Shown here piece by piece: positions 1 through 64,000 of a stretch of DNA of 64,000 bases. Below the pieces are notes generated by a model. The model saw only the letters and a list, made by a program, of their open reading frames with translations. It did not search any database and was not told the DNA's origin. Position 1 is the first letter of the stretch. The number at the start of each line of letters is the position of its first letter. The DNA is from Profundicola chukchiensis (GTDB lineage: Bacteria > Bacteroidota > Bacteroidia > Flavobacteriales > Weeksellaceae). The translations under genes and the position numbers were made by a program. The stretch covers positions 372,001 through 436,000 of the forward strand of contig NZ_JANAIE010000002.1 in assembly GCF_029664245.1 (NCBI RefSeq), written 5' to 3'.

Positions 1-22
1 GAATTATGTTAGAAAAAAGAAA

Positions 23-208
23 ATGAAGGGAGATCAAGAATTAGATAACGAAAAGCGCATTGACTTTTCTAGTTATAGAGTTCGTCCCAAAAGAAGTAAA
101 TCTTCGCCTCAGTTTAATACCATGATAATTTTGGTAGCACTCATGCTTTTGCTAGCTATCATGTGGATTATTACCAACCCCAACTTTACCAATATTTTTA
201 GCGAATGA
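23..208 (+). CDS. Small single-pass membrane protein upstream of mutL
   Basis: A 61-aa protein. Residues 1-33 are charged and hydrophilic, and one hydrophobic helix spans about residues 34-51. Its stop overlaps the mutL start by 4 bases (ATGA), so the two are probably translationally coupled. From memory, flavobacterial genomes often carry a small membrane protein in this position, between ribH and mutL, that is mislabelled as a riboflavin synthase subunit; nothing here supports an enzymatic role. Function unknown. The tight overlap and coherent composition argue that it is a real gene. Confidence 0.7.
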   Translation: MKGDQELDNEKRIDFSSYRVRPKRSKSSPQFNTMIILVALMLLLAIMWIITNPNFTNIFSE

Positions 209-1983
209 GTGATGTGATTCGATTATTGCCTGACCATGTTGCAAATCAAATTGCTGCAGGTGAGGTAGTACAACGACCTGCGTCTGTGGTAAAAGAATTA
301 TTAGAGAATGCCATTGACGCCAAGGCAACTTCAATTCAATTAATCATAAAAGAGGCCGGCCGACAATCTATTCAAGTGATAGATAACGGTAGCGGAATGT
401 CTGTAACAGATGCGCGTATGGCCTTTGAGCGCCACGCAACTTCAAAAATATCTACTACAGATGATATTTTCCACATCCAAACCAAAGGATTTCGTGGAGA
501 GGCACTAGCTTCGATTGCGGCAGTTGCCCAAGTTGAACTTAAAACTAAACAAGAAGATGAGGAAGTTGGTCATTTATTGAGGATTCATGGCGGAGAAGTC
601 AAGGCACAAGAAGCCACAGTTACGCCAACTGGAACGATGATTAGTGTTAATAATCTATTTTTTAATGTTCCAGCGAGACGAAACTTCTTAAAATCAAATC
701 AAGTAGAGTTTCGTCATATTATGGACGAGTTTCATCGTGTTGCTCTATCGCATGAAAATATTGACTTTAGCTTAATTCATAATGACAATGAGGTTTTTAG
801 ACTTAATGGAACTCATTTAGCACAAAGGATTTTACATGTCTTTGGCAAAAAACTCGAAGGTCAATTAATTCCGATTTCAGAAGCCACCGATATCGTTAAA
901 ATATCAGGATTCATCGGAAAACCAACCACTGCTAAGAAATCCCGTGGCGAACAGTTTTTCTTTGTTAATCATAGATTTATCAGAAGTGGCTATATGCACA
1001 AAGCAATTCAAAATGCTTTTGAAAATTTAATTGCTCCAGGCGAACATCCTACTTATTTTATTTTCATGGAAATCGATCCAGAAAATATTGATATTAATAT
1101 CCACCCTAGTAAAACAGAAATTAAATTTGTTGAAGAAGCAGCCATTTATGCACAACTTAGAGCGGCTACTAAACATGCTTTGGGTCAGTTTCAGGTAACT
1201 CCAACGATTAATTTCGATCAACCTGATTGGGATTTACCTGTAGTGAATAAGCAAAAAGAAATTAAAGCTCCACAGATCAGTGTAGACAGAAACTATAATC
1301 CTTTTCAAACACAGCCAAAAACTACTTATATACCCTCCACTCCTTCTCCGAAGCCAGGCGGGTCTTATAATTATTATGAATTAGAAAAGGAGCCCGAACC
1401 AACTCAGGCATTTTTTCTAGAGAAAGAAGAAACTAAATCGAACCAGTTAATGCAATGGCAAAATGCCTACATTATTACTGAATATGCCGGAGAGCTTATT
1501 ATCATTGACCAACATAGAGCGCATCAGAGCATTCTATATCAATCATTTATAAAGAAAAGCAAGGGTAATATTTTGAGTCAACAACTGCTTTTTCCAATTG
1601 AAATGGATTTATCGAAAAATGAATCCTTAAAAGTAAAAGACGCAGAGCAATATTGGATTTCCTTTGGTTTTGACTTAGAAATTGAAGAAGAATATTTAAG
1701 AATTAAAGCCATTCCAGGGGATTTACAATCTGAAATGATTACTCCATTGTTCACAGATTTTCTATCCGCTGATTTAGATATAGAAGAAGTTGAATACAGT
1801 TCTATCTTGGCTAAATTCATGGCTAAGGCGGCAGCTATTAGAAAAGGAACTCCAATATCACGTGAAAAACAACAAGATCTAGTGCAACAACTATTTGCTT
1901 TAGAGCAGTTTAATTATTCTCCCTTTGGAAAAGTAATTTATAAATCCTTTACTTTGCAGGATATCAAAAAGCAATTAGACTAA
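205..1983 (+). CDS. mutL: DNA mismatch repair protein MutL
   Basis: 592 aa. The N-terminal GHKL ATPase is clear: E34-N35 in the ENAIDA motif, D60 in DNGSGM, and the KGFRGEAL lid near residue 93. MutL links MutS mismatch recognition to downstream repair. A variable linker (about 345-405) leads to the C-terminal dimerisation domain. The metal-endonuclease signature DQHA(X)2E(X)4E reads DQHRAHQSILYQ from residue 435, so both glutamates are glutamine. The usual C-terminal Cys/His metal motifs appear as AKAAAIRKG and SPFGKV. Nuclease activity is therefore doubtful. The gene overlaps the small membrane protein upstream, and the rhomboid genes follow 28 bp later. Confidence 0.97.
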   Translation: MSDVIRLLPDHVANQIAAGEVVQRPASVVKELLENAIDAKATSIQLIIKEAGRQSIQVIDNGSGMSVTDARMAFERHATSKISTTDDIFHIQTKGFRGEALASIAAVAQVELKTKQEDEEVGHLLRIHGGEVKAQEATVTPTGTMISVNNLFFNVPARRNFLKSNQVEFRHIMDEFHRVALSHENIDFSLIHNDNEVFRLNGTHLAQRILHVFGKKLEGQLIPISEATDIVKISGFIGKPTTAKKSRGEQFFFVNHRFIRSGYMHKAIQNAFENLIAPGEHPTYFIFMEIDPENIDINIHPSKTEIKFVEEAAIYAQLRAATKHALGQFQVTPTINFDQPDWDLPVVNKQKEIKAPQISVDRNYNPFQTQPKTTYIPSTPSPKPGGSYNYYELEKEPEPTQAFFLEKEETKSNQLMQWQNAYIITEYAGELIIIDQHRAHQSILYQSFIKKSKGNILSQQLLFPIEMDLSKNESLKVKDAEQYWISFGFDLEIEEEYLRIKAIPGDLQSEMITPLFTDFLSADLDIEEVEYSSILAKFMAKAAAIRKGTPISREKQQDLVQQLFALEQFNYSPFGKVIYKSFTLQDIKKQLD

Positions 1984-2011
1984 TTTACAGGTCTTTAATA
2001 ACTAAAATCCT

Positions 2012-2785
2012 ATGTTTCAAAATATACCAACCATTACAAAGAACTTGCTGATTATAAATGCATTATTCTTTTTAGCCAAATTTGTATTTGGTGAAACAGG
2101 TTATAATTTAGATGTATTTTTCGGTGCATTTTATCCAGAGTCAGTTAACTTTAAAAGTTATCAGATTATTAGTCACATGTTTATGCATGGTGACACGATG
2201 CACTTTTTCTTTAATATGTTTGCCTTATGGATGTTTGGTAGCGCTGTAGAGAAAGCCTTAGGTGAGAAAAGATATGTTATTCTCTACTTTGTAGCAGGAT
2301 TGGGTGCATTTGCCTTATTTAACCTTACCAATTACTTTTCTATTAACGAGTTTAAAGCTGCCGTAACCAATCAAGGCTTAATTGATTCAGTGAATCAATT
2401 TGCCAAGTTAGAAGTCTTAGGAGGAAGTACATCAGATCAGATAAATAATAACTTTAATACTTGGCTTCAAGCTAATAATACGGTACCAACAGATGCCAAT
2501 CAAGAATTATTTTTAGGCTATTCAATCCCAATGGTTGGAGCATCTGGAGCGATTTTCGGCGTTTTAGTTGCCTTTGGAATGATGTTCCCAAATGCTATTT
2601 TAATGCTCATCTTCCCTCCGATTCCATTAAAAGCCAAATATTTTATTCCTATTTACATCATTATTGAACTTTACTTAGCGGTTCAGGCACATCCAGGCGA
2701 CAATGTGGCACATTATGCACATTTGGGTGGTGCTTTGCTAGGATTTATAATGATTAGATACTGGAAAAAAACAAGTTTAAATTAA
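2012..2785 (+). CDS. Rhomboid family intramembrane serine protease (first of pair)
   Basis: 257 aa, multi-pass membrane protein. The catalytic dyad is visible: S178 in GASG and H237 in HLGG. The HMFMHG...HFFFNM segment near residues 55-68 is the conserved rhomboid H/N region. A soluble loop of roughly 60 residues (about 108-170) separates membrane segments and makes the protein longer than the minimal six-helix core. It probably cleaves transmembrane substrates within the inner membrane; substrates are unknown. It lies 28 bp after mutL and 2 bp before a second rhomboid gene, suggesting one operon. Confidence 0.95.
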   Translation: MFQNIPTITKNLLIINALFFLAKFVFGETGYNLDVFFGAFYPESVNFKSYQIISHMFMHGDTMHFFFNMFALWMFGSAVEKALGEKRYVILYFVAGLGAFALFNLTNYFSINEFKAAVTNQGLIDSVNQFAKLEVLGGSTSDQINNNFNTWLQANNTVPTDANQELFLGYSIPMVGASGAIFGVLVAFGMMFPNAILMLIFPPIPLKAKYFIPIYIIIELYLAVQAHPGDNVAHYAHLGGALLGFIMIRYWKKTSLN

Positions 2786-2787
2786 TA

Positions 2788-3657
2788 ATGCAACAAATCT
2801 TAGAAGATTTAAAAAGGAGATACGCTAATGGTCATTTGGCCATGAAACTAATTTATATCAATGTAATCATCTACATTGTGGTTGCCCTTTTGGGGTCGAT
2901 TAGTCCCATCAATATTGTAGAGCACTTAAGTCTAAATGATAATTTTGAATCATTACTAAAGAAGCCTTGGTCGATTGTTACCTATATGTTTTTACATAAT
3001 GGATTCTTTCATTTACTATTCAACATGATCATGTTGTACATCATGGGCGAGTTCTTTTATCGCTATTTTGGCGACAAAGCTTTCGCGAGATTTTATTTTA
3101 TTGGAGGAATATGTGGAGGAATTTTATTTATGCTATTTTATCTCCTGCTAGAATCTCTAAACTTGACTGCAACCATAAATAAAACCATGCTAATAGGTGC
3201 TTCTGCGGCAATTTATTCTGTTTTATTTGCCATGGTTGCCTATCAGCCTGATTTAAAAGTTAGATTATTTTTCTTTTCTCAACCCATTAAATTGCTACAC
3301 GTTGCTATCGGGTTTATTGCATTAGGCTTTATCATGAGCGCTGAAAATTTAGGTGGAAACATTTCTCATGTTGGTGGGGCTTTATTCGGGTACTTCTACA
3401 TGAAGAAATTTGAACGCGGTAATACTTTACTCTCTGATTTTCAAGATAAATTGAGTAATCTATTTAAGAAGAGACCAAGTAAATCTACCTTTAAAACAGA
3501 TGACAAACCGCCTAGAGATGATTACGACTACGCGGATTGGAAAAAGAAGAATGAAGATAAGACTAATCGAATCTTAGAAAAGATTTCAAGGTCTGGATAT
3601 AGTAGTCTAACTGCCTCTGAAAAAGAGTTTTTATTCAAACAAGGCAAAGGAAAATAG
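2788..3657 (+). CDS. Rhomboid family protease with C-terminal DUF6576-like tail
   Basis: 289 aa. Six or so membrane segments carry S139 in GASA (the family usually has GASG) and H194 in SHVGG. The hydrophilic tail from about residue 215 ends in a small conserved helical region, YADWKKK...SLTASEKEFL, of the kind found at the C terminus of many Bacteroidota rhomboids. The gene starts 2 bp after the first rhomboid. Ser and His are both retained, so it is probably active despite the Gly-to-Ala change beside the nucleophile. Confidence 0.93.
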   Translation: MQQILEDLKRRYANGHLAMKLIYINVIIYIVVALLGSISPINIVEHLSLNDNFESLLKKPWSIVTYMFLHNGFFHLLFNMIMLYIMGEFFYRYFGDKAFARFYFIGGICGGILFMLFYLLLESLNLTATINKTMLIGASAAIYSVLFAMVAYQPDLKVRLFFFSQPIKLLHVAIGFIALGFIMSAENLGGNISHVGGALFGYFYMKKFERGNTLLSDFQDKLSNLFKKRPSKSTFKTDDKPPRDDYDYADWKKKNEDKTNRILEKISRSGYSSLTASEKEFLFKQGKGK

Positions 3658-3675
3658 TAATTTTTAAATTCTTAC

Positions 3676-3706
3676 TTGTAACTTCAAAACTTATTGATTA
3701 AATTTG
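3676..3706 (+). promoter_or_regulatory. Promoter for tRNA-Cys (Bacteroidota -33/-7)
   Basis: TAAATTTG at 3699-3706 matches TAnnTTTG. TTG at 3676-3678 lies 20 nt upstream, the expected spacing for the -33 element. The tRNA starts about 20 nt after the -7 box. Confidence 0.75.
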
Positions 3707-3726
3707 CCATCCTTAAGCTCACAAAC

Positions 3727-3797
3727 GGTTCCGTGGCCGAGCGGCTAGGCATAGGTCTGCAAAACCTCGTACAGCGGTTCGAATCCGCTCGGAACCT
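3727..3797 (+). tRNA. tRNA-Cys (GCA)
   Basis: A 71-nt cloverleaf. The acceptor GGTTCCG (3727-3733) pairs perfectly with CGGAACC (3790-3796). The T arm is AGCGG-TTCGAAT-CCGCT. The anticodon loop CTGCAAA gives anticodon GCA. The CCA end is not encoded. It has its own promoter and terminator. Confidence 0.96.
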
Positions 3798-3801
3798 CTA
3801 C

Positions 3802-3837
3802 AAAACCCTTAATAATTAGATTATTAAGGGTTTTTAT
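3802..3837 (+). terminator. Rho-independent terminator after tRNA-Cys
   Basis: Perfect 15-bp stem (3802-3816 with 3820-3834) around a TAG loop, running into a T-rich tract. It ends the tRNA-Cys transcript. Confidence 0.9.
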
Positions 3838-3852
3838 TTTATCTTCCATTTA

Positions 3853-4098
3853 ATGAAGAATCTATACTACATAAACAATCTCGATTGGTGGGTACTTCTT
3901 CTACCTCATCCCAAAATTGCGTCTAGATTCGATTATGAGGTTTATAAAACAAAAACTTCTTGTTTTCCACTTTTAAAAGGCATTAAAACCGAAAATCACC
4001 CCATTCGTGTTCAACAAATTTCTGTAGGCATTACCAAAAAGCAAGTACAATTGCTTGACATTGAATTAAATAAATTAATTGAGGATCTATTATCTTAA
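3853..4098 (+). CDS. Hypothetical protein, 81 aa
   Basis: An open frame between the tRNA-Cys terminator and lipA, ATG start. There is no signal peptide or recognised domain. The C-terminal third (ITKKQVQLLDIELNKLIEDLL) looks like a charged amphipathic helix, and the Lys/Glu/Ile-rich composition resembles real proteins here. No close promoter match is seen. It could be a real small gene or a chance frame. Confidence 0.45.
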   Translation: MKNLYYINNLDWWVLLLPHPKIASRFDYEVYKTKTSCFPLLKGIKTENHPIRVQQISVGITKKQVQLLDIELNKLIEDLLS

Positions 4099-4123
4099 AT
4101 TATAGCTTGTCTTCAAGATTTCT

Positions 4124-4131
4124 TAACTTTG
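4124..4131 (+). promoter_or_regulatory. -7 promoter element for lipA
   Basis: TAACTTTG matches TAnnTTTG 17 nt before the ATG at 4149. It lies downstream of the TTG at 4107, which rules that codon out as the start and fixes the ATG. Confidence 0.65.
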
Positions 4132-4148
4132 AAGCTGATTATTTTACT

Positions 4149-5033
4149 ATGTCAACAAGCATTGAAACAGCTCCAAAAGAAACTAATACTCCACTTGCAA
4201 AACCAAAATGGTTACGCGTAAAGCTACCTACTGGTAAGAAGTATCGTGAGTTAAGAGGTTTAGTAGATAAATACGAACTAAACACCATTTGCCAAAGTGG
4301 TTCTTGTCCAAACATGGGTGAATGTTGGGGAGATGGTACAGCTACCTTTATGATATTGGGTAATATCTGTACACGCTCTTGCGGTTTTTGTGGTGTTAAA
4401 ACAGGTCGACCGCTAGCGGTGGATTATACGGAACCAGAAAAAGTTGCCAATTCTATTAAATTAATGCAGATTAAACATGCTGTATTAACTTCTGTAGATA
4501 GAGACGACATTAAAGACATGGGATCGTTTATTTGGGCAGAAACAGTGAATGCAGTACGTAGAATAAGTCCTGGCACAACCATGGAAACTTTAATCCCAGA
4601 TTTCCAGGGGATTCATCAGCATATCGACCGTCTATTGGAAGTTTCACCAGAGGTTATTTCTCATAATATGGAAACCGTTAAACGATTGACAAGAGAAGTA
4701 AGAATTCAAGCGAAATACGAACGCAGTTTAGATGTTTTAAAATACCTTAAAGACCAAGGTCAGCGCAGAACCAAAACAGGCTTAATGCTTGGTTTAGGGG
4801 AAGAAAACGAAGAGGTTTTTGAAACTATTCAAGACATTAGAAATGCTGGCGTAGATATCATTACGATTGGACAATATTTACAACCAAGTAAAAAGCATTT
4901 ACCAGTTAAAAAATTCATTACACCAGAAGAGTTTAAAGAATTTGAAGTATTTGCAAAAGGGCTTGGGTTCAGACATGTTGAAAGTTCTCCTTTAGTAAGA
5001 TCTAGCTACAAAGCAGCAAAACATATTGAGTAA
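4149..5033 (+). CDS. lipA: Lipoyl synthase
   Basis: 294 aa from the ATG at 4149. Radical-SAM enzyme that inserts two sulfurs into protein-bound octanoyl groups to make lipoyl cofactors for 2-oxoacid dehydrogenases and glycine cleavage. Both iron-sulfur clusters are visible: the auxiliary set C48, C53, C59 and the radical-SAM set C74, C78, C81 (CTRSCGFC). The conserved C-terminal RSSYKA is present. A TTG start at 4107 would add 14 residues but lies upstream of the -7 element. No lipB is adjacent. Confidence 0.97.
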   Translation: MSTSIETAPKETNTPLAKPKWLRVKLPTGKKYRELRGLVDKYELNTICQSGSCPNMGECWGDGTATFMILGNICTRSCGFCGVKTGRPLAVDYTEPEKVANSIKLMQIKHAVLTSVDRDDIKDMGSFIWAETVNAVRRISPGTTMETLIPDFQGIHQHIDRLLEVSPEVISHNMETVKRLTREVRIQAKYERSLDVLKYLKDQGQRRTKTGLMLGLGEENEEVFETIQDIRNAGVDIITIGQYLQPSKKHLPVKKFITPEEFKEFEVFAKGLGFRHVESSPLVRSSYKAAKHIE

Positions 5034-5076
5034 TCACAAGTTACTTAGTTATTGCATAGCACCCTTTTATTCTTGT

Positions 5077-5128
5077 ATTAGATAATCTTAGTGGTATAGA
5101 ATTATCTAATTCTTAGACTTATCTAATT
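5077..5128 (+). repeat. Inverted/direct repeat cluster upstream of cinA
   Basis: ATTAGATAAT (5077-5086) is inverted at 5101-5110 (ATTATCTAAT), and a further TTATCTAATT sits at 5119-5128. It lies in the 170-bp lipA-cinA gap. It could be a weak hairpin or an operator; no T tract follows. Confidence 0.4.
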
Positions 5129-5203
5129 TACAATTTGATTTTTATTTGATTGTATAGAAACTTTTTGTTTTTAAATCTCATAAGATAGACGTAAATTAGA
5201 AGT

Positions 5204-6457
5204 ATGAAGAAAAACACAACAGCTCATGTAATTATCATCGGTGATGAGATTTTATATGGTCATACGATGGATACGAATTCCCACTTTTTAGCAAAGGAAT
5301 TTAGTAACATTAGTATTGATTTAATTCAGATTTCGGCGATACAAGATAAAAGAGAAGATATAAAAGATGAAATCCACAGCTCTAAAGCGGATATCATCTT
5401 AACTACAGGTGGATTGGGGCCCACACGAGATGACAGAACCAAATATGTTTTGTCTGAAATATTAAACCAGCCATTAGAAATGCATTCTCAGGCATTGCGA
5501 TGGACGGAAGAGTATTTTAAGAATACGCTAAAACGCCCCATGAACGCCCTCAACAAGAATCAAGCATTGGTTCCCGTTGGCACTATTCCTATTAGAAATA
5601 AGGTAGGGACCGCGCCAGGCTTATGGGCTGAATATGGCCGAAAATTGCTAATAAGTCTTCCGGGAGTTCCCTTTGAGATGAAATATCTAATGAAAAATGA
5701 GATTCTCCCTCGTCTACTGAAAAAATATGAGCCAACTTTTATTGAGCATGAGTTTGTTCAAACCTTGAACATTCCAGAAAGTGAATTAGCTGAAGTCCTT
5801 CGTAATTTCGAACAACAGCTTCCAGAAAATATTACGCTGGCTTATTTACCGAGAGGAAATAAGATTAAACTTAGATTGACTGGTAAAGGCGATGTTCAAA
5901 ATAAATTACAAGAACAATTATCTGAATACGCTGAACTCTTAATTTCTGCAATTCCAGAGGAAAACTTTTTAAGCCAAGATGCTTTAACGGTAGAAAGAAA
6001 AGTAGGTGAACTTTTATTGCAAAATAATAAGACGATTTCAACTGCAGAGAGCTTTACATCCGGTAAAATTGCAGCTGCTCTAACAAGCATTAGTGGTAGT
6101 TCGCAATATTTTAAAGGTGGATTTATTGCCTATTCTCCCGAACTGAAGGAACGCCTTCTGAATGTCTCTCCAGAGCTTATGAAGGATAAAGGCGTTGCCA
6201 ATGCCGATGTTGCCTTAGAAATGGCTAGAGGAGCTCGAGAAACGACAAAATGTGATATTGGGATTAGTTCAACAGGTGTTGCAGGACCGTCTAATGACCA
6301 ATTTGGGATAGAACCTGGAGTTGCCTTTGTTGCTATCAGCAGTAAAGAGAAAGAGCGTGTTTTTGAGTTTAATTTTCCGCATTTAGAGAGAAAAGATTTC
6401 ACATTAAAAATGACTGAAGCAGCACTGCAAAAGCTTTATATTTTCCTTAGAAATTAA
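5204..6457 (+). CDS. cinA: CinA family protein (nicotinamide-nucleotide amidohydrolase)
   Basis: 417 aa, two domains. The N-terminal MoCF/COG1058 domain (about 1-170) contains IIIGDEILYGH and TTGGLGPTRDD. The C-terminal PncC-like amidohydrolase domain (about 260-415) contains AESFTSGKIA near residue 283, where the family usually has AESxTGG, followed by SGSSQYFKGGFIAYS. CinA proteins hydrolyse NMN to NaMN in NAD salvage and have an ADP-ribose pyrophosphatase activity in the N-terminal half. The gene stands alone and ends at a strong terminator. The TGG-to-TSG change is conservative and lies next to the catalytic serine. Confidence 0.93.
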   Translation: MKKNTTAHVIIIGDEILYGHTMDTNSHFLAKEFSNISIDLIQISAIQDKREDIKDEIHSSKADIILTTGGLGPTRDDRTKYVLSEILNQPLEMHSQALRWTEEYFKNTLKRPMNALNKNQALVPVGTIPIRNKVGTAPGLWAEYGRKLLISLPGVPFEMKYLMKNEILPRLLKKYEPTFIEHEFVQTLNIPESELAEVLRNFEQQLPENITLAYLPRGNKIKLRLTGKGDVQNKLQEQLSEYAELLISAIPEENFLSQDALTVERKVGELLLQNNKTISTAESFTSGKIAAALTSISGSSQYFKGGFIAYSPELKERLLNVSPELMKDKGVANADVALEMARGARETTKCDIGISSTGVAGPSNDQFGIEPGVAFVAISSKEKERVFEFNFPHLERKDFTLKMTEAALQKLYIFLRN

Positions 6458-6497
6458 ACTAAAATTGATGTTAAGCGTTTAACAACTTAAACAACGA

Positions 6498-6536
6498 CAA
6501 AAGCGCACAATTACTTAGATAATTGTGCGCTTTTTT
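6498..6536 (+). terminator. Rho-independent terminator after cinA
   Basis: GC-containing stem AAAAGCGCACAATTA / TAATTGTGCGCTTTT followed by TT, about 40 nt after the cinA stop. Confidence 0.92.
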
Positions 6537-6540
6537 ATTA

Positions 6541-6957
6541 TCTCCTTTCAATCTATACAGCATAAAATAAAAATTTACTATTGTAAACTTTTCCAGTTCA
6601 GTTTACCTTGAACCATAACCTACCTATTTACACCATCAATACAAGGATTACAGAATCTCGCAAAAGCAGAACGCTTAGTTTAACTCTGATATATATATAG
6701 CTATATAGCCTTCATACTACCCAACTATGATAACTATCATTCAACCCAAAGTCCTATAACTAACAAATATCATTACTTAAATAACTGTATTTCAGTAATT
6801 TTGAAATAGATAAAACAAAGGTTTATCTCCATTCAATAAACAAACAGAGTTTTATTGAAGTGCTTTGAAATCCTAAAATAAGAAAATGTAAATTTTACTT
6901 ATATAAATTTTAATTTAAAGAAAAACTAATAAAACCTAATTTTTAAATTTAATTACT
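6541..6957. other. AT-rich gene-free stretch
   Basis: About 415 bp with no convincing gene. It holds a short palindrome (TATATAGCTATATA, near 6693-6706) and a -7 match TAATTTTG at 6796-6803, which would give the next gene a leader of roughly 150 nt. Nothing else is recognised. Confidence 0.4.
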
Positions 6958-7611
6958 ATGAGAAAAAAAATTGCACTTTTGTTTTTAGTAGGGTTAACAC
7001 TAGGAAGTGTAAACGCACAAGTAGGAGTAGACACTGAAACTCCAACAGAGATGCTTGACGTAAACGGTAAACTGAGAGTTCGTAGCTTACCTAAGAAAGG
7101 GGAAAGCATTAATACACTACCAGATGGTACCGAAGGAACCAATACTTTTAAATCCACTGGGATGGTAGTTGCCAATGACCAAGGAGTATTAGGCGTTGCT
7201 CCTTCTAGCTACGGAATCGCAAGCGTGTGTATTAATTCAGACCAGGGTACAAGCCCACAAACATCATCAATCATCGAGCTTGATGGCATTTCTATCAGAT
7301 ATAGCATTAATGATAACTGGTCAAATCCTGCCTTAGCACGAATACAAGGCACAACGGACACCCCTAGACAAGTGAGTATGACACTGCCTATTGGAGGCGC
7401 TGGATTTAACGGAAGACAATTCGTAGACCTAACCACAGGCTCTTGGGAACGTCTTGCTGCATTGAATTACGACACGGAAGAAGCTGGAACAGGACTAGTA
7501 ATAGATCATACCAACAATAGAATGTACAGATACTCCGCATATGGCTGGAAAGAAAAAATTAACAGCCCGGGTAGCTTCTGTCATGCCTTAGAAAGAATTG
7601 GAGAATTGTAA
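6958..7611 (+). CDS. Secreted protein of unknown function
   Basis: 217 aa with a clear signal peptide (MRKKIALLFLVGLTLGSVNA, cleaved before QVG). The mature N terminus, QVGVDTETPTEMLDVNGKLRVR, resembles the start of many secreted Bacteroidota proteins reading VGIGTxxPxxxLDVNG. The rest looks like a beta-rich domain with two Cys (near residues 91 and 208). No catalytic motif is seen. Monocistronic, with its own terminator. Likely periplasmic or cell-surface. Confidence 0.8.
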   Translation: MRKKIALLFLVGLTLGSVNAQVGVDTETPTEMLDVNGKLRVRSLPKKGESINTLPDGTEGTNTFKSTGMVVANDQGVLGVAPSSYGIASVCINSDQGTSPQTSSIIELDGISIRYSINDNWSNPALARIQGTTDTPRQVSMTLPIGGAGFNGRQFVDLTTGSWERLAALNYDTEEAGTGLVIDHTNNRMYRYSAYGWKEKINSPGSFCHALERIGEL

Positions 7612-7631
7612 AATCCTAAAATTAAATTAGC

Positions 7632-7672
7632 AACAATGCCTTTTGAATGATTCAAAAGGCATTGTTTAATTA
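7632..7672 (+). terminator. Terminator after the secreted protein gene
   Basis: A 16-17 bp near-perfect stem (AACAATGCCTTTTGAA with its complement at 7651-7666) and a short T run. Confidence 0.8.
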
Positions 7673-7794
7673 AAGATTTTATTCAGAAAATTACAAATAA
7701 TATTTATACCACACAGTTAATCTAAAGAAACTGAAATAAGGACAGCATTGATAATTGGATTACTTATTGCTGTAATACCTAAAAATCAATTACC

Positions 7795-8352
7795 ATGGCT
7801 GATACTTATTCTAACATGTTGCCACTTGGCACAAAAGCACCGAACTTCGATTTAATGGATGCTAAAGAAAATAGATCCTTTAGTTTGTCAGATGTAAATT
7901 CCGACAAGGGTTTACTTATAATTTTTGGATGTAACCACTGTCCTTTTGTCTTGCATGTAATGCCTAAATTAAATGAAGTCGTAGGCGAATTTCATGAAAA
8001 AGGAATTAGTTCATTTATGATCAACTCAAATGATCCAAAAATTAAACCTGAAGACTCATTTGAAAAAATGGGTGAGTTTGTAGATAAATACAACCTTAAT
8101 ATGCCTTATCTATATGATGAGACTCAAGAAGTAGCTAAAGCTTATGATGCTGCCTGCACGCCAGATATCTTTTTGTTCGATAAAGATCTTAAATTAGTTT
8201 ATAGAGGCCAATTCGATGATTCTAGACCAGGCAAAGGTGAAGCAACCGGTGATGACCTTAGAGCTGCATTGGAAGCACTAGTATCAGGGAATCCGATTTC
8301 TGAAGCTCAGAAACCGAGTATAGGTTGTAATATAAAATGGAGAGAAGCTTAA
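7795..8352 (+). CDS. Thioredoxin-like / AhpC-TSA family protein
   Basis: 185 aa with a thioredoxin fold: PLGTKAPNFDL opens the domain, and the redox loop reads GCNHCPFV near residue 44, a CxxC motif typical of a Bacteroidota group of thioredoxin family proteins. No signal peptide, so cytoplasmic. Probably a thiol oxidoreductase or peroxiredoxin-like protein; substrate unknown. Convergent with rimM 12 bp away. A weak hairpin (GAAGCT/AGCTTC, 8344-8362) spans the junction. Confidence 0.9.
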   Translation: MADTYSNMLPLGTKAPNFDLMDAKENRSFSLSDVNSDKGLLIIFGCNHCPFVLHVMPKLNEVVGEFHEKGISSFMINSNDPKIKPEDSFEKMGEFVDKYNLNMPYLYDETQEVAKAYDAACTPDIFLFDKDLKLVYRGQFDDSRPGKGEATGDDLRAALEALVSGNPISEAQKPSIGCNIKWREA

Positions 8353-8364
8353 AATTAGCTTCGT

Positions 8365-8880
8365 TTAGAAAATATCTAATAAACCATCCGGTAGGCTTAC
8401 TGTGATGGTATTTTTATTGTGATCTACTGAAACTATAAATTCATCAATAACAGGAATTAGGATTTCCTTTCCATCAGGTGAATTAACTTCAAATAAATCT
8501 TGTGCTGTAGTATCTCTTACATTGACGATTTCTCCAACAACAACGCCTTCTTCTGTTAGCATTGAGTAGTTTTTGACCTCGTGATAATAGAATTGATCCT
8601 CGTCTAAAGGTGGCAATGTTTCGAGAGGTAGATAAATACTTCTACCAATTAGGGTTTCTGGATCTTCGAAATCTTCAATAATAATTCGAAGGTGATTCCC
8701 TTTGTGAAGTTTAGCTTTTTTCAAAAAAAATGGAACCAATAATCCATTCTTTTCAATGAATATTGATTCCAAGTTTTTGTATGCATTAGGCTCGTCTGTA
8801 TCTAAGTGTACATTTAGTTCACCTTTATAGCCATGAGCTTTGGTGATTGTTCCAAGAAAGTAACAATCTTCTAGTTGCAT
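8365..8880 (-). CDS. rimM: Ribosome maturation factor RimM
   Basis: 171 aa. The N-terminal RimM domain (YFLGTITKAHGYKGELNV) and the C-terminal PRC-barrel (EVNSPDGKEILIPVIDEFI) are both present. It assists 16S rRNA processing and 30S head assembly. It starts 3 bp after rpsP in the same operon. The trmD and rplS genes often found next are absent. Confidence 0.97.
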   Translation of the reverse strand: MQLEDCYFLGTITKAHGYKGELNVHLDTDEPNAYKNLESIFIEKNGLLVPFFLKKAKLHKGNHLRIIIEDFEDPETLIGRSIYLPLETLPPLDEDQFYYHEVKNYSMLTEEGVVVGEIVNVRDTTAQDLFEVNSPDGKEILIPVIDEFIVSVDHNKNTITVSLPDGLLDIF

Positions 8881-8883
8881 TTA

Positions 8884-9438
8884 TTAATCTTCTTTACCTT
8901 CTTCTGAAGCTTCTTGAGCTACGTCGTCGATAGATTGTGCACCTTCTTCAGCTTCTGTAGCAGCTTCTGCTTCTGCAGCAACTTCTTCCTCAGCAGCTTC
9001 AGCAGCTTTTCTAGCTTCAGCAACTTTTCTTTCAGCCTCTAATTGAGCAGCTTTTTCTTCTTGTTGCTTTTTAGTTAAGCCTTCTTTCTTAGCTTCGATT
9101 TTGCTTTCTTTGCTTTCTAACCAAGCATTGAAACGCTTTTCAGCTTCTGCTTCGTCAAAAGCACCTTTAGCTACACCACCCATTAGGTGTCTTTTTAACA
9201 TCGCACCTTTATAAGACAAGATGTTACGAGCTGTATTGGTAGGTTGAGCTCCTTTATTTAACCATTCAACTGCTTTATCGATGTCTAAATCAATGATAGC
9301 AGGATTTGTAATTGGATTGTAAGTACCTAATTTATCGATAAACTTACCATCTCTTTTTACTCTTGAGTCAGCTACAACAATGTGGTAAAATGGTCTACCT
9401 TTTCTACCGTGTCTCTGTAATCTAATTTTTACAGCCAT
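8884..9438 (-). CDS. rpsP: 30S ribosomal protein S16, extended
   Basis: 184 aa. Residues 1-80 are the S16 core ([26 protein letters not shown]). The remaining ~100 residues form a Lys-rich then Ala/Glu-rich tail, probably helical or disordered and acidic at the end. Core S16 is about 80-90 aa; long acidic tails are common in Bacteroidota. First gene of rpsP-rimM. Confidence 0.97.
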
Positions 9439-9497
9439 AATTTTTCTTTAATTTTGAGGATCTCTGTCCTCGATTAATGTTATAAATTTTTCGTGTG

Positions 9498-9525
9498 CAA
9501 ATATAGAGCATTTATTATGAATCAA
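9498..9525 (-). promoter_or_regulatory. Promoter for rpsP-rimM
   Basis: On the minus strand TATATTTG (9498-9505) matches TAnnTTTG. A T-rich TTG (9523-9525) lies 17 nt upstream as a -33 candidate. It faces away from the HD-hydrolase gene. Confidence 0.7.
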
Positions 9526-10158
9526 AAAGAAATATTAAACAAAATAAAAGCAAGTGTTTTTAATTTATTAAAAAACGAAGGAACAGGACACGATTACTTT
9601 CATATTGAACGAGTTGTAAACAATACAAAAAAGATAATTTCACATGAAAGTTGTGATCATTTCCATGCAATTCTACTAGCTTATTTGCACGATGTTGGTG
9701 ATTATAAATTACATAATGGCGTAGACAAAACTGCAGAAATTGTTGATCAAATACTTTCTCCCATCATTCAAGATAAGGAATATATAAAAAAAGTTATAGA
9801 TGACATACAGCTCATTGGTTTTAAAGGTGGACTCAATCAAAAGCCAAAAAAAATAGAAATTCAGATTGTACAAGATGCCGATAGACTAGATGCTATTGGA
9901 GCTATTGGCATTGCTAGAACCTTTGCATATGGTGGTAGAAAAGAGAGGTTATTATATGATCCTAATTTTAAACCCGAAAACTTCAAAAGCGTAGAAGATT
10001 ATAAAAACTCGAAAGCGCCTACAATTCAGCATTTCTATGATAAATTATTAAAACTTAAAGATTTAATGAACACAAAAACAGGAAAGGAAATGGCCGACGA
10101 GCGTCATCGTTTTATGGAAGTATATCTAGAGCAGTTTTATAACGAATGGAATGCCTAA
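9517..10158 (+). CDS. HD-domain phosphohydrolase (YpgQ/YedJ-like)
   Basis: 213 aa from the ATG at 9517. HD motif residues: H (GHDYFHIERV), HD (AYLHDVGDYKLH) and D (QDADRLDAIGAIGIARTFAYGG). The last motif marks the YedJ/YpgQ branch, for which B. subtilis YpgQ is reported as a metal-dependent nucleotide pyrophosphohydrolase. The substrate here is unknown. A GTG at 9493 would add 8 residues but overlaps the divergent rpsP promoter, so the ATG is preferred. Confidence 0.88.
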   Translation: MNQKEILNKIKASVFNLLKNEGTGHDYFHIERVVNNTKKIISHESCDHFHAILLAYLHDVGDYKLHNGVDKTAEIVDQILSPIIQDKEYIKKVIDDIQLIGFKGGLNQKPKKIEIQIVQDADRLDAIGAIGIARTFAYGGRKERLLYDPNFKPENFKSVEDYKNSKAPTIQHFYDKLLKLKDLMNTKTGKEMADERHRFMEVYLEQFYNEWNA

Positions 10159-10211
10159 CTTTAATTTTATCATTAAATTGAAACTTTCTAGCCAAAACTA
10201 AAACAAGTTAT

Positions 10212-11522
10212 ATGTATAAAACTGCATTTTTAAAATTAAAAAATCTATTAAAAGAAATTGGTAGCAATATCGTTTTCATTCCAGCGGTAGGTGGATTCTT
10301 TGGTTCTGTACTTGCGGTTATCATGTACTTTATGGAAGACTTTGGGATTTCATCGTTTTTAATTGAAAGACTTCCCTATTTAGTTATAAACAATTACGAC
10401 ACTGCTTCTACCCTATTAAGTACTTTTTCTGCCGGGGTATTATCTATTTTAGTGTTTAGTTTTTCCATGGTAATGCTTTTGCTGAACCAAGCCGGAACAA
10501 ATTTCTCTCCTAGAGTTTTACCAGGATTAATTTCTGTAAAACGACATCAATATATAATTGGACTTTTTCTAGGATCTATTCTATACAATACCATTGTTTT
10601 AGTTGGCCTACGTCCTACCACAGATAAATATCAACTTCCTGGATTTTCTGTGCTTTTAGGCATCGCAATTACCACTTTCTGCTTATTTGCTTTTATTTAT
10701 TTTATTGATTCAATTTCAAGTTCTATTCAGGTTCAGAATATTATTTCTAAAATATTTGGACAAGTAAAGGATCGCATGGCCTACATAAAAGAAGACGAAG
10801 GGAATTATAATGATGAATTGAATGTCACAGAAAGTTGGACTTGGATTCAAGCTAATGATTCAGGGTATCTACAGGGAATATTAGATCAAGACTTATTAGA
10901 ATTTGCCCAAGAAAATAAAGTTGAAATTTCAATTGATAGAATTGAAGGAGCGTTTATAATGGAGGGTGAAAATCTAGTAAGAATAAGTAAGGAACTTAAT
11001 GATGAACAAGTAGAAATGCTTCTCAATTGTTTGATTATTAACAGAAAAGGTGAAGATATTGACCAGAATTATCTTTATGGATTTAAGCAAATTACTGAAA
11101 TTGGTGTTAGAGCTATGTCGCCTGGTGTGAACGATCCTGCAACGGCAATCACCACGATTGAATATTTAACTGAACTTTTTGCCTTTAAAATGACTATGAA
11201 TGAAGGGTTTCGTTATTTAAAAGATGATAAAGAGCAAGTTTGGGTTCAATTAAGAAGCGTGACATTAAAGGAGCTTTTATATCAAATTATGGTGAGTTAT
11301 AGAACCTACTGCAAACACGATATGAGTTGTGTTCAGAAACTTCTAATTATGCTATTGAAATTGAAATCTCTGCCTTATGCGACTGAAGAGCAGCGTAAAA
11401 CTATTGATGCAGAAATTGACTTGTTAAATTTTGATGTTAAAGAAAATATTAAAAACCCTACAGACTTAGCTTTTTATAAATCTATACAAGAAAACTCTCA
11501 TCAACCATTTATTCAACAGTAA
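10212..11522 (+). CDS. DUF2254 membrane protein
   Basis: 436 aa. About four hydrophobic segments fill residues 20-175 (IVFIPAVGGFFGSVLAVIMYF; VLSILVFSFSMVMLLL; IIGLFLGSILYNTIVLV; GIAITTFCLFAFIYF). A cytoplasmic C-terminal half follows. SPGVNDPATAITTIEYL is the conserved DUF2254 signature. Function unknown. It is followed by a bidirectional terminator. Confidence 0.9.
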   Translation: MYKTAFLKLKNLLKEIGSNIVFIPAVGGFFGSVLAVIMYFMEDFGISSFLIERLPYLVINNYDTASTLLSTFSAGVLSILVFSFSMVMLLLNQAGTNFSPRVLPGLISVKRHQYIIGLFLGSILYNTIVLVGLRPTTDKYQLPGFSVLLGIAITTFCLFAFIYFIDSISSSIQVQNIISKIFGQVKDRMAYIKEDEGNYNDELNVTESWTWIQANDSGYLQGILDQDLLEFAQENKVEISIDRIEGAFIMEGENLVRISKELNDEQVEMLLNCLIINRKGEDIDQNYLYGFKQITEIGVRAMSPGVNDPATAITTIEYLTELFAFKMTMNEGFRYLKDDKEQVWVQLRSVTLKELLYQIMVSYRTYCKHDMSCVQKLLIMLLKLKSLPYATEEQRKTIDAEIDLLNFDVKENIKNPTDLAFYKSIQENSHQPFIQQ

Positions 11523-11535
11523 GGTATAGATAAAG

Positions 11536-11575
11536 AAAAATCCCTTTGCAATTGAATTACAAAGGGATTTTTAAT
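11536..11575. terminator. Bidirectional terminator between DUF2254 gene and OM barrel gene
   Basis: Stem AAAAATCCCTTTG / CAAAGGGATTTTT with A and T runs on both sides, between converging genes. Confidence 0.9.
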
Positions 11576-11589
11576 TTTTATAATTATTC

Positions 11590-13326
11590 TTAGAATTTAA
11601 ACATCACACCACCCATGGCCGTTACGCCTTGTACAGGGTAATCAAGAAACCTGTCATAATTCTTATTCAAAGCATTTTGGATTTCGATAAACGCTGCCCA
11701 ACGATCTAAAATTAAATACGTTGCATTTAAGTTTAAATCAATATGTGGTTTAATTTCATAAACTGGCAATTCCGAAGGAGCGAAAGTCATCGATCCATGT
11801 TCTGTAGCTTTCACTTGGTCAACATAGAAAAGATCTCCACCTAGAATCAAACGATCATCTAACATTTTATAGTCAGCAGAGATAGTTGCTTTAATAGCTG
11901 ATTCTCCCCAAGCCTCTTCGAAATTATCTAAAGAATACCCTTGAAACATCAATTGACCGCCTAAATTTAAATTAGCAACTCCTAAATAATTCACATTAGC
12001 TTCTATCGCGGTTCTTTTACCGTCGTCATATATAGTAGAAAAGGAATTACCTTGTTTATAAGGCTCTCCAAAACTCAAATAGCGAGAGAAAAATGGCATG
12101 TTTTCTAAATCTTGATATTTAGCAGACGCATCATATTTAAAATCAGCTCCAATATCACCTCTTACTCCAACATAAACTTCCATTTTATTGATAGTAGATC
12201 TTAAGTCTTGATTTGGTAATAGATATGGGTTTTTATTATACATAGCCTGATATCTATTTTGTTTAACTCCACCTAGAATACCACCATATAAACCAAACTC
12301 TGGAACTGCTGTAACGAATACTTCAGCCATTGGAAACACATGAAACTCACTAATATCTGCCTCATATTCTGAGTTATACTGTAAGTTAGCTCCTACTTTT
12401 AAGTTTAAAATATCACCACCAAAATGCAACATTGGAGCAATTCCCAAAGTCATTTGAGTGAATTTATTATCAGCAATTTGCTCGAACTTTGTATTCGCAA
12501 AGTTTAAATTAACGTCAGCTGATGCACCTAATTCTAAATCGCCCAAGTAGGTAAGTTCAGTTAAGTTCTCTCTTCCGAGGCTTGCTAAAACATCAAAGTT
12601 TGTTTCATTGGCATCATATTTATCTCCAAAGAAACCAGCTTTTAAGCTTACTTTATCTAAAAATGCATGATTGAATGCATCATATTTTGCGCTAGTATAT
12701 ACATTTGTATATCGTTGAGAAACGTCATCTAAGCCTGCATTTTCAATTTCTTGCTGTGTCAATGAAGTTCCATAGTAATTTAATTTATGCATTCCTCCAC
12801 CCAAGCGAACATCAGCCTGTGCATTCTCAAAATTCATTTTAAAGAACCCTTCAGCCGCCATTTTAGAGTTTTGGGTATCTAGCTCAACATCGGGAATACT
12901 ACCATTAGTTGATAGATATTCTAAAGATGCTCCCACACTTTTATCATCATCTAACTCATATTCGGCATAGCCATCCAAGATTAAACTTGCTCGGTTACCG
13001 TATCCCAATCTAATGTAATTATTATATGGATTTTGGTCATTTACCGGCAACTCTTCAGCGCCAATAGTGGAAGTCTCAAAGTCTGATTCAGCTTCAACGT
13101 CTTTTAATGCATATTCTACATACATTTTATCGGTTGCCACACTATCAATTTGTGGGGTTTGTTTAATTTTTTCAGCAGCTTCTACTTTAGGCTCATAATT
13201 TCTTTGAACCGTAACTGATTGTTGCTCAAAATCCTCATCTCGATTTACAGTTGTTTCGCCTTGCTGAATTTGAGCAAAAGCAATCGATCCAAATAAGAGG
13301 CTTATATATGTTATGTGTTTTTTCAT
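11590..13326 (-). CDS. Outer-membrane beta-barrel protein (TonB-receptor-like, no plug)
   Basis: 578 aa. Signal peptide ends at SIAFAQ (about residue 19). After an acidic linker, residues ~105-578 show alternating beta-strand patterns, and the C-terminal strand ends in phenylalanine (GGVMFKF), typical of an outer-membrane barrel. No plug domain is evident, although similar proteins are often labelled TonB-dependent receptor. It lies 72 bp after the TPR protein gene, a pairing common in Flavobacteriales. The pair may act together at the envelope; that is inference. Confidence 0.82.
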   Translation of the reverse strand: MKKHITYISLLFGSIAFAQIQQGETTVNRDEDFEQQSVTVQRNYEPKVEAAEKIKQTPQIDSVATDKMYVEYALKDVEAESDFETSTIGAEELPVNDQNPYNNYIRLGYGNRASLILDGYAEYELDDDKSVGASLEYLSTNGSIPDVELDTQNSKMAAEGFFKMNFENAQADVRLGGGMHKLNYYGTSLTQQEIENAGLDDVSQRYTNVYTSAKYDAFNHAFLDKVSLKAGFFGDKYDANETNFDVLASLGRENLTELTYLGDLELGASADVNLNFANTKFEQIADNKFTQMTLGIAPMLHFGGDILNLKVGANLQYNSEYEADISEFHVFPMAEVFVTAVPEFGLYGGILGGVKQNRYQAMYNKNPYLLPNQDLRSTINKMEVYVGVRGDIGADFKYDASAKYQDLENMPFFSRYLSFGEPYKQGNSFSTIYDDGKRTAIEANVNYLGVANLNLGGQLMFQGYSLDNFEEAWGESAIKATISADYKMLDDRLILGGDLFYVDQVKATEHGSMTFAPSELPVYEIKPHIDLNLNATYLILDRWAAFIEIQNALNKNYDRFLDYPVQGVTAMGGVMFKF

Positions 13327-13398
13327 TGTATAAATTTGAAATCTATATATTTTGGTTTAATCGACCTTTAACGGTCAAAGACTTAGCTTTAAAAATAT

Positions 13399-16368
13399 TT
13401 ATCTTTTAATTTTCTTTTTTAAGCTAGTAGCCTCCTCTATCACATCTGGATAATCCTGATAATTTTCAATCACAGCATCCAAGGTTGCATTGGCTTGATA
13501 GATATCTTTAAGATTGTAATAGTTATCCGCCATTACCACCAAAGCCTTACTTCCCCAATATTGTTGCTCTGAATATCTTGATGCCAAACCAAATACAACT
13601 TCGTTTGAATCTGAATATTTTTTGTCTTTGTTTAAGAACCAAGCTTTGTAGTATAAAGCCTCTGCCTTAACTGCACTAGAAGCTGCTTTTTCTAATTTAG
13701 CATAAGCGTCTCTCGCTTGATTTTTCTTGTTAGAATTAAATAAACTTCTTGCTAAAGTCAATTCTGCTTCTTGTAAAACGGCTGTTTCGTTCTTAGCATT
13801 TGCCAAAACCATGTTCGCCATATCTACAGCCTTAGAATGCTGACCTTTTGCACTGTATAAACGCATTAAGTGAATTTCGGTAAATGTTTTATAAGCTGGA
13901 TTGCTAGTGATTTTATTCAAGTTTTCTAAAGCAAGAAGTGCTTCAGTTTCTTGTTTCTCTTGAATATAAATCTGAGATAATCTCAACAAAGCATCCTCTT
14001 GGAACTCATTATTAGATCCCGCTACAAATAATAGAGATTCTTGTGCTGCACTATAATTTTCGGTTAAGTAATAACTCTCACCTAAACTATAATGTGCTGC
14101 ATTAGCATAAGCAGATTTTGGATATTTACTTAAGAATGACTTTAATTGCGCAATCGCATCGTGATATTTTTTATCATCAAAAGTCTTTTTAGCAGATTGA
14201 TAAGCTAAATTTTCTAATTCAGATTGATCGATAGCATAATAACCTAAGCTATTTGCCCAACGCTCGAATTCACTTAAATTATTTTCTTCAATATAGATGC
14301 GTTTTGCATTATCCACAGCTTGAAGCGCCAATTGAGTTCTAGGGTAATCCTCAGCCACCGACTTGAACTCACCCAAAGCTTGACTGTTCTTCTCCTCGTT
14401 GTAATAAACCAAACCTTTGCGCAGTTTAGCTCTTGCCACCATTTCGGTCTTACCATGTCTAATCAATGCATCTAATTGATTCATTGCTTTGGTATTATCT
14501 CCTTTTCTTAGGTAAGCCTCTGCCAATTCCAAACGAGCATTCTCGAAATACTTAGAGGTTTGATAGTCTTTAATAAAATTTTCTAAAGCGACAATCTTCT
14601 CATCATTTTGACCTAAGATTCCTAAAACAACAGCGCTATTAAAGGCTGCTTCATCAGATAAATTTGATTTTTGCTCGGCGATTTCTTGGTATAAACCTAA
14701 AGCTTTAGCTGTCTCTTTGCTACCAATATAAGCATCGGCTAAACGTAATTTGGCATCTGCTTTAAACTCTCCCGGAGGATTTGTGGCAATATATGTTTCA
14801 AAAGCATCAGCTGAGTTTTTATACTGTCTTAATTTTAAATAAGTATAACCCAATTGATACTCTAACTCTTTTGTTTCAGGCACTTTATGACCTAAAGTTT
14901 TAAATGCTTTGAAATTAGTTAGTGCCCTATCAAACTTATCTTGACGATAGTTTGCCTCACCTTGCCAAAATAATGCTCTTGCTTTGAATTCCACTTTTGA
15001 ATTAGAAGCTGCTGCCATAGCAAAATAAGGTTCTGCCGGTGCAACTTTTCCTTCTTTCATCAATTCAGTTCCGTATAAAAATGCCGCTTGTTGCTCGGCT
15101 GCACTTTGATGAGAAGTTTTGGATTTAACTTTAGCTAAAACATCTAATGCATTCTTATAGTTACCAGAACTAATAAATGCATCTACCAAATATTCATTGA
15201 TTTCTGAGTTGTATTTAGAACGCGGATACTTTTCGGTAAAAGCTTGTAGAACTTGAGGAGTTCCAACAAAAGGGTTACCGATTTCATAACTCAATTTTGC
15301 ATAGTTGTAAGCAGCATCCTCTTGAACTTCTTTATTAAAGTCCATTTCTGATGCCGACTTAAAGGCAGTTAATGCTTCTCGCTGCATTTCACTTTGCAAA
15401 TAAGCATTACCTAATTGATAATAAGCAGTTTGAGCTAAAGGATTCTTTTCTCCAGTAATTTTATTAAATAATGAAATTGCAGTAGGATAATCATTCTTTT
15501 GGTAATATGCATATCCTAATTGGTAATAATCTGCATTCGTTTTTTCACCTGTATAGGCTTCTAGATAAGGAATTGCCTCATCATATTTTTTAAGTTTAAA
15601 GTAACTTTCTCCAACAATTTTAGAAACTTCAGATTGGATAAATTTATCTCGATTCTGATTTAATAAAGTTTGCCCATCCGCAATGGCTTGGTCATATTGT
15701 TCATTATTGAATTCAATCTGAACCATGTAAGGCAATACTTTGGTTTCATATTTTGGATTGCGATTACGTAACTCATCAAAATAGGTAAAGGCTTTGTCAA
15801 AATCTTTATCAGCGTAGTATATATGTCCAACATAATAACTCGCCTCGTCTTGATATTTACCCGATCTTGTAAGTGGTTCTAATTGACGCAAACCTTCGCG
15901 TTTATTACCTTTCATTACACTTACATAACCCAATTTGAATTGATATTCCATACGCTTACGCTCTGGCAAGTCGTTTAGATTACCCATTCTCAGATATTGA
16001 TAAGCTTTGTCGTAATCCCCATTTCTAAGATAAAAACTTCCTAACTCCCACGAACCTTCTCGTACGTAGATGCTTTTAGGATAATTATCTTGAAACGCCA
16101 GGAAACGCTCTTCTGCACCGCGCTCATTATTAATCAAAGCCACCAATGAGGCATAAAATTCAGAAGCTTCTTCAGTATGCCTTGGCACATCTTGGTTATC
16201 AAGAACCTTTTCGAATTTATCTTGAGCTGCTTTATAGGTTTCAGTTAGATAAAGGTATTTAGCCTTCCTGAAATCTTTGTCTTGATCAAAATTTATATGG
16301 GTAGTTTGTGCATAAGTCCACATAGAAGCGGAAGCCAGCACACTAAGTAATATCGATTTTTTTCGCAT
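13399..16368 (-). CDS. Large periplasmic TPR-repeat protein
   Basis: 989 aa. Signal peptide ends at MWTYAQ. Almost the whole chain is tetratricopeptide repeats (e.g. YYQLGYAYYQKNDYPTAISL, AYYQLGNAYLQSEMQREAL, AHYSLGESYYLTENYSAAQ), so it is an elongated protein-interaction scaffold. No lipobox, so probably soluble in the periplasm. It heads a two-gene operon with the beta-barrel protein. It resembles CpoB/YbgF-type TPR proteins more than the T9SS lipoprotein SprE/PorW, since it lacks a lipid anchor. Confidence 0.9.
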   Translation of the reverse strand: MRKKSILLSVLASASMWTYAQTTHINFDQDKDFRKAKYLYLTETYKAAQDKFEKVLDNQDVPRHTEEASEFYASLVALINNERGAEERFLAFQDNYPKSIYVREGSWELGSFYLRNGDYDKAYQYLRMGNLNDLPERKRMEYQFKLGYVSVMKGNKREGLRQLEPLTRSGKYQDEASYYVGHIYYADKDFDKAFTYFDELRNRNPKYETKVLPYMVQIEFNNEQYDQAIADGQTLLNQNRDKFIQSEVSKIVGESYFKLKKYDEAIPYLEAYTGEKTNADYYQLGYAYYQKNDYPTAISLFNKITGEKNPLAQTAYYQLGNAYLQSEMQREALTAFKSASEMDFNKEVQEDAAYNYAKLSYEIGNPFVGTPQVLQAFTEKYPRSKYNSEINEYLVDAFISSGNYKNALDVLAKVKSKTSHQSAAEQQAAFLYGTELMKEGKVAPAEPYFAMAAASNSKVEFKARALFWQGEANYRQDKFDRALTNFKAFKTLGHKVPETKELEYQLGYTYLKLRQYKNSADAFETYIATNPPGEFKADAKLRLADAYIGSKETAKALGLYQEIAEQKSNLSDEAAFNSAVVLGILGQNDEKIVALENFIKDYQTSKYFENARLELAEAYLRKGDNTKAMNQLDALIRHGKTEMVARAKLRKGLVYYNEEKNSQALGEFKSVAEDYPRTQLALQAVDNAKRIYIEENNLSEFERWANSLGYYAIDQSELENLAYQSAKKTFDDKKYHDAIAQLKSFLSKYPKSAYANAAHYSLGESYYLTENYSAAQESLLFVAGSNNEFQEDALLRLSQIYIQEKQETEALLALENLNKITSNPAYKTFTEIHLMRLYSAKGQHSKAVDMANMVLANAKNETAVLQEAELTLARSLFNSNKKNQARDAYAKLEKAASSAVKAEALYYKAWFLNKDKKYSDSNEVVFGLASRYSEQQYWGSKALVVMADNYYNLKDIYQANATLDAVIENYQDYPDVIEEATSLKKKIKR

Positions 16369-16535
16369 AGGAAAAATTTAAGTAATAAAAATATCAACTT
16401 CTATGCTAACGTTGTGCCAATGCGTTTAATTGTATCAACAACTTACTAAAGTTGAGTTAAATCATATAGGACTCACACTACAGTTATGCATAAATTAGGA
16501 TCTCGTTTTTAAGTTATAACAGAAAAACAAAGACC

Positions 16536-16569
16536 AAAAAAAATGTCATCTTTAATAAAAGATGACATT
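16536..16569 (-). terminator. Terminator of the tRNA-Glu/rpsT/tRNA-Glu unit
   Basis: Minus-strand stem AATGTCATCTTT / AAAGATGACATT followed by a run of T, beginning 3 nt after the second tRNA-Glu. Confidence 0.92.
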
Positions 16570-16571
16570 CG

Positions 16572-16643
16572 TAGCCCATAGGAGAATCGAACTCCTGTTT
16601 CCAGGATGAAAACCTGGCGTCCTGACCACTAGACGAATGGGCC
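16572..16643 (-). tRNA. tRNA-Glu (TTC), distal copy
   Basis: 72 nt. The acceptor GGCCCAT pairs with ATGGGCT (outer G-U), the anticodon loop carries TTC, and the T arm is CAGGAGTTCGATTCTCCTA. CCA is not encoded. It follows rpsT in the same direction and is nearly identical to the tRNA at 16945. Confidence 0.95.
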
Positions 16644-16667
16644 AAAAGAAAGTAATTAATTACTTCT

Positions 16668-16922
16668 TTATGATAATGAATTAACGTGTTTCGTTAATTT
16701 ACTTTTTAAGTTACTAGCTTTCTTCTTGTGGATAATGTTGCGTTTAGCTAACTTATCGATAAGAGAAGAAACTTTTGGTAAACGATCTACCGCTACTGTT
16801 TTATCAGTCTCCTCACGCAATTGTGTAATTGCAGTACGAGCAGATTTGTGGTAGTATCTGTTTCTCAAGCGTCTTACTTGAGATTGTCTAATTCTTTTTA
16901 AGGCTGACTTATGATTTGCCAT
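16668..16922 (-). CDS. rpsT: 30S ribosomal protein S20
   Basis: 84 aa, very basic. MANHKSALKRIRQS is the S20 N-terminal signature. It binds 16S rRNA early in 30S assembly. It sits between two tRNA-Glu genes in the same direction, so it is probably released from a tRNA-mRNA co-transcript by tRNA processing. Confidence 0.98.
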   Translation of the reverse strand: MANHKSALKRIRQSQVRRLRNRYYHKSARTAITQLREETDKTVAVDRLPKVSSLIDKLAKRNIIHKKKASNLKSKLTKHVNSLS

Positions 16923-16944
16923 AGTCTAATAATTTTCTTTTTAG

Positions 16945-17016
16945 TAGCCCATAGGAGAATCGAACTCCTGTTTCCAGGATGAAAACCTGGCGTCCTAACC
17001 ACTAGACGAATGGGCC
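16945..17016 (-). tRNA. tRNA-Glu (TTC), proximal copy
   Basis: 72 nt, same structure and anticodon as the copy at 16572; one D-loop difference is visible (TTAG versus TCAG). First gene of the tRNA-rpsT-tRNA unit. Confidence 0.95.
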
Positions 17017-17037
17017 ATTTATTTTTCAAATGGTGTG

Positions 17038-17068
17038 CAAATTTAAATCAATATTTCTAATTCACAAA
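17038..17068 (-). promoter_or_regulatory. Promoter for tRNA-Glu/rpsT unit
   Basis: Minus-strand TAAATTTG (17038-17045) fits the -7 consensus, with TTTG (17065-17068) 19 nt upstream as -33. It lies 22 nt before the first tRNA-Glu. Confidence 0.8.
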
Positions 17069-17252
17069 TATTATTCGAAAAAAATTCACTTTTTTCTCAA
17101 TTTATTTTTTGCACTAAAAATTAAAGCTCTGAAATCCACCTTTATAAGTGTATTAAATACACACCTAAAATCTTGCATTAAAATCACAGAAATGCCTTAA
17201 AATTTTGGTAAATATATTTTTTTCGTGTTAAAGTGTTGCTAAATAAACATAA

Positions 17253-17260
17253 TAAGTTTG
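17253..17260 (+). promoter_or_regulatory. -7 promoter element for the NlpC/P60 lipoprotein gene
   Basis: TAAGTTTG matches TAnnTTTG, 54 nt before the ATG at 17315. It overlaps the TTG at 17258 and so excludes that upstream start. Confidence 0.65.
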
Positions 17261-17314
17261 GCTGATACCTTTATAAACTTAAATTCGCAGCTAGTTAGAA
17301 AGTTAGAAATAAGT

Positions 17315-18004
17315 ATGAAGTTTATTATCACCCTACTATTTGTAGGCCTATTTTTAGGTTCTTGTAGTACTCAGAGTTATTTAACACAACAAAATTACAA
17401 CGTTCAAAACAACAAATCAGGATTGGTGGCAGCCAAAACGGCCTTAGAAAGACCCATGATTACCCCTGATGAGTTGAGAGAAGAAATTTTCACAAACCAT
17501 GCCAAAACGGCCGAAGAATTAGAGAAAAATATTTTTGTATCTAGTTTAGAAAGTTCTTTCAGTAATATACTAACTGAAGCTAAATCATTTTTAGGGACTC
17601 CTTATAGATATGGAGGGACTACAAGAAACGGAATCGATTGTTCTGCATTTATGCAACAAATCTATGAAGTAGAAGGTATTGAATTACCAAGAGTATCTTC
17701 TCGCCAAGCTAAAGTTGGACTTCCTGTTAACAAAAGTGATTTACAAAAAGGAGATTTGATTTTCTTTTCTACTACATCTAAATATAGAATTACTCATGTA
17801 GCCATGGTGATGGAAGTAAAAGAAAACGAAATTAAATTTATCCACTCAGGATCATCAAAAGGAGTTTCGGTTGAATCTTTAAACCACCCTTACTGGAGCG
17901 CTCGTTATAGAACAGCTCGTAGACCAGAGAAGTTTGCACAACCAATGATGGTTAAAATGTCTGAACTAGATAGCGTTCAAGAAATTGCTACTAGATACCC
18001 ATAA
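17315..18004 (+). CDS. C40 family (NlpC/P60) peptidoglycan hydrolase lipoprotein
   Basis: 229 aa from the ATG at 17315. A lipoprotein signal peptide ends in the lipobox LGSC (C17). The NlpC/P60 domain (about 85-205) has its triad C109 (NGIDCSAF), H161 (ITHVAM) and H177 (FIHSG). It cleaves peptide stems of peptidoglycan, probably D-Glu to diamino acid bonds, from the periplasmic face of a membrane. Monocistronic, with its own terminator. The TTG start at 17258 would bury the signal peptide. Confidence 0.93.
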   Translation: MKFIITLLFVGLFLGSCSTQSYLTQQNYNVQNNKSGLVAAKTALERPMITPDELREEIFTNHAKTAEELEKNIFVSSLESSFSNILTEAKSFLGTPYRYGGTTRNGIDCSAFMQQIYEVEGIELPRVSSRQAKVGLPVNKSDLQKGDLIFFSTTSKYRITHVAMVMEVKENEIKFIHSGSSKGVSVESLNHPYWSARYRTARRPEKFAQPMMVKMSELDSVQEIATRYP

Positions 18005-18045
18005 AACATAAAATATCTGTTTTTCTAGATTTAGAAAAACATTTT

Positions 18046-18095
18046 AAAGCTTCACATTTAAGACTTAATAAAAGTTGGAATGTGAAGCTTTTTCT
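18046..18095 (+). terminator. Terminator after NlpC/P60 gene
   Basis: Stem AAAGCTTCACATT / AATGTGAAGCTTT with a 20-nt loop, then TTTTCTTT. A smaller AT hairpin (18019-18040) precedes it. Confidence 0.82.
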
Positions 18096-18171
18096 TTGCC
18101 TTATATTTTTATTGTTAGCCTTGAGCCCAAACATTCTTAAAAATAATTATCAAAGCATCTTAAAACTTCTC

Positions 18172-18179
18172 TATTTTTG
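18172..18179 (+). promoter_or_regulatory. -7 promoter element for the GT39 gene
   Basis: TATTTTTG ends 5 nt before the ATG at 18185, implying a leaderless or nearly leaderless transcript. Confidence 0.6.
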
Positions 18180-18184
18180 TCGAT

Positions 18185-19861
18185 ATGAACATTAAAATCA
18201 ATAAATATCTAGGCATCGTAGCTATGTGCTATGTTCTAGTTAATGTTTTACAATCTCTTTTTATGCCTCTTATTAACGATGAGGCTTATTATTGGGTATG
18301 GTCTGAAAATCTAGATTGGGGTTATTTTGATCATCCGCCTATGGTAGCGCTTTGGATTAAGATAGGTTTTACTTTTTTTGAAAGTGAATTAGGAGTAAGA
18401 CTAATTACTATACTTGCTGGAGCTCTTGGCTATTATTTTCTAGGTAAGATGCTGCAGATAAAGAATATTAACCAATTTTGGCTTTATACTGCTTTATTTA
18501 CATCTTTTGTGTTATTCCAAGCCTTTGGTTTTATAACTACACCTGATGCTCCACTGCTTTTCTTTGGGATTTCATATTTCATTTTCTTGAAAAAGTTCCT
18601 AGAACAGCCTAATTATCTTAATTCATTAGGTTTAGGATTAATCATGGCTTTATTACTCTACAGTAAATATCATGGAATTCTTCTGATAGTTTTTTCACTG
18701 CTTCCATTGAGCTTGAAATTAATTAAGAATAAATATTTCTATGTTGCTGTTCTGTTTGGAGTCTTATGCTACGTACCACATCTTTGGTGGCAATTCGACA
18801 ACGAATTTGTATCCGCTCAATATCACTTGGTAAGAAGAAATGTATTCAATCAATTTAAGATTAGTAATACCACCGACTATCTCGCGAGTTTAGCCTGGGC
18901 AAGTTCTCCGCTCCTATTTTGGTTCACAGGAAAAGCCTTATTTAAAACAAAATATAATACTGACTTTCAAAAAGCTATGCTAGGAGGATTTGCAGGAATT
19001 GTAGTTTTCTTTATCCTCATAACTTTCAAAAGATATATTCAAGGTCAGTGGTCCTTATTGGCTTTTATTCCACTTCTTATTATTACTTATCAGTATTTTA
19101 AAGATAGACCTAAGGATATTAAGTGGATTAAAATTTTAGGATTTGCGACAATAATTTTAATGATTGGCGCTAGAATCTACTTTATTATTCCTAACGTTCC
19201 TTTCAAAACACAATATCATGGTTGGAAAGAGGCTATGCAAAAAGCAGGAGAAGTGGCAGAAGGAATTGCTGTTTTTGAGAAGTATCAATACACCTCCTTA
19301 TATAAGTTCAACAACTATCCGAAACCTGATGCTCGTAACTTTATTACCATAGAAAATCGCCATTCTCAGTATGAATTATGGGATTCAGAAGCTGATTTAG
19401 AAGGTCAAGACATTACTTATTTTTCAAGATATATTAAAGCTAATGACAGTATACAAGTAAACTCTAGGGACAACGAGGTTTTCTATTATAGGAAAATTAA
19501 AAACTTTCACACAGCTTATTTCCTAGAATTAGAAATGAAGAATTATCGCATAGAAGAAGGTGTACTATCTGGTGAAATAGAAATTCACAATACAGGTGAT
19601 TTTGCAGTAGATTTAAGCCAGGAAAATCAATTCTCATTGATTCAAGCCTATATTGAGTATCCTTACTCTGAAAGAATTAAATGTGAAAAGAAAGTAAGCT
19701 ATGATGATGTTCTAGTGGAGCCTAACGAAAGAAAAACTATAAATTTCTCTACCGAGTTATGTAATGTTTTACCAGGAGACTATTTTACTTATTTTGGTTT
19801 TGTGAATCAAAATGTTCCACAAAAGAAACAATCTAATTACGTTGAAATAAAAATTGATTAA
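18185..19861 (+). CDS. GT39-family (ArnT/PMT-like) membrane glycosyltransferase
   Basis: 558 aa. Residues 1-330 contain about ten membrane helices. The first periplasmic loop has the catalytic-region signature NDEAYYWVW...GYFDHPPM, typical of ArnT-type lipid-linked sugar transferases. The last ~200 residues form a soluble domain, probably periplasmic. It probably moves a sugar from a polyprenyl phosphate to lipid A or another surface acceptor; the acceptor cannot be read from the sequence. The LolD-like gene begins 8 bp later. Confidence 0.9.
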
Positions 19862-19869
19862 TTTGCAAT

Positions 19870-20538
19870 ATGATTAAGGCACAAAACATTCATAAGAAAT
19901 TCGGGGAATTAGAGGTTTTAAAAGGCGTATCCTTATTGGTTAAAAAAGCCGAGGTTATTTCGATTGTGGGTGCTTCTGGTGCCGGAAAAACAACTTTACT
20001 ACAAATTTTAGGCACATTAGATAGACCTAGCACGCCAAAGGAGTTCGACACGAAGATCGAGATTAATGGAATTGATGTGACATCTTTAAACGATAAAAAA
20101 CTTTCTAAATTTAGAAATGAACACATCGGTTTTATTTTTCAATTTCATCAATTATTACCAGAGTTTACCGCTTTAGAAAATGTTTGCATTCCGGCCATGA
20201 TTGCTGGCAAGAAGATGAAACAAGTAGAAGGTCGCGCCCAAGAATTATTAAAATACTTTGGGATGTCTCATCGTGTTTCCCACAAACCCAATCAGTTATC
20301 TGGAGGTGAACAGCAGCGAATTGCCGTAGCACGTGCCTTAATGAATCAGCCGAGTGTTGTGTTCGCTGATGAGCCTTCAGGAAATTTAGATTCGAAAAAT
20401 GCAGAAGAGCTTCACCAGTTGTTTTTCGACTTACGTGACGAGTTCGATCAAACCTTTATGATTGTAACTCACAACAAAGAGTTAGCTGATATGGCCGATA
20501 GAAAACTCGAAATGCTCGACGGAAATCTGATGCGCTAA
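19870..20538 (+). CDS. LolD-like ABC transporter ATP-binding protein
   Basis: 222 aa. Walker [10 protein letters not shown] (about 37-45), signature [15 protein letters not shown], Walker [13 protein letters not shown] and the H-loop IVTHN. The family is the LolD/MacB/FtsE type, which drives lipoprotein release or mechanical work rather than transport across the membrane. No permease gene is adjacent, so the partner is elsewhere. The symbol lolD is plausible but unproven. Confidence 0.9.
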
Positions 20539-20594
20539 ACCCCATTTTTCAGATTTTTTTCATAGATTAGTTGAAACAAATAAATTCAACTATT

Positions 20595-21158
20595 ATGACA
20601 ACACTTATTATTCTATTAGTTTTACTAGGAGTTATCGGTTTCGCTGTTATGTATGGCGTGGGGATTTACAACCGTTTGGTAAAACTTAAGGTCTTAGTCG
20701 AGGAAGCATGGAGTGGCATTGACGTACAGCTAAAAAAACGTCATGACTTAATCCCCAACTTAATTGAAACCGTAAAAGGTTATGCTACTCACGAGAAAGA
20801 AACTTTTCAAAATGTTACCGAAGCTAGAAATCAAGCTGTAGCAGCAAAAACTGTGGAACAACAACAAGCCGCAGAAAACAAATTAAATTCGTCTTTAATG
20901 AATTTATTCGCGGTTGCTGAGCAGTATCCAGATTTGAAAGCCAACACTAATTTTATGCAATTGCAAGATGAACTGACAAGTTTGGAGGCCGACATTGAAA
21001 AGTCTAGAAGATACTATAATGGAACGGTTAGAGATAAAAACATTTTAATCGACACTTTCCCGAGCAATATCGTAGCTAACATCTTTGGATTTGTTAAGTC
21101 TGCTTTCTTTGAGTTAGATAATGTTGCAGAAAGAGCGGTACCTAAAGTGAGTTTCTAA
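20595..21158 (+). CDS. lemA: LemA family protein
   Basis: 187 aa from the ATG at 20595; a TTG at 20571 would add 8 residues before the membrane helix. One N-terminal helix (TTLIILLVLLGVIGFAVMYG) is followed by a helical domain with the family motif VEEAWSGIDVQLKKRHDLIPNLIETVKGYA. The stop overlaps the ATG of the DUF2207 gene. The LemA-DUF2207 pair is widely conserved, but its function is unclear. Confidence 0.94.
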   Translation: MTTLIILLVLLGVIGFAVMYGVGIYNRLVKLKVLVEEAWSGIDVQLKKRHDLIPNLIETVKGYATHEKETFQNVTEARNQAVAAKTVEQQQAAENKLNSSLMNLFAVAEQYPDLKANTNFMQLQDELTSLEADIEKSRRYYNGTVRDKNILIDTFPSNIVANIFGFVKSAFFELDNVAERAVPKVSF

Positions 21159-23053
21159 TGAAATCCCTTATACTATCTTTATTTTTAGTCTTTTCCACCT
21201 TAGGTTGGTCACAGACCGAACAAGTCACGCGCTTTCATTCCGAAATCAAAATAGACACCAGCGCCCTAATTACAGTATCCGAGGATATTGATATTATATC
21301 TGCTGGAAATATTTTCAAGCGTGGAATTGTACGCTATCTGCCTATGCATAAAACTGATAGCCTAGGAAATAAACTGGCTATGAATTATGAAATATTATCT
21401 GTTTTTAAGGATAATAATATAGTCTCTTATCATACCGAAAAGAACAATGACAACTTAGTTATTTATGTAGGTGATAAAAACAGTTTTATTCCCAATGGCG
21501 AGCATAGCTACACAATAGTTTATAGAGCAGAAAACACCTTAGGATTCTTTTCTGATTTCGATGAGTTATATTGGAATGTAAACGGTTTCGGATGGGATTT
21601 TGCCATAAACGAGGTTTCAGCCAATGTTTATTTGCCCAATAATGCCGAACCTATTCAAGTGAAGTGTTATACAGGTAGAGCTGGCTCTACGGCCTCTAAT
21701 TGTACTTCGACACAAAAAGATGATCATGTCCATATCTCATCTACACAAATAGGTAAGAATCAAAACTTAACAATTGCAGTAGGTTTTGAGAAAGGAATCG
21801 TTAATGAACCTCCACCTCCTCCACCGCCATCTTTTTTAGAAACTTATGGACTATTTATTTTAGCATTATTATTCTTCTTGGGCTTAGGTGCCTATTATTT
21901 AATAACATGGCAAAAACATGGTATAGATCCTCCGAAGCCTACAGTATATCCTTTATTTGAGGCACCTGAAAATTTATCACCTGCTAGCGTAGGAATACTA
22001 CATAAAGAAAATTATTGGAGTGACTTAATCACTTCCTCTATTGTTAGCTTAGCTACCAAAGGATATTTAAAAATTGAGGAAAACACTAACAAAGCCCTTT
22101 TCGGTTTAGTTACTTCACGAACATTTAACCTACTAAAGTTGAAAGAACCTAATGATTCTTTACCTCTAGAAGAGTTGGAGATTATGAATAATCTTTTCGC
22201 TACTAGTAGTTACAAAACATTAAATGGCACCTATGATTCTGAATTAAAAAAAGTAGTCGATAAATACCAAAGTAGTATTAACAAGAAACATAAAAAGTTA
22301 ATTAATGAAGGAAATAATTACAAATTCGTCATTTTACCTGCAATTTTGATCATAATTTTTATGGCCATAGGTATTTTCCTAGGTTTTAAAACTAATTCTC
22401 TAGACATTCAACAATTTATTTATGGAGCTATTAGCATCTTTCCTTTTATATTCATTGGATTTATCTTCACATCTCGTTTATGGAGCTTGAAATGGATTTT
22501 TATTATCGTATGTGTGGTAGCGGTTGGATTGTTCATTGTATATATGATGAAGAATCCGCTTACGAAAGATAATCTTAATTTGTATTCTTTATTTGGATTT
22601 TTAACTTTTGGTGCTATTTCTTTAGGAGCCTACATCAAACTAATCAAGCGCCCATCTGAGGAAAAACTAAGAATTCAATCACTGATTGAAGGCTTTAAAA
22701 TGTATTTAACTACCGCTGAAACTAAACAACTACAGCACTTTAATCCACCTGAAGTTACTCCCGAAGTTTTCGAGAAGTTTTTGCCATATGCCATTGCGCT
22801 CGAAGCCGATGATGTTTGGGGGTATAAATTTCAGGAATTTCTAGATAAATCTGCCTTGGACAAAACAGCTTATCAGGCAGGTTGGTACTCGGGTTCCTCG
22901 TTTAATGCCTTGAAATTTGGACATTCATTGAACTCAAATTTATCAAATTCTTTGAGCGCGTCCTCTACTCCACCATCTAGCTCTAGTAGCGGTTCTGGTG
23001 GTGGCGGATTCTCCGGTGGCGGAGGAGGTGGCGGCGGAGGTGGCGGCTGGTAA
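21158..23053 (+). CDS. DUF2207 membrane protein with Gly-rich tail
   Basis: 631 aa. Signal peptide (ends near GWSQ), an N-terminal extracytoplasmic DUF2207 beta domain (about 20-210), and a proline run before a helix at about 227-247. A cytoplasmic region with two or three more helices (about 385-490) follows. The protein ends in Ser-rich then poly-Gly sequence (GGGGFSGGGGGGGGGG, then W), typical of the family. It overlaps lemA by 1 base and is co-translated with it. Confidence 0.92.
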   Translation: MKSLILSLFLVFSTLGWSQTEQVTRFHSEIKIDTSALITVSEDIDIISAGNIFKRGIVRYLPMHKTDSLGNKLAMNYEILSVFKDNNIVSYHTEKNNDNLVIYVGDKNSFIPNGEHSYTIVYRAENTLGFFSDFDELYWNVNGFGWDFAINEVSANVYLPNNAEPIQVKCYTGRAGSTASNCTSTQKDDHVHISSTQIGKNQNLTIAVGFEKGIVNEPPPPPPPSFLETYGLFILALLFFLGLGAYYLITWQKHGIDPPKPTVYPLFEAPENLSPASVGILHKENYWSDLITSSIVSLATKGYLKIEENTNKALFGLVTSRTFNLLKLKEPNDSLPLEELEIMNNLFATSSYKTLNGTYDSELKKVVDKYQSSINKKHKKLINEGNNYKFVILPAILIIIFMAIGIFLGFKTNSLDIQQFIYGAISIFPFIFIGFIFTSRLWSLKWIFIIVCVVAVGLFIVYMMKNPLTKDNLNLYSLFGFLTFGAISLGAYIKLIKRPSEEKLRIQSLIEGFKMYLTTAETKQLQHFNPPEVTPEVFEKFLPYAIALEADDVWGYKFQEFLDKSALDKTAYQAGWYSGSSFNALKFGHSLNSNLSNSLSASSTPPSSSSSGSGGGGFSGGGGGGGGGGGW

Positions 23054-23075
23054 ACTCAAATAACTTAAACTCAAT

Positions 23076-23582
23076 ATGATGAAGAAATTTAAATTACATT
23101 CAATTGTTGACGAAAGTCAATTAAACAGTATTAAAGAATTGGCTGAAGAAATTTGGCCTTCTACCTATAGTCCCATTTTATCTAATGGACAGATTAGCTA
23201 TATGATGGATTTAATGTACTCCGAACGTGCTTTGCAGGAACAACTGGAGAATGGAGTCCTATTCTATCTAGTTCTGTTTAATGATAAAGAAGTAGGCTAT
23301 ACAGCGGTTGAACCAAATTATAAAGATGGTGATCAACTCTATATTCATAAACTTTATATCCTACCTCAGCTCCAAGGCATTGGTCTTGGCAAAAGCGTAA
23401 TAGAAAGTATTGCCGAGATAGCTAAGAAAAAGAAATTAAGTTGTATTTCTCTCAATGTAAATCGATATAATAAGGCATTGTATTTTTATGAAAAACTTGG
23501 CTTTAAAATAGAGAAAGAAGAAGACATTGATATTGGCAATAATTACTACATGAATGACTATGTAATGCAAAAAAAGGTTTGA
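23076..23582 (+). CDS. GNAT family N-acetyltransferase
   Basis: 168 aa. The acetyl-CoA binding motif A reads LYILPQLQGIGLGKSVIESI (about 102-121), followed by LNVNRYNKALYFYEKLGFK (motif B), standard for GNAT enzymes. Substrate unknown. The stop codon lies inside the terminator stem that follows. Confidence 0.92.
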   Translation: MMKKFKLHSIVDESQLNSIKELAEEIWPSTYSPILSNGQISYMMDLMYSERALQEQLENGVLFYLVLFNDKEVGYTAVEPNYKDGDQLYIHKLYILPQLQGIGLGKSVIESIAEIAKKKKLSCISLNVNRYNKALYFYEKLGFKIEKEEDIDIGNNYYMNDYVMQKKV

Positions 23583-23606
23583 TTCCGAGGAATCAAACCT
23601 TTTTTA
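23570..23606. terminator. Bidirectional terminator between GNAT gene and pafA-like gene
   Basis: Stem AAAAAAGGTTTGATTC / GAATCAAACCTTTTTT. The GNAT stop codon TGA is embedded in the 5' arm. It serves both converging genes. Confidence 0.92.
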
Positions 23607-23627
23607 TTATCTCTTAGATTATAAGAT

Positions 23628-25247
23628 TTAATCGAATAATTCTTCTAATACGTCTCCCTCAGATCCATTTGGAATTGAAATATTCAACAATTGAGAAACC
23701 GTTGGAGCAATTTGAGTAATCAATTTCTTTTTAGCTGATTTTCCAGGTTTAATTCCCCATCCAAACCATAAATTCGGCACATGTGTATCATACATATAAG
23801 TAGAACCGTGCGTAGTTCCTGTTGCAAAATACTCCATATACTGAGGATCTAATAAAACTACCAAATCACCATTTTGCTTTGGATCAAAACCGTTTGAAAT
23901 TAAAGTTAAATGATAATCACTCGCATTACCGTTTAAGATATTGTCTCTAGAGTAAGCTCGAGCAACAAAGTCCTTTTTCTCTAAAAATCTTTGAATTTCT
24001 TTTATAATTTGATCGTAATCCTTGTTTTGAGCCAAAATGGTTTCTTCATTTAAGAATACATTTTGATTTGAATAGTTATTGTAAATTCCTTCACCAAACT
24101 TCTCATCCACAAAAGCTTTCAACTCTTTATCTAAATCTTTTCTGTTTAGGTTTTCAACCATATAACCGTGATCCGATAAATAATTTGGATTTTCAGCTGC
24201 AGCATGATCCGCAGTTAAAAACATTAAATAATTTCCTTCTCCAACATGTTGGTTTAAATAAGAAATTAAACCCGCTATCGTACGATCCAATCTTAAATAG
24301 GTGTCTTGAACCTCCATAGAACGAATTCCAAAACTATGTCCGATATAGTCTGGCGACGAAAAACTAATAGCTAAGAAATCTGTTTCAGTTCCTTGACCTA
24401 ATTTTTCATGCTTGATAGCTTCCTTACTCAATTCAGCGACAACTTCGTTACCATAAGGAGTAGTTTTAATAATGTCTAAGTCCCCTTGCAATGCTGCGAT
24501 TTCTTTTAAGTTATATGGAAATGTAGGTTTCGTTTTTGGCTTAAATATTCTTTCGTATCGCGTATCATCAGCTGTACTTTGAGTATAAGTATTAGCTGGT
24601 TTTAATAAGTCCCAACCTTGGTTGATATATTTTTGAACTTGCTTCTTGTCATTGTATTTATTTACCCAATCTGGTAATTTATCAAAATAGAAACTACTTG
24701 AAATAAACTTTCCATGAGTATCCATCCAATAAGCTGCATCAGCAAAATGACCTGCTGGTAGAATCGCTCCTCTATCTTTTAGTGAAATACCGATTACCTT
24801 AGATCTATGATTGGTAGCAAGTTTCAATTCATCTGTGACAGTAGTTGTCTTCAATCTATGTGGTGACATACGACCTACCTCATCATCAGCCTTTGTCCCA
24901 ACACTGGTCATAGATAAATCCGTAGTACAATAAACGGTTTCTTTTTCGCTTTTATGATACCATGAATTCCCAACGATTCCATGCACTGCAGGAATAGCTC
25001 CAGTATAAACCGAGGAATGGCCAGGCGCTGTATAGGTTGGCTTATAATTGAATTGCGTATTTTGAAAGCTATAACCCTCTTTCAATAATTTCTTAAATCC
25101 ATCTTCACCATAATCATCATAATAACGATATAGATAATCATATCGCATCTGGTCAACAACCACACCTACAACTAATTTAGGGCGTTCATTTTGTGCAAAT
25201 CCTATCGTTAAAAACAGAACGAAGAACTGCGTTATCCACTTTTTCAT
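23628..25247 (-). CDS. pafA: PafA-like alkaline phosphatase
   Basis: 539 aa with signal peptide (ends IGFAQ). Alkaline phosphatase superfamily: metal Asp in VVVDQMRYD, threonine nucleophile in KPTYTAPGHSS (about residue 72), and metal ligands in SPDYIGHSFG, TADHAAAENP and THGSTY. The Thr nucleophile and close spacing match PafA of Elizabethkingia, a periplasmic phosphomonoesterase made without phosphate control. It may supply phosphate from organic esters. Confidence 0.92.
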   Translation of the reverse strand: MKKWITQFFVLFLTIGFAQNERPKLVVGVVVDQMRYDYLYRYYDDYGEDGFKKLLKEGYSFQNTQFNYKPTYTAPGHSSVYTGAIPAVHGIVGNSWYHKSEKETVYCTTDLSMTSVGTKADDEVGRMSPHRLKTTTVTDELKLATNHRSKVIGISLKDRGAILPAGHFADAAYWMDTHGKFISSSFYFDKLPDWVNKYNDKKQVQKYINQGWDLLKPANTYTQSTADDTRYERIFKPKTKPTFPYNLKEIAALQGDLDIIKTTPYGNEVVAELSKEAIKHEKLGQGTETDFLAISFSSPDYIGHSFGIRSMEVQDTYLRLDRTIAGLISYLNQHVGEGNYLMFLTADHAAAENPNYLSDHGYMVENLNRKDLDKELKAFVDEKFGEGIYNNYSNQNVFLNEETILAQNKDYDQIIKEIQRFLEKKDFVARAYSRDNILNGNASDYHLTLISNGFDPKQNGDLVVLLDPQYMEYFATGTTHGSTYMYDTHVPNLWFGWGIKPGKSAKKKLITQIAPTVSQLLNISIPNGSEGDVLEELFD

Positions 25248-25335
25248 ATCTTAAAAATTATAAGGCTAAATTACGGAATTATATGCGTCTGCCTAAGCAG
25301 CTTGCTTGAATAAATTCTTAAGAAATTTAATGCAT

Positions 25336-25387
25336 AAAAAAATCCTCTACTTCCAAGAATCTAAATCATCATGAAAATAGAGGATTG
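25336..25387 (-). terminator. Terminator after the ABC-2 exporter operon
   Basis: Minus-strand stem AATCCTCTA / TAGAGGATT with a ~29-nt loop, followed by seven T. Confidence 0.75.
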
Positions 25388-25408
25388 TATCATTTTAAAA
25401 AATGAATT

Positions 25409-26734
25409 CTAGTATCTAATCCACTTTAACCACTCTTTGAAAGATGGTTTTTTACCATACATTAAGATTCCAATTCTGTAGATTTTAGCGGCAAACCAAA
25501 CCATGGCCAATACCGTTCCTATTAACAGAGCTATGGATAACAATAGTTCCCAAATCGGAACACCATAGGAAATCCTAGCCATCATAGCTACAGGAGAAGT
25601 GAATGGCACCATTGATAACCAAAATCCAACCGGACCGTCGGGATTTTGAATAATTGAAATCGCTCCATATACACCTAACATTAATGGAATTAAACCTACC
25701 CACATAAATTGTTGTGTTTCGGTTTCGTTGTCCACTGATGCTCCAATCGCTGCAAAGAATGAGCTATATAATAAATATCCGCAGAAGAAATAAATAAGGA
25801 ATGAAATAATGATTAAAGGGTAATTCAAGCTAAATAAAGTATCAATCACATCTTGAATATCACCTGTAATCGAGTCAACTTGCATTCCCTGTGATTGAGC
25901 CTGCATTTCGCCAACCATTTCCGCTCCACCACCAAAACTTCCAACTAGAAGTGGGAAAAGAGCCATGATTACTAGAATAATTCCAATCCATATAATAAAC
26001 TGAGTTAAAGCAACGAAAGTGGTTCCCAATATCTTCCCTAGCATCAAGTTAAAAGGCTTAACCGAGGAAATGATAATTTCAACAACACGGTTGTTTTTTT
26101 CTTCAATTACACTACGCATTACTCTTACGGCATATATCATGATGAACATAAAGATTGCATACATCAATACATAAGAAAGCGCAGATTTAACTCCTTCTCC
26201 CATTTGGCTGGTTTGTGAAGTTCCAGAAGCTGAATCCTTTTGAACCACCAAAGAGATAGGGAATTTAGCATTCGCTAGATCCTCGTCTGTAATCCCTTGT
26301 CGAGAAAGGTTGATGCGTTCGAGTTCATTACTTAATTTACTTTGCAAGGATGAAATTTGCATGACACCAAAACTCTTATTAGAGCTTAATTCGATTCCAT
26401 TTTTTAACGAGCTAAATGTGCTATCAGTTTCGGGTATATGCAAAACAGCTTGCAAATACTGACTATCTTTTAATGTATCCTTTAATCCTTTTAAATCTTC
26501 AACAGGATAAAAAGCGTAGCGATCATATTCTGTAGACTTAAAAGTGGTTGTGAATAAACCTGACTCATCTACAATCGCCATGTAGTTGGTTTCTTGATTG
26601 GCTTGGGTTAATAAAACCACCAAAGCCACCAAGGCTATCATCAATAAAGGTGTGAAAATCGTTAATAAGATAAAAGACTTCTTTTTTACCTGAACCAGAA
26701 ATTCTCTTTTTGTAACTAACCAAATTTGATTCAT
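25409..26734 (-). CDS. ABC-2 type transporter permease (NatB-like)
   Basis: 441 aa. One N-terminal helix (about 21-43), an extracytoplasmic domain (about 45-190), then five or six helices containing SALSYVLMYAIFMFIMIYAVRVMRSVIEEKNNRVVEIIISS, the ABC-2 core with its EEK..R..E motif. It pairs with the ATPase 4 bp upstream. NatAB-type exporters move sodium or drugs; the substrate here is unknown. Confidence 0.92.
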   Translation of the reverse strand: MNQIWLVTKREFLVQVKKKSFILLTIFTPLLMIALVALVVLLTQANQETNYMAIVDESGLFTTTFKSTEYDRYAFYPVEDLKGLKDTLKDSQYLQAVLHIPETDSTFSSLKNGIELSSNKSFGVMQISSLQSKLSNELERINLSRQGITDEDLANAKFPISLVVQKDSASGTSQTSQMGEGVKSALSYVLMYAIFMFIMIYAVRVMRSVIEEKNNRVVEIIISSVKPFNLMLGKILGTTFVALTQFIIWIGIILVIMALFPLLVGSFGGGAEMVGEMQAQSQGMQVDSITGDIQDVIDTLFSLNYPLIIISFLIYFFCGYLLYSSFFAAIGASVDNETETQQFMWVGLIPLMLGVYGAISIIQNPDGPVGFWLSMVPFTSPVAMMARISYGVPIWELLLSIALLIGTVLAMVWFAAKIYRIGILMYGKKPSFKEWLKWIRY

Positions 26735-26738
26735 ATTC

Positions 26739-27653
26739 TTATTTTACAGCGTTTATAAACACATCATTCATGGTTGGGATTTCCTCTGCGAATTCCCTCA
26801 CATTTCCTACTTGTGTTAGTTGATTGAGTAAATTATTATTGTTGTGATCGTGAGATAAAACATAAAAGGAAGTCATTCCATGATGTGTTTGTAAATCACG
26901 AATTTCGTATGAATTAGACAAACTATCCATTGCTAATTGATTGTTTATTTCTAATTCAACTTTGAATTTACCTTCTTTAAATTGATTTCTGATTTCTCTA
27001 ATAGGACCGTCTAGCACCTTGTTCGACTTATTAATTAAAGCCACATGATCACACATTTCCTCTACAGACTCCATTCTGTGTGTTGAGAAAATAATGGTTG
27101 CACCTTTATCTTTTAATTCAATAATCTCATCACGAATTAAATTGGCGTTAACAGGATCAAAACCACTAAATGGCTCATCGAAAATCAATAATTCTGGTTC
27201 GTGAAGAACGGTAACAATAAACTGAATCTTTTGTCCCATTCCTTTGGATAGTTCACTCAGCTTTTTATTCCACCAATCTCCAATATCTAATTTATCAAAC
27301 CAAAATTTAAGTTTCTTAACCGCTTCAGCATGGGATAAACCTTTTAATTGAGCTAAATAAACTACTTGTTCACCAACCTTCATGTTTTTATAAAGCCCAC
27401 GCTCCTCGGGCATGTAGCCAATTTTAGAAATATGTTTAGGATGAAGAGGTTCGCCATTCAAAAACACTTTACCCGTATCTGGCATCGTGATCTGATTGAT
27501 GATTCTAATAAAAGTTGTTTTCCCTGCTCCATTGGGTCCTAAAAGACCATAAATAGTGCCCTTAGGAATAGAAAGACTAAAATCATTTAGAGCGACTTTG
27601 CTACCAAATGACTTTGATATATTCTGTGCAACCAATAAGTTGTTATTGTCCAT
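26739..27653 (-). CDS. ABC transporter ATP-binding protein (NatA-like)
   Basis: 304 aa. Walker A GPNGAGKTT (about 39-47), signature LSKGMGQKIQ, Walker B LLIFDEPFSGFDP, H-loop STHRM. A C-terminal DUF4162-like extension (about 220-304) is typical of the NatA group. First gene of a two-gene operon with the permease. Confidence 0.95.
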   Translation of the reverse strand: MDNNNLLVAQNISKSFGSKVALNDFSLSIPKGTIYGLLGPNGAGKTTFIRIINQITMPDTGKVFLNGEPLHPKHISKIGYMPEERGLYKNMKVGEQVVYLAQLKGLSHAEAVKKLKFWFDKLDIGDWWNKKLSELSKGMGQKIQFIVTVLHEPELLIFDEPFSGFDPVNANLIRDEIIELKDKGATIIFSTHRMESVEEMCDHVALINKSNKVLDGPIREIRNQFKEGKFKVELEINNQLAMDSLSNSYEIRDLQTHHGMTSFYVLSHDHNNNNLLNQLTQVGNVREFAEEIPTMNDVFINAVK

Positions 27654-27676
27654 GCATTCGTTTTATATATAAGACC

Positions 27677-27684
27677 CAAAATTA
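27677..27684 (-). promoter_or_regulatory. -7 promoter element for the ABC-2 operon
   Basis: Minus-strand TAATTTTG, 24 nt before the ATPase start codon. Confidence 0.6.
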
Positions 27685-27848
27685 ATGAAAATGTTACACT
27701 TTAAGTATAAAGTCGAAGGTAGGTGGTGAGGGTAGTAGAATGATGTAGAAAATTTGAATTTTAAAGGTTCAATGGGAAACTACCTCCAAAACAGTGAAAG
27801 ATGACTCGAAAACTTAAAATATTAAACCTTGAGTCTTAAATTACCAAT

Positions 27849-27880
27849 AAAAAAACCGCCTCATTTGAGACGGTTTTAAA
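27849..27880 (-). terminator. Terminator of the Sus operon
   Basis: Minus-strand stem AAAACCGTCTC / GAGGCGGTTTT (one G-U) and then T run, 21 nt after the SusF-like stop. Confidence 0.9.
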
Positions 27881-27900
27881 ATATAATTTAATTTGATAAA

Positions 27901-29325
27901 TTACTGAGCAATAATAACATATCTACCGGTTAGGTCATTAAACCAAATATCATAAGTTCCTGCAGAAACCGGAATATTTGGACCACCTTCAGTTCCTTGT
28001 CCAAATGGGAAGTCTACTGCACCCCAATTATTATCCCAACCATCGTTGGCTCTAAATTTAATCTCACCATCACCTAAAGTGATTCCATTTACATACCATT
28101 GGTGAGGATCGAAAGCTGATTGCGTCATATCTTGATCGCTATCCCAACCATTGGCTGTTGCATCTCCAATAATACCAATTGTTGACCACTCTGCCGCTGA
28201 AGAAGCGTCAAAAGGCTCCATCGTAAAGCTTCCGCCACTACCATCTGTTTGGAAAGTAAATGTATAGTATCCCTCGCTAGGGCTATTGAATACATCAGGA
28301 TCGTTTCCACTACCATCATTCATAGATAGGCTTGAACCATCATTAGTTCCCCATTGTGGTTGCCAAGATCCTAATTCTTCAATCACCTTAAATCCACCTG
28401 GATTAAATTTACCAGTAAAATAAGCTGTTGATGGATTGTTTGGATCATTAAATAATGGTTGATTATTATTTCCTGGATCCCATCCAGCTGCAACTGCCTC
28501 TCCTACTAAATAGAAGAACTTAATACCAGATTCGTGAGTAGTAATTGAAATTCGAACAGGTGCACTCATAAACTCTAAAGACTCACCTGTATTAGCATTA
28601 ACGTTAGAGATAATTCTAATATCCACTTCACCAGTTGTGTTTTCAGCGATTCCCAATGCAGTAGCATAAGAGTTTAAATCTGAATGAGAAACACTAATAC
28701 TTGTATTTCCTGTGTTGCTTAAAGTAGCAGGACTTCCAAAGTTGGTGTCAGCCAAAGCCATTTGTACAACATAATTAACGCTTGCATCTGTTCCTACATA
28801 AGAGAAATCATCCCAAGATATCATTAATGCTTCCTCGTCTGGTGTTTCTGGGTCTAATGTAACTGCCGCCCCACCTTCAGGTGTAATAATTACTGGCCCT
28901 GCTTGTGGATATGATTTAACGGTAAATGATACCTCATTTGAAGTTAATGTACCGTTAGTAACTCTCAAATAAACTGGAGTAGCCAAATAAGGCGTAAAGT
29001 TTAGTTGATTTACATAAGCATTTAAGGCTGCCATGCTCACTCCAAAGTGGTTATTGGCAGTCGTCCCTAAATCAATCACATTTTCAAAAGCAGCATCATC
29101 TGACATTTGAACTGTGTAGTCACCTGAAAAGTTTGAATAATCATCCCATGAAAGCATTACTGCATTCGCTTCAGGTGTATTAATATTTAAGTTAACATTG
29201 GTGATACCTGGATCTACCAACCTTAAATCATTTGCTTCTATTATTGGATCTATATCGTCATCAGAACACCCCACAAATGTAAGTGGGATAGCTAATGCGA
29301 TGAATAATTTAAATATTGTTTTCAT
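27901..29325 (-). CDS. SusE/SusF-family outer-membrane glycan-binding lipoprotein (two SusE-type domains)
   Basis: 474 aa. Lipobox FVGC (C20) with acidic residues after it, the Bacteroidota surface-export signal. Two tandem SusE-like immunoglobulin folds (about 40-140 and 145-262) each carry the motif MLSWDD/MISWDD. Two C-terminal carbohydrate-binding repeats follow: YLVGEAVAAGWDPGNNNQPLF and GIIGDATANGWDSDQDM, ending in WFNDLTGRYVI. Surface lipoprotein binding alpha-glucan-like chains for the SusC/D pair. The last 200 residues are a clear paralogue of the next protein. Confidence 0.9.
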   Translation of the reverse strand: MKTIFKLFIALAIPLTFVGCSDDDIDPIIEANDLRLVDPGITNVNLNINTPEANAVMLSWDDYSNFSGDYTVQMSDDAAFENVIDLGTTANNHFGVSMAALNAYVNQLNFTPYLATPVYLRVTNGTLTSNEVSFTVKSYPQAGPVIITPEGGAAVTLDPETPDEEALMISWDDFSYVGTDASVNYVVQMALADTNFGSPATLSNTGNTSISVSHSDLNSYATALGIAENTTGEVDIRIISNVNANTGESLEFMSAPVRISITTHESGIKFFYLVGEAVAAGWDPGNNNQPLFNDPNNPSTAYFTGKFNPGGFKVIEELGSWQPQWGTNDGSSLSMNDGSGNDPDVFNSPSEGYYTFTFQTDGSGGSFTMEPFDASSAAEWSTIGIIGDATANGWDSDQDMTQSAFDPHQWYVNGITLGDGEIKFRANDGWDNNWGAVDFPFGQGTEGGPNIPVSAGTYDIWFNDLTGRYVIIAQ

Positions 29326-29330
29326 ATTAT

Positions 29331-30470
29331 TTAGTCTTGTGGAATTAATTGATACTCTCCTGTCAAATCATTAAACCAGATATTATATACTCCTGATGTA
29401 ACTGGAATATTTGGTCCACCTAATTCACCAACACCGCTATAAGACGTAGTTGATCCCCAACTTACATCCCAAGCATTATTTGCACGGAATTTAATTTCAC
29501 CATTCTCTAATTCAACATTATGTAAAAACCAGTTATGTGGATCGAATTCAGTATTTCTCATCATTGCCGTATCTCCATCCCAACCAGTAACTGTTGCATC
29601 TCCAATGATTCCAACTCTATCGTAAATAGTTGCGCTAGAAGCATCAAAAGGAGTAATAGTATAAGTCAATGTATTGAAGTTGATTCCGAAAGTATAGTAT
29701 CCAGAAGCTGGAACACCAAATCTACCTGGGTCTCCATCTTGAGTTCCTGGGTTACCTGCTACATCGCCAGAAGTTGCGAAAGCATCTTCTCCTTCATTAC
29801 GAGCATCACCCCATTGTGGTTGCCACATACCTAAAATTTCGATTAGTTTAAATCTACCTTCATTCATATCACCAGCACTAGCGCTATCGAAATATCCCGT
29901 GAATGAAAATTCATTCTCACTATTCGGGTTTCTGAATAATGCTTGGTTGTTATTGTTTGGATTCCAACCAGCAGCTGTTGCGTTACCTACTAAATAATAG
30001 TCATTAAAACTATAGGTAGTATAAGGAGTCATTTGAAAAGAAACCACATTAGATTCCATGGCCAATTGTCCTTGATCACCAAGGCTAGAAATAACTTTGG
30101 CATAAAGTGTTCCCACTTCGTTAGGCGCCATTCCCATTTCTTGTACTAAGACGTTAATTTCTTCAACCGTCCAAGTTTTATTTCTATTCGATGTATTAAA
30201 AACATTGTTTGGGTTTTCGAAAGCTTCGCTTAAAGAAAATAGAATTTCATACTGTGGAATTACTTGAACATTATAATTTGCATGTGACCATATTAAAGTC
30301 AAAGCTGGGTTGTTCTTATAATTCGGATCTAAGTTTACCGCATTGCTTTCCGCCTCCAATACAATCGGAGCAGAAGTTGCGCTTGCTATTACCTTATCGT
30401 CATCATCTTGGCAGGACCAAATGAATAAGATGGGGATTAATAGCATTATGTATTTAAATATATTTTTCAT
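29331..30470 (-). CDS. SusE-family outer-membrane glycan-binding lipoprotein
   Basis: 379 aa. Lipobox IWSC (C20) followed by QDDDD. One SusE-like N-terminal domain (about 35-150), then two carbohydrate-binding repeats (YLVGNATAAGWNPNNNNQALF and GIIGDATVTGWDGDTAM) and the same WFNDLTGEYQL ending as its neighbour. It lies 5 bp upstream of the 474-aa gene. The pair arose by duplication, one having gained or lost a SusE domain. Confidence 0.9.
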   Translation of the reverse strand: MKNIFKYIMLLIPILFIWSCQDDDDKVIASATSAPIVLEAESNAVNLDPNYKNNPALTLIWSHANYNVQVIPQYEILFSLSEAFENPNNVFNTSNRNKTWTVEEINVLVQEMGMAPNEVGTLYAKVISSLGDQGQLAMESNVVSFQMTPYTTYSFNDYYLVGNATAAGWNPNNNNQALFRNPNSENEFSFTGYFDSASAGDMNEGRFKLIEILGMWQPQWGDARNEGEDAFATSGDVAGNPGTQDGDPGRFGVPASGYYTFGINFNTLTYTITPFDASSATIYDRVGIIGDATVTGWDGDTAMMRNTEFDPHNWFLHNVELENGEIKFRANNAWDVSWGSTTSYSGVGELGGPNIPVTSGVYNIWFNDLTGEYQLIPQD

Positions 30471-30488
30471 TCTTAAATGTATTATTTA

Positions 30489-32099
30489 TTAATATCCAGG
30501 ATTCTGTACATAATTTGGATTGGCTACCATAGCATCTGTAGGAATAGGGAATAATTTTCTATAACTTGGAACAGAAGTACCTGTTGGCACACCTCCTTTG
30601 AAAGGCCACAAATAATTACCTGTCGTAAACAAATCATATCGAATTAAGTCAGTTCTTCTGAACCCTTCCCAATATAATTCTCTCGCTCTTTCGTCTAAGA
30701 TAAAGTCTAAAGTCAAGCTAGATGTATTGATATTTCCACTTGCATCACCGTAAGCTCTAGTCCTTAATTCATTAATTAAGTTTACAGCAGTACCAGTGTC
30801 ACCTCCACCTCCGCGTAATACAGCTTCGGCATAATTTAAATAAACTTCAGACAATCTGATTAATGCTAAATCTGTATCCGTGAATGTGTCATCACTTCCT
30901 CTTGTTCCATCACTTTTTAAGTTAGAAAACTTAACGACAGCATATCCGTCTTGGAATGCGTTTGGAATAACACCGATTTCATATGAATGATCGGTTGTGT
31001 AGAACATCGCTCTTTTGTCTGACCATGCAATTGGATAACCATCAGCATCGTATTGAGAAGCTTGGAATTTCTCTACCAAAGCTTTGGTTGTTCTCATTCC
31101 GTCCCAACCACCGTTAATTCCTAAAGCAGATGGGTCCATATCACCACCTGTTGCTCCGTGAATTAAGAAAGTTGTTCCACCATAGGTTCTAGAGTTAATC
31201 CCATCGAATCTAACAGGAAAAATAAACTCATTTTGAGCACCATTGGTATCATTATCTGCCAAGAATAATTCGTCGTAAGCAGTTCCATTACCGTTCGCAT
31301 CATTCATGTTGATTTGGTAAGATGAGTTAATAACCATTTCTGAATATGTAACTGCATCATTATAACGTGGAGTTCCTGTGTACACCTCAGCGTTTAAGTA
31401 CATTCTAGAAAGTAATGCCCATGCTGCTGCTTTGTCTACTCTACCATATTCGTTAGCTCCTGGCTCTTTAAGACCTGCAACTAAATCTAGCAATTCAGAT
31501 TCAACAAAGTTGAAAACCTCAACTCTTGAACTTTGAGTTGGTAATTCAGCTGAAACTTGTGTTACGATAGGCACATCACCATAAACATCTAATAAAACTG
31601 AATAAGCATAAGCTCTTAAGAATCTTGCTTCGGCAATAAAGTGTGTTACCTCTTGAGAATCTAATTGACCAGCTTTGTCAATGAATGAATTCGTAAAAGA
31701 AACTTCCTGCGCTAATCTAAACCAAAGTCCAGTTACGAAATCATTTCCTGCTCCCCAGCTCATGGCATGGAAATCTGGTAAACCTGGGTCTCCCCAACCA
31801 ACTACCGCCTCATCTGTTGTTAAAACCTGATGCGTGTAGTGCATACGTGTAAATTGAGAAGTTCCCTCATCAATCCCTCCAATATCTGGATTACCCGCTG
31901 GACCTTCTTGACCTGTTAAGGCTAAAGCTGCATATAATTTTGCTAAAGCTCCTTTAGCTTCCTGTTCGTTCGCAAATACGTCTAACTCAGTTGATGAATC
32001 TGGATCTAATGGTGTTTGATCTAAATCGTCTAAGCACGAAGTCATACCAAATGAAAGGATAACTACTGCTAAATATGTTTTTATATAATTTAATTTCAT
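30489..32099 (-). CDS. susD: SusD/RagB family nutrient-binding lipoprotein
   Basis: 536 aa. Lipobox MTSC (C22), then LDDLDQTPLDPDS, the standard SusD mature start. TPR-rich body with the conserved C-terminal region FILDERARELYWEGFRRTDLIRYD. It forms the lid on the SusC channel at the cell surface and delivers glycan to it. It starts 11 bp after susC. Confidence 0.97.
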   Translation of the reverse strand: MKLNYIKTYLAVVILSFGMTSCLDDLDQTPLDPDSSTELDVFANEQEAKGALAKLYAALALTGQEGPAGNPDIGGIDEGTSQFTRMHYTHQVLTTDEAVVGWGDPGLPDFHAMSWGAGNDFVTGLWFRLAQEVSFTNSFIDKAGQLDSQEVTHFIAEARFLRAYAYSVLLDVYGDVPIVTQVSAELPTQSSRVEVFNFVESELLDLVAGLKEPGANEYGRVDKAAAWALLSRMYLNAEVYTGTPRYNDAVTYSEMVINSSYQINMNDANGNGTAYDELFLADNDTNGAQNEFIFPVRFDGINSRTYGGTTFLIHGATGGDMDPSALGINGGWDGMRTTKALVEKFQASQYDADGYPIAWSDKRAMFYTTDHSYEIGVIPNAFQDGYAVVKFSNLKSDGTRGSDDTFTDTDLALIRLSEVYLNYAEAVLRGGGGDTGTAVNLINELRTRAYGDASGNINTSSLTLDFILDERARELYWEGFRRTDLIRYDLFTTGNYLWPFKGGVPTGTSVPSYRKLFPIPTDAMVANPNYVQNPGY

Positions 32100-32110
32100 T
32101 TTCTTAAATT

Positions 32111-35053
32111 TTAAAAGTTAACATTTACACCAAAACTCCAAACTCTTGGTCTTGGATAAAAATTATTATCAATTCCACCAAAAACTTCTGGATCTAATCC
32201 TGAGTAATCTGTGAAGATAGCTACGTTATTAACTGATCCGAAAACTCGCATATCAACATTATTGATTAATCCTTCTGGCAATGTATAGCCCAAAGTAATA
32301 TTATCAATTTTGTAGAAAGAAGCATCTTCTAAATAATAGTCACTCATTAAAACTTCTTCCGTCATCGCTGTGAAGCCAGAATTAGCTAAATCACCTGCAA
32401 CGTTTCTAATGATACCATTTTCGAATAATCTTCCGGTGTATGCATTAGCCGAAACAGTGTTATTGTAAACATAGTTTCCTAAACTTGCTCTAGAAGCTAA
32501 AGAGAAATCAAAGTTTTTGTAGCTCATGCTGGTATTGATACCCATCGTTACATCAGCAAAAGGAGTCTTGCTAATATATCTATCGTCATCGTTGATTTGT
32601 CCGTCGCCGTTTCTATCAACTACCGCATTATCTATTGGGTTTCCGCTTTCGTCGTATACCTGTTGGTAAACATAGAACGCATTAGCGCCATAACCTTCTT
32701 GTTGTGTTTGAATTTGGTTACCTGTACCACCCGAGATTCCTCCAGTGTTGGTTGGTGTATTTAACTTAGTAATCTTGTTATCATTAAAGTTAACATTGTA
32801 ACCGATTTTCCAGTTAAATTCTTCTGCTTTAATTACATCATAATTTAATGCAAACTCAACTCCTTTGTTTTCCATGTCACCGAAGTTAGATTCGATAACG
32901 TTACCAAAGTTGGTGAATACATCAATTACAGTTGCAGCAATTAAATCTTCAGATTTTCTAATATAGAAATCAACATAACCATTTAATCTATTATTGAATA
33001 AACCATAGTCGATTGCGATATTGGTTGTATTACTAATCTCCCATCTTAAGTTGTCGTTATAAACGTTCGGTCTAACGGTTGGAATAAAGGCATCACCAAA
33101 ATGATAATAAGCACCTTGAGTGTTTCCAGAGTAGTTCAATAAGAATTTATAATCTCCTAAACCATTTACGTTACCAACTTTACCATAACCAGCTCTTAAT
33201 TTTAAAGTATTCAACCAAGGAATTCCATTAAAAGCATCTTCTTTATGCAAGTTCCAAGCAGCTGCTACTGAAGGGAAATAACCCCATCTATCATCTGGAT
33301 TTAATTTAGATGAAGCATCCGCTCTCAGGGTTGCAGTTAATAAGTATTTATCGCTTAAGTTAACACTTGCACGCCCAAAGAATGATTGTAAATTAGATCT
33401 CCAAGGAGTAGTTTTCTCTGGATTCTCATTACCATCTGAATAACGGATATAGTAATTAGTGTTTCTGTTATAGAAATCTTGATATGAATATCCACCAGTT
33501 AAAGAGAAGTTACTATTCTCAGCAAAATCTTTGTCATAAACCATATAGTAATCTAACAACTTGTTGATTCTAGCATTTGAATACTTACTGAAATCTCCAG
33601 CCCAACCTACTGTAGCAGAAGGGTGCATTTCTGATCTCTTAACTCTACCGTGAGAGTTTGTAACATCATATCCAACATTTAAAACAGCTGATAAACCATC
33701 TACCCAAGGCAAAGCATAATCAAACTTAGCATTAGAAATCAATCTTCTAACTTCTGAAGTATCATCTCTGTACTCTAACATCGATAACGGGTTCACGTTT
33801 ACCACATCACTCAATAAAGTATTTGTTCCTTCGCGATTCCAGTTCCAGAAAGAACCATCAGCATTGTAAATAGGTTTTGTTGGATCAAAGCTAATCGCTT
33901 GTCCAATCGCTCCTTTATCCGCAAATTGATTCTCGATATAAGAAGCTTTTGTGTTTAATTCAATTTTTAATGCATCATTGAATAATTTTGGAGACAAACT
34001 CAAAGCACCTGTATAACGATCCATTTGATCAGTTTTTAAGATACCCTCGTTTGTTGCATATCCCATAGACGCTCTAAACGGAACACCGTATGCTCCACCC
34101 ATAACGCTAAAGTCGTTGGTCCAACCAAATGCATTTTGGAAAATTTCTTTTTGCCAATCCGTGTTTTCTGAACCTAATTGAGCAATTTGACTTGCATTTC
34201 CATATTGGTTAACCCAATCTCTAACCTGATCACCTGTAAATACATCTACGTAATCAATCACTTCTGAGAAGGATACTTGTGAAGATAACTGATACTTAAG
34301 CGCTCCTGTTTTTCCTTTTTTAGTTTCAATAATGATAACACCATTACCACCACGAGAACCGTAGATGGCTGTTGCAGATGCATCTTTTAAAACAGAAATA
34401 CTAGCGATATCATTTGGGTTGATAGAGTTCAAAATGTTTCTTGAACCTCCTACTCCATTTTCGCTAATTGGCACACCATCGATAACGATTAAAGGCTCAG
34501 AGTTTAAAGATAAAGAACCAATACCACGAATTCTGATACTCTGACCTTCACCTGGAGCTCCACCTCCGGAAGTAATATTTACACCAGCTGATTTACCTTG
34601 AATCATTTGTTGTGCAGAAACCACAGGACCTTTATTAAAATCTTCTTCGGTTAGTAAATCCACCGAACCTGTTAAGTCACTTTTCTTAATAGCACCATAT
34701 CCAATAGCGACAACTGAACCAAGTTCAATTGCTCCAAGTTTATAGTCTTTAGTAATTCTAGCACCTTCTTGGTAAGCAAAAGAATCATTAGCCTCGCTAC
34801 CATCTATACCCAGTATTGAAAGCTGAATACTACCATCTACTGCATCTAATGCAGTTACCTCTAGCTCGTAATAACCATTGAAATCTGATTCAACTTCAAC
34901 ATCTCCGGCTCGAACCAATGCACTTGTCGCTGGAAAATCATTGGCATCTGTAATCGTTCCCTCAATAACCATCTGTGCTTGCACAAATGTGATAGAACCT
35001 ACCAATAAACAAACAGCCAAGGCATATTTCATAAAAATATTGCTCATGCTCAT
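32111..35053 (-). CDS. susC: SusC/RagA family TonB-linked outer-membrane transporter
   Basis: 980 aa. Signal peptide (ends FVQAQ), a carboxypeptidase-regulatory-like N-terminal domain (about 30-105), then the plug with SVVAIGYGAIKKSDLTGSV, IRGIGSLSLNSEPLIVIDGVPI and SISVLKDASATAIYGSRGGNGVIII. A 22-strand barrel ends in VNVNF. It imports oligosaccharides with SusD using TonB energy. First gene of susC-susD-susE-susF. An ATG at 35032 would give a more standard signal peptide. Confidence 0.97.
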   Translation of the reverse strand: MSMSNIFMKYALAVCLLVGSITFVQAQMVIEGTITDANDFPATSALVRAGDVEVESDFNGYYELEVTALDAVDGSIQLSILGIDGSEANDSFAYQEGARITKDYKLGAIELGSVVAIGYGAIKKSDLTGSVDLLTEEDFNKGPVVSAQQMIQGKSAGVNITSGGGAPGEGQSIRIRGIGSLSLNSEPLIVIDGVPISENGVGGSRNILNSINPNDIASISVLKDASATAIYGSRGGNGVIIIETKKGKTGALKYQLSSQVSFSEVIDYVDVFTGDQVRDWVNQYGNASQIAQLGSENTDWQKEIFQNAFGWTNDFSVMGGAYGVPFRASMGYATNEGILKTDQMDRYTGALSLSPKLFNDALKIELNTKASYIENQFADKGAIGQAISFDPTKPIYNADGSFWNWNREGTNTLLSDVVNVNPLSMLEYRDDTSEVRRLISNAKFDYALPWVDGLSAVLNVGYDVTNSHGRVKRSEMHPSATVGWAGDFSKYSNARINKLLDYYMVYDKDFAENSNFSLTGGYSYQDFYNRNTNYYIRYSDGNENPEKTTPWRSNLQSFFGRASVNLSDKYLLTATLRADASSKLNPDDRWGYFPSVAAAWNLHKEDAFNGIPWLNTLKLRAGYGKVGNVNGLGDYKFLLNYSGNTQGAYYHFGDAFIPTVRPNVYNDNLRWEISNTTNIAIDYGLFNNRLNGYVDFYIRKSEDLIAATVIDVFTNFGNVIESNFGDMENKGVEFALNYDVIKAEEFNWKIGYNVNFNDNKITKLNTPTNTGGISGGTGNQIQTQQEGYGANAFYVYQQVYDESGNPIDNAVVDRNGDGQINDDDRYISKTPFADVTMGINTSMSYKNFDFSLASRASLGNYVYNNTVSANAYTGRLFENGIIRNVAGDLANSGFTAMTEEVLMSDYYLEDASFYKIDNITLGYTLPEGLINNVDMRVFGSVNNVAIFTDYSGLDPEVFGGIDNNFYPRPRVWSFGVNVNF

Positions 35054-35260
35054 ATGTTATAATTTTAACATTTATTTTTTATCATTATGTATCAAATTTA
35101 ACAATTTAAAAACAAATAACAATGAAATAAATGTATATAATACACTTTAACAATATTATTGATATACAGCAGATTGCTATAACAAAGTGTACATAGTACA
35201 ATTCCTTAATTTTTCTATCCCACTAGGGAAAAAATTGTGAAATAGAAAAATTCATAAAAC

Positions 35261-35292
35261 AAAAAAAATCACCTCTCGCGAGGTGATTTTTT
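35261..35292 (-). terminator. Terminator after sucC
   Basis: Stem AAAATCACCTC / GAGGTGATTTT with a TCGC loop and flanking A and T runs, 23 nt after the sucC stop. It may work in both directions. Confidence 0.93.
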
Positions 35293-35314
35293 ATATTCTT
35301 AGTTTGCCTTTAAA

Positions 35315-36508
35315 TTAAGACAATACTTCTTTTACTTTAGTTGCTGCTTCTTCTAATGTAATTGCAGAGTGAACTTTTAATCCAGATCCGTCAATCATTT
35401 CTTTAGCTTCTACTGCGTTAGTTCCTTGTAATCTTACGATAATTGGAACTTTGATAGCATCTCCCATGTTTTTATAAGCATCGATAATACCTTGTGCTAC
35501 TCTATCACAACGCACAATACCACCGAAGATGTTTACTAAGATAGCATCAACATTATCATCTTTTAAGATAATTCTGAAAGCTTTCTCAACACGCTCAGCA
35601 TCTGCAGTACCACCAACGTCTAAGAAGTTGGCAGGACTACCACCAGCTTGCTTAATCATATCCATAGTTGCCATTGCAAGACCAGCTCCGTTTACCATAC
35701 AACCAACGTTTCCGTCTAGTTTAACGAAGTTTAATCCAGCTTCACCAGCTTCTACCTCTGTTGGGTCTTCTTCTCTTTTGTCTCTTAACTCAGCTAAATC
35801 TTTGTGACGGTACATTGCGTTGTCGTCTAAAGTAACTTTACTGTCAACCGCCATAATTTGGTTGTCAGAAGTTTTTAAAACTGGGTTAATTTCGAACATA
35901 GAAGCATCTGCACCTACGTAAGCGTTATATAATGAGTGAACAAATTTCACCATTTCTTTGAATGCTTGTCCGCTTAATCCTAAGTTGAAAGCAACTCTTC
36001 TTGCTTGGAATCCTTGTAATCCAACAGCAGGATCAATCTCCTCAGTGAAAATCTTATCTGGCATAGATTCAGCTACCTCTTCGATATCCATTCCACCTTC
36101 TGGAGAGTACATAATCATATTAGTTCCGTTCGCACGGTTTAGTAATACAGATACGTAAAACTCTTCTGGCTCGCTATCACCTGGATAATAAACATCCTCT
36201 GCAACTAATACCTGATGAACTTTTTTACCTTCAGCAGAAGTTTGTGGCGTCACCAACTGCATTCCAATAATGTCATTAGCAATTTCCTTAACTTGATCTA
36301 AATTCTTTGCCAACTTAACGCCGCCTCCTTTTCCGCGTCCTCCAGCATGAACTTGTGCTTTGATCACATGCCAGCCTGTTTCGGTTTCTTCGGTTAATTT
36401 TTTAGCTGCTTCCACAGCTTCTTCTGGTGTTGTTGCAACTATTCCGCGCTGAATTTTAACGCCATATTTACTCAACAATTCTTTGCCTTGATATTCGTGA
36501 AGATTCAT
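35315..36508 (-). CDS. sucC: Succinyl-CoA synthetase beta subunit (ADP-forming)
   Basis: 397 aa, full length. ATP-grasp N-terminal domain (MNLHEYQGKELLSKYGV; HAGGRGKGGGVKLA) and C-terminal CoA-ligase domain (NIFGGIVRCDRVAQGII). TCA-cycle step succinyl-CoA to succinate with ATP formation, working with SucD, which is not in this window. The simplest ancestral order would place it divergent from radA. Confidence 0.97.
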   Translation of the reverse strand: MNLHEYQGKELLSKYGVKIQRGIVATTPEEAVEAAKKLTEETETGWHVIKAQVHAGGRGKGGGVKLAKNLDQVKEIANDIIGMQLVTPQTSAEGKKVHQVLVAEDVYYPGDSEPEEFYVSVLLNRANGTNMIMYSPEGGMDIEEVAESMPDKIFTEEIDPAVGLQGFQARRVAFNLGLSGQAFKEMVKFVHSLYNAYVGADASMFEINPVLKTSDNQIMAVDSKVTLDDNAMYRHKDLAELRDKREEDPTEVEAGEAGLNFVKLDGNVGCMVNGAGLAMATMDMIKQAGGSPANFLDVGGTADAERVEKAFRIILKDDNVDAILVNIFGGIVRCDRVAQGIIDAYKNMGDAIKVPIIVRLQGTNAVEAKEMIDGSGLKVHSAITLEEAATKVKEVLS

Positions 36509-36535
36509 GAATGTTTAAAATTTTAAGATTTCCTA

Positions 36536-36543
36536 CAAAAATA
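36536..36543 (-). promoter_or_regulatory. -7 promoter element for sucC
   Basis: Minus-strand TATTTTTG, 28 nt before the sucC ATG. Confidence 0.65.
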
Positions 36544-36646
36544 GCCATTCTCATGAGAATTTACATTTTAAATCCTAAAAATTATTGAAATTGGACTTAA
36601 ATTATACTTATTATTATTCAATATTTTCTTTAAATAGGTACTATCA

Positions 36647-36687
36647 AAAACTCATATCATTGCTAAATGGCAAAGTCAAAGACTATT
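36647..36687 (+). repeat. radA 5'-end repeat, copy 1 (shortest)
   Basis: A 41-bp copy of the radA promoter-start core, two mismatches from the intact radA copy at 39102-39142. It includes ATGGCAAAGTCAAAGACTATT, the first seven radA codons. Its -7 box reads TATCATTG instead of TATCTTTG, so it is probably inactive. Its 3' end overlaps the last codons of the 202-aa gene. It lies closest to sucC. Confidence 0.85.
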
Positions 36688-37291
36688 GAATATAGACTCC
36701 TTTCGCCGAAAACATGATAGGAGGATATGCCAATTTTTTCCAAAAGGCATCAGGAAGTTTTGGTCGCATAATTAATATATCTTCTGTGTCTAAACAGGAA
36801 AATTTAACCTTACCCTGCGGTATTGCATCATCAATGTAAATTGCAATAAACACTTCGGAATGAGCGGGAATTAAAATTTTATCATCAAATTCTATTCGAT
36901 TTTCACCTCTTTTGAAAACTGATAAAGGTATCTTCTTTAAATCTTCATCTATCCTATTTTTGGGCATTCCATATTCGCCATCCCACAACTGAAAGACGAT
37001 ATTAGCTTTATCCCAATTCATTTTACGGAAAAATAAACTTATTTCAGTAATATATAAGTCAGAAGCTTCATTATTTTTTAAGCTTAAAGCATATTCACTT
37101 TGATGGCTAAAGCCAATTGCATTACCATTTTTCTTCTGGGCATCTATGCTCGCTTTTTCGACATTAGAAATGAAAACACTATCTAAAACAATTGTGTCAT
37201 TTATCTGAGCTACACCATTTAATGAAAATAAAATTGTAAAAAAGGAGAACATAAATGTTCTCCTATTGCTATTTAAAAACAAGTTTAACAT
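36683..37291 (-). CDS. Exported protein of unknown function (cassette 1)
   Basis: 202 aa from the ATG at 37291, which overlaps the stop of the 79-aa gene (ATGTTAA) and implies coupling; an ATG 3 codons upstream is also possible. Signal-like segment FMFSFFTILFSLNGVAQ, cut before INDT. The mature part looks beta-rich: SLFFRKMNWDKANIVFQLWDGEYGMPKN and IPAHSEVFIAIYIDD recall beta-sandwich domains seen in Bacteroidota surface proteins. No catalytic motif. The last codons (VYIQ-stop) lie in radA repeat copy 1. Part of the accessory insert between sucC and radA. Confidence 0.7.
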   Translation of the reverse strand: MLNLFLNSNRRTFMFSFFTILFSLNGVAQINDTIVLDSVFISNVEKASIDAQKKNGNAIGFSHQSEYALSLKNNEASDLYITEISLFFRKMNWDKANIVFQLWDGEYGMPKNRIDEDLKKIPLSVFKRGENRIEFDDKILIPAHSEVFIAIYIDDAIPQGKVKFSCLDTEDILIMRPKLPDAFWKKLAYPPIMFSAKGVYIQ

Positions 37292-37524
37292 CCTATCCAA
37301 TTACCTGTTGGCTCGCTGGATCCAATTGGTACCCATAAAAAATAAAATTGTTGAAATTCTGCTTGTTGATAAACACCAGGAGATACTTGCATACAAGGTC
37401 CATAGGTTGTTTCCGTTCCAATAAATTTACTTTCATTTGAAGATGAATCATTTCCAGCTAAACTAAAACTAAAGGTAATAATAAAGAATAAAGAAAAGAA
37501 ACTTCTGGTAATACTTTTTGACAT
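37285..37524 (-). CDS. Small exported two-cysteine protein (cassette 1)
   Basis: 79 aa from the ATG at 37524 (an in-frame ATG at 37605 would bury the signal peptide and lies in the shared repeat). Signal peptide MSKSITRSFFSLFFIITFSFSLAG. The mature ~55 residues have exactly two Cys (TYGPCMQV and the last residue in GNWIGC), suited to one disulfide. Unrecognised. It leads an operon with the 202-aa gene and reads away from radA repeat copy 2. Could be a small secreted effector, pheromone-like or structural peptide. Confidence 0.65.
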   Translation of the reverse strand: MSKSITRSFFSLFFIITFSFSLAGNDSSSNESKFIGTETTYGPCMQVSPGVYQQAEFQQFYFLWVPIGSSEPTGNWIGC

Positions 37525-37549
37525 AATAAAATTTTTTAATTGTTTAAGG

Positions 37550-37785
37550 AAACAAAAATCTAAAACCAAATTTTTTTTCGATAGAACAAATAAAGTTATG
37601 AACAATTAATGCAAAGCGTATTATTCATCACAAATAGTCAGCGCAAATTATTTCTCCTTTTCCTAAAACTCATATCTTTGTGAAATGGCGAAGTCAAAGA
37701 CTATTTATTATTGTCAGAATTGTGGTGCACAACACGCTACTTGGATGGGAAAATGTTCCCAATGTAAAGAATGGAACACGATAAT
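37550..37785 (+). repeat. radA 5'-end repeat, copy 2 (long)
   Basis: About 235 bp matching 38974-39222: the divergent intergenic region plus the radA start. The coding part is about 89% identical to radA by my count, and its first 48 bases are identical. Relative to copy 3 it lacks 6 nt shortly upstream of the -7 box. It carries the shared 41-bp core at 37665-37705. Confidence 0.9.
37673..37680 (+). promoter_or_regulatory. -7 element in radA repeat copy 2
   Basis: Intact TATCTTTG, 5 nt before the stub ATG, the same as in front of radA itself. The stub may still be transcribed. Confidence 0.55.
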
Positions 37786-37807
37786 TGTTATGATTGTACA
37801 AATGTAA
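37685..37807 (+). pseudogene. radA 5' fragment encoding the zinc finger only
   Basis: A 40-codon frame, ATG to TAA. Codons 1-33 match RadA except codon 28 (K for G), and the frame then runs into unrelated sequence. All four zinc-finger cysteines (C10, C13, C24, C27) are kept. Ten codons differ from radA at about 11 bases, and nine of the ten changes are synonymous. This is the pattern of a formerly functional divergent allele, not of a drifting duplicate. It could still make a 40-aa zinc-finger peptide. Confidence 0.8.
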
Positions 37808-37933
37808 AAGTAAGTTTTCAATATGAAAATTTAACAGTTAAAGATTTGTACGATTTTTTTTTATAAATATTTGAGGATTAAAAATTATAGATATGTACAG
37901 AATGTCTTAATCAAGTATAAGATCTTTATTAAA

Positions 37934-38032
37934 TCATTTTTGATTTTTTTTAAATAAAGAAACTATAAATGGAGCAACAAGACCACCAATTATAATTGAC
38001 ACAATTAATATTGTAATTTCAATTTTACTCAT
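37934..38032 (-). CDS. 32-aa single-helix membrane peptide (cassette 2)
   Basis: ATG at 38032, one base after the stop of the 305-aa gene; TGA at 37934-37936. The peptide begins MSKIEITILIVSIIIGGLV and ends in a basic tail (SLFKKNQK), so it is one transmembrane helix with a positive cytoplasmic end. The tight spacing suggests co-translation with the exported protein upstream. Role unknown; an immunity or membrane-active peptide is possible. Confidence 0.6.
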   Translation of the reverse strand: MSKIEITILIVSIIIGGLVAPFIVSLFKKNQK

Positions 38033-38033
38033 A

Positions 38034-38951
38034 TTACCTTGTTATTAATTTTGCAAGTCTACCCACCGCACCTGTTGAACCAGAAACAGCACCGCCTACT
38101 GCAGCCCAACCTACCATACCCCAATCTACACTTCCTGTCAACACGTATTGACCAGATGCCGCAATACCACCACTTATCACTGCGCCTGCTATATCTAAAC
38201 CTACCCATGGTGCTATTAGCAAACTGTTTTCTTTTAATATAACATCTCCATTCGGACCATTACTGGCTAAAATAAAATTAGGTTCAGGTAATATATAAGT
38301 AACTGAATTTTCATTTTTCACCCACCATTCCATAGATTTTATGGATATAGCTAGTGTTATTGCCAAAACATGACCAGCATTTTCATTTTTAGCATATTTT
38401 TTTGAGTTAAATTCGTCTTTATAACTGTTTAATTCTTTTAAAATTTCTGATGCTGTATTCAGCCCATCTATGTTATTATCTATAAGCTCTTTGATTTTAT
38501 TAAGCGTTGAAAGTTCATATTCATCAATTAATTCATTTCTTAAGGAATTAGATAGTAATGTAGAATAAGTCGGTTCATTATCTTTCAATCCAGCACTTTC
38601 ATTTAATGAACTTATTGACTTAAACGCTTTATTACTTAAATCTTTATAAGCATAAGCACCTTCGTTTAAATAATTATAGAAATTATCCTTCACCATAAAG
38701 TACTTATACTTTTCTGAGTTTGAAATATCTAAATTATATTCTGCGTAAAATTCAATTAGTAATCTATTTACATAATCTACATTTTCATCAACATTTTTTG
38801 AAAACTTAGATTCGTCAAGGTTGGATAGAACATAATCTAAAGCTTTGTTGTGTAAATCACCACGATTAAAATAGTCTTCTACTTTAATTTGACTATATCC
38901 AACATTTAATAATAAAACTGTGGCTAATAAGCCTAAAAAATACTTTTTCAT
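38034..38951 (-). CDS. Exported protein with Gly-rich hydrophobic C terminus (cassette 2)
   Basis: 305 aa. Signal peptide (ends NVGYSQ). Residues ~22-200 are charged and mostly helical (DLHNKALDYVLSNLDESKF). The last 59 residues (247-305) are rich in Gly/Ala/Val with GxxxG-like spacing (GAVISGGIAASG, GWAAVGGAVSGSTGAVG) and end in basic RLAKLITR. This resembles membrane-inserting tails of bacteriocin-like or pore-forming proteins, but no family is recognised. It leads an operon with the 32-aa membrane peptide, in the insert next to radA, divergent from it. Confidence 0.75.
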   Translation of the reverse strand: MKKYFLGLLATVLLLNVGYSQIKVEDYFNRGDLHNKALDYVLSNLDESKFSKNVDENVDYVNRLLIEFYAEYNLDISNSEKYKYFMVKDNFYNYLNEGAYAYKDLSNKAFKSISSLNESAGLKDNEPTYSTLLSNSLRNELIDEYELSTLNKIKELIDNNIDGLNTASEILKELNSYKDEFNSKKYAKNENAGHVLAITLAISIKSMEWWVKNENSVTYILPEPNFILASNGPNGDVILKENSLLIAPWVGLDIAGAVISGGIAASGQYVLTGSVDWGMVGWAAVGGAVSGSTGAVGRLAKLITR

Positions 38952-38973
38952 AATAGTTTAAATTAATATGAAA

Positions 38974-39222
38974 AACAAAAATCTAAAATCTAAAAACAAA
39001 TTTATTTTTAGATAAAACAAATAAAGTTATGAACAATTATTTCGAAACACATTGTTCATCACAAATAATCAGCGCAAATTATTTCTCCTTACTCTTTTCC
39101 TAAAACTCATATCTTTGCTAAATGGCGAAGTCAAAGACTATTTATTATTGTCAGAATTGTGGTGCACAACATGCTACATGGATGGGAAAGTGCTCACAAT
39201 GTGGAGAGTGGAATACTATTGT
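38974..39222 (+). repeat. radA 5'-end repeat, copy 3 (intact radA)
   Basis: Same unit as copy 2, but here it continues into full-length radA. The shared 41-bp core is at 39102-39142. Similarity starts close to the start codon of the divergent 305-aa gene, so the divergent cassette promoter region is part of the unit. Confidence 0.9.
39110..39117 (+). promoter_or_regulatory. -7 promoter element for radA
   Basis: TATCTTTG, 5 nt before the radA ATG, so the radA mRNA should have little or no leader. Confidence 0.65.
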
Positions 39223-40477
39223 AGAAGAAGTTGTGGAGAAGAATGCAAAGAAAACTCCATGGCAAGAAGACAATACCAAAAAACCTGTTTTGTTTAATAT
39301 TAAGGATATTCCCGAAACTAGTGAAACGAGAATCATTACGCATAATGATGAGCTAGATCGTGTTTTGGGAGGTGGAATTGTTTTAGGTTCTGTAATTTTA
39401 TTGGGTGGAGAACCAGGAATCGGAAAATCAACCCTATTATTACAAGTTGCTTTAAGCCTTAAACATTTAAAGGTTTTATATGTTTCTGGTGAGGAAAGTG
39501 CTTCTCAAATTAAATTACGCGCAGAGAGAATTGGTATCGAAACAGAAGATTGCTATATCTTAACCGAAACTCAAACACAAAAGATTTTTAAACAAGCCAA
39601 AAGCATACAACCTCAGATTTTGATTATTGATTCTATTCAAACGCTACAATCTGAATATGTAGAATCTTCGCCAGGCAGTGTTTCTCAAATTAGAGAATGC
39701 ACTTCTGAACTAATAAAATTTGCAAAAACAACAAATGTTCCAGTTATTTTGGTAGGACACATCACCAAAGAAGGTTCGATTGCAGGACCTAAAATCTTGG
39801 AACACATGGTAGATGTTGTGCTGCAATTCGAAGGCGAAAGAAATCATTTATATAGATTGCTACGATCGCAAAAAAACAGATTTGGATCCACCGCGGAATT
39901 GGGTATTTATGAAATGCAGGGTTCTGGATTGAGAGAAGTTTCAAATCCCTCTGAAGTATTGATTTCCCCAAAAGACACTCCTCTCAGTGGAAATGCGATT
40001 GCAGCTACTTTAGAAGGAATTCGTCCCATGTTGATTGAGATTCAAGCATTGGTGAGCACAGCGGTATATGGAACACCTCAGCGTTCTACCACAGGATTTG
40101 ACATTAAGAGATTAAATATGCTACTCGCTGTTTTGGAGAAACGAGCTGGTTTTCAGCTTGGATCTAAAGACGTTTTCTTGAACATTACGGGTGGAATTCG
40201 GGTAGATGATCCAGCGATTGATTTGGCGGTTTTATGCGCTATTTTATCATCTTATGAAAATGAGCCTTTACCCGATAATTGTTGCTTTGCCGGAGAAATA
40301 GGTTTGAGCGGAGAAGTTCGTCCGGTGAATAGAATAGAAAAACGAATTATAGAAGCCGAAAAATTGGGTTATGATGTAATTTTTATTTCAAAACATAACA
40401 AAGTTAAAACTTCTAATTTTCAGATTCGGGTAGAAATGCTAGGAACCGTTGGGGATTTGTATCGAATGCTGTTTTGA
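39122..40477 (+). CDS. radA: DNA repair protein RadA
   Basis: 451 aa, full length. C4 zinc finger (C10, C13, C24, C27), RecA-like core with Walker A GGEPGIGKST (about 93-102), the RadA-specific KNRFG motif near 250, and a C-terminal Lon-protease-like domain. RadA is a hexameric helicase that promotes branch migration and D-loop extension in recombination. Its 5' end is the third copy of the repeated unit. The gene appears intact despite the rearrangements upstream. Confidence 0.97.
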   Translation: MAKSKTIYYCQNCGAQHATWMGKCSQCGEWNTIVEEVVEKNAKKTPWQEDNTKKPVLFNIKDIPETSETRIITHNDELDRVLGGGIVLGSVILLGGEPGIGKSTLLLQVALSLKHLKVLYVSGEESASQIKLRAERIGIETEDCYILTETQTQKIFKQAKSIQPQILIIDSIQTLQSEYVESSPGSVSQIRECTSELIKFAKTTNVPVILVGHITKEGSIAGPKILEHMVDVVLQFEGERNHLYRLLRSQKNRFGSTAELGIYEMQGSGLREVSNPSEVLISPKDTPLSGNAIAATLEGIRPMLIEIQALVSTAVYGTPQRSTTGFDIKRLNMLLAVLEKRAGFQLGSKDVFLNITGGIRVDDPAIDLAVLCAILSSYENEPLPDNCCFAGEIGLSGEVRPVNRIEKRIIEAEKLGYDVIFISKHNKVKTSNFQIRVEMLGTVGDLYRMLF

Positions 40478-40509
40478 GTTTTAAATTCTGAATTTATATC
40501 AAACAGTTG

Positions 40510-40668
40510 TAGATGCGAAGCGCAATAGGGATAGTAGCAAGTAGCCCACAGCTAAAGCACGCAAACAAAAAGAGGCACAAAAGAGTGGAGTCCCTTAGGA
40601 CAAACTCCTTTTGTGCCTACTTTTTTGTAAGTGATTTTGCGAGGACTACTGCGGATAGCCCGCAATTG
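40510..40668. repeat. Composite intergenic element with long hairpin, type A
   Basis: Between converging radA and hutG. Left flank has GCGCAATAGGGATAGTAGC and AGTAGCCC; right flank has GGACTACTGCGGATAGCCCG. Between them is a hairpin with arms AGGCACAAAAG (40573-40583) and CTTTTGTGCCT (40608-40618), an inner GTCC-CTTA-GGAC stem, and a T run at 40621. The flank-hairpin-flank design recurs at 53045-53230. The hairpin may serve as the radA/hutG terminator. Confidence 0.55.
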
Positions 40669-40679
40669 CCCTAATTATA

Positions 40680-41624
40680 TTATAAATTATGCACCATTTC
40701 TGACACCATATGTGCCGCCAAACGGGCCGTTCTATTGTCGATATCGTATTCTGGGTTATACTCGGCAACATCCATTAACCTCACCTTATTTGACCCAAGA
40801 ATATGTTTTAGAATTCCTTTCACTTGGAAAGCATTTAGTCCATTAGCCGCTGGAGCACTAACACCAGGTGCATAGGCTGCATCGAACACATCCATGTCCA
40901 AGCTCAGATATATAGCATCTACTTTCTCTAAGAAAGCATCGATAGCAATCGACCATGCACGTCTATCTTCGTGAATTTGATCTGCTAAAACATAATGTGC
41001 ACCTAGTTTCTCTGCTCTTTCGAAAATTGCTTTTGTATTAGCCGTTTTCTGAACTCCTAGACACATATAATTGAACTCTCTATTATTCTTTTCACAGAAT
41101 TGAGACATCTCGTAAAAACCTGTCCCTGAATTGGTATCTGGATGCGGTAAACGCAAATCAAAATGCGCATCAATGTTAATGATTCCTATCTTTTTGTATT
41201 TATCACTAAGCGCCAAAAAGTTACCATATGCCACTTCATGACCTCCTCCTAAAACTAGTGGATAGGTTTTTTTAGCGATTAAATTTTTAAGAATTTGCAC
41301 TTGCTCATCGCGTGCTTCTTCTAAATTATTACCTACACATACCACGTTTCCGTAATCGTATAAAGCGTTAACATCTGAATCTTGCTGCGGCAAAATAGAT
41401 AGCATTTTTCTAATGGCATCTGGCGCCTTGGCTGCTCCTACTCTACCTTTATTTCTTCTAACACCTTCGTCTGAAGCAAATCCTAAAAAGACAACGGATT
41501 TTTCTAAATAAGCTTGATGCTCTTTAGGGAATTCCTTGACAAGTTGATGCCATCTTTTTCCAAGCATTCCATCTTCTACATCCACACGACCGTGCCAATG
41601 CGATTTATCGAAAGGTTTAATCAT
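40680..41624 (-). CDS. hutG: Formimidoylglutamase (arginase family)
   Basis: 314 aa. Binuclear manganese motifs of the ureohydrolase fold: GGGHEVAYG, NIDAHFDLR and SLDMDVFDAAYAPGVSAP. It hydrolyses N-formimidoyl-L-glutamate to glutamate and formamide in histidine breakdown; HutG is favoured over arginase by overall similarity to Bacteroidota formimidoylglutamases. No other hut gene is nearby. Confidence 0.88.
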   Translation of the reverse strand: MIKPFDKSHWHGRVDVEDGMLGKRWHQLVKEFPKEHQAYLEKSVVFLGFASDEGVRRNKGRVGAAKAPDAIRKMLSILPQQDSDVNALYDYGNVVCVGNNLEEARDEQVQILKNLIAKKTYPLVLGGGHEVAYGNFLALSDKYKKIGIINIDAHFDLRLPHPDTNSGTGFYEMSQFCEKNNREFNYMCLGVQKTANTKAIFERAEKLGAHYVLADQIHEDRRAWSIAIDAFLEKVDAIYLSLDMDVFDAAYAPGVSAPAANGLNAFQVKGILKHILGSNKVRLMDVAEYNPEYDIDNRTARLAAHMVSEMVHNL

Positions 41625-41642
41625 AGTTTTCTAATTTTAGCC

Positions 41643-41650
41643 CAAATTTA
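41643..41650 (-). promoter_or_regulatory. -7 promoter element for hutG
   Basis: Minus-strand TAAATTTG, 19 nt before the hutG ATG. Confidence 0.65.
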
Positions 41651-41705
41651 ACGAAATGCTTTGTATTTTAAACACAATTCTAAGAAGTGTTGTGTAAATT
41701 AAATA

Positions 41706-41858
41706 TTAAGCATTATCACGTGGCTGGTGTTTTTCTTTTCTTTGCTCTACCTGTGGATTCACTTGTTTTCCATCGGTAGCTTTCTCGTTGATTGCCTTTT
41801 CTTCTAGGCTTTTGTTTACTTTTCTTTGTTCTGGGTTAACGTTCTTATCCTTATTCAT
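41706..41858 (-). CDS. 50-aa highly charged protein
   Basis: A short frame from ATG 41858 to TAA 41706. Entirely hydrophilic (Lys, Glu, Asn, Gln, Asp), with no Cys, Trp, Tyr or Phe. It has a weak internal repeat: NVNPEQRKVNKSLEEK and QVNPQVEQRKEK. Such composition is unlikely in random AT-rich DNA. Function unknown; likely soluble and disordered. Confidence 0.5.
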   Translation of the reverse strand: MNKDKNVNPEQRKVNKSLEEKAINEKATDGKQVNPQVEQRKEKHQPRDNA

Positions 41859-42012
41859 AATAATATATTTAACCTAAAGATCTCAACAACTGTTCCGAGA
41901 TAATTTACTGTGCATGAATGCTTAACTCTAAGCAGTAAATGAAATTTATCATATTTATAGAAAACCTGATGGTATATAGTTTGAATCTTTTTATACAAAA
42001 AATTATATACCT

Positions 42013-42579
42013 ATGAGAAATTTTAAATTATTGACCTTATTTGCGATTATGTTTAGTTTGTTAGTAAGATGTACTACTGATGATGAAGGAAATCCTGCGG
42101 TTCAATCTCCGATTGATATCCCGACAAAGATTAACAACATCGAAATTCCTTTTGCGACTATAGATGGAACAACTTTGCCTGGCCCTATCAACATTAGACT
42201 TAATGTTGATTTTGATGAAGCCATTGGTGATGCAGTGCCAGGTTTAGGCTTGAACAATGTAGCATCGGCTGAGTTAGTTGACTTTTATGTAGAATTAGAT
42301 GATAGTTCTTTTGTTGGAGATTTAACAGCTATTGAGGACATGGACATCTATGTAAAAGCTAACGGACCAGATTTGGAAGAAATTAAAGTTGCTGAAGTTA
42401 GAGGCAACACCGCAGCAGATAGAATTAATTTTGAGGTGGTTTCTAATGAGGATCTAATCGATTATTTTAAGGCGGATGATTTATATTTAGTATTAAGAGA
42501 TATTAAAGCTGGTGATAGTTCTTTAACAACTTTCACCATTAGTGCCACGCCAGTATGGAAAGCTAGTTTCCAGTTATAG
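42013..42579 (+). CDS. Putative lipoprotein, unknown function
   Basis: 188 aa. Signal segment ends in SLLVRC (C20), an imperfect lipobox because of Arg before Cys, but the following TTDDEGN matches the acidic export signal of Bacteroidota lipoproteins. The rest is a predicted beta-sandwich (IRLNVDFDEAIG...VDFYVELDDSSFVGDL...SATPVWKASF). No known domain. Monocistronic, with strong terminator. Confidence 0.75.
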   Translation: MRNFKLLTLFAIMFSLLVRCTTDDEGNPAVQSPIDIPTKINNIEIPFATIDGTTLPGPINIRLNVDFDEAIGDAVPGLGLNNVASAELVDFYVELDDSSFVGDLTAIEDMDIYVKANGPDLEEIKVAEVRGNTAADRINFEVVSNEDLIDYFKADDLYLVLRDIKAGDSSLTTFTISATPVWKASFQL

Positions 42580-42597
42580 AATTTTTGTTTTTAGAAA

Positions 42598-42640
42598 TGA
42601 AAAGCCGACGTTTTCTGACGTCGGCTTTTCAATTTTAAAT
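42598..42640. terminator. Bidirectional terminator between lipoprotein gene and mnmA
   Basis: GC-rich stem TGAAAAGCCGACGT / ACGTCGGCTTTTCA followed by ATTTT. It lies 10 bp from the mnmA stop. Confidence 0.95.
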
Positions 42641-42650
42641 CTATTTTTCA

Positions 42651-43844
42651 TTACTGAATCACACCTGATCCAATCAATTCTTCTCCATCATACCAAGCAA
42701 CAAATTGCCCCGAAGTGATGGCACTTGGCGCTTCGTCGAACTCCACATACAATCCATTATCGAATTGATGTAAAGTTGCTTTTCTCAAAGGCTGACGATA
42801 ACGAATTCTCGCCATATACTCTTTGGTTTCACCTGGTTTTAATGCCAAATCTTCTCTCACCCAATGCAATTCTGCATTAGATACAAATAACGCTTTCTTG
42901 AACAAGCCTGGATGATCTGCGCCTTGACCTGCGTAGATTATATTCTTTTCAACGTCAGTAGAAATCACAAATAATGGTTCTACCATACCGCCAACGCCTA
43001 AACCTTTTCTTTGTCCAACCGTAAAGAAATGAGCTCCATTATGTTTTCCAACGATTTTGCCGTCATTCGCATCATAAGTATAATCCTTAGCAAGGAAAGC
43101 TAATCTTTCTTTTTCAGTTTCGAACTCAGTTTTTTGTGGTAAACCTTGATAGAAATCTTTTTTAATTTCTATGATAACACCATCTTTCGGTTTTAATTGC
43201 TGTTGTAGAAAGTCAGGTAAACTCACTTTTCCGATAAAGCATAAACCTTGTGAATCTTTTTTATCTGCTGTAACTAATTCTTGCTCTTTGGCAATTTTTC
43301 TCACTTCAGATTTATCTAAATGCCCAATTGGGAACAAAGCTTTTGAAAGTTGCTCTTGACTTAATTGACACAAGAAATAAGACTGATCTTTATTTTTATC
43401 GTGCCCAGCCAAAAGTTGATAAATTTCTTTACCATCTTTTTCAATAATTCCTTTTTGGCAATAATGTCCTGTAGCTACATAATCAGCCCCAAGTTCTAAG
43501 GCTGTTTTTAAGAAAATATCGAACTTGATTTCACGATTACACAAAACATCAGGGTTTGGAGTTCTACCAATCTGATATTCGTTGAACATATAATCAACGA
43601 TTCGTTCTTTATAAATCTCGCTTAAATCAATTACCTGAAATGGAATTCCTAGTTTTTCTGCTACCAACAAAGCATCTGCACTATCCTCAATCCATGGACA
43701 TTCATCATCTAAGATCACTGATGAATCATTCCAATTTCTCATGAATAGTCCGATCACATCATAACCTTGCTGCTGCAATAAATATGCGGATACACTACTA
43801 TCTACACCTCCCGAAAGTCCTATGACTACTTTTTTACCTTTCAC
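42651..43844 (-). CDS. mnmA: tRNA-specific 2-thiouridylase MnmA
   Basis: 397 aa from GTG at 43844. PP-loop [14 protein letters not shown], catalytic Cys in [13 protein letters not shown] and [13 protein letters not shown], plus the C-terminal beta domain. It adds sulfur to U34 of tRNA-Lys, -Glu and -Gln. A TTG at 43859 adds five residues but falls almost at the transcription start implied by the -7 box. GTG gives the usual N terminus ([13 protein letters not shown]) and a short leader. There is no ATG in this region. Confidence 0.96.
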
Positions 43845-43863
43845 CGCTTTTAAATTCAAGTTG

Positions 43864-43871
43864 CAAAGTTA
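43864..43871 (-). promoter_or_regulatory. -7 promoter element for mnmA
   Basis: Minus-strand TAACTTTG. Its position favours the GTG start at 43844 over the TTG at 43859. Confidence 0.65.
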
Positions 43872-43920
43872 CGGCTTTATTAGTTTTAATGACAAAATCC
43901 CCTTTTTTTTTAGGATTTAT

Positions 43921-44790
43921 TTAATGAATATTCAAGGATTTGTGAGTGCGACGAATCGCTTCTTGATTTTTATATTCTATCCAATCATTTCCTTTTAACT
44001 TTCGCATCACACTATCATAATGTCGCATGAGTATAACATTATATAAAGCTTCGGCTAAATGATTAGGTCTCTTGGCGATTGACCTTAAACTCATAGAAAA
44101 ACCTGGCGTTATGTATTTCATATAATGCCAATACGCTTCTGGCATATAGAGCATTTCGCCATGAGAAAGTGTAGTTTTATAAGGCTTAAGATTCTTTAAT
44201 GCTGGAAATTTCTCAAAATCTGGATGATCGAAATCTATGTCCTCGCGACAAATTACAGAATGTGGAATTTTATACATGAATTTTGATTGACTCGGCGGAA
44301 CCAAAATACATTCCTTTTCGCCGTGAAAGTGAAAATGAAAAATATTAGCCAAATCAATGTCATAATGCATAAACACATTACTACCAGCTCCTCCAAAAAA
44401 TAACATTGGCAAGCCTTTCATTATTTTCAATCCTAATTCTGGATATTTATAATCTTGCTGAAGTTGCGGAACTTCCTTCATTAAATTATACAGGAAAATA
44501 CGCAAATCGGTAGGTTCTGATTTCAATAAATCGACATAGTCAACTAAACTCATTTTGGCTTTTGGCTCATTGAAACCATCTTCTGCTTTTACAGGTTCGC
44601 TATTATATAAAGGAACAATTCTTTCACCCGCAATTTCTTTGATGTAGTCTAGATTCCACTTAGCATAAGCAGGCCAATCTTTTGTTATGTTCTTAATAAC
44701 AACTGGCTTTTGAGGTTTATAATAATTTTCTATAAACCCCTGCTTATCAATAGAATCAATTCTATCTATAGACTTAAAATCAAACTGCAT
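43921..44790 (-). CDS. JmjC-like cupin (Cupin_8) protein
   Basis: 289 aa. Cupin-8/FIH-like fold: KPVVIKNITKDWPAYAKW at the N terminus, an HxD iron motif in FMHYDID, the strand FHFHFHGEKECILVPPSQS, and a distal His in EAYWHYMKYI. The family are Fe(II)/2-oxoglutarate hydroxylases acting on proteins or tRNA; target unknown. Monocistronic. Confidence 0.9.
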   Translation of the reverse strand: MQFDFKSIDRIDSIDKQGFIENYYKPQKPVVIKNITKDWPAYAKWNLDYIKEIAGERIVPLYNSEPVKAEDGFNEPKAKMSLVDYVDLLKSEPTDLRIFLYNLMKEVPQLQQDYKYPELGLKIMKGLPMLFFGGAGSNVFMHYDIDLANIFHFHFHGEKECILVPPSQSKFMYKIPHSVICREDIDFDHPDFEKFPALKNLKPYKTTLSHGEMLYMPEAYWHYMKYITPGFSMSLRSIAKRPNHLAEALYNVILMRHYDSVMRKLKGNDWIEYKNQEAIRRTHKSLNIH

Positions 44791-44807
44791 TTTCGTGAAT
44801 TAACCCA

Positions 44808-44815
44808 CAAATTTA
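44808..44815 (-). promoter_or_regulatory. -7 promoter element for the cupin gene
   Basis: Minus-strand TAAATTTG, 18 nt before the ATG. Confidence 0.6.
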
Positions 44816-44956
44816 CATTAATTTAATATGTATGAATAGAACTTTATGATTTGATTTGGTTCTTTTAAGAAATCATAAAGATATTTTTGAGTTAAGTTAG
44901 AGGTCTATATTTGGTTTCATTCTTCAAAAACGAGACACATTAATTATCTTTACCAC

Positions 44957-45613
44957 ATGAAATCCCTGACAGAAGAAAACTATCTAAAAGCCTTGTTTAT
45001 GCTTTCCCAGAAAAGCCCAGATGTTTCTGTGAATGAATTAAGCAAAGAATTGGATATTACGATGCCCACTGTAACGGCCATGATGAAGCGATTTGCTAAG
45101 AAAAATTGGGTGATTTATGAAAGCTATAAACCTATTAGACTTTCTGAAGAAGGAGCTAAGGAGGCGGCCTTAATCGTTAGAAAACATCGTTTAACCGAAA
45201 TGTTTTTAGTGGATGTGATGGACTTTGGCTGGGCAGATGTACACGAAGTAGCAGAGCAAATTGAACACATAGAATCACCTATGTTTTTTGATAAAATGGA
45301 TAAAATGCTCAACTATCCAAAGGTAGATCCACATGGCTCGCCTATACCTGATAAACATGGAAATACAATTGAATTAAATTACAGCAAACTTTCGGATTGC
45401 AAAGCGGGAGACATTGTTATTTTTAGAGCTGTTGAGAATTCAACTGATGATTTTTTAACCTTTTTAAATGATAGAAATCTAGCTTTACAAACTAAACTTC
45501 ATATCAAATCTGTTGAATCATTTGATAATAGTATGTTGGTTGAATATAATGATAGAACCTACACCTTTAGCAAAAAAGCTTGTGAAATGATGTTAGTTGA
45601 AAAGACATCTTAA
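44957..45613 (+). CDS. DtxR-family metal-dependent transcriptional regulator
   Basis: 218 aa. N-terminal winged helix (EENYLKALFMLSQ; VSVNELSKELDITMPTVTAMMKRFAKKNWV), a dimerisation/metal domain (AEQIEHIESP) and a C-terminal FeoA/SH3-like domain (LSDCKAGDIVIFRAV). It most resembles MntR/TroR-type regulators that sense Mn or Fe. No transporter gene is adjacent, so targets lie elsewhere. Confidence 0.93.
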   Translation: MKSLTEENYLKALFMLSQKSPDVSVNELSKELDITMPTVTAMMKRFAKKNWVIYESYKPIRLSEEGAKEAALIVRKHRLTEMFLVDVMDFGWADVHEVAEQIEHIESPMFFDKMDKMLNYPKVDPHGSPIPDKHGNTIELNYSKLSDCKAGDIVIFRAVENSTDDFLTFLNDRNLALQTKLHIKSVESFDNSMLVEYNDRTYTFSKKACEMMLVEKTS

Positions 45614-45635
45614 AATTTAAAATATTAGATAAAGA

Positions 45636-45675
45636 AAAGCGGGAACTTCGAAATGAAATTCCCGCTTTGTTTGTT
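45636..45675. terminator. Bidirectional terminator between dtxR-family gene and 45693 gene
   Basis: Stem AAAGCGGGAA / TTCCCGCTTT, then GTTTGTTT. Confidence 0.88.
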
Positions 45676-45692
45676 TATAAAAATAGGTATGA

Positions 45693-47135
45693 TTAAAGAA
45701 TAAATTTACATTTTTCTTCATCGTAACCGAACATTCCTTTATCTTTAATAATCGCTGCAACATCTCCTGGCAAGCTTCCTTCCCATCCTGTTTCACAATT
45801 ATTAATTTGTTTAAGAATCTTTCTTGAATGAATCTTTAAATTTTCTGGATTATAATCTTCTATATCTTGAATCTTATCATTTAGTTTAAAGAATTTATAT
45901 AAATCCTTAAGATTATCACTAACCTTCAGATTTTGAGCAGTTAACAATACTCCTTCTTCCTTATCTTGATAAGGATATAAATATACTTTTACGTTACGTT
46001 TGAATAATTTACCGAAGGCCTCCATAATTCCTCCACTCAAATCAGAATAATATTCTTCTTTAAATACAGCTAATAAATTATTGACACCCATAGCAAGTCC
46101 AATTTGGGTTCTATTTCTCGTGTATTCAGAGAAATAATCCACAAGCTTATAATATTCTTGATAATTAGAAATCAATACATTATAACCTAATTTACATAAA
46201 ATATCAGCTCTGTTTAAAAAGTCTCTTTCATCAATTTCACCTTCTTGTCTAAGGTTGGTCAATGTAATCTCAAATAAGACTTGTAAATTCTCATCTGTAA
46301 TTTGAGGATGATCTTTTCTAAACATATCCAAACCGCTATGTAACATATCGATATTAACATTGGTTACCGGTCTGAAACTTCCGCGCATCGCGAAAATATT
46401 CTTTTTATATAGTAAATCTGCTGGCAAAATATTATATCCATCAGGCCCAAACATTACCGCTTCCGTCATTTCATTTCTCAACAAGTGTAAACTCATCAAG
46501 CGATTGTCTACATAACGGAATCTAGGACCAGAAAAGTTGATCATATCAATCTCCAACTGATCTTTATCTAAAGTATCATACAAGGAAACGACTAATTCTC
46601 TTGGATTGTCGGTGTGATGATAAGCTCCATAAATTAAATTTACCCCTAAAACACCTAAAGTTTCTTGTTGTAATTGCGCCGAGTTTTCTTTAAATCTAAC
46701 ATGAAGAACTATATTATTATAACCCTCGTTTGGAGCCGCTTGGAATCTAAGCCCAACCCATCCATGACCTTTATACTTTTTAGCATAGTCGATGGTTGTC
46801 ACTGTATTAGCATAACTAAAGAAGCTTTTACCAGCATGTTGTTCTTTATCTAAACGTTCTTCCATAAGACCAATCTCATGGTCTAACATTTTGTTTAGAC
46901 GATCCTCTGTTACATATCTCCCATCGTACTCTTTACCATAAATAGCATCACTAAAATCTTTATCATAAGCAGACATTGCTTTTGCAAGCGTACCAGATGC
47001 TCCACCTGCACGATAAAAGAACCTAACAGTTTCTTGTCCAGCACCAATTTCCGCAAAGGTACCATAGATGTTGCGGTCTAAATTAATTTTCAGGGCTTTT
47101 TGCTTTGGAGTTAGCTCTCTAAGAATTTGAGACAT
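45693..47135 (-). CDS. Conserved protein of unknown function (often mislabelled)
   Basis: 480 aa from ATG 47135. Begins MSQILRELTPKQKALKINLD, then YGTFAEIGAGQETVRFFYRAGGASGT, motifs of a family conserved in Bacteroidota and beyond. From memory, databases variously call it nicotinate-nucleotide adenylyltransferase or TonB-dependent receptor. I see neither a nucleotidyltransferase HxGH motif nor a signal peptide or barrel, so it is probably a cytoplasmic protein of unknown role. An ATG 13 codons upstream lies too near the -7 box to be likely. Confidence 0.85.
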   Translation of the reverse strand: MSQILRELTPKQKALKINLDRNIYGTFAEIGAGQETVRFFYRAGGASGTLAKAMSAYDKDFSDAIYGKEYDGRYVTEDRLNKMLDHEIGLMEERLDKEQHAGKSFFSYANTVTTIDYAKKYKGHGWVGLRFQAAPNEGYNNIVLHVRFKENSAQLQQETLGVLGVNLIYGAYHHTDNPRELVVSLYDTLDKDQLEIDMINFSGPRFRYVDNRLMSLHLLRNEMTEAVMFGPDGYNILPADLLYKKNIFAMRGSFRPVTNVNIDMLHSGLDMFRKDHPQITDENLQVLFEITLTNLRQEGEIDERDFLNRADILCKLGYNVLISNYQEYYKLVDYFSEYTRNRTQIGLAMGVNNLLAVFKEEYYSDLSGGIMEAFGKLFKRNVKVYLYPYQDKEEGVLLTAQNLKVSDNLKDLYKFFKLNDKIQDIEDYNPENLKIHSRKILKQINNCETGWEGSLPGDVAAIIKDKGMFGYDEEKCKFIL

Positions 47136-47160
47136 AGCTTTTCTAGAATGAATTATATTG

Positions 47161-47172
47161 GGTAAATTTACC
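47161..47172. promoter_or_regulatory. 12-bp palindrome in divergent promoter region
   Basis: GGTAAATTTACC is a perfect palindrome between the divergent 480-aa gene and MBL hydrolase gene, next to the -7 box at 47172. A candidate operator for both; no regulator can be named. Confidence 0.35.
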
Positions 47173-47179
47173 AAAATTA
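47172..47179 (-). promoter_or_regulatory. -7 promoter element for the 480-aa gene
   Basis: Minus-strand TAATTTTG, 37 nt before the ATG at 47135, which makes the ATG at 47174 untenable. Confidence 0.6.
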
Positions 47180-47961
47180 TGTCGGATAATTCGAATCAGT
47201 TTATATTTTTAGGAACAGGAACTTCACAAGGCGTTCCCGTAATCGGCTGCACAGATCCCGTTTGTCTCTCTAACGACCCGAGGGACAAAAGGTTACGAGC
47301 TTCGGCTATGGTGATATATAAAGGCATGCATATTTTGATAGATTGCGGCCCTGATTTTAGACAACAAATGTTACGAGAAAACTTGAGCGATGTTGATGCA
47401 ATTTTAATTTCGCATGAACATAATGATCACATTATTGGTTTAGATGATGTGCGTCCGCTTAATTTTAAAATGAAAAAAGACATGCCAATATATGGTATGC
47501 CTCGTGTTTTAAACGACATTAAATATAGATTTCCATATGTTTTTTCGGCTGTAAAATATCCTGGGACTCCATCTATTGAATTAAGACCTATTACCGATGA
47601 TAAGTTTAATATTAATGGTGTCGAAATTACTCCATTACCCGTTAAACACGGCAACTTAGATATTTATGGTTATCGTATTGGGAATATGGCATACTTAACC
47701 GATATAAGCGAGATTCCAGACGAAACCATGAAATTATTAGAAGGCTTAGACATTCTGATAATTGATGCGCTAAGAAAGGAATATAGCCATCATTCTCATC
47801 TCATTTTGGATGAGTCAATCGATTATGCTAAAAGGATAAAAGCAAAAAAAACCTATTTCACACATATTAGTTATGAAATGGGTTTTTATGAAGAAGTGGA
47901 AAAAGAATTACCACCTCATATGCATTTAGGCTATGACGGTTTAAAGTTGAATTTTAGTTAA
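47179..47961 (+). CDS. MBL-fold metallo-hydrolase (PhnP-like)
   Basis: 260 aa from ATG 47179. FLGTGTSQGVPVIGC, DCGPDFRQQM, the zinc motif HEHNDHIIGLDD, and later PVKHG, YLTDISEIPD, DALRKEYSHHSH. It resembles PhnP-type phosphodiesterases and lipoate/PQQ-B-like members. Likely a phosphodiesterase; substrate unknown. Divergent from the 480-aa gene. Confidence 0.9.
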   Translation: MSDNSNQFIFLGTGTSQGVPVIGCTDPVCLSNDPRDKRLRASAMVIYKGMHILIDCGPDFRQQMLRENLSDVDAILISHEHNDHIIGLDDVRPLNFKMKKDMPIYGMPRVLNDIKYRFPYVFSAVKYPGTPSIELRPITDDKFNINGVEITPLPVKHGNLDIYGYRIGNMAYLTDISEIPDETMKLLEGLDILIIDALRKEYSHHSHLILDESIDYAKRIKAKKTYFTHISYEMGFYEEVEKELPPHMHLGYDGLKLNFS

Positions 47962-47975
47962 GATTAAAATTCAGT

Positions 47976-48365
47976 TTAAATATCTTCAAAGCTGATATCA
48001 GTAAACTTATTCAAACCATCTCTTGAATCATCTTGATCCTCATTGGCATCAACTTTTTCATTATAATCTGGTTGATGTCTTTCGGAGATAACTTCTTCTC
48101 CTTTTTCTCTTGTAATAAAATCTGTAGCTTCTTCTAAGTGCTCTTTAAAACTCTGGAAATCTTCTTTATACAAATATATTTTGTGTTTTTTGAAGTAGAA
48201 AGTTCCATCCTCATTAGAATTCTTTTTACTTTCTGTAATGGTTAAGTAGTAATCGCCGGCGCGAGTTTCTCTAACATCAAAGAAATAAGTCCTTCTTCCT
48301 GCTCTTAGAGATTTCGAGAAAATCTCTTCATGTGAATTCTTTTCATTATTATCCATATCCGCCAT
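47976..48365 (-). CDS. PUR family DNA/RNA-binding protein (DUF3276)
   Basis: 129 aa. Central PUR repeat (EEIFSKSLRAGRRTYFFDVRETRAGDYYLTITESKK...FKKHKIYLYKEDFQSF), as in Borrelia BpuR, with a disordered acidic tail. Likely binds single-stranded nucleic acid as a regulator. No operon partner. Confidence 0.92.
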   Translation of the reverse strand: MADMDNNEKNSHEEIFSKSLRAGRRTYFFDVRETRAGDYYLTITESKKNSNEDGTFYFKKHKIYLYKEDFQSFKEHLEEATDFITREKGEEVISERHQPDYNEKVDANEDQDDSRDGLNKFTDISFEDI

Positions 48366-48536
48366 CTTAAAAAATTCTAATATGTTAAACTATTACAAAC
48401 AAAACTATAAATTTTAATAAAATTAAAAAATAATTCAATTAGAAAATCAAGCTCTTAAAAGCTATTTATTTAGATTCTAATTAAAAGAAGTTGCTTGCTT
48501 TTGAGCATATCGAACACAAGTGGAAGTAAGTGTGAA

Positions 48537-49463
48537 TTATAAGGATTTAATGAAAGCTCTAAATTCGGCTTCATCCTTTTGAATTTGTGCGACAAGATGA
48601 TCTTTACTTTCGAATTTTCTCTCATCACGAATTCTTGTGATTAGCTCAACACGGATTTCCTCTTCATACAAATCACCGTCGAAGTCTAAAATAAATACTT
48701 CTACCCTATGCTGAACATTGTCAATAGTTGGCCTGAATCCAATATTCATAAGACCAAAGTAATTCTTATTTTCAATTTCTAGTTGGACTCCGTAAACACC
48801 ATCTTTAGGTAGTAATTTTAGCTTATCTACTTCTAAGTTGATAGTTGGAAAGCCTAATGTTTTCCCGATTCCATCCCCATGAATTACTTTACCGGTTATA
48901 CTATATTGATAACCCAAAGCTTCGTTAGCGTAGTTTAAGTTACCCTCTAATAAGGCGTTTCTAATTTTGGTAGAACTGATAGGTCTATCACCTTCAATAA
49001 TGGCTTCTAGCTGAACTACACTAAACTGGTATAATTCTGATAATTCCTCTAAAAGTTCAAAACTACCTTCTCTATTTCTACCAAAACGATGATCATAACC
49101 TATTATTAAGGTATGAACATTTAATTGTCCTACTAAAAAATCTCTCACAAATTCGATAGAAGACATTCGAGAGAAATCATGATCAAATGGTTGAACATAT
49201 AATAAGTCGAGGTCAAATTTCTCTAGTAAACGAATTTTCTCTTCGTGTAGCGTTAGGAGTTTTAAATCATAATCTTGATGTAAAACCAATCTAGGATGTG
49301 GCCAAAAAGTAAGCAAACAAGATTTGGCATTTGTATCCTTGGTAATTTCATTCAGATAGCGAATGATTTTCTGATGGCCTTTGTGCACACCATCGAACAT
49401 CCCTAAGGTCAAAATTGTCCTTTGATTTTCAGGTATAGTTTGAATATGTGGTATTACATCCAT
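48537..49463 (-). CDS. ribF: Bifunctional riboflavin kinase / FAD synthetase
   Basis: 308 aa. N-terminal adenylyltransferase (TLGMFDGVHKGHQKII; GYDHRFGRNREG; ISSTKIRNAL) and C-terminal riboflavin kinase (GKVIHGDGIGKTLGFPTINLE; GVYGVQLEI). Makes FMN then FAD. Confidence 0.97.
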   Translation of the reverse strand: MDVIPHIQTIPENQRTILTLGMFDGVHKGHQKIIRYLNEITKDTNAKSCLLTFWPHPRLVLHQDYDLKLLTLHEEKIRLLEKFDLDLLYVQPFDHDFSRMSSIEFVRDFLVGQLNVHTLIIGYDHRFGRNREGSFELLEELSELYQFSVVQLEAIIEGDRPISSTKIRNALLEGNLNYANEALGYQYSITGKVIHGDGIGKTLGFPTINLEVDKLKLLPKDGVYGVQLEIENKNYFGLMNIGFRPTIDNVQHRVEVFILDFDGDLYEEEIRVELITRIRDERKFESKDHLVAQIQKDEAEFRAFIKSL

Positions 49464-49473
49464 AGAAGGTTGG

Positions 49474-49481
49474 CAAATTTA
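49474..49481 (-). promoter_or_regulatory. -7 promoter element for ribF
   Basis: Minus-strand TAAATTTG, 11 nt before the ribF ATG. Confidence 0.65.
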
Positions 49482-49636
49482 TCAATTCTAAAATTATAAA
49501 AACAATTTATTCCTATAATAAGATAATTCCTAGATTTAAATTGCCCTGATTTTTAAGAATAAATAGGGATTTCGAGCCTTCTGATAAAGATATAAATTAA
49601 GGATATGATAAATATCCTAATTTTGGATTCAGTTAA

Positions 49637-51196
<1,560 letters not shown>

Positions 51197-51206
51197 TAAA
51201 ATTATT

Positions 51207-51506
51207 ATGGCATTAAAATTACAAATCATAACTCCAGAGTATGTGATTTTCGATGGCGAGGTTGACTCGGTAATTGTTCCAGGAAAAATGGGACAGTTCC
51301 AAATGTTAGAAAACCACGCGGCTATTGTTTCTACATTAGAAGCAGGTAAAATCGAGATTCATACACATACAACTGAGTTTGTAGATTACAACAACGAAGA
51401 CGGAATGTTAGAAATGTCTCCAAGCGATTCTAAAGTAATGTTCCTACCTGTTAACGGTGGTATCGTTGAAATGAACAATAATAAATGTATTATTCTAGCT
51501 GAATAA
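51207..51506 (+). CDS. atpC: ATP synthase F1 subunit epsilon, short form
   Basis: 99 aa, only the N-terminal beta-sandwich (MALKLQIITPEYVIFDGEVDSVIVPGKMGQFQMLENHAAIVSTL). The C-terminal helical hairpin that inhibits ATP hydrolysis in E. coli epsilon (about 138 aa) is absent. It starts 10 bp after atpD. Confidence 0.95.
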   Translation: MALKLQIITPEYVIFDGEVDSVIVPGKMGQFQMLENHAAIVSTLEAGKIEIHTHTTEFVDYNNEDGMLEMSPSDSKVMFLPVNGGIVEMNNNKCIILAE

Positions 51507-51524
51507 CACAAATTATATAAAACT

Positions 51525-51560
51525 AAAAAATCCACAAATTTCGATTTGTGGATTTTTTTT
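51525..51560. terminator. Terminator between atpC and hflX
   Basis: Perfect 15-bp stem closed by a TTCG loop, with A and T runs, so it can stop both converging transcripts. Confidence 0.95.
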
Positions 51561-51595
51561 ATGCTTTAAACTTTCTTTTTATTCAATAATTTTAA

Positions 51596-52816
51596 TTACT
51601 CCTGCTCTTCAGATAAATGATCATAGTAGTTGAATAAGTAATTATTGTACGGGAATCTAGTTTCATGGATTCCTTTGATTTCTTCGTACATCAACTTTCT
51701 TAATTCTTCTAAATTCGTTCCTTTTACCGCAGAAATAAAGATACTTGGATCTTGTGATTTATTCACCCACATTCTCTTTAACTCCTCTAGCGTATAATTA
51801 TCTTCTAAGACTTCATCATCTGCAACAGCTTCTTTCTTGGCTTGTTTAAACTGGTCAATCTTATTAAACACAAGAATCGTTGGTTTATCTCTACTATCGA
51901 TGTCCTCTAAAGTTTCATTTACTGATCTAATATGATCTTCAAAGCTTGGATGTGAAATATCAATCACGTGCACAATCAAATCTGCCTCTCTCACCTCGTC
52001 TAGGGTTGATTTAAAGGACTCAACTAATTGCGTAGGTAACTTTCTAATGAATCCAACCGTATCGGTTAAAAGGAATGGTAAATTACCAATCACCACTTTT
52101 CTTACCGTTGTATCTAATGTAGCAAAGAGTTTATCCTCAGCAAATACGTCAGATTTGCTCAAAACGTTCATCAAGGTTGACTTACCAACGTTGGTGTATC
52201 CAACTAAAGCAACACGAACCAATTGTCCACGGTTGCTACGTTGTGTAGCCATCTGCTTGTCAATCTTCTCTAATTTCTTCTTCAATAAGGTAATCCTATC
52301 ACGAATAATACGTCTATCCGTCTCAATCTCTGTTTCACCAGGACCACGCATACCAATACCACCTCGCTGACGCTCCAAGTGAGTCCACATTCGAGTCAAT
52401 CGTGGCAATAAATATTCATATTGAGCTAACTCAACTTGTGTTCTCGCATAAGAAGTTTGAGCTCTTTGCGCGAAAATATCAAGAATCAAGTTTGTTCTAT
52501 CCATAATCTTGATCTCCATTAACTTCTCAATGTTTTTCAACTGAGATGGTGTCAATTCGTCATCAAAGATTAATGTATCTACCTCGTTTTCTTGAACGTA
52601 TTCTTTTATTTCTTTTAATTTTCCACTACCAACGAAGTATTTAGCATCTGGTTGTGAAAGTTTTTGTGTATAACGCGCCAAAGTTTCAGCCCCTGCTGTA
52701 AAGGCAAGGAACTCTAGCTCGTCCATGTATTCTTCTAATTTTTCTTCTGGCTGGTCTTGAGTAATTAACCCGACCAAAACCACTCGCTCGAATTGAGCGT
52801 CTTTAATTTCTAGCAT
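51596..52816 (-). CDS. hflX: GTPase HflX
   Basis: 406 aa from ATG 52816. N-terminal HflX domain (RVVLVGL...EEYMDELEFLAFTAGAE; TLIFDDELTPSQLKNIE; coiled RGGIGMRGPGETEIETDRR), then a GTPase domain with GYTNVGKST, DTVGFI and NKID. Ribosome-binding GTPase that rescues stalled or stressed ribosomes. An ATG 6 codons upstream lies on the far side of the -7 box and is rejected. Confidence 0.97.
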   Translation of the reverse strand: MLEIKDAQFERVVLVGLITQDQPEEKLEEYMDELEFLAFTAGAETLARYTQKLSQPDAKYFVGSGKLKEIKEYVQENEVDTLIFDDELTPSQLKNIEKLMEIKIMDRTNLILDIFAQRAQTSYARTQVELAQYEYLLPRLTRMWTHLERQRGGIGMRGPGETEIETDRRIIRDRITLLKKKLEKIDKQMATQRSNRGQLVRVALVGYTNVGKSTLMNVLSKSDVFAEDKLFATLDTTVRKVVIGNLPFLLTDTVGFIRKLPTQLVESFKSTLDEVREADLIVHVIDISHPSFEDHIRSVNETLEDIDSRDKPTILVFNKIDQFKQAKKEAVADDEVLEDNYTLEELKRMWVNKSQDPSIFISAVKGTNLEELRKLMYEEIKGIHETRFPYNNYLFNYYDHLSEEQE

Positions 52817-52822
52817 ATGACA

Positions 52823-52830
52823 CAAATATA
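52823..52830 (-). promoter_or_regulatory. -7 promoter element for hflX
   Basis: Minus-strand TATATTTG ends 6 nt before the ATG at 52816, implying a leaderless or nearly leaderless transcript. Confidence 0.65.
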
Positions 52831-53044
52831 TCAAAAACTGTGCTGTAATTTGAAAACCGAACTATTAGAAATTTGATGTCAGTCCGTGGATTTTTAAAAT
52901 TTAAATTGAATAAAAGTATTCACTTCAATCTAAAAGTTTAATTAGGTAGTTTATGTAGTATTAAAAAGCCAACAATGGATTAACAACAATTAGCGCGTAT
53001 CTTATAAAGTCCATTCCACATTTCCCCTTCTAATCTCTACCTGA

Positions 53045-53230
53045 TAAGCGCGGAGCCGCGAAAGGGATTGGCGTGGAAATCCTTGTGATGATTTAGGGCA
53101 ACAAAAAACGAAATAAAAAAGCGACCTTAGAAGCTCTTTTTATGAGATTTTTTGTCTCTAAATCATCACAAGATTGGAACAAAAAGCCCGGTTTTTGTTT
53201 CGTCAAAACATTGACGAAACAAAAATTCGC
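53045..53230. repeat. Composite intergenic element with two hairpins, type B
   Basis: In the ~540-bp hflX-thrS gap. Left flank GCGGAGCCGCGAAAGGGATT and GTGGAAATCC; right flank AGATTGGAACAAAAAGCCCGG. Between them are perfect 15-bp arms CTTGTGATGATTTAG (53082-53096) and its complement (53158-53172), with a 61-nt loop. A second perfect 15-bp hairpin (53192-53206 with 53211-53225, loop AACA) follows the right flank. It shares GGGAT...AGCCCG design with 40510-40668. No gene is seen here. Confidence 0.55.
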
Positions 53231-53348
53231 CCTAAAATTTATTCATTAAATACCGCATAAGTACAATTTAGACTCGAGGTTGATGACTTCCAAAAGCATT
53301 ATTCCATAGTATCAACTAAATTCTTACCCTATTTTTATCTTTTCTCAT

Positions 53349-53356
53349 TATCTTTG
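53349..53356 (+). promoter_or_regulatory. -7 promoter element for thrS operon
   Basis: TATCTTTG, 18 nt before the thrS ATG. Confidence 0.65.
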
Positions 53357-53374
53357 CCAACCTAAGAATTTTAT

Positions 53375-55294
53375 ATGGTAAACATTACTCTTCCCGACGG
53401 TAGCATTCGCTCTTTTGAAAGTCAGGTTACTCCTATGGAAGTAGCAAAGGACATTAGCGAAGGTTTAGCGAGAAACGTTATTTCTGCTTTGGTAAACGAT
53501 CAACAAGTAGAGGTTACAACACCTATAACCGAAGATAGCCAATTAACCCTTCTTACCTGGAACGATAAACTAGGTAAAAAAGCATTTTGGCACTCATCGG
53601 CTCACCTGTTAGCTCAGGCTATTTTGGAGTTCTTTCCAGATGCGAAGTTAACCATCGGACCGGCAATTGATAATGGTTTTTACTATGATGTAGATTTTGG
53701 AGATACGCCTCTTTCTGAGAAGGATTTCGAGAAAATCGAAAAGAAAATGCTTGAAAACGCTAAAAAGAAAAGCGAATTCAATTTATATCCTGTTTCTAAG
53801 GCAGAAGCTTTGGAAATGTACAAGGACAATCCATTCAAAACTGAGTTGATCGAGAACTTGGAGGATGGTGAAATTACTTTCTGTTCGCATGACAACTTTA
53901 CCGACTTATGTCGTGGTGGGCACATACCGAATACGTCTATCGTTAAGGCAGTTAAGATTCTTAATGCTGCTGGTGCTTATTGGCGTGGAGATGAGAAAAA
54001 CAAGCAGTTAACGCGTGTTTATGGTATCTCATTTCCAAAACAAAAAGAATTAAAAGAATATTTACATAATCTAGAAGAGGCTAAAAAACGTGACCACAGA
54101 AAAATTGGTAAGGAACTAGGAATCTTCACTTTCTCTGAGAAAGTTGGAGCAGGCTTACCACTTTGGTTACCAAAAGGTGCAGCCTTAAGAAGAAAATTAG
54201 AAAACTTCCTAATGCGTGCACAGCAAAAAGCTGGCTACGAAATGGTGGTTACGCCTCATATTGGTGGAAAGGAGTTGTACATAACTTCTGGACACTATGA
54301 GAAGTATGGTGAGGATAGCTTTAGACCTATTACTACGCCAAACGAAGGAGAAGAGTTCATGTTAAAACCAATGAACTGTCCACACCACTGTGAGATTTAT
54401 AAGAGTTCACAATGGTCTTATCGTGATTTGCCAAAGCGTTTTGCAGAATTTGGAACGGTTTATCGTTATGAACAATCAGGTGAGTTACATGGATTGACTC
54501 GTGTACGTGGGTTTACGCAGGATGATGCGCATATCTTCTGTACACCAGATCAATTATTAGAAGAGTTCAAAAAAGTAATTGACTTAGTATTATATGTATT
54601 TGGCTCTTTAGGTTTTGAAGATTTCTCAACTCAAATTTCTTTGAGAGATCAGGAGAATAAGGAAAAATACATTGGATCTGACGAAGATTGGGATAAAGCA
54701 GAAAATGCAATTAAGCAAGCTGTAGAGGATAAAGGATTAAAAGCTGTTGTAGAATATGGCGAAGCTGCGTTCTACGGCCCTAAATTAGACTTCATGGTGA
54801 AGGATGCTTTAGGAAGAAGTTGGCAATTAGGAACGATTCAAGTAGATTATAACTTACCTAAGAGGTTTGATTTAACTTACATTGGGTCTGATGGAGAAAA
54901 ACATCGTCCGGTGATGATTCACAGGGCTCCTTTTGGTTCATTAGAAAGGTTTATCGCAATTTTGATAGAAAACACAGCAGGCGAATTCCCTATGTGGTTG
55001 ACGCCAGAGCAATTTATTATTCTACCAATTAGCGATAAGTACTTAGAATACAGTAAAAAAGTTTTAAATTCCATAGAAAATTCCGATATTTGTGGCCTTA
55101 TAGATAGTAGAGCTGAGAAAACCGGAAGGAAAATTCGCGATGCAGAGGTAGGGAAAATCCCTTATATGTTGATTGTAGGCGAAAAGGAAGAAGAAAGCAA
55201 TACGGTTTCTGTAAGGAAACACGGCGAGGGAGATTTAGGAACATTTACGATTGAAGAGTTCAAAAGTCGTCTCGAAAATGAAATGAGAGTATAA
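53375..55294 (+). CDS. thrS: Threonine--tRNA ligase
   Basis: 639 aa. TGS domain (1-61), editing domain with [10 protein letters not shown] and the distal SCSH-like Cys region, class II catalytic core ([28 protein letters not shown]), C-terminal anticodon-binding domain. Heads thrS-infC-rpmI-rplT. Confidence 0.99.
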
Positions 55295-55311
55295 CCAAAA
55301 CATTATAGATT

Positions 55312-55869
55312 ATCGCAATAAGAAGACGTGGTGGATACCGACCACCAAGAAGAAAACAGGAAGATCAACACAAAATTAACGAGAACATTCGTGTTCCAGA
55401 AGTGCGTGTTGTGGGTGATATAGAAGACCTAAAGATAGGTGTCTATAAAACTAAAGATGCATTAGCATTAGCCAAGGAAAACGAGTTAGACCTTGTGTTA
55501 ATTACTGAGAATGCAAAGCCTCCAGTAGCCAAAATTTTGGACTACAAAAAATTCCTATATGACCAAAAGAAACGTCAGAAGGAAATGAAGGCCAAACAAA
55601 CTAAGGTAACGATTAAAGAGATTCGATTCGGCCCTAATACGGACGAGCATGATTACGAATTTAAAAAACGTCATGCAGAAAGTTTCCTTAAAGATGGATC
55701 TAAGTTAAAAGCCTATGTTTTCTTTAAAGGTCGTTCTATTGTGTTTAAGGATCAAGGAGAAATCTTGTTGCTTAAATTAGCACAGGACTTAGAAGAGTTT
55801 GGTAAAGTAGAACAAATGCCAAAACTAGAAGGAAAAAGAATGATTATGATGATGGCTCCTAAAAAGTAA
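55312..55869 (+). CDS. infC: Translation initiation factor IF-3, non-ATG start
   Basis: 185 aa if it starts at ATC 55312 (ATT 55309 is the alternative). Reading the frame back from the first in-frame GTG (55402) gives [20 protein letters not shown], then [15 protein letters not shown], the conserved IF-3 N terminus, and a stop at 55306. No ATG, GTG or TTG lies in that stretch, and starting at GTG would delete conserved residues. E. coli infC starts with AUU and is autoregulated by IF-3 rejecting it; the same is likely here. Third-position gap from thrS is 17 bp. Confidence 0.93.
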
Positions 55870-55901
55870 TTTTTAGTTCCATTTAAATAATTAAACAAAT
55901 A

Positions 55902-55940
55902 AAAAGGGACAAGAAGAAATCGCTTGTTCCTTCATTTTTT
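55902..55940 (+). terminator. Terminator or attenuator hairpin between infC and rpmI
   Basis: Stem AAGGGACAAG / CTTGTTCCTT (one G-U) with a 9-nt loop, then CATTTTTT. Within the ribosomal operon it may partly terminate or control L35/L20 expression. Confidence 0.6.
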
Positions 55941-55973
55941 AAAACATAAATCAGTTCAATAAATATAGAAATT

Positions 55974-56171
55974 ATGCCAAAGCAGAAAACAAAATCAGGA
56001 GCTAAGAAACGTTTCAAACTTACAGGAACTGGAAAGATTAAGCGCAAACACGCTTTTAAAAGCCACATCTTGACTAAAAAGTCTAAGAAACGTAAGAAGA
56101 ATTTAACAAAAATGACATTGGTTGCAGATCCAGATATGCACAGTGTTAAACAACAATTAGGATTGAAATAA
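55974..56171 (+). CDS. rpmI: 50S ribosomal protein L35
   Basis: 65 aa, basic: [44 protein letters not shown] is the L35 pattern, here spread across residues 1-44. Second-last gene of the operon. Confidence 0.98.
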
Positions 56172-56268
56172 TATTTCAACCGGTTTATTAATTAATATTA
56201 ACCCGACCGCAGGCAACAATCAAAGAGGTGATTAAATTCATCCGCCCACAGTCAAAAAATTAAAAATT

Positions 56269-56613
56269 ATGCCAAGATCAGTAAATTCAGTAGCGTCAAG
56301 AAGAAGACGTAAAAAAATCATCAAACAGGCCAAAGGTTACTACGGACGTCGTAAAAACGTTTGGACAGTGGCTAAAAACGCGGTAGAAAAAGCAATGCTT
56401 TATTCTTACCGTGATAGAAAAACCAAAAAGAGAAATTTCCGCGCTTTGTGGATCCTTCGTATTAATGCAGCTGCGCGCCAACATGGAATGACTTATAGTC
56501 AATTTATGGGTGCTATGAAGAAGAGCAATATCGAATTGAACCGTAAAGTATTGGCTGATTTAGCGTTAAATCACCCAGATGCTTTCAAAGCAATTGTAGA
56601 AAAGGTAAAATAA
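56269..56613 (+). CDS. rplT: 50S ribosomal protein L20
   Basis: 114 aa, basic: [54 protein letters not shown]. Binds 23S rRNA early in assembly and represses its own operon in other bacteria. The 97-bp rpmI-rplT spacer is unusually long and has possible pairing (CGGTTTA with TTAACCCG), a place where such control could act. Confidence 0.98.
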
Positions 56614-56637
56614 ATTAAAAATATTGAACTGTATTTA

Positions 56638-56670
56638 TAAAAGTCGTCTAGAAATAGACGGCTTTTTTTA
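56638..56670 (+). terminator. Terminator of the thrS-rplT operon
   Basis: Stem AAGTCGTCTA / TAGACGGCTT with a GAAA loop and a seven-T tail. Confidence 0.95.
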
Positions 56671-56684
56671 TACCTATATATAGC

Positions 56685-56710
56685 ATAAAAAAACTCCCCT
56701 ATTGGAGAGC
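56685..56710 (-). terminator. Terminator for the engB operon
   Basis: Minus-strand stem CTCTCC / GGGGAG with an AATA loop and a seven-T tail, about 130 nt after the engB stop. Confidence 0.75.
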
Positions 56711-56836
56711 TGTATGTTTTATTTTAAAAGCTTTGTATTTGTTTAAACCATTGATAGAATGTACATAATGAGATAAACAATTATACAAGTTGGAATCTCA
56801 ACTCTACACCATATACACTTAACCCTACTCTAAAAT

Positions 56837-57445
56837 CTAAAACCTTTCGGCTAGTTGTTTATTATAATGGTCTATATCAGCTAAAATATTTTCAGCGCCT
56901 AATTTAGATGCAGCTGATGTAGTATAAAAAGGTGGTAATTCTGCCCAAGTCTTAAGTAACTCAGATTTATATTTAGCTAAATTCTTACCTAACTTAGCCG
57001 AGTTCAGCTTATCAATTTTTGTCATTACAATTGTAAATGGAATTCCATTTTTGCCTAAAAATTCCATAAACTCTAAATCGCTCTTTTGAGGGTCATGGCG
57101 ACTATCTACCAACAAAAATACATTCACTAAATTCTTACGTTTTGTAATGTAATTGGTAATTAATTTCCCGAATTTCTCGCGATCTTTCTTAGATACCTTA
57201 GCGTATCCATACCCCGGTAAATCGACCAAATACCAAGATTCATTAATCAAAAAGTGATTGATTAACTGCGTCTTTCCTGGTGTCGAAGACGTTTTGGCTA
57301 ATTTCTTTTGATTGGTAAGTAAGTTAATCAAAGACGACTTACCTACATTAGATCTACCAATAAAAGCGTATTCAGGAATATTCGGTTCTGGGCATTTAGA
57401 CCAATCCGTATTACTCTCAACAAAAGTTGCGGTTTTTATAATCAT
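56837..57445 (-). CDS. engB: Ribosome biogenesis GTP-binding protein EngB/YsxC
   Basis: 202 aa. G motifs [30 protein letters not shown] and the SAASK loop. Essential GTPase in 50S assembly. It overlaps the hydrolase gene by 4 bases (ATGA). Confidence 0.97.
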
Positions 57446-58215
57446 TTTTCCTTTTTCACCTTAGGATCTAACCACTCAAACAATATTTGGTTAAACAATT
57501 CAGGATGTTCCATCATGGCTGCATGGCCACATTCATCTATCCAATGCAAAGTAGCATTAGGCAATCCAGCTTCAAACTCTACAGCAACTTCAGGTGGCGT
57601 TACACCATCTTGCTTACCCCAAATCAAACATACTGGGACCTTAATATTCACTAGGTCATTCTTCATATTATGTTTAATGGCGCTACGTGCAATGTATAAA
57701 ATTTTAATCGCCTTCTTCGAGTTATTTACCGTATCGTAAACCTCATCTACAATTTCTTTCGTCGCTACTTTCGGATCAAAGAAAACCTCCTCAGCTTTCT
57801 TTTTCACATACTCATAACTTCCTCTTTTTGGGAAAGTCTCCCCAAAAGATTTTTCGTATAGTCCAGAACTTCCAGTCAAAACAAGTGAATGCACTAAATC
57901 TGGATGATCCTTAGTCACTACCAGTCCCACATGACCACCAAGAGAATTTCCTACCAAAGTAGCTGGTTCTTTAACAATATCTTTCAAAAAACCACTAACA
58001 AACTTAGCAATATTCCCAACATTGGTATTCAGAATTGGCATGTCAAGGATTGGCAAATTAGGTGCGTAAACTTTGTAACCACGCGACGAAAAATATTTCA
58101 TCATCGCATCAAAATTACTCAAACCTCCCATCAAACCATGAAGTAATACAATTGGATGACCTTCACCCTCCTCTATAAAACTATACTTTTTCTGTTTTTT
58201 TATCTTAAATAACAT
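57442..58215 (-). CDS. Alpha/beta hydrolase
   Basis: 257 aa. Alpha/beta-hydrolase fold: oxyanion HGLMGG, nucleophile elbow GNSLGGH (Ser about 93), acid in WGKQDGVTP, His in [10 protein letters not shown]. Substrate unknown. Overlaps engB by 4 bases in one operon. Confidence 0.93.
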
Positions 58216-58239
58216 GCACGTTAGTTTGGAACTAAGCTA

Positions 58240-58247
58240 CAAAAATA
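58240..58247 (-). promoter_or_regulatory. -7 promoter element for the hydrolase-engB operon
   Basis: Minus-strand TATTTTTG, 25 nt before the hydrolase ATG. Confidence 0.65.
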
Positions 58248-58292
58248 CATTATTTTAGGCAACTATGCATTCATAACAATAATAATGCTCAT

Positions 58293-58565
58293 TTAGGCAA
58301 CTCTTTTCGATTGTTTCTTTCTCATTTTCTGCAACTTAACATCACTAAAGCAATCGAAAAGACCGCGCTTTCCTTCCAATCTTTTGTTGGCATGGCGACA
58401 AAAAATCTCGTAGAAGGAGTTTGTGCAAGCACGCCACTCTTCTACTTCGTTTTTTATTGCGCCCTCCCAACAAAAGGATTTCCATACAATCGCTGTTGCA
58501 TGCTTCGTGTCATAAAATGCATCAGAAATTCTAGAGTAAATACCTTGTTTAATATTTACTTCCAC
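58293..58565 (-). other. Possible 90-aa ORF in a 650-bp gene-poor gap, with inverted repeat
   Basis: The gap 58216-58866 has overlapping open frames on both strands. The minus frame (90 aa) has many Cys, Trp and Phe and ends in SDVKLQKMRKKQSKRVA, a type of ending I associate with multicopy short flavobacterial ORFs. A perfect inverted repeat CTTTTCGATTG (58303-58313) / CAATCGAAAAG (58351-58361) lies at its 3' end. No signal peptide or convincing start. More likely a dispersed repeat or gene remnant than a working gene. Confidence 0.3.
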
Positions 58566-58803
58566 AAAATCCCACTTTTAATTCCAAATCAAAATTCTGA
58601 TGAATGAGAAGAAACAATTACAAGAGATATAAGTCTTTGATTTTCAAATTAAATCTACTTGAAACATGATGTTTAAGAGAAAAATCTAAAAACTCATTAA
58701 AACACCCTAAAATGTCAATAAGATTTGGGAACCTCTGTATTAGCTTATACATCAGCTTTTCAAAGCTTCTAAGAGAGCTTAAAAGTTAAAGTTTTCAACA
58801 AAA

Positions 58804-58834
58804 GTGGGAAAATGTGGTGAAATGTGGGAAAATG
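58804..58834 (+). promoter_or_regulatory. MraZ operator (three direct repeats)
   Basis: TGGGA (58805), TGGTG (58815) and TGGGA (58825), each followed by AAATG, so 5-bp boxes separated by 5 bp. This is the known MraZ-binding arrangement of TGGGN repeats. It lies just upstream of the -7 box, in the -33 region, so binding should block the promoter and give autoregulation. Confidence 0.85.
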
Positions 58835-58848
58835 TTCTAATTCTTTCC

Positions 58849-58856
58849 TATTTTTG
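58849..58856 (+). promoter_or_regulatory. -7 promoter element for the dcw cluster
   Basis: TATTTTTG, 16 nt before the mraZ GTG start and 20 nt after the last MraZ box. Confidence 0.7.
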
Positions 58857-58872
58857 AAGAAATTAATTGGTA

Positions 58873-59340
58873 GTGTTAAATCTCATCGGAACATATGAAT
58901 GTAAAGTCGATGCCAAAGGGCGTCTGGCTCTTCCTATGGGGTTACGCAAACAATTAGGTGACATCACTGATGAAGGTTTTGTATTAAAACGCTCCGTTTT
59001 TCAACCTTGTTTAGAGCTTTATCCCATGAGCGAATGGAATAATGTTATGCAACAAGTTGGCAAACTTAATCGCTTTAAACAAAAGAACAACGAATTCATC
59101 AGAAGATTTTCTGCAGGCGTTAAACCTGTTGACATCGATAGTAGTGGCCGCGTACAAATCGCAAAAGATTTAGTGGCATTTGCTAATATCGATAAAGAGG
59201 TTGTGGTCTCTTCGGCCATCAACATCATCGAGATATGGGACAAGGAGTTGTATGAAAAAGCTGTTAATCCAGACGATATGGATTTCGCAGCACTGGCAGA
59301 GGAAGTAATGGGAAATGAAGACGACAATGACATATCATGA
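58873..59340 (+). CDS. mraZ: Transcriptional regulator MraZ
   Basis: 155 aa from GTG 58873. Two AbrB-like half domains, each with the conserved motif: GTYECKVDAKGRLALP and VDIDSSGRVQIAKDL. It represses the division and cell wall cluster through the repeats just upstream. GTG gives the usual N terminus MLNLIGTYE; TTG at 58867 adds two residues. There is no ATG. It overlaps rsmH. Confidence 0.95.
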   Translation: MLNLIGTYECKVDAKGRLALPMGLRKQLGDITDEGFVLKRSVFQPCLELYPMSEWNNVMQQVGKLNRFKQKNNEFIRRFSAGVKPVDIDSSGRVQIAKDLVAFANIDKEVVVSSAINIIEIWDKELYEKAVNPDDMDFAALAEEVMGNEDDNDIS

Positions 59341-60244
59341 TCCAGTTTTACTTAAAGAAAGCGTTGACCAATTAGTTAAGAATCCCGACGGAATTTATGT
59401 GGATGTTACTTTTGGCGGCGGCGGTCACTCAAGAGAAATCCTTTCTCGTTTGAGTGATAAAGGTAGACTTATATCTTTTGATCAAGATTTAGACGCAAAA
59501 CAAAACATAATAGATGACCCGAGGTTTCAATTGGTCATGTCTAATTTTAGATATGTAAAAAACCAATTGCGCTTTATGGGCATCAAACAAATAGATGGAC
59601 TTTTAGCCGACCTGGGTGTTTCATCTCATCAATTTGATACAGGTGAGAGAGGTTTTTCTACACGCTTCGAGGGTGATTTAGACATGCGCATGAACCAACA
59701 ACAAAGCAAAACTGCTGCGAGTTTCTTAATGGAAGCAGATGAGTCTGATATTGCTAGAGTATTTGCTAACTACGGCGAATTGCGTTCTGCTAAAAAATGG
59801 GCAAACAAAATTGTTCACGAACGCAAGGAAAACGAAATCAAGACGACTACAGATTTAAAGAATCTATTTGCTGGTTTTATTCCAGATCATAGAAAAAACA
59901 AAATATATGCTCAATTATTTCAAGCGCTCCGCATTGAAATAAATGATGAAATGAAAGCTTTAGAAGAATTATTGCTTTCAACGCCAGACATCATTAAACC
60001 TGATGGTAGATTGGTTCTTATATCCTATCACTCCTTAGAGGATAGATTAGCGAAACGATTTATCAGAAGCGGAATGTTTGAAGGCGAACCCGAGAAAGAT
60101 ATATATGGTAATTGGTATGCGCCATTTAAGCCATTACAATCGAAAGCCATGACGGCTAATGAAGATGAAATAGCAAAAAATCCTCGCGCTAGGAGTGCTA
60201 AATTAAGAATTGGAATTAGAAATCATGCCGAAGAAGAAAAATAA
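59327..60244 (+). CDS. rsmH: 16S rRNA m4C1402 methyltransferase RsmH
   Basis: 305 aa from ATG 59327 (MTYHDPVLLKESVD, the family N terminus); ATG 59315 adds four residues. SAM motif VDVTFGGGGHSREIL; SYHSLEDRLAKRFI and NPRARSAKLR are RsmH-specific. It overlaps mraZ by 14 bases and ftsL by 20. Confidence 0.97.
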   Translation: MTYHDPVLLKESVDQLVKNPDGIYVDVTFGGGGHSREILSRLSDKGRLISFDQDLDAKQNIIDDPRFQLVMSNFRYVKNQLRFMGIKQIDGLLADLGVSSHQFDTGERGFSTRFEGDLDMRMNQQQSKTAASFLMEADESDIARVFANYGELRSAKKWANKIVHERKENEIKTTTDLKNLFAGFIPDHRKNKIYAQLFQALRIEINDEMKALEELLLSTPDIIKPDGRLVLISYHSLEDRLAKRFIRSGMFEGEPEKDIYGNWYAPFKPLQSKAMTANEDEIAKNPRARSAKLRIGIRNHAEEEK

Positions 60245-60554
60245 ATCTAGCATCTCGATAAAGGATATTCTTAAAGGAAAATTCTTAGTAGAAGAAGGTT
60301 CTTTTGGGAATTGGCGTTTTGTCTTTTTCCTAGCAGCTCTTGCTTTTATAAGTATTAGTAGCTCGCACTGGGCAGACAAGAAAGTTGTAAAGATTAGAAA
60401 GTTGCAAAGAGAGGTTGCTGATTTAAAGTCAGAATATTCTGATTTACACAAAAGTGTAATGCAAAGCAAAATGGAATCTTTTGTTGCAGAAAAAGTTTTG
60501 AAGGATAGTATTAAGAAATCAACGGTTCAACCCTACAAGTTGACACAAAAATGA
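60225..60554 (+). CDS. ftsL: FtsL-like cell division protein
   Basis: 109 aa from ATG 60225. Basic cytoplasmic start, one membrane helix (WRFVFFLAALAFISISSS), then a periplasmic coiled coil (KIRKLQREVADLKSEYSDLHK). Matches the Bacteroidota FtsL family by size, topology and position between rsmH and ftsI. Recruits FtsI/FtsW with FtsB/FtsQ. Confidence 0.92.
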   Translation: MPKKKNKSSISIKDILKGKFLVEEGSFGNWRFVFFLAALAFISISSSHWADKKVVKIRKLQREVADLKSEYSDLHKSVMQSKMESFVAEKVLKDSIKKSTVQPYKLTQK

Positions 60555-62536
60555 TTAAGAGTAAAAAGGAAATATTACTTAAAGCATACGCCATAGGTCT
60601 TCTATTGGTGATTATGTCTGTGGGTATTGTTTACAAATTAATCAACCTTCAGACAGATCCCGAGCAAAGAGAAAAGTTGGAAAGCTTCACTCAGCGAACT
60701 AATTTCCGCGAAGCCATTATTCCAGCACAAAGAGGAAATCTATATGCATCGGATGGAAGCTTATTAGCAACTTCTGTACGTCATTATGATATTGCTATTG
60801 ATGCTAAAGCTATGCGCCAAGAATTAGTAGACCAACATTTAAATGCTCTTGCGGATTCGTTGAGCAAAATGTTCGGAAAAGATTCAAAGCATTATGCTAA
60901 AATCATTTTGAATGCTAAACATAACGAAAAGCAATATTTAAGATTAGCTAGAAACCTCAACTTTAGACAACTTAATCGTGTTAAGAAATTTCCAATCTTC
61001 GATCAAGGACAAATCAAAGGTGGTTTTATTGTAGAGGATAAATTGATTAGAGAGCGCTCAGTTAAGGATATTGGAGCCAGAACATTAGGATACGTAAAAG
61101 GAGATTCCATTAAAGTTGGCTTAGAAGGAGCTTATAATGATTTACTTTCTGGCCACGACGGTAGAAGATTAGAGCAAAGAATGGGTGGCGGTAATTGGCG
61201 ACCTATTAGTGTTTCTACCGAAGTAGACGCCGAGGAAGGAATGGATGTGGTTACCACCATAGACATTGGATTACAAAACGTAGCTTACAATACATTATAT
61301 CAACAGCTTACCGATTACGAAGCACATCATGGATGCGTTATAGTAATGGAAGTTAAAACAGGTGAAATTAAAGCAATTGCTAATCTAACTAGATTAGATG
61401 ATGGCAATTATGCTGATATCCAGAACTTTGCTGTAGGTGAAGCTAGCGAACCAGGTTCAACCATTAAAACGATATCATTATTAGCAGCTTTAGACTCTGG
61501 AAAAGTAGATACCGCCACAACGGTTGCTACACATGGTGGTAGAATGAGATTATTCGGAAGAACCATCTCCGACTCTTATGGCTATGGAGAATTAACCGTT
61601 AAGCAAATTCTTGAAAAGTCTTCGAATATCGGAACAGCTAAAGTCGTGACTGACATTTGGCAACAAGAACCTGAGGATTTCATGGATATCATTAATGGCA
61701 GATGGAAACTTAACCAAAAGCTTGACGTTGATATTCCAGGTGAAGCAGAACCTTATATTCCAGATCCAGACGGAAAATCATGGAGTAAACAAACTTTATC
61801 TTCCTTCTCTTTTGGATATGAAAGTAAATTAACGCCTTTACAATTGCTGACTTTTTATAATGGAGTAGCGAATAATGGTATCATGCTAAAGCCTTTGTTT
61901 GTAAAGCAAATTCGCAAACATGGAGATATTGTAAAAGAATTTCAACCAGTGGTTCGTGTTAAGAAAATGGCAGCTGATAGCACCATCAAAAAGATGCAGG
62001 CCATGCTAGCTGGTACGGTTAAAACCGGTACAGGTAGAGCGTTCTATAATGAGCACTATTCTGCAGCAGGTAAAACAGGTACAGCAAGAGTTGAATATTG
62101 GAGAAAAGATATTCCTATTCAGTATAGAGCATCTTTCGCGGGTTATTTCCCAGTAGAAGATCCAAAATACTCTGTGATTGTTGTAGTTCATAAACCATCT
62201 AGAACAAAAGGAATCTATGGCTCTACCGTAGCAGGACCTGTTTTCCAGGCATTAATGGAGCACGTTTATGTAAGTACACCAAAGCCTTATTTAATACCAG
62301 ACACATTACAGCTGAAAACAACTTACGCTGCTAAAAAGCCATTCAATATCAATTCAAACAAAAAGACCATTCCTAATTTATTAGGTAAGAAAGGTTATGA
62401 AGTAATTCCAGCCTTAGAGAATCTTGGCTTTGAGGTGACTTATACCGGTGTTGGAAAAGTGAAAAGTCAATCGATTGAACCAGGATCGGCTTTACCAAAA
62501 GTTAAAAAAATACATTTAGAACTAGACAATATATGA
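60551..62536 (+). CDS. ftsI: Penicillin-binding protein, FtsI/PBP3-type transpeptidase with PASTA domain
   Basis: 661 aa. N-terminal helix (about 11-29), pedestal domain, transpeptidase with SxxK (EPGSTIK), SxN (KSSNIG) and KTG (AGKTGTAR), then a C-terminal PASTA domain (TIPNLLGKKGYEVIPALENLGFEV). Septal cross-linking enzyme. It overlaps ftsL and murE by 4 bases each. Confidence 0.96.
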   Translation: MIKSKKEILLKAYAIGLLLVIMSVGIVYKLINLQTDPEQREKLESFTQRTNFREAIIPAQRGNLYASDGSLLATSVRHYDIAIDAKAMRQELVDQHLNALADSLSKMFGKDSKHYAKIILNAKHNEKQYLRLARNLNFRQLNRVKKFPIFDQGQIKGGFIVEDKLIRERSVKDIGARTLGYVKGDSIKVGLEGAYNDLLSGHDGRRLEQRMGGGNWRPISVSTEVDAEEGMDVVTTIDIGLQNVAYNTLYQQLTDYEAHHGCVIVMEVKTGEIKAIANLTRLDDGNYADIQNFAVGEASEPGSTIKTISLLAALDSGKVDTATTVATHGGRMRLFGRTISDSYGYGELTVKQILEKSSNIGTAKVVTDIWQQEPEDFMDIINGRWKLNQKLDVDIPGEAEPYIPDPDGKSWSKQTLSSFSFGYESKLTPLQLLTFYNGVANNGIMLKPLFVKQIRKHGDIVKEFQPVVRVKKMAADSTIKKMQAMLAGTVKTGTGRAFYNEHYSAAGKTGTARVEYWRKDIPIQYRASFAGYFPVEDPKYSVIVVVHKPSRTKGIYGSTVAGPVFQALMEHVYVSTPKPYLIPDTLQLKTTYAAKKPFNINSNKKTIPNLLGKKGYEVIPALENLGFEVTYTGVGKVKSQSIEPGSALPKVKKIHLELDNI

Positions 62537-63993
62537 AGTTAAAAGACCTGCTATATAAAACCCAAATTTTGGACATCATTGGCACAACCGATCAAGAGAT
62601 TAAAGCAATAAGCTTTGACTCGCGTAAGGTTGAGCAAGGATGTGTCTTTGTCGCCATTTCGGGATTTGCGGTAGATGGTCATGAATATATTGATCAAGCT
62701 ATTAACAAAGGTGCCGAAGTAGTTGTTTGTTCTACTTTACCTAAAAATAGAAAGGAGCATATTACTTATATTAAAGTAAAAGATACTTCTATCGCATTAG
62801 GCGCGATGGCTGCAAATTTCTATGACAACCCAACCAAAAAATTAAAGTTAGTTGGAGTTACAGGTACGAATGGTAAAACGACTACAGCAACTTTACTATA
62901 TGAGTTAAGCGAAAAGTTGGGCTATCCTGCAGCGCTTATTTCTACAATTAACATTAAAATCCATAAAGAGGAAATACCTTCAACTCATACTACGCCTGAC
63001 ATTATTGAAATCAATAGAATATTGGCTCAAGCTGTAGAAGAGGGAATTGAATATGCTTTTATGGAAGTGAGTTCACATGGGATTCACCAAAATAGAATTG
63101 CAGGTTTAAAATTCGCGGGTGCTGGCTTTACTAATATCACGCACGATCACTTAGACTACCACGAAACATTCAAAAATTATATTGCGGCTAAAAAAGCTTT
63201 CTTCGATAATTTATCTAAAGATGCTTTTGCTCTTACCAATATCGATGATAAGAATGGTTGGGTAATGCTTCAAAACACTCACGCGAAGAAATATAGTTAT
63301 GCCTTAAAAACTTCAGCCGATTTCAAAGGAAAGGTTATCGAAAACCAATTCCACGGCATGTTGTTGCAATTTAACGATAAAGAATTTTGGACTACTCTGG
63401 TAGGAACCTTCAATGCATCCAACCTTTTATTAGTTTATGGTATTGCCAATTTATTAGGCTGGAACGAAGAAGAAATTTTAACTTCTTTAAGCGAACTTAA
63501 AAACGTTGAGGGAAGATTTGAAACTTTCACGTCACCTCAAGGTATCATTACCATTGTAGATTACGCACATACACCAGATGCTCTGGAAAACGTAATATCT
63601 ACGATTCAAAATATTAGAACTCGAAACGAAAAACTATATGTTCTTGCCGGATGTGGTGGAGATCGCGACAAAAACAAACGTCCAGAAATGGCTCATGTTG
63701 TTACGTCACAGGCAGATCAAGCTATTTTAACTTCTGACAACCCAAGAACAGAAGACCCTAATGAGATTTTAAAAGATATGGAAGCTGGCGTTCAACCTCA
63801 GCATTATAAAAAATATCTAAAAATCGCAGACAGAAAAGAAGCTATTAAAACTGCTTTCAAATTAGCAGAGAAAGGTGATATCATCTTAATAGCAGGAAAA
63901 GGACATGAAACCTATCAAGAAATTCATGGTGTTAAATATCCTTTTGATGATATGCAAATTGCCATTGAAACCGCAAAAACCTTAAACAAGTAA
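62533..63993 (+). CDS. murE: UDP-MurNAc-tripeptide synthetase MurE
   Basis: 486 aa. Mur ligase: P-loop GVTGTNGKTTT, TTPDI, EVSSHG, VDYAHTPDAL and the DNPRTEDP motif that indicates meso-diaminopimelate as the third residue. Cytoplasmic peptidoglycan precursor step. Confidence 0.97.
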   Translation: MKLKDLLYKTQILDIIGTTDQEIKAISFDSRKVEQGCVFVAISGFAVDGHEYIDQAINKGAEVVVCSTLPKNRKEHITYIKVKDTSIALGAMAANFYDNPTKKLKLVGVTGTNGKTTTATLLYELSEKLGYPAALISTINIKIHKEEIPSTHTTPDIIEINRILAQAVEEGIEYAFMEVSSHGIHQNRIAGLKFAGAGFTNITHDHLDYHETFKNYIAAKKAFFDNLSKDAFALTNIDDKNGWVMLQNTHAKKYSYALKTSADFKGKVIENQFHGMLLQFNDKEFWTTLVGTFNASNLLLVYGIANLLGWNEEEILTSLSELKNVEGRFETFTSPQGIITIVDYAHTPDALENVISTIQNIRTRNEKLYVLAGCGGDRDKNKRPEMAHVVTSQADQAILTSDNPRTEDPNEILKDMEAGVQPQHYKKYLKIADRKEAIKTAFKLAEKGDIILIAGKGHETYQEIHGVKYPFDDMQIAIETAKTLNK

Positions 63994-63996
63994 GCC

Positions 63997-64000
63997 ATGC
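63997..64000 (+). CDS. Start codon of the next dcw gene (probably mraY), cut by window end
   Basis: ATG three bases after the murE stop. In this cluster order the next gene is normally mraY. Only four bases are visible, so identity rests on context. Confidence 0.4.

What the first reader, a model, noticed from the sequence alone, without database searches (positions are those of the whole stretch)
37934..38951. Two-gene module: exported protein with Gly-zipper tail plus 32-aa membrane peptide
The 305-aa protein has a signal peptide, a helical body and a 59-residue Gly/Ala/Val-rich tail that could insert in membranes. One base after its stop begins a 32-aa single-helix peptide with a basic end, too short for normal gene finding. 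Spacing and topology recall toxin-immunity or bacteriocin-type pairs. No family is recognised, so this is a candidate undescribed system.
Basis: partly seen in the sequence, partly recalled or inferred. Interest (0 to 1): 0.68.

Follow-up and report, generated by a model that had tools for sequence, protein, structure and literature searches.

The report
Bacteriocin-like toxin with membrane immunity peptide
A bacterium carries a small inserted gene pair that looks like a membrane-attacking toxin plus a tiny membrane peptide that protects its maker, and related pairs recur in distant branches of the same phylum although the family libraries searched do not describe them.

Summary
Confirmed, and more than chance. 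The exported 305-aa protein (38034-38951, -) belongs to a family with no convincing match in Pfam, NCBIfam, PHROGs or PADLOC. Most members show a secretion signal (often a lipobox), a GxxHNxxL motif, an SxxYW/WW motif and a C-terminal Gly/Ala-rich tail, predicted here as a helical hairpin. Of 20 core genes 19 have a 32-138-aa hydrophobic ORF directly downstream, against 5 of 142 and 7 of 71 control genes. In a more distant set it is 8 of 19, two of them weak; eight of the partnerless genes form one clade. The 32-aa frame has a homologue with a coding-type substitution pattern.

The cassette is an insert at the 5' end of radA: two displaced radA 5' remnants lie beside it, and a congener has the empty site. 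A distant member repeats this geometry at dusB. Others sit in arrays, on a likely 3.3-kb plasmid, or beside a MobB gene.

Best reading: a membrane-inserting, bacteriocin-like toxin with a transmembrane immunity peptide. Killing and immunity are inferred, untested.

The parts
38034..38951 (-). 305-aa exported protein, candidate toxin: signal peptide, helical body, helical-hairpin tail
   Evidence: ORF; homologues at 54%, 35-36% and 26% identity; AF2 model; no Pfam hit at E<=1, no NCBIfam hit near cutoff
38037..38213 (-). 59-residue Gly/Ala/Val-rich C-terminal tail (residues 247-305), predicted two-helix hairpin
   Evidence: columns S206, W210, D253 and G256 (window numbering) kept in 90% or more of 36 rows
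37934..38032 (-). 32-aa single-TM basic-tailed peptide, candidate immunity peptide
   Evidence: 1 nt after the stop; a small hydrophobic partner in 19 of 20 core genes; 50% identity to the L038 partner with coding-type substitution pattern; G16 invariant in the five short partners
38952..39121 (.). divergent promoter region between the toxin gene and radA (the copy in use)
   Evidence: sequence; part of the direct repeat
39122..40477 (+). radA-like DNA repair gene (intact), at whose 5' end the cassettes are inserted
   Evidence: Pfam AAA_25, ATPase/KaiC, Zn-ribbon, ChlI; orthologues at 86% and 85% in congeners; the name RadA is recalled from this architecture
37510..37782 (+). displaced relic of the radA promoter and first ~33 codons (copy 2)
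   Evidence: 83% over 283 columns to 38939-39219; alignment with congeners
36647..36693 (+). second, shorter relic of the radA start (copy 3)
   Evidence: 91% over 47 nt to 39102-39148
36683..37300 (-). 205-aa exported protein, part of the older cassette next to the same radA site; function unknown
   Evidence: ORF; no Pfam hit at E<=1 and no NCBIfam hit; one weak relative in 197 genomes
37285..37524 (-). 79-aa exported protein of the older cassette (ATG start at 37524)
   Evidence: ORF listed from an upstream TTG; no Pfam or NCBIfam hit
35315..36508 (-). sucC-like gene, left border of the insertion hotspot
   Evidence: ATP-grasp_2 and Ligase_CoA; same neighbour of radA in both congeners

Best explanation
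A bacteriocin-like toxin-immunity pair. The 305-aa protein is exported by Sec (in several relatives probably as a lipoprotein). Its helical body carries a C-terminal two-helix Gly/Ala-rich hairpin that inserts into and permeabilises the inner membrane of a neighbouring competitor. The 32-aa peptide is a single transmembrane helix, probably N-out/C-in by the positive-inside rule, that sits in the producer's inner membrane and neutralises the hairpin, plausibly by helix-helix packing through its small-xxx-G-xxx-small face. The pair travels as a cassette. It entered this genome next to radA by recombination anchored in the shared divergent promoter and radA 5' end, leaving the old radA start as a relic, as an older cassette had done before. 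SHOWN by sequence: the family, the pairing, the predicted hairpin, the relics, the empty site in a congener. INFERRED: export, toxicity, immunity, membrane target, helix packing, the recombination route.
For: Conserved pairing: 19 of 20 core genes have a hydrophobic 32-138-aa ORF starting -17 to +39 nt from the stop; three of the 20 (two in L036, one in L071) were added by eye from arrays, and without them it is 16 of 17. Controls: 5 of 142 (after removing one family member found among 6 of 143) and 7 of 71. Partners differ in length, number of hydrophobic stretches and sequence while the toxin motifs stay, as immunity proteins do; of the 20 partners examined, 19 are net positive in the last 10 residues. 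The five short single-TM partners share G16; 4 of these 5 carry small-xxx-G-xxx-small, 0 of 15 longer ones. Arrays of different modules: L036 with three members, L071 with two. Mobile context: L066 is a 3,377-bp contig with a 77-bp exact end overlap and a Rep_3 initiator; L037 is next to a MobB gene above cutoff. Direct repeats flank 8 of 20 core and 4 of 19 distant genes, against 1 of 71 control genes (L066's end overlap not counted; inside arrays the repeats lie between modules). AF2 hairpin. Precedents: CDZ, with glycine-zipper proteins and an inner-membrane immunity protein with three predicted TMs (PMC5380434, passages), and TelE (PMC10434224, passages).
Against: No experiment. A clade of 8 rows (SH-aLRT 96) plus L107 and L114 lack any adjacent small membrane ORF, and L118 has only a weak one; L108, a near-copy of L107, lacks it too. 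L074 lacks one as well (its Gly-rich tail seems out of frame). The window's tail has no excess of small-xxx-small over its composition. Among the eight proteins of the neighbourhood scanned no secretion gene was found. The fold matches nothing solved (no Foldseek match at E<=0.001), so there is no structural link to known pore formers. The window protein aligns weakly with a PADLOC model, LeoBC (E 4.7e-5, 20.7 bits, residues 52-303), and L036_243 with LeoB (E 0.056); I take this as shared helical, hydrophobic make-up, but did not follow it. The family is sparse: with the single-sequence query 12 of 320 genomes of the taxonomic family matched at E<=0.01, of which I accept 4 including the window's own.
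Confidence: 0.66

Rival explanations
1. An envelope lipoprotein pair that is not a weapon: the large protein is a structural or stress-related Gly-rich outer-membrane component, and the small peptide is its inner-membrane helper or assembly partner.
For: Weak hits of a few of 36 members to Gly-zipper envelope models (YMGG in 4, best E 0.0071; Omp in 2; 2TM in 2). One clade lacks the partner.
Against: Patchy, mobile, arrayed, diversified; partners vary from one to several hydrophobic stretches without common sequence. A housekeeping role predicts vertical conservation; both congeners lack the gene by single-sequence search, and a weak profile hit in G001 (E 5e-4) is a 160-aa lipoprotein without a Gly-rich tail.
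Confidence: 0.16
2. The small peptide is the toxin (a type-I-like membrane peptide) and the large exported protein is its accessory or an unrelated neighbour.
For: The size and shape of the 32-aa peptide resemble type I toxin peptides such as Fst or Ldr (recalled, not tested).
Against: Partners reach 138 aa and several hydrophobic stretches; the constant element is the large protein. Partners overlap or start within 11 nt of the large gene in 15 of the 19 core cases. No antisense RNA was looked for.
Confidence: 0.07
3. The large protein is a secreted signal or adhesin precursor whose tail is cut off, with the peptide as membrane sensor or processing partner.
For: Small AraC-type regulator genes lie upstream in L065 (HTH_18 just below cutoff) and L070 (above cutoff).
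Against: No protease, exporter or histidine kinase among the eight proteins scanned at the window; the tail is among the conserved parts.
Confidence: 0.06
4. The 32-aa ORF is a chance frame and only the large gene is real.
For: 32-aa ORFs are common by chance (64 ORFs of 30 aa or more overlap 34000-43000).
Against: Positional conservation 19 of 20 against 5 of 142 and 7 of 71; coding-type substitutions against L038.
Confidence: 0.05

Closest known systems
CDZ (CdzC/CdzD-CdzI) of Caulobacter crescentus
   Same: Gly-zipper proteins held on the producer surface, with a small inner-membrane immunity protein (PMC5380434, passages)
   Different: CdzC/D are 84-86 aa and use a type I secretion system; here mostly 208-316 aa with Sec signal or lipobox (read by eye), one large protein, no exporter among the eight window proteins scanned
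SitA/SitI lipoprotein toxins of myxobacteria
   Same: Lipoprotein toxin with constant N-terminal part, adjacent immunity gene in an operon, often on mobile DNA (PMC8546572, passages)
   Different: SitA C-termini are nucleases reaching the cytoplasm after outer-membrane exchange; here a hairpin tail and TM partners
TelE-TipE (T7SSb LXG effector with C-terminal glycine zipper)
   Same: Large helical protein with C-terminal Gly-rich, probably pore-forming end and a dedicated immunity protein (PMC10434224, passages)
   Different: T7SS-secreted in a Gram-positive; TipE has no TM and is the third gene downstream
Class IIb/IIc bacteriocins with small TM immunity proteins
   Same: Gly-rich membrane helices and short membrane immunity proteins (recalled); one relative (L112) matches Bacteriocin_IIc below cutoff (18.1 of 27.1 bits)
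   Different: Those are short peptides with GG leaders (recalled); here the active part would be the tail of a ~300-aa exported protein
Effector-immunity module gain by homology-facilitated illegitimate recombination in Vibrio T6SS
   Same: New module added using one homologous anchor, older genes pushed aside (proposed in PMC5361080, passages)
   Different: Here the anchor is the start of a housekeeping gene (radA, dusB) and the relic is that gene's 5' end

Membership tests
CDZ system | Small (84-86 aa) glycine-zipper proteins secreted by an adjacent type I system | tested here: not met
   305 aa with an N-terminal hydrophobic signal; no exporter among the eight proteins scanned (not every ORF of the window was scanned)
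CDZ system | Membrane immunity protein encoded beside the toxin | tested here: inconclusive
   A TM peptide is adjacent and conserved; protection not tested
SitA/SitI | Lipoprotein signal | tested here: inconclusive
   Lipobox-like Cys in L038, L044, L040, L065, L066 and others by eye; the window protein has none
SitA/SitI | C-terminal nuclease | tested here: not met
   The tail is a Gly/Ala-rich helical hairpin; no nuclease domain in Pfam
Class II bacteriocin (Bacteriocin_IIc) | Profile match above cutoff with GG leader | tested here: not met
   The window protein has no Pfam hit at E<=1; one member of 36 matches at E 0.0026, below cutoff
Bacteriocin-type toxin-immunity pair (functional class) | Toxic protein neutralised by the neighbouring gene product | not testable with these tools
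   Needs bench work
Bacteriocin-type toxin-immunity pair (functional class) | Conserved adjacent, diversified small membrane partner | tested here: met
   19 of 20 core genes against 5 of 142 and 7 of 71 controls; partners 32-138 aa; but only 8 of 19 in the more distant set
LeoBC (PADLOC) and phage families (PHROGs) | Profile match | tested here: inconclusive
   Window protein: LeoBC E 4.7e-5, 20.7 bits, profile positions 293-503 of 601; no PHROG for it. Of 36 members, 13 PHROGs were each matched by one, best E 5.8e-5

The most novel reading that the evidence does not exclude
A Bacteroidota family of cell-surface or secreted toxins whose warhead is a C-terminal Gly/Ala-rich helical hairpin. 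Its smallest members use one of the shortest immunity proteins known (to my recollection), a 32-aa single helix that disarms the hairpin inside the membrane by small-residue helix packing. The cassettes spread as modules that recombine into the 5' ends of housekeeping genes and rebuild the gene start each time, stacking up in arrays.
Probability: 0.4. Interest if true: 0.72.

Novelty: new variant of a known kind. Interest (0 to 1): 0.57.

Why it matters
If true, it adds a family of contact-type or secreted bacteriocins for Bacteroidota, a phylum with few described ones (recalled), together with partner genes as short as 32 aa that gene finders tend to skip. A one-helix immunity peptide would be a minimal, directly testable model of how a membrane helix neutralises a membrane-inserting hairpin. 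The repeated radA and dusB relics suggest how such modules enter chromosomes without a recombinase of their own.

Tried and rejected
Database searches that gave nothing: plasmids by tblastn with three different members, viral contigs with the 305-aa query, genome contigs with the single query (the alignment A1 then found 5 loci), the PDB by sequence profile (best E 0.32), the PDB by fold (no match at E<=0.001, best Z 5.3, within what helical models give by chance).

Rejected hits: the weak matches to 2,200-2,700-aa proteins (G186, G078, G106, G019, G196) and to G112, G013 (C68) and G243 (C2). The last two are an AraC-type regulator and a glycosyltransferase by eye, and G196 an adhesin-like protein; G112 looks like an Rhs end by eye; the other four were not read. 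Most of the 84 'hits' cover only the signal peptide and N-terminus; the tally of 84 is not used. I kept 19 loci by hand at about E<1e-6 (L078-L094 and two more from G096; refetched as L104-L122). The weak G001 hit was read and dropped. From I did not use L056, L057, L059, L060, L062 and L063; L056 was not read.

Counts: the core 20 are 17 search hits plus three by eye (L036_268, L036_243, L071_304). In the distant 19 two near-identical pairs (L107/L108, L118/L121) are counted separately; L118 and L121 count only through a TTG-started 45-aa ORF that I regard as doubtful, so 6 of 19 is the strict number. In the tree (36 rows) L108, L121 and L074 were left out, and L118 was labelled as lacking the ORF; most deep forks are weakly supported.

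Control choices: one search used genes of 150 aa or more in 20 sources that include family loci; one of its 6 hits was a family member, hence 5 of 142. One search used 71 genes in 20 stretches from 18 genomes that carry family members, 60-100 kb away from them. The hydrophobicity threshold was 1.9 in the first control and 1.7 in the second; at 1.9 the core count is 18 of 20 (L036_306 scores 1.74). Stretch lengths and distance to contig ends differ between family and control loci, so the repeat comparison is rough.

Considered and dropped: integrase-type insertion (none seen by eye near the site; not searched further). A Campbell-type single crossover of a circle instead of one-sided recombination is not excluded.

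Papers: PMC5380434, PMC10434224, PMC8546572 and PMC5361080 were read as passages only; PMC5562445, PMC6671954 and PMC6957408 were seen only in search listings. No described match to this family was seen in the rows listed by the six paper searches; most subscription papers and preprints are not held.

Full report
What is there. The coordinates are right. On the minus strand a 305-aa ORF (38034-38951) is followed after one base by a 32-aa ORF (37934-38032). They lie between sucC- and radA-like genes. The large protein has a hydrophobic start, a helical body and a 59-residue Gly/Ala/Val-rich tail. AlphaFold2 with an alignment of six sequences gives mean pLDDT 79 and pTM 0.80: helices over 24-212, a weak linker, and a hairpin of helices at 248-272 and 277-292. 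Strict GxxxG is not enriched in this tail over its composition, so the zipper label is loose for this member.

A family. A single-sequence search of 320 genomes of the family gave 12 at E<=0.01, of which I accept four including the window's own. Profiles then found members in an order sample (3 of 395 genomes at E<=0.001), in genome contigs including Marinifilum (5 loci), in a phylum sample (16 of 395 genomes at E<=0.01, some unrelated) and again in the family (19 loci kept after discarding hits to signal peptides). Named carriers are Chryseobacterium sp. MAG JAPUEB01, C. taichungense DSM 17453, Bacteroidetes isolate SZAS-80 and two Marinifilum. That the window's family is Weeksellaceae follows from C. 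taichungense being in it. An alignment of 36 members keeps S206, W210, D253 and G256 (window numbering) in at least 90% of rows; the consensus shows GxxHNxxL near the N-terminus. The libraries do not describe it: the window protein has no Pfam hit at E<=1; over 36 members the best Pfam E is 3.8e-4 and the commonest weak hits cover at most 4 members, mostly Gly-zipper models and DUF6861; NCBIfam was asked with ten members and gave nothing near cutoff; PADLOC gave a weak LeoBC alignment (E 4.7e-5); PHROGs only single-member hits.

The small partner. In the 20 core genes a hydrophobic ORF of 32-138 aa starts -17 to +39 nt from the stop in 19; without three genes added by eye it is 16 of 17. Control genes give 5 of 142 (one family member removed from 6 of 143) and 7 of 71. 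In the more distant set of 19 genes it is 8, two of them weak. On the tree of 36 members the genes without a partner cluster: 3 changes against 9.6 in shuffles; 8 of the 11 form one clade with SH-aLRT 96, all from the window's taxonomic family, and 25 of 36 have a partner. So the partner is the rule in the window's part of the family (10 of 10 rows, branch support 91) and is missing mainly in one branch. The 32-aa frame behaves as coding: against the 37-aa partner in L038 it is 50% identical, with codon-position identities 0.53, 0.78 and 0.44 and pN 0.35 against pS 0.67 (32 codons, a small sample; against the L036 partner the contrast is weak, pN 0.50, pS 0.61). The five short partners share a glycine (G16) in the middle of the helix; four of the five have a small-xxx-G-xxx-small face and none of 15 longer ones does.

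How it got here. The region from the first codons of the toxin gene through the divergent promoter to about codon 33 of radA is repeated at 37510-37782 (83% over 283 columns) and, for 47 nt, at 36647-36693. Between the two relics lie a 79-aa and a 205-aa exported gene. Congener G001 has only about 330 bp between sucC and radA, the empty site. Congener G002 has an OmpA-like gene there, and a duplicated radA 3' end beside a Uma2-like gene (names by eye) on the other side of radA. The simplest story is two successive insertions, each anchored in the radA start. Related loci show the same kind of scar: at dusB in L119 a 144-bp copy of the gene start (92%) lies on the far side of the module; in L072 a 639-bp piece of a HAD-phosphatase gene flanks the module. 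Counting all flanking direct repeats of at least 60 bp and 75%: 8 of 20 core genes (in 6 loci) and 4 of 19 distant genes, against 1 of 71 controls; L066's 77-bp end overlap is an assembly sign of circularity and is left out. Modules also occur as arrays (L036, L071), on a likely 3.3-kb Rep_3 plasmid (L066) and next to a MobB gene (L037).

Mechanism. The anatomy fits a membrane-attacking toxin with a membrane immunity partner. Shown: pairing, tail, predicted hairpin, mobility, diversification of the partner. Inferred: export, killing, protection, and the helix-packing idea. The nearest tested precedents are CDZ, whose Gly-zipper proteins kill by contact and whose immunity protein sits in the inner membrane (PMC5380434, passages), and TelE, a large protein with a Gly-rich C-terminal end (PMC10434224, passages). 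SitA shows that lipoprotein toxins with immunity operons on mobile DNA exist in Gram-negatives (PMC8546572, passages). Gain of a module with one homologous anchor has been proposed for Vibrio effector-immunity genes (PMC5361080, passages). By the defining features tested, this family is a member of none of the named toxin systems.

Against it. No function was tested. A branch of the family lacks the partner, which could mean a distant immunity gene, a different target or no toxicity at all. The fold matches nothing solved, and Z-values of this size are common for helical models. The weak LeoBC alignment was not followed.

Verdict. A real, conserved pair in a family that the libraries searched do not describe, of a known general kind (bacteriocin-type toxin and immunity), with an unusually small partner and a clear insertion scar.

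Noticed in passing
36683-37524: An older cassette at the same radA site: a 205-aa and a 79-aa exported protein, both without a Pfam or NCBIfam hit; the 205-aa one has one weak relative (E 6.7e-5) in 197 genomes.
   Followed up: partly
L034:1821-2802: In a congener the radA 3' end is duplicated (97% over 175 bp) beside a Uma2-like gene (by eye), so both ends of radA seem to receive inserts.
   Followed up: partly
L119:2835-5165: A distant family member sits between intact dusB and a duplicated dusB 5' end, the same geometry as at radA, followed by two exported genes (160 and 193 aa) in place of a small TM ORF.
   Followed up: yes
L036:4747-10303: Array of three family members (268, 243, 306 aa) with different small TM partners, a 203-aa exported protein with a 65-aa membrane ORF, two further small membrane ORFs (62, 73 aa) that could be orphan immunity genes, and repeated upstream DNA up to 98% identical.
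   Followed up: partly
L065:3528-6438: A 632-bp repeat (92%) with a small AraC-like HTH gene lies before the toxin and again before a 65-aa peptide with a GG-leader-like start (MEEIEGG, read by eye; no Pfam hit).
   Followed up: partly
L066:1-3377: Likely complete small plasmid (77-bp exact end overlap) with a Rep_3 initiator, a short HTH-like ORF (by eye) and the toxin pair. L067 (5,407 bp) has a 54-bp 98% end repeat and may be circular too.
   Followed up: partly
window 38034-38951, residues 52-303: Weak alignment with the PADLOC model LeoBC (E 4.7e-5, 20.7 bits), and of the L036 243-aa member with LeoB (E 0.056).
   Followed up: no
L005, L007-L010: Weak alignment of the tail with a Gly-rich segment of proteins that look or may be Rhs (E about 2e-3 to 3e-3; only L005 was read); perhaps only composition.
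   Followed up: no
L074:5578-6309: A family member whose Gly/Ala-rich tail seems to lie out of frame (207-aa ORF without tail; antisense Pro/Ala-rich ORF beyond it) and which has no adjacent partner.
   Followed up: no
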